Shown here: one piece after another, positions 1-23,469 of the stretch
How positions within the stretch are numbered: position 1 is the stretch's first letter
Layout: each line of letters starts with the position of its first letter
Position numbers and translations under genes: made by a program
The notes under the pieces: generated by a model
Told to the model about the DNA's origin: nothing
Databases searched by the model: none
The model's input: only the letters and a program-made list of their open reading frames with translations
IMG/VR virus record: IMGVR_UViG_3300020054_000693
Coordinates: 1-23,469 of that record
From: a virus
Length of the DNA stretch: 23,469 nt
Direction: 5' to 3' (one strand)

Positions 1-3000
1 CGCCGAGTACACAAGCTGGCGCTCTGGTTGCGTACGGGCCGCACCGAGGTGGGCGAGCCCCTGCGGGTATTTGTCGCAGGCTCTCCGGTTGACGATCACA
101 AGATGAACGCAGAATTGCTTGACGAAGCCGCTGGTGATGTGGCGACTCGTAAAGCCCTGCGGGGAATGTCAAAGCGCGAGGGCGGCTTGTCTCCCGACGC
201 GGTCGCTGCTGCTGCTGGATACTCAACGGCTGAAGAAATGCTGGTCGAGCTGCTGGCCATGGAAAATTCGGAGCAGTTAATCTCAAGGATGGTGCAGGAG
301 CGGGCTGCTGCATTGGGCCTTGTCAAAACGCCTGAGGAGCTCCGAGAGGCCGCTTCCAAGAAAGTAGATGGTCAGGCTAGGGATCGGCTCTACGCGGCGC
401 AGAGGCGCATTGCAAAGCGTCTCAGAGGCCAGATGCCAGCGCTTGATCGGGTGGAGCGGGCAAGGCTGCGAGGCGAGGCTGCTCCGACAGTCGCGGATGC
501 GCAGCAAAGGCTAGCGGATGCGCAGACTGCGCTTGACCAGGCTATGGCAGAGGGTGTGGACCCCGCGGGAATTGAAGTTTTGCAGGCCGATGTCGCTGCG
601 GCTCAGGCCGGCATCGACGCCGCTCGCGAAGCTAGAGCAGACCAGACCCAGGCTCGCAGGGAGGCCAAGCAGGCCCGCTCCAAGATGCCGGTGCAAGCAA
701 TTCGCGCGGCTGCTCGAGAGATCATTGGGAAAACCAAATTCGGCGATCTCAAGCGCGAGGTCGGTCGCTACAAGAAGCTCAGGTCAAAAGCGTCGATGAC
801 GCAAACCGAGGCTGCTCTCAACCGAGACTGGGATGCGCTTGAGGAAGCGATCGACCAAGAGCAGATGGCCAATGCTTTGGCGGAAGAAGGCGCGAAGAAG
901 CTTGAGGAAGTCCGCAAGTGGAAGCGCTTGATCGAATCATTCGACAAGCCCAAGTCGCGCAAGCGAGCTCGACTCTCAAAGCACGCCAATTACGAAGACC
1001 AGGACGGCACGACCACCAACGTTATGGACGTGATCGATGGTTTGCTTGGAATGGTTTCCTTCAAGAATGTGAGCCTGCGCAAGCTTGAGCAGTCTGCAAG
1101 CATCGCTTTGTTTGCGAAGAAAGTGGAAGACTCAAACGGCATCGTTTTGCCGCTGCCTCCCTGGGTAGAAGATCTGATCGACAGGCCAAACTACAAATCG
1201 ATGGCCGTCAGCGATCTTGAAGATTTGTACATCGGCGTCAAAGCGCTCGAAAAATTCGGCATGGAGATCGTTCAGGAAAAAGAAGGCGCTGAAGCTGCAG
1301 AATACAGAGCCGAGATTGACGAAATGCGGGCGTCGCTTGACGAGCAAAAGCCTGTGTTTTGGGCAGGCAAAACAAAGCTTGGTGAATCGCAACGGTCCAA
1401 AACAGCCAAATTTTTTGGAAGCGCGATCGGCTCGCAAATGTCCTTTGAGTCAATTGCCGACATTCTTGATGACCTGAACCCCGAAGGCGCTTTCAATCGG
1501 TTTTTTGTGCAGCGATTTAAAGCGGCTGCTTCCGAAGAACAGCGTCTAAGAAAAATGGTCAGCGAGCGGATCAACAAGGTTTGGCAAAAGTACACGCCTG
1601 CTGAGCAACGCAATTTCTACAGCAAGCCGATTCCGATCAGTACGCTGGGCGAATCACTTACCAAGAATGAAATCTTGGCAATCGCGGCGAACATGGGCAA
1701 TCCGCACAATCGAGCGGCTCTTCAAGACGCGCGAGCCTACGGGCTCAGCGACGCCCAGCTTGAAGAGATTCTGTCGCACGTAACGGACAAAGATGCTGAC
1801 TATCTCGAGGCAGTAATCGCGGCGGTTGATTTGCTTTGGGAGCCGGCGGCGGCGGCAGAGCGCGAGGCCAACGGCGTGACTCCCCCGAAGGTTGAGGCTG
1901 TGCCGTGGCAGTTGCCGTCGGGTCGCATCATGAAGGGCGGATATTGGCCTTTGATGTTTGACCCAGCTCTGGCCGAAAGATCGGCAGAATTCCAGGCTCA
2001 GGAAATTGGAAAGGGATTGATGCCTGCCGGCGGCGGCGCGGCCATGACCAAAGTCGGCGCGATGAAGGCCAGAAAGAAAACGTCTGGCAAGCTGACTGTC
2101 CGCACCGATTTCCACGCAGTCCTGCAGAAGCACGTCAACGCAATGTCGAAAGACATCGCGTGGCGAAACACGATCGTTAAAGCGGATAAGCAATTGCGCA
2201 AACTCGCGCCCGAGCTCAAACGAGTTTTGGGAGAGCAGTTCTACAGACACATGCGCGATTACCTCAAGCGCCAAGGAACGCCGCTGCGAAACGGTGACCA
2301 GGGCGTGCCTGATTACATTCTCAAAGTGGCACGTCGAGCTCGCCACGGCCTTGGCTTGACCGTAATGGCGTATCGCTTCACCCAAGCTGCAATTCAATTT
2401 TCTGGTTTTGCGACCGCTGTGCCGCGCGTCGGCGCATTGAATATTCTCTGGGCTTTGGGTGACGTAGGAGCGACTGTTTGGAATTGGGATCGAATCAAAG
2501 CCTACAGAGAATTGATTCCTGAACTTGCGAACCGGGCCGAGACGTTTGACCGAGACGCGCAGCAAGACATGCTGCGATTGCACCCAATCGACGTGCGGCG
2601 TCCGATTGATTCCATTGAAACGATTCAAGCATTCAGCGCGCACGTCGGTTATTCGCTGATGGGAATGATCGACACGTTCTCTTCGACCGTGGTTGCTTCT
2701 GCCGCCATGCATCAAGCAATGTCCGGTCAGGTAGATGGCATTTCTGCAAACGATTTGGGAGCCGCAGTCAGATACGCAGGCAAGATTATTGATCGAACTC
2801 AGGGATCTGGCGGATCGGTACATGCGCCTGCAATGCTGGACGGCGGCGAGATGATGAAACTGCTCACGCCGATGATGACCTACGTGAACGCGCAGACGCA
2901 GCAAGCGTTTGTGTACGCAGCGTTGGGCAAGCGACAGTTTGGCGATCCGACAGCTCCGGGCAGCATTGTGCCTGGCGTGCCTCGAGATGCTGCTCGATTG

Positions 3001-3408
3001 GCAACTTTTTACCTCTGGGTATATGTGATCGAAACCGTGTTGTCTGAAGGTTTGCGATACATCTTGAACGGAGCAATGGGTCCAGACGAGCCCGACGAAG
3101 AAGCGTTTTTCGATGTCTTGGCGGCCCGTGCCACAATGGGTCCGCTTGCAGGAATGCCGATCGTGCGAGAAATCGACACTATGGCTCGAGGTTGGAAGCC
3201 GTCTACGCCGCTGTCTAGCTTGATGCAAACATCCTACAACGCATTGTTCAAGCCGATCATGGACGTGAGCGCCGGCAAAGATTACGACGGCGAAAAGCAC
3301 GTTCGCGCAATGGCTACTGCGCTCAGCACATTCACCGGCCTCCCCGGCAAACAATTGCTTGACGGCGTTGAGGTTTTGACTCAAGAGTCGTTTGGCAGAG
3401 GCAGGTAA
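1..3408 (+). CDS. Very large virion/ejected protein, 3' part (5'-truncated by window)
   Basis: The frame is open from the first base, so the true start lies upstream; at least 1135 residues are visible. An Ala/Gln/Arg-rich stretch predicted as coiled coil lies at about 481-690, followed by long charged helical regions. Two hydrophobic segments lie near the C-terminus, at about 2343-2487 and 2998-3066. Giant helical proteins of this kind sit after the tail tubular genes in T7-like podoviruses. They are packaged in the head and ejected with the DNA (internal-core, transglycosylase or large polyvalent proteins). No enzymatic motif is visible in this portion, so the role is inferred from size, composition and position just before a tail-spike-like gene and lysis genes. 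It could also be a defence-counteracting polyvalent protein. Confidence 0.6.
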   Translation, partial: RRVHKLALWLRTGRTEVGEPLRVFVAGSPVDDHKMNAELLDEAAGDVATRKALRGMSKREGGLSPDAVAAAAGYSTAEEMLVELLAMENSEQLISRMVQERAAALGLVKTPEELREAASKKVDGQARDRLYAAQRRIAKRLRGQMPALDRVERARLRGEAAPTVADAQQRLADAQTALDQAMAEGVDPAGIEVLQADVAAAQAGIDAAREARADQTQARREAKQARSKMPVQAIRAAAREIIGKTKFGDLKREVGRYKKLRSKASMTQTEAALNRDWDALEEAIDQEQMANALAEEGAKKLEEVRKWKRLIESFDKPKSRKRARLSKHANYEDQDGTTTNVMDVIDGLLGMVSFKNVSLRKLEQSASIALFAKKVEDSNGIVLPLPPWVEDLIDRPNYKSMAVSDLEDLYIGVKALEKFGMEIVQEKEGAEAAEYRAEIDEMRASLDEQKPVFWAGKTKLGESQRSKTAKFFGSAIGSQMSFESIADILDDLNPEGAFNRFFVQRFKAAASEEQRLRKMVSERINKVWQKYTPAEQRNFYSKPIPISTLGESLTKNEILAIAANMGNPHNRAALQDARAYGLSDAQLEEILSHVTDKDADYLEAVIAAVDLLWEPAAAAEREANGVTPPKVEAVPWQLPSGRIMKGGYWPLMFDPALAERSAEFQAQEIGKGLMPAGGGAAMTKVGAMKARKKTSGKLTVRTDFHAVLQKHVNAMSKDIAWRNTIVKADKQLRKLAPELKRVLGEQFYRHMRDYLKRQGTPLRNGDQGVPDYILKVARRARHGLGLTVMAYRFTQAAIQFSGFATAVPRVGALNILWALGDVGATVWNWDRIKAYRELIPELANRAETFDRDAQQDMLRLHPIDVRRPIDSIETIQAFSAHVGYSLMGMIDTFSSTVVASAAMHQAMSGQVDGISANDLGAAVRYAGKIIDRTQGSGGSVHAPAMLDGGEMMKLLTPMMTYVNAQTQQAFVYAALGKRQFGDPTAPGSIVPGVPRDAARLATFYLWVYVIETVLSEGLRYILNGAMGPDEPDEEAFFDVLAARATMGPLAGMPIVREIDTMARGWKPSTPLSSLMQTSYNALFKPIMDVSAGKDYDGEKHVRAMATALSTFTGLPGKQLLDGVEVLTQESFGRGR

Positions 3409-3446
3409 ATTGCCTGCTGCTTTTCACGGTTAAATTGGAGAAAGAA

Positions 3447-5444
3447 ATGAGAGCTTTTGCGTCGTTGGTGATTGCGCTTGTTCTGGCAGCGAGCGCATCG
3501 TGGTCAGCCGAGTTGCCTGGGTACGGGGGTGGAACGCCTGGCGGCTCCGCTCGAGTCCACCCTGTGCAGTTCACTTCCAAAACCCCCGCTGGGATCTATT
3601 CGATCGGGCTGGCTTTTCCGGTCGCAGTCATGGATTTCGATCTGGGATCTGCGTTTTCTGGCGTTCTGTACGCATGCACCGATAGCAACGTAGACAGGGA
3701 CAACGACGGCGTCATCGACGCGACGGCTTCGTGCGACTCGCTGTCTACGCTTTCTGCGGACACGTCGTTGAGTGCGATGCGCGCGTACAAGTTGTGGTAC
3801 GTGATTGACATCAATACCGCTGAATCCGCCGGAAACGTGTCTACGCTTACAATCAAAGGCAGCTTTGATTCTGTGAGCTCTGGTGGTTCTGGTGGTTCTG
3901 TTGAATTTGACCAGCCTAATCCTACTCCCGAGTCAGGACAGCAGCTAGATGGCGTTACGATGAACCTGTGGAATCCCGCGACCGTCAGCGCAGGCTACGG
4001 AGTGGCTTACGGATCCAACAATCCTATCCCTGACGACCCTAGCGGGGGCACATTTGCAGCTTCCCCGGCAGGCGAGCCGGACAATATGATCGGCCAGTTT
4101 TACAACAAAACAGGCGTGAACGGTCTTCCGGTAAATCCTTATGAACATGCGATGGACAATTCCTACGAGCTTGCGTATAGAGCTACCGGAACTGGAAATG
4201 AAACCTGGCTCGAAAATAATATTGATCTGTTTGCGCCGGCCAATCAAGTCGTAGTCTCTGCTGGCACATTCAATCCTGCTGTTGGGTCTACGGTCACATT
4301 TGATTTCAACAATTCTGAGACTACTGAAAATGTAGATTCCAGCGAGTCTTGGGGATATGTGACTGCTTGGGATTCTGGGACAAGGACGTTGACTTGGATA
4401 CAAGATTATGGAGATCTGACGAATGCGCCTAACCCAGTTACTGTGACAGACGCATCATCGAATACGGCTACTTTTGATGAGTCTACCGTTGTTCATAAAA
4501 ACAACGGTCTAGTTTCAACTGATCCGCTCAACGGGCAATGGCGTTACAGGCAAATGGAGTGGAAAACAAAAGTGAATAGAGTCAGCAATTTCTGGATTAC
4601 CAATCCATTAGCTCAAGATTCTATTTTGAGAATGGGATATTACGATGAACCCGTCTCTGCTAGTGCTGCTGAGAATGGCATGGCTCATCAAAATGCAGCT
4701 ATTGAGTACAACGGGAACCCCGGTTCTTCATTGAATATCGGGATCAACAGAAACAACGTATATGCGCTGAACGTAAGAAGCCAAACTCTAGGTAGGGTTA
4801 TCAGTTCTGCGCTTCCAACTGGCAAGTTTGACCCGACTGGATCTAATCAATGGGCGCAAAGAGGACTCGTAGTAGGCCATGACTTTGGCGAGTCTATTTA
4901 TTATGGAGGCACAACAGCCATTCAGATTGCACAGCCGACAGCATCTTCCGCGACAGCAAAGCACAATAGCTTGAGATACGGTTTGCATATTCAGAATCAG
5001 CAAGGGTATGGCAGCGGTGGTGCCGTTATTCAAATAGACGCTCAAGACTGCTCTGGAGGCGGTTTGAATATTTTCGGCGCGGCTGGGCAATGCAGATTTG
5101 GCCAGGGGACTTACGGCAATGTCGTAGTAGGAGGAGGCGATTGGAACTCTGGGCATATTGCATTTACAAACACGAATGCCAGCGGCGATCATTTGTACAG
5201 GGATCAGGCAGATGAGGTTTTGAGAATCACAACAGATGCGTACCCGAGACACGCTGCTGAGGCTGCTGGATCGACTCTCGTCGTAGGCGACCAGATTCTG
5301 ACCGGAGCATTGACGACCGCGGACCCTTGCACCAGCAAGCCTGAAGCATACGTCTTTTACAATGACACGAGCGATTACTATTGCTTTTGCAACGGAGCCG
5401 GTGACGACGTTCAGATGCACAGCCCTGCGACAGCCTGTTTCTAA
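3447..5444 (+). CDS. Tail spike/fibre-like protein with N-terminal signal peptide
   Basis: The 665-residue protein starts at ATG 3447, with GGAG at 3437-3440 and a 6-nt spacer; an in-frame TTG at 3435 is less likely. Residues 1-21 look like a Sec signal: one Arg, a hydrophobic core, then small residues ASASWSA before ELPGYGG. Residues 79-91 carry a D-x-N-x-D-x-D-x-D-G-x-x-D calcium loop between Cys77 and Cys96. The body is rich in Gly, Ser, Thr and Asn, as in beta-rich tail proteins. The last 40 residues form a Cys-rich cap (about four Cys plus FYNDTSDYYC). I recognise this cap type only loosely from environmental phage tail proteins. Its place between the large virion protein and lysis genes supports host recognition. 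A secretion signal on a virion protein is odd. Confidence 0.6.
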   Translation: MRAFASLVIALVLAASASWSAELPGYGGGTPGGSARVHPVQFTSKTPAGIYSIGLAFPVAVMDFDLGSAFSGVLYACTDSNVDRDNDGVIDATASCDSLSTLSADTSLSAMRAYKLWYVIDINTAESAGNVSTLTIKGSFDSVSSGGSGGSVEFDQPNPTPESGQQLDGVTMNLWNPATVSAGYGVAYGSNNPIPDDPSGGTFAASPAGEPDNMIGQFYNKTGVNGLPVNPYEHAMDNSYELAYRATGTGNETWLENNIDLFAPANQVVVSAGTFNPAVGSTVTFDFNNSETTENVDSSESWGYVTAWDSGTRTLTWIQDYGDLTNAPNPVTVTDASSNTATFDESTVVHKNNGLVSTDPLNGQWRYRQMEWKTKVNRVSNFWITNPLAQDSILRMGYYDEPVSASAAENGMAHQNAAIEYNGNPGSSLNIGINRNNVYALNVRSQTLGRVISSALPTGKFDPTGSNQWAQRGLVVGHDFGESIYYGGTTAIQIAQPTASSATAKHNSLRYGLHIQNQQGYGSGGAVIQIDAQDCSGGGLNIFGAAGQCRFGQGTYGNVVVGGGDWNSGHIAFTNTNASGDHLYRDQADEVLRITTDAYPRHAAEAAGSTLVVGDQILTGALTTADPCTSKPEAYVFYNDTSDYYCFCNGAGDDVQMHSPATACF

Positions 5445-5695
5445 TGGAGGGCAACGGCCACCAGCGCGAGCTTGGGATGTTCTTTCAGCAGGTGGAAGAA
5501 TTGCGTCATGATTACAGAAACTTGAAGACTGTGATTGACATGATGGACGCAAATCAACGCCGTCTCGAGCGGGAGTTGATGGAGTTGTGCTCTGAGCTGA
5601 AGACATTCCAAGCAAAGACGGCCACGCTTTGCGCAGTTTCGGTTGCAGTTGTGACCGGAGCGGCGTGGGGCATTGAGCTGTGGGCGAAACTCTGA
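5444..5695 (+). CDS. Coiled-coil plus C-terminal membrane-anchor protein (XhlA/holin-associated type)
   Basis: The 83-residue protein starts at an ATG overlapping the upstream stop (TAATG), so coupled translation is likely. Residues about 14-56 form a charged amphipathic helix (EELRHDYRNLKTVIDMMDANQRRLERELMEL), probably coiled coil. A single hydrophobic segment follows at about 60-80 (LCAVSVAVVTGAAWGIELWA). This layout, cytoplasmic coil then one C-terminal membrane helix, matches haemolysin XhlA-like proteins beside phage lysis genes. It lies immediately before the endolysin, with a TGATG junction. A direct holin role cannot be shown from sequence. Confidence 0.6.
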   Translation: MEGNGHQRELGMFFQQVEELRHDYRNLKTVIDMMDANQRRLERELMELCSELKTFQAKTATLCAVSVAVVTGAAWGIELWAKL

Positions 5696-6126
5696 TGCGG
5701 TTATTGCAGAAGCGGATTGAATTCTCTGCTGATTTGGCGCTCCTGCTTTCGTTCGCAAGCTCTCGAGGTTTGGAATTTGTTGTCGATCAATGCAGGCGGA
5801 CAAGCCGAGAAGCTTTGTGGAATTCGCAGCATTGCAGGGTCGTCAATGCGGCAGGCGCGCGTTGCGAGTTAGACGAACGCGAGCATGATTCAAATTTGAT
5901 TGAGCACAGATTTCGCCCTATAGGCATACGCAATAGCTTGCACGTATCTGGCTTGGCCGCAGATGTGTATGTGATCCGCGAGGGTCGCATTGCAGACGAG
6001 AAGAGATTTTACGCTCCGCTTGGGTTTTTCTGGACAAACCTCAGACCCGGCAATTGTTGGGGCGGTGATTTTGTAGGGTTCCAGGATTTGGGACATTTCA
6101 GCCGCGAGCACGACGGCAGAAAGTGA
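5695..6126 (+). CDS. Endolysin, M15-family L-Ala-D-Glu/D-Asp peptidase-like
   Basis: The 143-residue protein uses ATG 5695, which overlaps the previous stop (TGATG); an in-frame GTG at 5680 would add five residues. The M15 zinc signature is visible: S81-x-H83-x-x-G-x-A-x-D90 (NSLHVSGLAADVY), then W-G-G-D near 122-125 and D131-x-x-H134-F. H83, D90 and H134 are the expected zinc ligands and D131 the likely catalytic region. Family members such as T5 endolysin cleave peptidoglycan stem peptides. No signal peptide is present, so a holin is required for release. Candidates flank it on both sides. Confidence 0.85.
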   Translation: MRLLQKRIEFSADLALLLSFASSRGLEFVVDQCRRTSREALWNSQHCRVVNAAGARCELDEREHDSNLIEHRFRPIGIRNSLHVSGLAADVYVIREGRIADEKRFYAPLGFFWTNLRPGNCWGGDFVGFQDLGHFSREHDGRK

Positions 6127-6133
6127 GGACAGG

Positions 6134-6316
6134 ATGAAGGGTTGGAAGACTGCTGCGGTTGCAGCTCTGATTACGGTTGCCGGCGCGGCGCAGACGTTTT
6201 TCAGTTCTGTGACGTTTGCTGACGAGCAGACCGGCGGATACGTGATGATGGCGATCGGCATGATCATGGCAGGTCTGCGCGCCATCACGAGCTCGCCGAT
6301 TTTTCACGACGAATGA
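6134..6316 (+). CDS. Small two-helix membrane protein, holin candidate
   Basis: The 60-residue protein starts at ATG 6134 after a GAGGACAGG stretch. It has two hydrophobic segments, about residues 5-25 (KTAAVAALITVAGAAQTFF) and 33-50 (TGGYVMMAIGMIMAGLRAIT). The short polar C-terminus ends SSPIFHDE. Size and topology fit class II-like phage holins. It follows the endolysin and overlaps the Rz-like gene by ATGA. Holins are too diverse for sequence proof, so the call rests on topology and position. Confidence 0.65.
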   Translation: MKGWKTAAVAALITVAGAAQTFFSSVTFADEQTGGYVMMAIGMIMAGLRAITSSPIFHDE

Positions 6317-6555
6317 ATGCTGCAGCCTGGTCGTCAATTGGGGTTTCGCTGGTGGCTATCGTTCTCGCGCTGGTTTTCAACTGGCAGAGATCGTCGCTGG
6401 CAAAACGGGTGGGCCAGCTTGAGTCGGAGGCTGAGACGTTGCGGCGCGCTCTGCGTTGGTTTGAGCGACAGTCGATGCTGGCGTCTCGGCCTCCTCTTAC
6501 TGGCCCTGAGTCTGTCGATCGGCTCAATCGGTTGCCAAACCGCAACAAGACATGA
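6313..6555 (+). CDS. Rz: Rz-like inner-membrane spanin subunit (i-spanin)
   Basis: The 80-residue protein starts at ATG 6313, overlapping the upstream stop (ATGA). Residues 4-23 form one N-terminal membrane anchor (AWSSIGVSLVAIVLALVFNW). They are followed by a charged amphipathic helix (SLAKRVGQLESEAETLRRALRWFERQ) suited to a periplasmic coiled coil. It is shorter than lambda Rz. A lipoprotein frame (6461-6688) begins inside it, out of frame, and runs past its end, which is the usual overlapping Rz/Rz1 arrangement. The pair fuses inner and outer membranes in the last step of Gram-negative lysis. Confidence 0.7.
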   Translation: MNAAAWSSIGVSLVAIVLALVFNWQRSSLAKRVGQLESEAETLRRALRWFERQSMLASRPPLTGPESVDRLNRLPNRNKT

Positions 6556-6688
6556 TCTTGTCTACTGCCCGCAACCCACGTTTGAAGAAACTCGAGACTA
6601 CGCATCGATCGTAGCCTCAGATCCTGATCGGCCAGCCGTTCGTTGGGTCGCTCGCATGGTCGGTTATTGCTGGCCTGATCCGGTGTAG
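6461..6688 (+). CDS. Rz1: Rz1-like outer-membrane lipoprotein spanin subunit (o-spanin)
   Basis: This frame runs +1 relative to Rz. The most sensible start is TTG 6461, since the frame has no ATG near the signal; it gives 75 residues. The N-terminus has Arg residues, a hydrophobic core LLLLALSLSIG and then S-I-G-Cys25, an acceptable though not ideal lipobox. The mature part has two further Cys and a Pro-containing C-terminus, but is less Pro-rich than lambda Rz1. The last 133 nt extend beyond Rz. The overlap with a membrane-anchored coiled-coil gene in a lysis cassette makes o-spanin the best call. The exact start is uncertain. Confidence 0.62.
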   Translation: MSDSRCWRLGLLLLALSLSIGSIGCQTATRHDLVYCPQPTFEETRDYASIVASDPDRPAVRWVARMVGYCWPDPV

Positions 6689-6693
6689 TCCTG

Positions 6694-6960
6694 ATGGCAA
6701 ACAAAAACCTGCCTGATATTCAGCAATACGTAAACCACGAAAAGAGCCTGTCGCGAGCGCGCGATTGGTGGGACAAGTGGGAACCGGAGGATCCTTCATG
6801 GAAACCATGGGTGCTCGAGCTGGTGTCAGCTTTTCTAGACGCTGGTCTGTCTTGGACAAGCGCGTGGCGACGTTGCCAAGACTCGATTCCAGATTTCCCA
6901 GCCATCGGCTTGAAGCAATTTTGTGATGGCGTCCGAAAGCGACAGCAAGCCGACGATTGA
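6694..6960 (+). CDS. Hypothetical protein, Trp-rich, soluble
   Basis: The 88-residue protein begins at ATG 6694, six bases after the Rz1 stop and without a clear Shine-Dalgarno, so it may rely on coupling. It carries eight Trp, including WWDKWEPEDPSWKPWVLELV and LSWTSAWRRC, and a basic C-terminus (VRKRQQADD). The segment from about 50 to 85 could be a small helix-turn-helix (SWTSAWRRCQDSIPDFPAIGLKQFCDGVRKRQ), as in phage wing-less DNA-binding proteins. This is not strong enough for a call. Its 3' end overlaps the phosphoesterase start by 35 nt. Confidence 0.5.
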   Translation: MANKNLPDIQQYVNHEKSLSRARDWWDKWEPEDPSWKPWVLELVSAFLDAGLSWTSAWRRCQDSIPDFPAIGLKQFCDGVRKRQQADD

Positions 6961-8002
6961 GAGTTTGGTCGAGTCTGAGCAGATGCCTCGAGTTTCAGCT
7001 CGAGATCGACACCGGAACCAAAGAACTATTGCCGATCTTCGGATTGAGTTACGCGAGCTCAATCATTGGGTCGATGTGCTCGAGGATGAGGTGGCTACGC
7101 TCGAGGCGTTGAAACCAGATCCGCCTAAGCCCAAAGTGCTGAAGGTTCCCTCTCGTCGGAAAAAGACAGACAAGCGACCCGCTGCGTTTGTCGCGCTCGC
7201 CTCCGACTGGCACACCTGCGAGGTTGTAACTGCGGCTCAATCTGGCGGGAACGTCCACAACCAGGACGTGGGCGAGGAGCGGGCGTGGAAATGGGCGCGG
7301 TCACTCATCTCCCTTGTGAAGCGCGAGCAGGTGGACTCCGACATCCAGAGCGTAGTGACGTGGCTTGGCGGCGATTTCCTAGTCAACGACTCGCTCCACT
7401 ACAAGTCTGAGCGCGCCTGCGAGTTGTCGCCGCCCGACGAGGCTCAGTTCATTCGCGACCTGCTGGCTCAGATCCTCACCTATCTGCGCGCCGAGCTCGA
7501 CGTTCCGCTCGTCGTCCCGACCTCTTGGGGGAACCACGATCGGTCAACGCCGAAGATGGTGGCCGGCCACGCGGGCGATTACTCGCACATGCAGCCGGTC
7601 TACCGCGATCTTGCTTCGTGGTTTGCTGCAGACGACTCGATTCAGTTTCACGTTGCCCAGGCCGAGTTTCTCCCGCTCGACCTGCACGGCTACAAAATGC
7701 TGTTCCATCACGGTCACGCGATCCGCTACGGCGGTGGGGTCGGGGGCCTCGCGGTCCCGTTCCTGCGCGCCGCAGGCCGCCTTCGTTCTGACTACGATTT
7801 CCGCACGCTTTGCATCGGCCACCACCATCAGCGCAACGTGTTTCAAGGCGGGCTTGGGATTGCGAACGGCTCGCTGGTCGGGCCGAACGGCTACAGCCGC
7901 GATCTCGGTCTGCCCTCAGAGCCTCCTGCTCAGGTGGCGTTCGCTGTCGATCTCGAGCGTCTCGAGGTTGCCAACGTCTACACCATATGGGGCAATGAGT
8001 AA
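6926..8002 (+). CDS. Calcineurin-like metallophosphoesterase
   Basis: The 358-residue protein uses ATG 6926; a GTG lies one codon upstream. After a charged, probably coiled-coil N-terminus (about 25-62) comes a phosphoesterase core with the metal motifs in order: D94-W-H96, G149-D150, G202-N-H-D205, H262-G-H264 and G298-H-H-H301. These are the two-metal ligands of the calcineurin/Mre11/SbcD superfamily. Phage members are mostly uncharacterised nucleases or phosphatases. The core follows a Lys/Pro-rich linker (about 63-83). The gene overlaps its neighbours on both sides (TAATG with the HExxH gene downstream). The substrate cannot be deduced; DNA end processing is one possibility. Confidence 0.8.
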   Translation: MASESDSKPTIESLVESEQMPRVSARDRHRNQRTIADLRIELRELNHWVDVLEDEVATLEALKPDPPKPKVLKVPSRRKKTDKRPAAFVALASDWHTCEVVTAAQSGGNVHNQDVGEERAWKWARSLISLVKREQVDSDIQSVVTWLGGDFLVNDSLHYKSERACELSPPDEAQFIRDLLAQILTYLRAELDVPLVVPTSWGNHDRSTPKMVAGHAGDYSHMQPVYRDLASWFAADDSIQFHVAQAEFLPLDLHGYKMLFHHGHAIRYGGGVGGLAVPFLRAAGRLRSDYDFRTLCIGHHHQRNVFQGGLGIANGSLVGPNGYSRDLGLPSEPPAQVAFAVDLERLEVANVYTIWGNE

Positions 8003-8373
8003 TGCCCAAAGCCACAAACCGTTTTGAGCGGGCGGTCCAAGTGCTGCGCTGGCTGAAAAGCGAGTTTCCACTTGATCGCGTGAAACGGCTCGAATGGGTA
8101 GACGATCTGCGTGATGAGGATGAAGAGCAACTCTGCGGTCGAGTGGTCGAACGGGGATCAGTTCTTGTGATACTGCTGTCTCGGAAGTCTTGCCCGACTG
8201 TGCAGAGCACGGTCGAGACGCTGATCCACGAAGCCGCTCACGCGCACGCAGAGCTCTGGGACAAGGGTCTTGGGTTTTATCACGGGGACCAGTTTTGGAT
8301 TCGATACGGGCGAATGCAGGACGCTTACGATCACCACGGCTGGAGCGACAGCAAAAGCTTTGAGGGGAAGTGA
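8002..8373 (+). CDS. SprT-like HExxH metallopeptidase-family protein
   Basis: The 123-residue protein starts at ATG 8002, overlapping the previous stop (TAATG). It contains T73-L-I-H76-E-A-A-H80-A-H, an HExxH zinc motif, with a plausible third ligand region at Y93-H94-G-D-Q-F-W. This H-x-x-x-F-W pattern is common in short SprT-like phage and bacterial proteins. SprT/Spartan proteins can degrade DNA-crosslinked proteins, but short phage versions have no established role. No zinc-ribbon C-terminus is seen. The last bases include a GAGGGG ribosome site for the next gene. Confidence 0.65.
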   Translation: MPKATNRFERAVQVLRWLKSEFPLDRVKRLEWVDDLRDEDEEQLCGRVVERGSVLVILLSRKSCPTVQSTVETLIHEAAHAHAELWDKGLGFYHGDQFWIRYGRMQDAYDHHGWSDSKSFEGK

Positions 8374-8654
8374 CATTGACGAGCAAAGGTATTGAAGAGC
8401 TGTACGAAGAATTTCAGGCCCGCAAGCGCTCCGCTTGGTTGAGGGGTCGCGCGGAATATCGTCAGTCAGACGCCGATTCGTTTTTTGGTGACGCGGCTCA
8501 TGAAGCAGCCGAAGAGGTCGTAGATTTCAGCAACTACATAGATCAGCTTGCATTTGACGGTTGGATCTCCGAAGAAGAGCGCATGGAAATTGAGATTGAT
8601 TCCCTGAACAAGTTCGTCTGGCTCGATGGCGTGCGGAACAGGCGCAATGCGTGA
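8370..8654 (+). CDS. Hypothetical acidic helical protein
   Basis: The protein has 94 residues from GTG 8370 (GTGA overlap with the upstream stop) or 92 from TTG 8376. GAGGGG at 8362-8367 suits the TTG better because the GTG is only a few bases away. The sequence is acidic, with GIEELYEEFQARKRSAWLRGRAEYR, then EEERMEIEIDSLNKFVWL. It contains no Cys and no membrane segment. I do not recognise the family. Its end overlaps the next gene by 8 nt. Confidence 0.5.
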   Translation: MTLTSKGIEELYEEFQARKRSAWLRGRAEYRQSDADSFFGDAAHEAAEEVVDFSNYIDQLAFDGWISEEERMEIEIDSLNKFVWLDGVRNRRNA

Positions 8655-9030
8655 GCAGGTTGTGCGTTGGCATCAAGCGGACGCGGACCTGATTGAGTCG
8701 TGGGAATTCCAATTCCAGCGCGTGGGTTCGACGCAATGGGAGTGGGTCGCGGGCGTATCGCCGGCAAAGCCTTGCGTCGATTGCTTTCAAGCAACGGTGG
8801 TTGTGCCGGACGACGCATTGTTTTTGCGGTCGCGCAGCATCGCTGTGGGGGTTGAAAGCGAGTGGTCAAACCAAACGAGCGTGGTACTGCCGGAGCCGAC
8901 GTTCACCGGGGGTTTGCTTGTGTGCGTGCTTTTGCTGGCGTGGATAAAAAAAGCGCGACCCAGGACTTCTGGGCCGCGCTTATACCAGCGACACGTTCAA
9001 GACCCCCCTCAAACGTGCCCCATCGCGTAG
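8647..9030 (+). CDS. Small protein with Fn3-like part and PEP-CTERM-like membrane tail
   Basis: The 127-residue protein starts at ATG 8647, overlapping the previous gene. Residues about 5-80 look like one beta-sandwich of fibronectin III type (SWEFQFQRVGSTQWEWV, then SRSIAVGVESEWSNQTSV). Next comes P82-E83-P84, a hydrophobic helix at about 88-100 (GLLVCVLLLAWI) and a basic cluster KKARPR. PEP, then helix, then Arg/Lys is the order of PEP-CTERM sorting tails. However, about 20 residues follow the basic cluster and no N-terminal signal peptide is visible, so true sorting is uncertain. The last codons run through the terminator of the converging dcm operon. Confidence 0.55.
   Translation: MREQVVRWHQADADLIESWEFQFQRVGSTQWEWVAGVSPAKPCVDCFQATVVVPDDALFLRSRSIAVGVESEWSNQTSVVLPEPTFTGGLLVCVLLLAWIKKARPRTSGPRLYQRHVQDPPQTCPIA
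8946..8979 (-). terminator. Intrinsic terminator of the minus-strand dcm operon
   Basis: Read on the minus strand, an 11-bp GC-rich stem (8969-8979 with 8953-8963, one G-U pair) with a 5-nt loop is followed by seven U (8952-8946). This is a classical Rho-independent terminator about 80 bases past the dcm stop. It lies inside the 3' coding part of the converging plus-strand gene at 8647-9030. On the plus strand the hairpin is followed only by TTATA, so it would terminate poorly there. Confidence 0.85.
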
Positions 9031-9040
9031 ATGTCGCTGG
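8985..9040 (-). repeat. 9-bp inverted repeat in the dcm 3' untranslated region
   Basis: CCAGCGACA (8985-8993) is repeated inverted as TGTCGCTGG (9032-9040), with a shorter inner complement (CGTT 8994-8997 with AACG 9012-9015). Together with the adjacent terminator it would give the dcm transcript a two-stem 3' end. It may protect the 3' end or insulate the convergent genes. Confidence 0.5.
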
Positions 9041-9058
9041 CTTCTCCAGGCTGTCCTT

Positions 9059-10060
9059 CTACCTAATTCCAGCCCTTTGATTGATTAGCGTGCGCCATGC
9101 GAGCGCAGCCACGCTTGGAACTTGTCCGTTGCCGATGCACCGCAGTCGGTCCATCCGAGCGGCCACCCCATCAGCCACTCGACCCACGTCGGGTTCAGTT
9201 TGCCACCAACCTGCGCGGCGAGCGTCGGCGTGTTCCGCGTCGCTTTGGATGGCGCGTTCGTCTCTTTCGCATTGTGCGCCGTCGGCGTCGGCCACAAATT
9301 GCGCGCTACCGCCGCCGGAAGGCTCGACTGCCTGCCTCCGCGCGCGATCGTCCCCGCCCCCGGCGGCCCTTTCCAATCTCTTGAATTGGGCGTCGGCCAC
9401 AAATTCTTTCGTGCCATCGTTTGCAAACTGGGACGCACCTTGCCTTTTCTTCCCATGCCGCCGCCTTGATTCGTCCCATAACTTGATGCGCTGGGCGTTG
9501 GCAGCCACGCCTGACAGCCTGGGTGCTTCATCATCGAGGGTGACAACTGATTCGCTGTGGCTGTGGGCGTCGCAAGCCAAGATCCAGATCCGGTCACGCT
9601 TGTGAGGTGCGCCGGCATGGTGCGCTCCGACAACTCCCCATTCAGCATCGAACCCCATCGAGGCAATATCGCAGAGTACGCGGTCGAATCCTCGAGAAGT
9701 GAGCATTGGACTGTTCTCAATGAATGCGTATCTGGGTCGAACGTCGCAAATGATGCGCGCCATTTCTGACCACAGTCCTGACTTCTCGCCTGCAATTCCT
9801 GCGCCTTGACCGGCTGCGCTGATGTCCTGACACGGGAATCCTCCCGAAACGACGTCAACAACGCCTCGCCATGCGCGTCCATCAAACGTCCGCACGTCAT
9901 CCCAGACCGGGAACGGCTCAAGGCATCCATCGTTTTGGCGTGCCAGCAAAACGTCTCGTGCGTATGGGTCGAACTCGACAGCGCAGACCGTTCGCCATCC
10001 GAGCAAGCGGCTTCCGAGTATTCCTCCACCAGCGCCCGCGAAAAGTGCCAGCTCATTCAT
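9059..10060 (-). CDS. dcm: DNA (cytosine-5) methyltransferase
   Basis: The 333-residue protein is called from ATG 10060 (MNELALFAGAGGG), the usual family start; GTG 10069 would add three residues. Motif I is residues 5-13 (ALFAGAGGG). The catalytic motif IV is G73-G-F-P-C77-Q. Motif VI is F113-I-E-N-S117 and motif VIII H153-K-R-D-R-I-W. Motif X is at the C-terminus (RCIGNGQVPSVAALAWRTL). Between VIII and X is a low-complexity, repeat-bearing target-recognition region with several F-V-A-D-A units. Orphan phage Dcm enzymes modify phage DNA against host restriction. It is the last gene of the minus operon with ssb and erf. A second frame is open through almost all of it. Confidence 0.9.
   Translation of the reverse strand: MNELALFAGAGGGILGSRLLGWRTVCAVEFDPYARDVLLARQNDGCLEPFPVWDDVRTFDGRAWRGVVDVVSGGFPCQDISAAGQGAGIAGEKSGLWSEMARIICDVRPRYAFIENSPMLTSRGFDRVLCDIASMGFDAEWGVVGAHHAGAPHKRDRIWILACDAHSHSESVVTLDDEAPRLSGVAANAQRIKLWDESRRRHGKKRQGASQFANDGTKEFVADAQFKRLERAAGGGDDRARRQAVEPSGGGSAQFVADADGAQCERDERAIQSDAEHADARRAGWWQTEPDVGRVADGVAARMDRLRCIGNGQVPSVAALAWRTLINQRAGIR
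9085..10056 (-). other. Long second frame within dcm (possible overprinted gene)
   Basis: In the +1 frame relative to dcm, an uninterrupted 323-residue reading runs from ATG 10056, four bases after the dcm ATG, to 9085. It begins MSWHFSRALVEEYSEA, has repeated WPTP-type units and ends with LNPTWVEWLMGWPLGWTD. From memory, proteins with this N-terminus and this C-terminal motif are widely deposited from phages. They are possibly just this same alternative frame of dcm homologues. Stop-free length and a composition resembling a recurrent family argue for caution before discarding it. The true dcm motifs are all in the other frame. Expression is unproven. Confidence 0.35.
9284..9405 (-). repeat. 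17-bp direct repeats in the dcm target-recognition region
   Basis: GGCGTCGGCCACAAATT occurs exactly at 9284-9300 and 9389-9405, 105 bp (35 codons) apart, so both copies are read in the same dcm frame (FVADA). Degenerate relatives near 9494 and 9566 encode VAANA and ACDA. The repeats sit between motifs VIII and X, where specificity is set. They could allow recombination-driven change of target recognition. Confidence 0.7.
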
Positions 10061-10106
10061 CGAATCCACTTTTTCTTTTGATGCCCATCAATTCCACCAA
10101 CCCCGC

Positions 10107-10382
10107 TCATTCTTCCCAATGAACGGGACAATGATAAGCCTCAACTGCACATGTGCATTTGCTGCTTCCCAATGCTGTTTCGAGCTCGCGAATGCGAGCG
10201 TCCGCTTGCGTCTGCCGGCGCGTATGAAACGCGCTCGTCGATGCGTGGTACTCGCTCCAAAGCTCGAGGAGTTTGTACTCCATCAAATCAAGCGGGTTGT
10301 GTTCAGGCGCGCATTTCTGCTCAGCCCAGAGCCGAGCCATCGTCACGTCGTCAAGGTTGGGCTGTCTCACTTCGGCTCCCAC
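10107..10382 (-). CDS. Hypothetical protein between erf and dcm
   Basis: The protein has 91 residues from GTG 10382, which overlaps the erf 3' end by 16 nt; ATG at MARLWAEQ would be shorter. The N-terminal half is helical and acidic (LDLMEYKLLELWSEYH) and the middle basic (TRRQTQADARIRELE). The C-terminus has a C-x-C-x(6)-H-C-P-V-H pattern (KCTCAVEAYHCPVHWEE) that could bind a metal. I do not recognise the family. Operon position suggests an accessory function in recombination or modification. Confidence 0.5.
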   Translation of the reverse strand: MGAEVRQPNLDDVTMARLWAEQKCAPEHNPLDLMEYKLLELWSEYHASTSAFHTRRQTQADARIRELETALGSSKCTCAVEAYHCPVHWEE

Positions 10383-10984
10383 TCCTGGATCGCAGAAATC
10401 GTTCGACCAAGATCAGAATCAAGCAGCTCAATCGGACTGCTGTATCCAAAGCGCTTTGCAATCTCAACGATGATTTCCGTTGCGCCGATATCGTCACCGA
10501 TCTCTTTTGCGCGGACGCTGGCTGCGTGCTTCACCTTATTTCGGCTTTCGGCGCTCATGGCCGGCGCTTTGCGCTGCCGTCTGGGCTCCTTGACGACGGG
10601 TAAAGAACCCCGCCCAGACGCAGACTCGCCGTCATCGTCTTCTTCTGTGACCAGACAAAGTGCGCCCGAAATTCCATACCTTCGGGCGTAAGACACAGCC
10701 GCGCACGCACCTTGCGGATCGTGCTTGGAAAGCGGAACGGTGAACTTGTATTCGATGTACTCACCGCTCGCGTGGATCACGCGCGTGATGACGCCGGCCT
10801 TGTCTTCTTCTGACACAGGAAACTGCATCACGCCCAGCCCGTGCTTCGACAAAATCGGATCGATCACTCGATGAATCGCCGCAAGCGACGCAAAACGACT
10901 TTTGAAATGAGGGTTGATGCTGTCGAACGCGATCGACGGGCATTCGGACTGAAACGAAATCAAAGCGCTGTTCAGATTTTTCAT
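10367..10984 (-). CDS. erf: ERF-family single-strand annealing recombinase
   Basis: The 205-residue protein starts at ATG 10984, with GGAG 8 nt upstream on the minus strand. The ERF core is clear: NPHFKSRFASLAAI (about 24-37), KHGLGVMQ, SGEYIEYKFTVPL, then DPQGACAAVSYARRYGISGALCLVTEEDDDG (about 89-119). The C-terminal part is basic and helical. ERF (P22 Erf type) proteins anneal complementary single strands and promote phage recombination and circularisation. It pairs functionally with the upstream ssb and, on the other strand, the RusA-like resolvase. Its leader is the pseudoknot-capable ssb-erf gap, so translational control is plausible. Confidence 0.88.
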   Translation of the reverse strand: MKNLNSALISFQSECPSIAFDSINPHFKSRFASLAAIHRVIDPILSKHGLGVMQFPVSEEDKAGVITRVIHASGEYIEYKFTVPLSKHDPQGACAAVSYARRYGISGALCLVTEEDDDGESASGRGSLPVVKEPRRQRKAPAMSAESRNKVKHAASVRAKEIGDDIGATEIIVEIAKRFGYSSPIELLDSDLGRTISAIQEWEPK

Positions 10985-11000
10985 GATGGGATCTCCAGGT

Positions 11001-11062
11001 GGTGGAGCGGGCTCCCAATGAGGCTACCCAGACCCGCTCCACCGGAGGAGGCTGGGTAGCCT
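11001..11062 (-). promoter_or_regulatory. H-type pseudoknot in the ssb-erf intercistronic mRNA
   Basis: Two perfect 11-bp complementary pairs are interleaved. Stem 1 is 11052-11062 with 11021-11031; stem 2 is 11033-11043 with 11001-11011. On the minus-strand RNA the loops are 8, 1 and 9 nt, the classic H-type geometry with two coaxial stems. The 5' arm begins in the ssb stop codon, and the erf Shine-Dalgarno GGAG lies four bases after the 3' arm. It fills the whole gap between the genes. A translational operator for erf, perhaps bound by SSB, is inferred. Confidence 0.75.
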
Positions 11063-11435
11063 AAAACGGGATCTCTTGGTCTTCGATGCCGTCCTGCTGG
11101 CGCGGCATCTTCGGGCTGTCGGACTCTACGTACTTCGTGATCTCAAGATCGTCAGCGCGGATCTCAAGCGAAGTTTTGCTTTCGCCTTTTGAGTCGTACT
11201 GACGTGCGGAAAACGATCCGACCACAGTCACCGCGGCTCCCTTCTTCAGCAGATGCTCGAGCGCCGACCCGCGCTTGCCCCAAACTGAGCAGCGAAACCA
11301 AGTCGGCACCTCTGCCTGCCGGCTCGGCTGGTTTGCCAAGCTAAACTCTGTGACGGTGGATTGACCGATTGTCTTGGTTTCAGCATCTCGACCGATGCGT
11401 CCGCTCACCATAATGCGAGCAATGTTTTGTGCCAC
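11061..11435 (-). CDS. ssb: Single-stranded DNA-binding protein
   Basis: The 124-residue protein starts at GTG 11435, five bases after a strong AAGGAGG (11447-11441). The OB-fold pattern of bacterial/phage SSB is visible: NIARIMVSGRIGRDAETKTI, TWFRCSVWGKRGSALEHLLKKGAAVTVVGSFSARQY and SLEIRADDLEI. The tail is short and ends in the acidic tip DQEIPF, which in this family docks partner proteins. It protects single strands during replication and should cooperate with ERF encoded next. The stop codon is part of the pseudoknot in the following gap. Confidence 0.9.
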   Translation of the reverse strand: MAQNIARIMVSGRIGRDAETKTIGQSTVTEFSLANQPSRQAEVPTWFRCSVWGKRGSALEHLLKKGAAVTVVGSFSARQYDSKGESKTSLEIRADDLEITKYVESDSPKMPRQQDGIEDQEIPF

Positions 11436-11454
11436 GTGGGCCTCCTTTTGTTGA

Positions 11455-11649
11455 CTAGCTTGCTAGCACAGCAGAGCACGCTGCGCAGAGCAAACCGAAC
11501 CAAATCACCACCAAGATGATCCCGACGGCGTCGGCGATCGCAAACCACCACGGGTCTTGCTCACCAAAAATCTCATCCAATGCCTCTTCGATGTCGAGCT
11601 GCCGCTCAGAGTCTTGGAACCAACGAGAAGGCTGTTCGTCAAGCTTCAT
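11455..11649 (-). CDS. Small single-pass membrane protein
   Basis: The 64-residue protein starts at ATG 11649, overlapping the upstream gene by 11 nt. It has an acidic N-terminal half (SERQLDIEEALDEIFGEQ) and one strong C-terminal membrane segment, about residues 36-62 (WFAIADAVGIILVVIWFGLLCAACSAVL). Short early-region membrane proteins of phages can affect superinfection or host functions. No family is recognised. A small palindrome (CTAGC TT GCTAG, 11455-11466) covers its stop. Confidence 0.5.
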   Translation of the reverse strand: MKLDEQPSRWFQDSERQLDIEEALDEIFGEQDPWWFAIADAVGIILVVIWFGLLCAACSAVLAS

Positions 11650-11941
11650 TGTGCGCGTCCTCGAGCTTGTTGATTACTTTTTGCAAATCAAGCTCGCGCT
11701 GAAGCCAATCCAAACTCGACTTCAAAACTTTGATTGCATGCTCAGCCTCACGAAGAGCTTCGTGCGCGTTGCAAGCCGGCGCGGAATAGCGCTTCAAAAT
11801 CTTATTTCCAGCTTCATGCAACAAGAGAGATGCGTGCATGGCGTTTGAGTCAGCCGTAAAACGCGCGTCTTTCAACTCGACATCGAGTTTCGCAATCATT
11901 TGCTTTCTCAGAGCCTCCGTTTTTTTGTGTTGGGTACTCAT
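11639..11941 (-). CDS. Hypothetical helical protein
   Basis: The 100-residue protein is called from ATG 11941 because GGAGG lies just upstream within the end of the previous gene; earlier starts lack this. It is all-helical and charged (KKTEALRKQMIAKLDVELKDARF; ALREAEHAIKVLKSSLDWLQRELDLQKVINKLE), with a probable coiled coil in the C-terminal half. There is no catalytic motif. It is the second gene of the minus-strand operon. Confidence 0.5.
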   Translation of the reverse strand: MSTQHKKTEALRKQMIAKLDVELKDARFTADSNAMHASLLLHEAGNKILKRYSAPACNAHEALREAEHAIKVLKSSLDWLQRELDLQKVINKLEDAHNEA

Positions 11942-11945
11942 TGGT

Positions 11946-12176
11946 CTAATCCTCCAAGTGTCCGCAGCCGGGCTGCCATCGTTCAAAGATCTCGATTGCA
12001 CGCTCCTCTTCAGCGTCAGTCAATCCAGCGTCGATCACGAATGCGTCGATGCCGTGATCGTGAGCCACCGAAATTTTGTGCAGCTCGCCGTCGTCGTCGA
12101 AGAAATGAACCTCGGCTGTTTCGCAGTCAAACGAAACGATTGCAGGTTCGTGATAGCTGAGTTTGGGTTGTGCCAT
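11946..12176 (-). CDS. Hypothetical acidic protein, first gene of the minus operon
   Basis: The 76-residue protein starts at ATG 12176, with AGGA eight bases upstream; a longer TTG start at 12230 would run through the operator and is rejected. It is very acidic, with beta-like IVSFDCETAEVHFFDDDGELHKISVAHDHGIDAFVI, then DAEEERAIEIFERWQPGCGHLED. Small acidic early phage proteins can be DNA mimics, but nothing here proves it. It directly follows operator O1, so it should respond to the phage regulator. Confidence 0.5.
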   Translation of the reverse strand: MAQPKLSYHEPAIVSFDCETAEVHFFDDDGELHKISVAHDHGIDAFVIDAGLTDAEEERAIEIFERWQPGCGHLED

Positions 12177-12189
12177 TGGGTGTCCTGCT

Positions 12190-12210
12190 TTGTTCACACG
12201 AAGTGAACAA
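12190..12210. promoter_or_regulatory. Operator O1, 21-bp palindrome upstream of the minus operon
   Basis: TTGTTCAC (12190-12197), five bases, then GTGAACAA (12203-12210) is a perfect 8-5-8 dyad 14 bp upstream of the first minus-strand ATG. Its size and spacing fit a dimeric phage repressor. A related site, O2, lies over the start of the divergent HTH gene. I could not identify convincing -10/-35 boxes for the minus promoter. Confidence 0.75.
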
Positions 12211-12233
12211 TACCTATGCTCGCGGCGCAACAG

Positions 12234-12263
12234 GAATTTCGACTTCAGCGAAAGAATTTCGAC
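12234..12263. repeat. Two 10-bp direct repeats with 20-bp period
   Basis: GAATTTCGAC is present at 12234-12243 and 12254-12263, exactly two helical turns apart. A perfect palindrome CCCCGCGGGG follows at 12274-12283, and an inverted repeat CGCCCA/TGGGCG lies at 12294-12311. The cluster could serve regulator binding or replication initiation. No function is demonstrable from sequence. Confidence 0.5.
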
Positions 12264-12306
12264 CAGCGCGCAACCCCGCGGGGAGTGACGCTCGCCCAGC
12301 CAATTT

Positions 12307-12323
12307 GGGCGGGCGTGGGCGGG
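12307..12323 (+). other. G-quadruplex motif in the divergent control region
   Basis: Four GGG runs separated by 1, 3 and 1 bases (GGGCGGGCGTGGGCGGG) satisfy the canonical G-quadruplex rule with very short loops. They are formed by a tandem 10-bp repeat GGGCGGGCGT at 12307-12326. This lies between the two operators in a non-coding interval. Confidence 0.7.
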
Positions 12324-12360
12324 CGTGAAAGGGGATCAAGGGGACCAACTGATTTGCAGT

Positions 12361-12470
12361 TTGGGGACTTAGGTGCGCTCAAATCGAGCTGAAAAGCAGA
12401 CCTATGTCCCTCAAAAGCGTTGGGGACTTAAGTGCGCTCAAATCGACTGAAAAAACATACTTACGTCCCC
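12361..12470. repeat. Two tandem dyad repeats (59-bp period) with a compensatory change
   Basis: Two copies start at 12361 and 12420, sharing TTGGGGACTTA, then GTGCGCTCAAATCGA and CTGAAAA. Each closes with an inverted arm: 12364-12374 pairs with 12400-12410, and 12422-12433 pairs with 12459-12470, each with a single mismatch. Pair G12372-C12402 of copy 1 is A12431-T12461 in copy 2, so pairing is kept while sequence changes. Loops are about 25 nt. A small extra dyad lies at 12345-12364. Confidence 0.75.
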
Positions 12471-12486
12471 TCCCTTGGGGGTGGTA

Positions 12487-12515
12487 TTGAATTCTTTTGA
12501 TTTGTTCATTATGAG
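12487..12515 (+). promoter_or_regulatory. Putative promoter for the HTH regulator gene
   Basis: TTGAAT (12487-12492), a 17-bp spacer, then TATGAG (12510-12515) gives 4/6 matches at both sigma-70 boxes with ideal spacing. Predicted initiation would fall around the ATG at 12522, so the mRNA may be leaderless, as known for lambda cI from PRM. The -10 box is inside operator O2. Confidence 0.5.
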
Positions 12516-12522
12516 TGCTCAA
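12502..12522. promoter_or_regulatory. Operator O2, degenerate copy of O1 over the regulator start
   Basis: TTGTTCAT (12502-12509), five bases, then GTGCTCAA (12515-12522) repeats the 8-5-8 plan of O1 with 7/8 and 6/8 half-site matches. It overlaps the predicted -10 box and the first base of the HTH gene ATG, so binding should block that promoter. O1 and O2 at the two ends of the control region suggest one regulator controlling both directions. Confidence 0.65.
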
Positions 12523-12779
12523 TGCAAAAAACACATCCGATCCTGCGTTTTGCGCAGGCACATGGCCTCAAAAGAAAAGACGTTTTTGACCGCCTCGAGA
12601 TCCCTCAGACCGTGGGGCGCAAGCTCGTCTTAGGCTTGACGCGCGCTTCCTGGTCTCGAGCTCGAGGCTGGGAGGCGATGACGGCGGGAGAGATTTCTGC
12701 GTCAGAAGTCATGGATTGGCAGCTTGAGTGTGACAGATCCGGTCACAACAAGGGGGGAGACGATGAACGAGCAGATTGA
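12522..12779 (+). CDS. Small HTH regulator (Cro/YdaS-like)
   Basis: The 85-residue protein starts at ATG 12522, with no Shine-Dalgarno. A helix-turn-helix is likely at about 6-45 (ILRFAQAHGLKRKDVFDRLEIPQTVGRKLVLGLT), followed by an effector helix with ASEVMDW. Size, first position on the rightward strand and the operator over its start fit a Cro-like autoregulator. It overlaps the next gene by 17 nt. No cI-type partner with a LexA-like peptidase domain is present, so lysogeny cannot be claimed. Specificity for O1/O2 is inferred from position. Confidence 0.55.
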   Translation: MQKTHPILRFAQAHGLKRKDVFDRLEIPQTVGRKLVLGLTRASWSRARGWEAMTAGEISASEVMDWQLECDRSGHNKGGDDERAD

Positions 12780-13119
12780 TTGGATCAATTCTCACGCGCG
12801 CGTGAACGATCCCGAAACCTCGAAGGCTGCGGCAGAGCGCACGGCCTTGCGCGCCGGCTCAGCGAAAGCGTCTATTCTGCGCGTGCTCGCTGTCCGATGG
12901 GGTGGCCCAATGACCTTTGAGGAGGTCGCTCGCGCGGCGAACATCAGCGAGTCGAGCGCCTGGAAGCGCTTGAGCGATCTCAAACGAGAGGGTCGAGTGG
13001 TCGTCGTCGATCAGGCCGGCGTGACGCGGCAAAATTGCATGGCTAGCCGGTACGAGCTGTCCGCGGTGGGCGCGTCGGATATTCTGAAGCTGGACGGGGG
13101 TGGCAATGAACGGGATTGA
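12763..13119 (+). CDS. Winged-helix DNA-binding protein
   Basis: The 118-residue protein starts at ATG 12763 after a strong AGGGGGGAG; an in-frame upstream TTG is less likely. A winged helix is visible at about 28-85: AKASILRVLAVRWGGPMTFEEVARAANISESSAWKRLSDLKREGRVVVVDQAG. The N-terminal DPETSKAAAERTALRAGSAKASILRVL resembles a common phage early-gene wHTH. It probably acts as a transcription or replication-initiation accessory factor. It overlaps the replication-like gene downstream by 14 nt. Confidence 0.65.
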   Translation: MNEQIDWINSHARVNDPETSKAAAERTALRAGSAKASILRVLAVRWGGPMTFEEVARAANISESSAWKRLSDLKREGRVVVVDQAGVTRQNCMASRYELSAVGASDILKLDGGGNERD

Positions 13120-13495
13120 TTGGCCTCAGGTGGTGGAGGCTTTCGGCCACTACGGCAAGCGGGTGACCCCGACGCTGCGCGGCGCTCGCAAGCGGCTCAT
13201 CGAGAGGCTCGCAGAGGAGTACTCGACTGAGGATCTGGTCAGCGCGGTTCACGGCTACGTTCATTTCCACAAGGGTCTGGACGAGCGTAACGGCTTTGAT
13301 CCGCGTCAATGGTTCACGCCCGAGAGCGTGTTCCGTTTTGAGAAGCTTGAGGGCCGGATTGAGCTGGGAATGGACGGCCCGTGGCAAAAGCCGCTGTCGC
13401 ACGAGGAGCAGGTCAAAGCGCGTCAGAAGGCCGCACAAGAGCGCCTGAACGCGGCGCGCGCAAATCGGGAGGGCAGGCTGCGGTCAGTTAGCTAA
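13106..13495 (+). CDS. Replication-organiser-like protein (C-terminal domain type)
   Basis: The 129-residue protein starts at ATG 13106. The region ARKRLIERLAEEYSTEDLVSAVHGYVHFHK, then DPRQWFTPESVFRFEKLEGRIE, resembles the conserved C-terminal domain found in phage replisome-organiser proteins (pattern RKLIRARLKEGY, YLRPETLFG). The basic, Gln/Ala-rich C-terminus follows (KARQKAAQERLNAARANREGR). The DNA-binding part may be supplied by the wHTH protein encoded just upstream, a split of the usual two-domain protein. Loading the host helicase onto an origin is the expected role. Confidence in the family is moderate. Confidence 0.5.
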   Translation: MNGIDWPQVVEAFGHYGKRVTPTLRGARKRLIERLAEEYSTEDLVSAVHGYVHFHKGLDERNGFDPRQWFTPESVFRFEKLEGRIELGMDGPWQKPLSHEEQVKARQKAAQERLNAARANREGRLRSVS

Positions 13496-13507
13496 GCTGC
13501 TCTCGCG

Positions 13508-13738
13508 CGATCGAGTGGGCTGCTGGGCTCGATCGTCAATGCACTTACCAGCAGCGGGTTGGGTGGAAGTCCATTGCAGGTGCAACCCCGCGTCGAAGTC
13601 GTTGAGGGGTGATGGAGCGCCAGGCTTATTGTGGCGCGGAAGTAGAACGACCAGCAGGCCGGGAGCAGCCCCTGCCCTGCCGATGGGGCTCTCCAATCTG
13701 AGCGCCGGGGGACGAAACTCGAGTTGATGCTTTGCATC
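13508..13738 (+). ncRNA. Candidate structured RNA with two pseudoknots
   Basis: The 312-base gap between genes (13496-13807) holds mutually compatible helices. P1 is 13508-13515/13528-13535. Eight bases of its loop (13519-13526) pair perfectly with 13548-13555, forming an H-type pseudoknot. P2, 13556-13561/13583-13588, starts at the next base. P3, 13598-13603/13646-13651, encloses P4, 13617-13622/13632-13637. P5 is 13662-13672/13685-13694, with one bulged C, and its loop 13676-13680 pairs with 13654-13658. P6 is 13726-13730/13734-13738. Unpaired segments are purine-rich on the plus strand (GGAAGT, CGAAG), the direction of its neighbours. Short frames here lack coding character. The family is unknown to me; an intron-like or regulatory RNA is possible. 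Confidence 0.6.
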
Positions 13739-13807
13739 GCGGGATTCGGGATTCGTCTCTTCGGGGATCCATCTGAACACACTTCAGAGTCTTTGAATCA
13801 CACAGCA

Positions 13808-13999
13808 ATGCAGTCATCTACAAGTAGAACGCAAGCCTTGAAATCACGGGCCAAACGCATGATGCGTCGGATTGAAGATGAGATTGGCCCAGTTCAAAGC
13901 GAGTGGTCAAACAAAGCCAGGATTGATCTGTTTTCTGAGCTGATTCAGGAAATTGAGCTCGCAATCGATGAAGCGAAGGAGTTGACGTTTGGAAGTTGA
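13808..13999 (+). CDS. Small hypothetical helical protein
   Basis: The 63-residue protein starts at ATG 13808, though TTG 13793 in frame is also possible; neither has a good ribosome site. It has a basic N-terminus (TSRTQALKSRAKRMMRRIEDE) and an acidic, amphipathic C-terminal helix (ARIDLFSELIQEIELAIDEAKELT). The 3' end carries AAGGAG for the next gene and overlaps it by 11 nt, which supports translation here. No family is recognised. Confidence 0.5.
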   Translation: MQSSTSRTQALKSRAKRMMRRIEDEIGPVQSEWSNKARIDLFSELIQEIELAIDEAKELTFGS

Positions 14000-14348
14000 G
14001 CGCCCGAAACGGCTGGAATTCGGTAGTGCGACCCGCAAAAGTTTGGCCGTGCTCAGGGCCGTAGCCTCGAGCAAATACGGGATCAAGACGCGCGAGATTG
14101 CAGAATTTGCGCATCTTGATGTCAAAACTGTGCAGCACCATCTCCGCATTCTGCGTGCTGCGGGCGTTGTCATGTCGAACGGATCGGAACCCATTGCGGA
14201 GCGGAACGAGGCGGGTCTGTTTGTAGCCGGCGGATCGATCGCGGGCGTGTGGAGCATCGAACCGAAATTCCTATTCGATCTCGTCGAAAATCATCTGGAC
14301 TGGCTGATCATGGTGCGCGAGCAGAAAGAAGAGGCCAAGCGGGTTTGA
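13989..14348 (+). CDS. Winged-helix regulator
   Basis: The 119-residue protein starts at TTG 13989, seven bases after AAGGAG (13976-13981). A winged HTH lies at about 14-60: ATRKSLAVLRAVASSKYGIKTREIAEFAHLDVKTVQHHLRILRAAGVVMSNG, of ArsR/IclR-like fold, with VKTVQHHLRIL as recognition helix. A possible ligand or dimer region follows (AGGSIAGVWSIEPKFLFDLVENHLDW). It is the third HTH protein of the rightward early cluster and overlaps the RusA-like gene by TTGA. It may switch early to late transcription. Confidence 0.65.
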   Translation: MEVERPKRLEFGSATRKSLAVLRAVASSKYGIKTREIAEFAHLDVKTVQHHLRILRAAGVVMSNGSEPIAERNEAGLFVAGGSIAGVWSIEPKFLFDLVENHLDWLIMVREQKEEAKRV

Positions 14349-14722
14349 GTTATCTGCTCGACGTGACCATTCCGAAGCTGCCCGACCTCCAAGTTGCCGC
14401 AGCCAAAGGCCATTGGCGGACACGCTACGCGCAAAAAAAAGCGTGGCACAAGCTGGTGTCAGATTTGGTGCTGGCTGATCATTACGTGCCCGATCAGCCT
14501 TTGTCTAAAGCCGAGCTCGAGTGCATTCGCTACAGCACTCGAGAGCCTGATCGAGACAATCTGGCGTCGAGTTTCAAGGCAATCATCGATGCCTTAGTGA
14601 ATCTGGAAATTCTTGAGGACGATCGGCCTTCGGTGGTGGGCAGCCCGACGTTTCGTTGGGAAGCGGCCAAGCGGGGGGAGGGTCGAGTGCGGGTGATTGT
14701 GCGTGCCGTTGCAGATGATTGA
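14345..14722 (+). CDS. rusA: RusA-like Holliday junction resolvase
   Basis: The 125-residue protein starts at TTG 14345, overlapping the previous stop (TTGA). The RusA signature is intact: P68-D69-R70-D71-N72, K78, I-D82-A-L-V, then E91-D92-D93 (DRDNLASSFKAIIDALVNLEILEDDRPSVV). These Asp residues bind the metal that cuts four-way junctions. The N-terminal beta region (SYLLDVTIPKLPDLQ) and its length fit the family. It should resolve recombination or replication intermediates before packaging, acting with ERF and SSB encoded on the opposite strand. Confidence 0.85.
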   Translation: MSYLLDVTIPKLPDLQVAAAKGHWRTRYAQKKAWHKLVSDLVLADHYVPDQPLSKAELECIRYSTREPDRDNLASSFKAIIDALVNLEILEDDRPSVVGSPTFRWEAAKRGEGRVRVIVRAVADD

Positions 14723-14888
14723 TTTCAGCTTTGATGATCCCGACGGTTTGAGCTGGTCAGAGTTTTTGAAACAGGTCCGCAAACGGGTCCAGGTTGTGAA
14801 CAATCTGAGCTCGACCGACAAGCAACGATTGCACGACGAGCTGCAAGGCGTGCCTTGGTGGGCTCAGCACGAAAGCGACGATGGATGA
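14715..14888 (+). CDS. Small hypothetical protein
   Basis: The 57-residue protein starts at ATG 14715, inside the last codons of the resolvase gene. The acidic MIDFSFDDPDGLSWSEFLKQVRKRVQVVNNLSSTDKQRLHDELQGVPWWAQHESDDG has one clear helix (SEFLKQVRKRVQVVNNL) and no cysteine. The stop/start ATGA overlap with the next gene and the tight packing suggest it is real. No function can be assigned. Confidence 0.45.
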   Translation: MIDFSFDDPDGLSWSEFLKQVRKRVQVVNNLSSTDKQRLHDELQGVPWWAQHESDDG

Positions 14889-15124
14889 AGAATAAGAACT
14901 GCAATGAAGTGTCGATTTTGACGACTGTCTGCGCACGTTGCTCAAATCTGTTCACGAGCCAACGCTATCATTGGTGGCGAAATCAACCGGAATGGGTGTA
15001 TTGCCATACATGCGCTCGAGATCGGTGGCTTGAAGAGCAGAGAACCAAAGTGGTGGGAAATAGTTTTGCCGTACGAAAAAGGGCATCCGAAATACGGCGG
15101 GCGCAAGAAAGGCACGCCGAATAA
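14885..15124 (+). CDS. Small zinc-ribbon-like protein
   Basis: The 79-residue protein starts at ATG 14885 (ATGA overlap). A four-cysteine pair is visible: C-A-R-C near residues 17-20 and C-H-T-C near 40-43, separated by an aromatic stretch (YHWWRNQPEWVY). This is a plausible treble-clef or zinc ribbon, as in small phage nucleic-acid-binding proteins. The C-terminal third is basic. A downstream gene begins inside it in another frame (TTG 15030), so about 95 bases are shared. Confidence 0.5.
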   Translation: MKNKNCNEVSILTTVCARCSNLFTSQRYHWWRNQPEWVYCHTCARDRWLEEQRTKVVGNSFAVRKRASEIRRAQERHAE

Positions 15125-15386
15125 GTACACCCAGGAGGTGCGGGATGCGGTGCGCCAAGCGCTCGAGGAATCACATCCAGAGGGGCCGGTTGGTTATCTG
15201 AAGCAGGTCGCGCGCGATGATCCGGCGGTGTTCATGGGCGTGGTCAAAAAGCTGATTCCGAACGCAATCGAAGCGCAGGTCAAACAAGAGCAGACTGTGA
15301 CTGTGCGGCGTTTCGGTTCCGGCAGGGGGGCAAATGGCAGGTCGAAGAAAGAAGACAGGTCCGCCGACGCAGACCGAAGCGAGTAA
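15030..15386 (+). CDS. Candidate terminase small subunit / packaging-side protein
   Basis: The 118-residue protein is called from TTG 15030; no ATG is available. The core KGHPKYGGRKKGTPNKYTQEVRDAVRQALEESHPEGPVGYLKQVARDDPAVFMGVVKKLIPNAIEAQV matches a frequent phage pattern: a basic GRKKGTPNK motif followed by helices about whole-protein assembly. It is often found just before the terminase large subunit and annotated as small subunit-like. The C-terminus is Arg/Gly-rich and overlaps the next gene by 53 nt. Which of the two proteins before the large subunit is the true recognition subunit is unresolved. Confidence 0.5.
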   Translation: MKSREPKWWEIVLPYEKGHPKYGGRKKGTPNKYTQEVRDAVRQALEESHPEGPVGYLKQVARDDPAVFMGVVKKLIPNAIEAQVKQEQTVTVRRFGSGRGANGRSKKEDRSADADRSE

Positions 15387-15597
15387 ACGGATTTCGCCCA
15401 GGGTTCAGGCTCTGCGTGAGATTCTGGCATTGCGCGTGCTTCGCTTGCCGGTTCCACCTTGGCTACGCGAGCTCGACGACATGCGCTTTACCTCAAGGCG
15501 TCGCGTTCATGCGGTTATCTCGAGGATGCGCGCTGACGGCGCGGATTGGAACGAGGTCGAGGTTAACAAGTACGTGGAAGAAGAGATTCCATCGTGA
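15334..15597 (+). CDS. Hypothetical protein before the terminase large subunit
   Basis: The 87-residue protein starts at ATG 15334, shortly after AGGGGGGCAA. It is basic at the N-terminus (AGRRKKTGPP) with helical regions (RVQALREILALRVLRLPVPPWLRELDD; RRRVHAVISRMRADG). This could be a compact DNA-binding protein and an alternative small terminase candidate. Its stop overlaps the large-subunit start as GTGA. No specific family is recognised. Confidence 0.5.
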   Translation: MAGRRKKTGPPTQTEASKRISPRVQALREILALRVLRLPVPPWLRELDDMRFTSRRRVHAVISRMRADGADWNEVEVNKYVEEEIPS

Positions 15598-17057
15598 ATC
15601 TGCAGATCGAGATCGAAGAACTCGACCCGACTCTCCAAGCGTTCCTAGATTGTCGCTCGCGGTTTGCGGGCATTATGGGGCCGTTGGGCTCTGGCAAGAC
15701 CTACACCGCGATCTTGCGCATTCTGCTGGGCATGATTGAGCAGGAGCCGAATGCCCAGGGGATCAGGCCAAGTCGTTGGATTGCTGTCCGAAACACCTAC
15801 CCCGATCTGACCACCACTACGATCAGAGATTTCAGGGAAGTGTTTGACGAGAACTTTGGGACGATGACGATGGGCGGGCTCGATCCGCCGACGTTCCGAG
15901 CTCGATTCAAGCTAGACGACGGCACGCGAGTTGAGAGCGATGTGATCTTCTATGCGCTCGATCGAGAAGACGCAATCCGCAAGCTGCGCGGCGTGCAAGC
16001 GACGGCTTTTTGGTTGAACGAAGCGAAAGAGCTGCAGCGTGACGTGGTGGCGCTGGCCGATCTGCGTCATGGCCGATATCCCTCGGACGTAGCCGGCGGC
16101 GTGCGAGCCACATGGCACGGGATCATCGCCGACACCAACGCGCCCGACGAGGACAACTGGTATTACAAAGCCGCGCATGACCCGGATTCGCCAGACTGGC
16201 ATTTCTTTCGACAGCCTGGTGGGGTTATCGACACAGGCAAGCTGGACGTTCACGGGCGGAAGATCTGGGTGCCCAACCCTGACGCCGAGAACCTGCCCAA
16301 CCTTCCAGACGGTTACTACGAACGAGCCCTGCAGGGTGGGAAGACCGACGACTGGATCGCGAACATGCTCGGCAACGAGTATTCGTTCATCGTCGATGGC
16401 AAGCCGGTTCATCCCGATTTCCGCGACCACCTGCATGTGACGCCGACTCAAGTGCAGTTTGACCCAGATCTGCCGCTGATCATTGGCGTTGACTTTGGTC
16501 GAACGCCAGCCGCTGTGCTCGCGCAGCGAGACGCCTGGGGTCGGATCACGGTCATCGACGAGTTTGTCTCGGACGATATGTCGCAAGCCGTCTTCGGCCC
16601 CGAGCTCCGGTCGTACATCCACGCAAACTATCCGAACGCTCGAGTCCGAGGCTGGAGCGATCCTGCCGGCGACGCCAAGGGGCAGGCGACCGAAGACACG
16701 CCGCGCCAAGTTCTGGTAGCGGCTGGAGTGCCGTGTCAGCCTGCGCCGAGCAACAAGGTGACCCTGCGGAGGGCAAGCGTGGCCAACCCGCTGCGCCGGC
16801 TTCTGGGCGATCTGAGGCCAGGATTGATGATCAGTCCGAAAGCAAAGATGGTGCGCAAGGGGCTGGCTGGTGGCTTTTGCTATCGCCGCATCAAAACCGG
16901 AGACGAGCGGTACACCGAAGAGCCCGACAAGAATCAGTACAGCCATCCGGTCGAGGCGCTCGAGTACCTGTGCCTTGGCGAGGGCGAGGGCCGGTCTGCG
17001 CTGATGCCGGTCGATTACGATCCGTACGAACCTGTACAAACGACGGCGGATTTTTGA
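15594..17057 (+). CDS. terL: Terminase large subunit
   Basis: The 487-residue protein starts at GTG 15594 (GTGA overlap). Walker A is G29-P-L-G-S-G-K35-T36. A Walker B-like segment follows near 140 (ATAFWLNEAKEL). The C-terminal RNase H-fold nuclease has its first metal Asp at D300 in IIGVDFGRTPAAV. A second acidic site is likely in GWSDPAGDAKGQ, and the C-terminus has SHPVEALEYLCLG. The protein translocates DNA into the procapsid and cuts it into headfuls or at pac/cos sites. Length is typical for short-tailed phages of environmental Proteobacteria. The stop overlaps the next start (TGATG). Confidence 0.92.
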   Translation: MNLQIEIEELDPTLQAFLDCRSRFAGIMGPLGSGKTYTAILRILLGMIEQEPNAQGIRPSRWIAVRNTYPDLTTTTIRDFREVFDENFGTMTMGGLDPPTFRARFKLDDGTRVESDVIFYALDREDAIRKLRGVQATAFWLNEAKELQRDVVALADLRHGRYPSDVAGGVRATWHGIIADTNAPDEDNWYYKAAHDPDSPDWHFFRQPGGVIDTGKLDVHGRKIWVPNPDAENLPNLPDGYYERALQGGKTDDWIANMLGNEYSFIVDGKPVHPDFRDHLHVTPTQVQFDPDLPLIIGVDFGRTPAAVLAQRDAWGRITVIDEFVSDDMSQAVFGPELRSYIHANYPNARVRGWSDPAGDAKGQATEDTPRQVLVAAGVPCQPAPSNKVTLRRASVANPLRRLLGDLRPGLMISPKAKMVRKGLAGGFCYRRIKTGDERYTEEPDKNQYSHPVEALEYLCLGEGEGRSALMPVDYDPYEPVQTTADF

Positions 17058-17494
17058 TGTCTGAGCTGATGCAGTTGCACGGTGAAGGGGTGGCCAAGTT
17101 TGGCAGCGAGATTGCTGCGCTCTGGGGCTTCCCTCGAGAAATAGCCGAGCACGAGATAGAAGACGGGATTTGGTTTGCCGAAACCCAAGATCACGAGATC
17201 TTGATGATTTGGTGGATCGAGATCACCGGTTTGGATTGTGGCGGCATTGGCGTGCATTACGTGGTCAGGCCGCAATCTCGCAAGCGCTGGGATGTGCGGC
17301 GGTGGGTAGATCACGTCATTACCGAAACGCGCAAAAGGGACTTTGACCATATCCACGCAGCCGTTCCGGCAAAACTGGTGGAGTATATTCTTAGATACGT
17401 TGACATCTGGAACCGCAGGCATTCTGATCAGATCGGGCTTGAAAGTATTGCCGAGCTCAACGACGAAATGTTTTTCGTGACCGTTCGCCTGTAG
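17057..17494 (+). CDS. Hypothetical protein, possible acetyltransferase fold
   Basis: The 145-residue protein starts at ATG 17057 (TGATG). The predicted alpha/beta order (DHEILMIWWIEIT, GIGVHYVVRPQSRKRWDVRRWVDHVITETRKRDFDHIHAAVPAKLVEYILRYVDIWNRR) recalls GNAT-like proteins found between terminase and portal in some podoviruses. A canonical acetyl-CoA loop is not obvious, so activity is uncertain. Position in the morphogenesis operon suggests a virion or assembly role. Confidence 0.45.
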   Translation: MSELMQLHGEGVAKFGSEIAALWGFPREIAEHEIEDGIWFAETQDHEILMIWWIEITGLDCGGIGVHYVVRPQSRKRWDVRRWVDHVITETRKRDFDHIHAAVPAKLVEYILRYVDIWNRRHSDQIGLESIAELNDEMFFVTVRL

Positions 17495-17506
17495 AGGGAG
17501 TGCGCC

Positions 17507-18133
17507 GTGGGTGGAATTGTAGAGGCTGCAATCATCGGAGCTGCCATTGGCGGCGCAACATCGGGCACGGTGAGCGCGGCCAAGGGCGAATCGGTCGGCG
17601 ATGTCTTCAAAAATGTCGGGATCGGTGCCGGCTTGGGCGCGGTTGCGGGCGGCGCAGGTGGCGCAATCGCTGGACCGGGCGCGACAGCCGGTACGGAAGC
17701 CGCAACCCAAACCGCAACTCAAACCGCAGTTCAAGCGCCTGGCCAAGCTGCCGGCACGGCTATGACTGCACCAGCGTCTGGTGGTGTTCCGGGAGCAGGT
17801 GCTGGGGGCGCTGGGGGTGGCGCGGGCGCAGTCGCTCAAGAGGCCGGACAGCAGGCAGCGCAGCAAACGATGGCGCAGAAGGCGACAGAGCTAGCCAAGG
17901 AGGCTGCGGTTCCTCTTGCGGTGGCTGGCGGGACGACGGGTCTTGCAATGGGTCTTGCACCGCAGCCGGCGTCGATGCCGCCTGCGGCAACGGCAGACAC
18001 GGGGTCGGCTTTGGCGGCTCGAGACGCTGAGCGGCGACGCAGGGCTCAGTCTTCTCGCGCTGCAGTCCGCAGTACCTTGGGCTCCGCGATGGCTGCCAAC
18101 ACAGCGCGCTCGACGCTGGGCGGTGGGTACTAA
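17507..18133 (+). CDS. Gly/Ala/Thr-rich virion-associated protein
   Basis: The 208-residue protein starts at GTG 17507 after AGAGGGAG. The N-terminal segment has two glycine-zipper-like stretches (AAIIGAAIGGATSG; GIGAGLGAVAGGAGGAIAG), and the middle is Gln/Ala/Thr and Gly rich. The C-terminus is basic and Ser-rich (DAERRRRAQSSRAAVRSTLGSAM), ending TLGGGY. Glycine zippers can insert in membranes, so a small ejected or membrane-active virion protein is conceivable. It immediately precedes the portal and overlaps its start by one base. Composition hinders family assignment. Confidence 0.55.
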   Translation: MGGIVEAAIIGAAIGGATSGTVSAAKGESVGDVFKNVGIGAGLGAVAGGAGGAIAGPGATAGTEAATQTATQTAVQAPGQAAGTAMTAPASGGVPGAGAGGAGGGAGAVAQEAGQQAAQQTMAQKATELAKEAAVPLAVAGGTTGLAMGLAPQPASMPPAATADTGSALAARDAERRRRAQSSRAAVRSTLGSAMAANTARSTLGGGY

Positions 18134-19770
18134 TGCACGGGTCTGATTCAAACCAGGCGCTTGAGTGCAAGAAGCGCGTGAACGAGCTCAAGGGCCGACG
18201 CACGAACTTCGACGACCAATGGCAGCAGGTCAAAGATCTGGTCTGGCCCGACGGCGGCGATTTTACGTATCGGCATTCGCCGGGCGAGAAAACGACCGAG
18301 AAGATCTACGAAGCAACGGCAGCGTTGGCGCTTGAGAAAGGCGCGGCAGCGCTTGAGTCGTTTCTTACGCCCAGGACCGAGCGATGGCATCGGCTGGTCG
18401 CATCCGACGAGCAGCTCAACGAGATCCCTGCGGTCAAGCGCTGGTTTGAGCAAGCCACCGACGTTCTGTTTCGATGGCGAAACGCACCGGCTGCGCGGTT
18501 CTACGGGCAGGTTCACGAGGTTTGGAAGAGCAATCTGGCCTACGGCAACGCTTGCTTGCTGGTCGAAGAAACCGCAGAGGGCGCGACTCGCTATCAGCAA
18601 ATACACGTCGGCTCTGCGTGGATCGACACCGACCACGAAGGCAACGTGGACTCGATCTATCGAGAGTACGAGCTGACTGCGAGAGCGGCTTGTCGGCGGT
18701 GGGGAGACAAGGCCCCGAAGTGCGCACGCGATGCAAAGGACGAGAATCCGTTCGCAAAGCACACGTATTTGTCGGTGGTCAAACCCAGCGACGATTACGA
18801 GTACGGCAAAAAGACCTCAATGAAATACGAGGCTCTCGAGATCTCGGTCGACGAGGAATCGGTGCTCGAGCGCGGGGGGTTCTACGAACTCCCGTACATC
18901 TGGAGCCGATACACCGTCAACCCCCACGAAATGTATGGCCGTGGGCCGGCAATGCTGGTTTTGCCCGACATTAAGACGCTGCAAGAGATGCAAAAGGCGT
19001 TCATCCGGTCTGGGCACAAAGTGGCCGATCCGCCTTTGCTGGTAGCCGACGACGGGGTTTTGGGTCGAGGCTCCAAGCGGATCAGGATCAATCCAGGCGG
19101 CATCACCGTGGGCGGTGTAGACGCGATGGGCAATCCGAAGATCCTGCCGTTGCAGACGGGTGGCCGTCTCGATATGACCGAAGGGATGATGGAATTCCTG
19201 CGGCAGAACATTCGCGACGCGCTGGGTGTTTCGTTGTACGACATCCTCGTGCGAGATCGCGTCCAGATGACGGCGACCGAAGTGCTGTCTCGCGAGAAAG
19301 AGAAAGCGCAGTTTCTCACTCCCGTGATTGGACGCCAGCAGAGTGAGCTTCTCGGCCCGCTTATCGCTCGAGAGATTGCCATCGCCATTCGGACGAACGC
19401 GCTGGACCCGATGCCAGGCGAGCTGATCGAGGCGCAAGGCGAGTACGAAATCGAGTACGAATCGAGCGCGACGCGCATGCAGAAGAGCGACGAGATTCTG
19501 GGCATACAGCGTGCAGTCGAGGTGGCTCTGCCGTTTATTCAGTCTGACCCGACGCTCTTGCAGATGTGGAAAAACGACAAACTGATTCGGCACGTCAGCG
19601 ATACGCTGGGCGTTCCGAGCAAGCTTGTCCGCACCGAAACAGAGTACGAAGAGCTCGACATGCAGGCCAAGCAGCAGGCCGCGGAAACGCAAATGCTTAG
19701 CCAGGCTCCGCAGGCGGCAAAGGCAATGCGAGAAATTTCGGCAATGGGTAACGGCGAGGCGATTGTTTGA
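18133..19770 (+). CDS. Portal (head-tail connecting protein, T7 gp8-like)
   Basis: The 545-residue protein is close to the length of T7 gp8. Typical connector features are present: an N-terminal helical region (RVNELKGRRTNFDDQWQQVKDLVWPDGGDF), TAALALEKGAAALESFLTPRTERWHRL, and YGNACLLVEE. It also has MYGRGPAMLVLPDIKTLQEMQKAFIRSGHKVADPPLLV, and a long stem/crown helix region with QMTATEVLSREKEKAQFLTPVIGRQQSELLGPLI. It forms the dodecameric DNA channel at the capsid vertex. The C-terminus is Gln/Ala-rich, and the gene overlaps the next at TTGA. Confidence 0.9.
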   Translation: MHGSDSNQALECKKRVNELKGRRTNFDDQWQQVKDLVWPDGGDFTYRHSPGEKTTEKIYEATAALALEKGAAALESFLTPRTERWHRLVASDEQLNEIPAVKRWFEQATDVLFRWRNAPAARFYGQVHEVWKSNLAYGNACLLVEETAEGATRYQQIHVGSAWIDTDHEGNVDSIYREYELTARAACRRWGDKAPKCARDAKDENPFAKHTYLSVVKPSDDYEYGKKTSMKYEALEISVDEESVLERGGFYELPYIWSRYTVNPHEMYGRGPAMLVLPDIKTLQEMQKAFIRSGHKVADPPLLVADDGVLGRGSKRIRINPGGITVGGVDAMGNPKILPLQTGGRLDMTEGMMEFLRQNIRDALGVSLYDILVRDRVQMTATEVLSREKEKAQFLTPVIGRQQSELLGPLIAREIAIAIRTNALDPMPGELIEAQGEYEIEYESSATRMQKSDEILGIQRAVEVALPFIQSDPTLLQMWKNDKLIRHVSDTLGVPSKLVRTETEYEELDMQAKQQAAETQMLSQAPQAAKAMREISAMGNGEAIV

Positions 19771-20033
19771 GCCTGAACGAACGAGCTCGAGAGGCGTTTG
19801 CGCCTCGCGACGTGCGCGACGCCTATGCCTCGGTCTTTAGAGGGCCGCAGGGCAGCTTGGTTTTGGCGCATTTGGCAGACGCCTGCCGAGCAACTCGCAC
19901 GACGTTTGAGGGCGACCCCTGGTCAATGGCGGTGACCGAGGGCCGGCGTCAGGTGTGGATGATCATTCAAGACGTGCTGAGTCTGACAGAGCAGGATCTG
20001 CGAGACATTCAGCAGGAAGTGTCCGATCGATAG
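19767..20033 (+). CDS. Bbp19-like small structural-operon protein
   Basis: The 88-residue protein starts at TTG 19767, sharing TTGA with the portal stop. It reads RDVRDAYASVFRGPQGSLVLAHLADACRATRTTFEGDPWSMAVTEGRRQVWMIIQDVLSLTEQDL. This matches the Bbp19-like pattern (VF-x-x-P-x-G-x-x-V/L-L-A-H-L, EGRR-x-V, helical end) found between portal and scaffold in Bordetella phage BPP-1-type podoviruses. Its function is not established. Confidence 0.7.
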   Translation: MSLNERAREAFAPRDVRDAYASVFRGPQGSLVLAHLADACRATRTTFEGDPWSMAVTEGRRQVWMIIQDVLSLTEQDLRDIQQEVSDR

Positions 20034-20043
20034 GGGGGGGCAA

Positions 20044-20958
20044 ATGAGTGAGGAAACGAGCGCAGCGGGTGGCAGCGGAGAGGCTGCGGCATCAGGCGGT
20101 CTAGAAAGCGCTGGAGCGGCGCTGGGCGTGGATTTCGGCTCAGGGTCGATCGCAGAGCCGGTTGACAGTCCCGTGGAGTCTCAGGGCGTTTCAGAGCCCC
20201 AGAACGCCTCTGGATGGCTCGACGGCTACAGCATCGAAGATCGAGCGTACATTGAAAATAAGGGGTGGAAAGACCCCGCTGCAATCCTGAACTCGTACAA
20301 ACACGCTGTTCAGCGGATTGGTGGCGATCCGACCGACGCGATCCAAGTGCCGGATTGGGACAACGAAGAGCAGGTGTCGGAATTCCGGGCAAAGATCGGA
20401 GTCCCGCAGGAAGCGTCTGGCTATCCCGAGCTCGAGGTGCAAACTGCCGACGGTCAGGCAATGCCGCTGGATGAGGTCAATCGGATTGCGCATCAGATCG
20501 GACTCACGCCGGCTCAGCGCGCCCAGCTCGCGATGATCACCAGTCAGCTTATCGATTCCGAACGCTCGCACAGCGAAGCGCAGTTTGCGGCGCAGGTGGC
20601 GCAGGAATCGAAAGAGGTGATGGCGGAATACGGGAAAACACCCAAAGAATTCGACGCCATGGTCAAGCGTGGAATCCAAGCTCTGGGTTTTACGCAGGAC
20701 GACTCAAGGCAGTTGACGCAAGCCATCGGCGTCAAGAAAGCTGTGAAGATTCTGAGCACGGTGGCAGCGGCCACGACTGAGAAAGCCGTGGTCAACGACG
20801 GCGACAGCTTGGGATCGATGGGCCAGATGAGTCAAGAAGTGGCGCGCAAGCGTCGCAGCCTGCTGATCAAAGACGACAACTTCCGAAAGCGCATGTTCGA
20901 CGGCGACGTTCAGGCGATTGAGGAATGGAACAAGATCCAAGAAGCCGCTGCTGGTTAA
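20044..20958 (+). CDS. Scaffold (capsid assembly) protein
   Basis: The 304-residue protein starts at ATG 20044 behind a run of eight G (20033-20040). The first 60 residues are low-complexity, acidic and Gly/Ser/Ala-rich. The middle has GWLDGYSIEDRAYIENKGWKDPAAILNSYKHAVQRIGG, a segment shared by podovirus scaffolds. The C-terminal half is helical with LIDSERSHSEAQFAAQVAQESKEVMAEYG and a basic tip region (ARKRRSLLIKDDNFRKRMFDG). Its length matches T7 gp9. It directs capsid assembly and leaves before DNA packaging. Its order, portal-Bbp19-scaffold-capsid, is canonical. Confidence 0.82.
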   Translation: MSEETSAAGGSGEAAASGGLESAGAALGVDFGSGSIAEPVDSPVESQGVSEPQNASGWLDGYSIEDRAYIENKGWKDPAAILNSYKHAVQRIGGDPTDAIQVPDWDNEEQVSEFRAKIGVPQEASGYPELEVQTADGQAMPLDEVNRIAHQIGLTPAQRAQLAMITSQLIDSERSHSEAQFAAQVAQESKEVMAEYGKTPKEFDAMVKRGIQALGFTQDDSRQLTQAIGVKKAVKILSTVAAATTEKAVVNDGDSLGSMGQMSQEVARKRRSLLIKDDNFRKRMFDGDVQAIEEWNKIQEAAAG

Positions 20959-21138
20959 ACACGCGGTACACTTGTGGAAGTGGAAGACAACCCTCGCTGA
21001 GTCGCGAGCGCTCTGATAACCCGCAAGGGCCGGAGCAGATTGACTTGAGGGCCTGACACGCGATTCGCGTCCGGCCCCGCCTTGTGCGGACAAGCCAAAA
21101 CCCAAATTGGTTTTTGACTTTTACTAACGAGGTGACAA
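20959..21138 (+). promoter_or_regulatory. Structured leader of the capsid gene
   Basis: The 180-base gap contains a 5-bp stem (20993-20997/21004-21008) and a CCC-GCAA-GGG mini-hairpin with a GNRA loop (about 21021-21029). An 8-bp stem, 21027-21034/21070-21077, encloses an ACGCG-ATT-CGCGT hairpin (21058-21070). AAAACC/GGTTTT lies at 21097-21102/21109-21114, followed by a T run. No convincing promoter was found. GAGGTG before the ATG is the likely ribosome site. The stems could stabilise the downstream mRNA or mark processing. Confidence 0.5.
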
Positions 21139-22026
21139 ATGTCTTCCGAGATTACCGTTGCTCATTCCGAGCAATATGCCAGCAATGTAGAGCTTCTTCT
21201 CCAGCAGCAGCAGAGCCGTCTGCGCACCGCTGTCCGGTCCAACTCCTACACCGGCAAGGCTGCCCAGCCGGTTCAGCAGATCGGTTCGGTCACGCTTTCG
21301 GACTGGGTCCGCGAGGGCGACACGCCGATCCTGAACACGCCGCACGACGTGCGTTGGCTTGAGCCGGTGACGAAGCACGGCGCGCAGCTCATCGATCGGC
21401 ACGATTTCCTTCGCACGATCGCAGACTTCCGCAGCCCCTACGTCGAGAACGGCGCAGCGGCGGCGAACCGAGCCTGCGATCAGATCATCATCAACGCGGC
21501 TTTTGGCTCGTCGAAGACGGGCGAGGACAAGGGCACGACGGTCGTCTGGGACACGTTCACGACGGCCAACCCCACCCACATCATCGATTCGGCGGGTGCT
21601 AACGGCATGACCGTGTCGAAGCTGCGGGCGGCCAAAAAGGCCCTCATGAAGGCTGAGGTGGACATCGACAACGAGGAGCTCTTCGTCGTCATGACCGGCG
21701 CGCAGCACGACGATCTGCTGGGCGAAACCCTGGCGGCCAGCGCGGACTACAACACCACGCCGGTTCTGGTCGATGGTCGAATCCGATCGTTCATGGGCTT
21801 CAACTTCATCACCACCGAGCTGCTGCCGTTCAACGGATCGTCGGATCGGCGGTGCATGGCGTTTGCCCGGTCGGGGCTGGCTCTCGGCATCTTCGGCGAC
21901 GTGACGGGGCGAGTGGACGAGCGAACCGACAAGTCGTACGCGACGCAGGTCTACACCTCGATCACGGTCGGCGCGACGCGCGTCGAAGAGAAGAAGCTGG
22001 TCGAGATCGTCTGCGACGAGCCGTAG
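21139..22026 (+). CDS. Major capsid protein
   Basis: The 295-residue protein has a GAGGTG ribosome site. Features include an N-terminal SNVELLLQQQQSRLRTAVRSNSYTGKAAQPVQQIGSV region, then WVREGDTPILNTPHDVRWLEPVTKHGAQLIDRHDF and VSKLRAAKKALMKAEVDIDNEELFVVMTGAQHDDLL. MGFNFITTELLPF and MAFARSGLALGIFGDVTGRVDERTDKSYATQVYTSITVGATRVEEKKLVEI follow. This is the pattern of podovirus HK97-fold capsid proteins, including the terminal SYATQVY-type strand. Codon use here is more GC-biased at third positions (many C/G) than in neighbouring accessory genes, fitting high expression. Confidence 0.85.
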   Translation: MSSEITVAHSEQYASNVELLLQQQQSRLRTAVRSNSYTGKAAQPVQQIGSVTLSDWVREGDTPILNTPHDVRWLEPVTKHGAQLIDRHDFLRTIADFRSPYVENGAAAANRACDQIIINAAFGSSKTGEDKGTTVVWDTFTTANPTHIIDSAGANGMTVSKLRAAKKALMKAEVDIDNEELFVVMTGAQHDDLLGETLAASADYNTTPVLVDGRIRSFMGFNFITTELLPFNGSSDRRCMAFARSGLALGIFGDVTGRVDERTDKSYATQVYTSITVGATRVEEKKLVEIVCDEP

Positions 22027-22042
22027 GCTCGACTGAACGGGT

Positions 22043-22080
22043 GGTAGCCCCTTAGTGCGGAGTCGTGCTGAGGGGCTGCC
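22043..22080 (+). other. 12-bp stem-loop after the capsid gene
   Basis: GGTAGCCCCTTA (22043-22054) pairs along its full length with TGAGGGGCTGCC (22069-22080), with two G-U pairs on the plus strand, around a 14-nt loop. No U-tract follows, so it is not a standard terminator. It sits 17 bases after the capsid stop and may protect capsid mRNA or attenuate readthrough. Confidence 0.7.
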
Positions 22081-22107
22081 TGCCCACTCAAACGGAGGCC
22101 AAAACAA

Positions 22108-22581
22108 ATGGCCAATATTGATTCCTCTCAGATTGGCGTCACGGTGAATGTCGCCGCAAGCGGAGCTCGAAAGCGGCGCAAGCGCGTGGTGGTCGAGCTC
22201 GACGGCACTCAGTCGAACAACGACGTGATTCGGTTTTTCACGATTCGCTCCGGCGACTACGTGGACTCGCTGCTTCTCTCCTGCGACGCGCTGACCGGCG
22301 CGAGCGATGTCAATTTCGGGCTGCGGCTCGAGGATGGCACCGACGTGGACGAGAATCTGTTCGACGACGCGCAGACGTTGACGGGGCCTCTGGTTCGCCA
22401 GGAAAAGCGCGTGGGCACGAACTCGGCGCTGAACATCGATACGCTTGGCAAGCCGGTGTATCAGCTTCTCGGCCTGTCGGACGATCCGTTCAAGACCTAC
22501 GTGGTTACGGCAGATCTGGTCGCCGCCGGTTCCGCTTCGGGCACCATCGTGCTCGAGATGGACTACACCGCGGGCGACTAG
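22108..22581 (+). CDS. Virion-associated beta-rich protein (capsid decoration/fibre-like candidate)
   Basis: The 157-residue protein starts at ATG 22108, with GGAGG seven bases upstream. It has a basic patch (ARKRRKRVVVE) and then regular beta strands (DVIRFFTIRSGDYVDSLLLSCDALTGASDVNFGLRLEDG). The C-terminus is beta-rich (TYVVTADLVAAGSASGTIVLEMDYTAGD). Proteins of this size and strand pattern follow the capsid gene in environmental podoviruses as minor head or decoration proteins. No enzyme motif is present. Its position between two strong stem-loops suggests separate dosage control. Confidence 0.55.
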   Translation: MANIDSSQIGVTVNVAASGARKRRKRVVVELDGTQSNNDVIRFFTIRSGDYVDSLLLSCDALTGASDVNFGLRLEDGTDVDENLFDDAQTLTGPLVRQEKRVGTNSALNIDTLGKPVYQLLGLSDDPFKTYVVTADLVAAGSASGTIVLEMDYTAGD

Positions 22582-22597
22582 TCCCCCTGGTCTCGCT

Positions 22598-22637
22598 CCG
22601 GCGCAGACGTTTTTGGGCTTATCAACGTCTGCGCCGG
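22598..22637 (+). other. Perfect 14-bp stem-loop between structural genes
   Basis: CCGGCGCAGACGTT (22598-22611) and its exact complement (22624-22637) enclose a 12-nt loop. A T5 run begins only about eleven bases later (TTTTT near 22649-22653), so it could act as a weak terminator. More likely it is a barrier to 3' exonucleases. The downstream ribosome site GGAGGG follows. Confidence 0.75.
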
Positions 22638-22665
22638 GGCTTGGCCACTTTTTGGAGGGTCAAAC

Positions 22666-22863
22666 ATGGCCGATTTCCTCATTTCGGCAAACGGCAGCCG
22701 AGACATTGAAACGATCAAAAGCTCTGCCAGCAGCACGTCTGCACAGCCGCCGAACGTGCTGGATTTGGGTTTCACGCCGTTTGCTTCAAGCGCAGAAACC
22801 ATCGCAGCGTTGGAACGCGCCGAGCTGGCCGTCCTGCAGATGCTCAACGACGCTCGCAAGTAG
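22666..22863 (+). CDS. Small virion-operon protein, hypothetical
   Basis: The 65-residue protein starts at ATG 22666 after GGAGGG. It is Ser/Ala-rich (ADFLISANGSRDIETIKSSASSTSAQPPNVLDLGF) with a C-terminal helix (SAETIAALERAELAVLQMLNDARK). No known domain is visible. Position between the decoration-like gene and the tail tubular gene suggests a head completion or minor structural role. Confidence 0.55.
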   Translation: MADFLISANGSRDIETIKSSASSTSAQPPNVLDLGFTPFASSAETIAALERAELAVLQMLNDARK

Positions 22864-22874
22864 GAGATCTGGCA

Positions 22875-23111
22875 ATGCCCTACGGAATCAACAACGGCCC
22901 GAATGTCGGCGACGGCATCCAATCGTCGATCGTCTACAACGACGTGACGAGCAACTCAAGCTTCACGGTTATTGCGCCTGGAGCCGCAGCTTACAACCGC
23001 CACAACATCCAAGTGAGGTTTGACGATGCGTCGGACCCGACCGAGATCTCGGCGGCTTTTGACAGGCTCAAGGTGTTCATTATCCAGAACATGGATTTGA
23101 TCGGGCGATAG
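22875..23111 (+). CDS. Small virion-operon protein, hypothetical
   Basis: The 78-residue protein starts at ATG 22875 with GGAG nine bases upstream. It is Asn/Asp-rich, with beta-like segments (SSFTVIAPGAAAYNRHNIQVRFDDASDPTEIS) and a final helix (FDRLKVFIIQNMDLIGR). No family is recognised. It ends seven bases before the tail tubular gene, so they are probably co-translated. Confidence 0.5.
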   Translation: MPYGINNGPNVGDGIQSSIVYNDVTSNSSFTVIAPGAAAYNRHNIQVRFDDASDPTEISAAFDRLKVFIIQNMDLIGR

Positions 23112-23117
23112 CGGGCT

Positions 23118-23469
23118 GTGGCGACTGATCTGGAAATCGCCAATCAGGCGCTGACGAGAGTCGGAGCGGAGACGATCACGTCTGGTGAGTGGTCGACTCC
23201 GACGCACGAGCGAGCTCGAGTCGTTGTGAACTCTTGGCCGTTCGTCCGCAAAGCTGTTTTGCGCGAACACTCTTGGAATTCGGTCACCACTCGAGCCACG
23301 CTGAAATCCAGAGACGCTGCAATCCCTGCGTTTGTTCCAGACTGGGATTTCACGGCGGTGTTTCCGCTGCCTGTCAATTGCCTGCGCGTTCTTGAGGTAA
23401 GCGGGACTGAGCAATGGCGGATCGAAAACGCGCCAGTCTCGCAGGCTCTGCTGGGCTCTTATACGAGCA
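23118..23469 (+). CDS. Tail tubular protein A-like (T7 gp11-like), 5' part
   Basis: Translation from GTG 23118 runs to the window end (117 complete codons). The start MATDLEIANQALTRVGAETITS, then VVVNSWPFVRKAVLREHSWNSVTTRATL and FTAVFPLPVNCLRVLEV, matches the gp11-like pattern (IANxALxRLG; RDxxLxxHPWNFAxxRAxL; YxLPxDCLRVxxV). This protein joins the portal to the tail tube in T7-like phages. The gene is cut by the window. Its order after portal-scaffold-capsid agrees with this identity. Confidence 0.85.
   Translation, partial: MATDLEIANQALTRVGAETITSGEWSTPTHERARVVVNSWPFVRKAVLREHSWNSVTTRATLKSRDAAIPAFVPDWDFTAVFPLPVNCLRVLEVSGTEQWRIENAPVSQALLGSYTS

Follow-up and report, generated by a model that had tools for sequence, protein, structure and literature searches.

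The window analyzed here is a 23.5-kb IMG/VR virus record (23,469 nt) from an uncultured phage, and the element described below lies in its early operon. In the open reading frame (ORF) listing, the gene p131 stops at 13495, and the ATG at 13808 is the earliest credible start codon for the gene that follows, p91. The intervening 312-nt gap (13496 to 13807) agrees with a first-pass annotation of the same sequence, which had pointed to 312 bases without a credible gene. The genes and the spacer are arranged as follows.

13100 to 13495, + strand: p131, the gene upstream of the spacer, without a Pfam family
13496 to 13807, + strand: gene-free spacer with the RNA, delimited by ORFs and by synteny in seven contigs
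about 13508 to 13759, + strand: RNA domain inside the spacer, extending to 13776 if a long-range helix is real
13808 to 13999, + strand: p91, the gene downstream of the spacer, with its likely start at ATG 13808
13989 to 14348, + strand: winged-helix regulator gene (PF01022; E = 1.3e-5)
14336 to 14722, + strand: RusA-like resolvase gene (phrog_34; E = 3.9e-10)

By eye, p131 is similar to the C-terminal portion of phage replisome organizers. On the opposite strand, divergent from the RNA-bearing operon, ORFs at 9059 to 11435 resemble, again by eye, a DNA cytosine methyltransferase, an ERF-type annealing protein, and a single-strand binding protein.

Relatives were found by protein searches with p131, which was present in seven contigs: the window, a near-twin (IMGVR_UViG_3300022934_000174; 96.8% identity over 13490 to 13800), L006, L027, and L028 (p131 identity of about 65%), and L030 and L035 (67% and 62%, respectively, both over the matched part). 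The comparison set thus comprises only seven sequences from about four lineages. A gene-free spacer of about 280 to 310 nt directly follows p131 in all seven. No homolog of p91 was detected in L030, where the RNA spacer (5391 to 5668) runs directly to a regulator gene. The L035 spacer aligns with that of the window over its whole length (type A); those of L006, L027, L028, and L030 align with one another and form a diverged type B. The window spacer, used as a query against phage and plasmid records, gave no convincing match, and neither did the L035 and L030 spacers against phage records only. A search with the motif GGGTGATGGA...GGAAGTAGAA recovered only the near-twin and matches in coding-like, AT-rich sequence that lacks the RNA; in genome contigs, p131 was not found and the single motif match was chance-like.

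The candidate fold consists of the following elements.

13508 to 13515 (CGATCGAG) with 13528 to 13535 (CTCGATCG), + strand: P1, a hairpin of 8 bp
13519 to 13526 (GCTGCTGG) with 13548 to 13555 (CCAGCAGC), + strand: PK1, 8 bp, the P1 loop with a downstream strand
13540 to 13546 with 13578 to 13584, + strand: P2 (tentative), enclosing the 3' strand of PK1 and partly kept in L035
13598 to 13603 with 13646 to 13651, + strand: P5, with six of six pairs kept in L035
13617 to 13637, + strand: P6, a hairpin with a 9-nt loop, inside P5
13654 to 13658 (GCAGG) with 13676 to 13680 (CCTGC), + strand: PK2, its 3' strand in the P8 loop
13667 to 13672 (AGCCCC) with 13685 to 13690 (GGGGCT), + strand: P8 (tentative), perfect in the window
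13708 to 13716 with 13752 to 13759, 13718 to 13722 with 13746 to 13750, and 13726 to 13730 with 13734 to 13738, + strand: 3' terminal hairpin, from the window fold
13559 to 13567 with 13768 to 13776, + strand: possible long-range closing helix of 9 bp, with a counterpart in L035

P1 and PK1 form exactly the H-type pseudoknot (8 plus 8 bp, loops of 3, 1, and 12 nt) that the first-pass annotation had described. When the first 110 nt were dinucleotide-shuffled 600 times, no knot of such geometry and equal score appeared, and two helices of at least 8 bp within 60 nt arose in 10 of 500 shuffles. For each of the window, L035, L006, L028, and L030, no more than 0.7% of shuffles held a pseudoknot of like geometry and equal score (for L030, the best-scoring pseudoknot was the P2 pseudoknot, not PK1). 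Counterpart stems of P1 are present in L035, L006, L027, L028, and L030; the one in L035 is short and was read by hand in a shifted alignment, P1 being out of register in the MAFFT alignment of the window and L035. PK1 is kept in L035 in eight of eight pairs (GCCGGCGG/CTGCTGGC), with three two-sided and two one-sided changes, and in the near-twin one of its G-C pairs becomes G-U. L006, L027, L028, and L030 carry a PK1 counterpart of 6 to 7 bp at similar spacing (CGGCGGG/CCTGCCG in L006; CGGTGG/CTGCTG, weak with three G-U pairs, in L030). P2 has a clearer counterpart in L006 and L030 than in L035.

Covariation within type A (window, near-twin, and L035) was assessed by blind enumeration of the window helices that have five or more Watson-Crick pairs (74 in total), each of which was then sought in L035 by means of a plain MAFFT alignment. 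P5 and PK1 were the only helices fully kept in L035 with at least three two-sided changes, with P6 close behind; at least two such helices arose in 0.8% of 20,000 redistributions of the substitutions (null P = 0.008). Over the first 170 alignment columns, PK1 included, nine pairs were changed on both sides between the window and L035 (shuffle mean of 3.0; 0 of 500 shuffles reached 9), and slid-partner controls gave 0 to 2. P5 changes from GTCGTT/AACGAC in the window to CTCGCA/TGCGAG in L035 with three two-sided changes, and P6 reads GGCGCG/CGCGTC in L035, again with a 9-nt loop and with four two-sided changes after a one-base realignment. The near-twin has 10 differences in the RNA; by reading, none was seen to break an accepted helix, and two form a compensatory pair. 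This pair lies in PK2, where G13657C and C13677G swap a G-C for a C-G pair. PK2 is the second loop-to-upstream pairing proposed initially and is present in the window; 4 bp of it are possible in L035.

Toward the 3' end, P8 as read from the sequence is shortened in L035. A hairpin similar to the 3' terminal one is found in L035, and a long hairpin occupies the same place in L006 and L030. The RNA reaches at least 13759 with this hairpin, beyond the end at 13738 first assigned to it, and conservation stays high up to 13776. A helix GGGTTG/CAACCC, also part of the initial fold, is absent from L035. The possible closing helix (13559 to 13567 with 13768 to 13776) competes with a pairing of 13555 to 13563 with 13692 to 13700. 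The G-rich segment 13555 to 13567 can pair with either of two conserved motifs that resemble each other, TCCAATCTGA and TCCATCTGA (13692 to 13701 and 13768 to 13776).

Within type B, pairing amounted to 97.4% over P1, P2, and a third hairpin, and six pairs were changed on both sides versus 2.0 in shuffles (2/500), with 0 to 1 in slid controls; covariation of P1 was strong. Pairing between the loops of P1 and P2, which gives PK1, is possible over a distance of 24 nt in type B and 21 to 23 nt in type A. The type B P2 loop also has an alternative pairing downstream (TGCCGGT/ACCGGTA in L006; TGCTGG/CCAGCA in L030), in which L006 and L030 differ by one compensatory change and L028 keeps only five of seven pairs. 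In L006 (3376 to 3421) and L030 (5442 to 5482), the P2 loop can pair with either the P1 loop (PK1) or the downstream strand, the two pairings being mutually exclusive. With two such partners, the type B RNA could be a switch. The type A covariance model misses type B and vice versa; the link between the types therefore rests on place, gene order, and pseudoknot geometry. Tentatively, and with a probability well short of even, these RNAs could constitute a new phage structured-RNA family with two interlocked pseudoknots and a fixed early-operon place, in which 3' domains are swapped by lineage around a constant 5' core and type B is a possible switch.

Phage genomes are dense, and thus a 300-base gap that several lineages have preserved through compensatory change is the mark of a function. 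To our knowledge, few structured phage RNAs are understood. Compensatory base changes were above controls here, as expected of a structured RNA under selection, and on this comparison of sequences the spacer very probably encodes one. Wobble pairs on the + strand were far more often G-U than A-C, which indicates that the + strand is the one that folds and makes RNA likelier than single-stranded DNA. A protein-coding reading was ruled out by extension frames that are not shared and by 1- to 2-nt indels (gaps of 1, 2, and 3 nt separate the window from L035 within the RNA), and the spacer ORF matched no Pfam or PHROG family. The first-pass annotation had named protein-like conservation without covariation as the pattern that would speak against an RNA; compensatory changes, 1- to 2-nt indels, and the lack of a shared frame are what we observed.

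That the structure arose by chance, or is what is left of a decayed gene, is very improbable. Nested fold energy is ordinary relative to shuffles (z = +0.71 for the window and −1.13 with the 3' hairpin included), the region is GC-rich, and 5-bp helices are common in shuffles, all of which speak for such an origin; helices of at least 6 bp number 16 versus 10.9 in shuffles, and 13 of 200 shuffles reach 16. The compensatory changes seen in three separate comparisons contradict it, as do frames that are not conserved. Since fold energy alone is not special, the density of complements, from which selection for RNA structure had originally been argued, carries little weight, being only slightly raised. 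Selection itself is supported by comparison, through compensatory change in P1, PK1, P5, P6, and PK2 and a place kept in seven contigs. A function at the DNA level, such as a folded single-stranded replication signal or origin beside the early genes, is improbable, though less so than chance. Single-stranded DNA would likewise keep intrastrand pairing and compensatory change, and the site in the early operon would suit it; however, the excess of G-U over A-C on one strand, the high G+C, and the lack of iterons and of direct repeats of at least 12 nt argue against it.

What the RNA does is a choice chiefly between two modes of action. The first-pass annotation had suggested, as candidate roles, a decoy for a host defense, a regulatory element for the regulator and resolvase genes, or a degenerate ribozyme or intron. 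Promoter scans of the region found no promoter proper to the RNA, a terminator scan of the spacer (including the RNA 3' end) returned no terminator-like site on the + strand, and no known processing site, promoter, or terminator delimiting a discrete transcript was found. A terminator or sequestered start site that could serve as the expression platform of an attenuator or leader was also not found, and the p91 ATG, as read from the sequence, lies about 30 nt beyond the part that folds. With start, end, and attenuator signals lacking and the p91 start outside the fold, we slightly favor a released, protein-binding RNA over a cis-acting mRNA element; action as a released RNA has, in our judgment, a little less than an even chance. 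The less probable cis-acting element, which we still regard as a substantial possibility, would have the pseudoknot control elongation, decay, or translation of p91, the regulator, and RusA downstream, perhaps coupled to ribosomes ending at the p131 stop. Such an element would account for P1 starting 2 to 12 nt from that stop in every lineage and for the lack of an own promoter, and within one clade it fits the constant place in seven of seven contigs equally well. Against it stand the missing + strand terminator, the distance to the p91 start, and the persistence of the RNA in L030 despite the undetected p91 homolog; the first and the last of these we counted in favor of a released RNA, as we did the below-threshold match of L030 to an sRNA family (RF02932). 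Pseudoknot-driven stop-codon readthrough was ruled out because the stops (TAA, TGA, and TAG) and the downstream frames differ.

For the released RNA, we propose a noncoding RNA of about 250 to 280 nt that would be transcribed from the + strand between p131 and p91 within the early operon. Its predicted fold, supported by comparison, comprises a 5' hairpin with its loop paired to a downstream strand (P1 and PK1), the P5/P6 arm, PK2, and the 3' hairpin. Because the scans revealed neither a promoter nor a terminator belonging to the RNA itself, it would be cut out of the operon transcript, or persist in it, and would act folded. Most likely, it would be a small trans-acting RNA that binds a host or phage protein.

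The RNA had been called unannotated, and in agreement no Rfam model reached its gathering threshold in the window, nor in L006, L027, L028, or L030; the L035 and L006 spacers gave nothing at an E value of 5. Rfam ribozyme and intron models had no match in the window even at an E value of 10, and ARAGORN detected no tRNA or tmRNA. The Pistol self-cleaving ribozyme is laid out as a hairpin, a P2 strand, a strand pairing with the hairpin loop, and the P2 closing strand. The window RNA shares this strand order; unlike Pistol, it has no Rfam match at that E value and type B is without a third stem. GOLLD, ROOL, and other ornate phage and bacterial RNAs are large and pseudoknotted, and some occur in phages. 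One published report (PMC12286853) also bears on such RNAs. Unlike GOLLD and ROOL, the window RNA is about 270 nt long and has no Rfam match.

The nearest known family is the Betaproteobacteria-1 RNA (RF02932), typed by Rfam as an sRNA. L030 matches its model over the full length (1 to 120) with 19.7 bits, well below the cut-off of 49.4, and an E value of 0.04 to 0.1 against all Rfam. Within the L030 genome, this was the sole match (E = 0.0024) and fell inside the spacer; unrelated plasmids (0.14 to 1.5 Mb) reach 18.4 to 18.6 bits. The model had no match in the window, L035, L006, L027, or L028, and nothing near the cut-off in the betaproteobacterial phages BcepC6B, BPP-1, KS9, DC1, and Bcep176. 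The RF02932 consensus used as a BLAST query gave weak matches, none of which was borne out at those places by the family's own model. The 3' domains of the phage RNA lie outside the model, and only L030 matches, below the cut-off. On the side of likeness, P1 and P2 of L030 align on the family P1 and P2, and the last bases of its P1 loop (CGGATAACGG) are complementary to the first bases of the hairpin loop that follows; in our own reading, the printed consensus likewise has P1, P2, and complementary loop ends (CAG/CUG). On these sequence features, we judge distant kinship of the L030-type RNA with RF02932 to be about evenly balanced; if it were confirmed, the Betaproteobacteria-1 RNA would gain a phage setting and a testable context.
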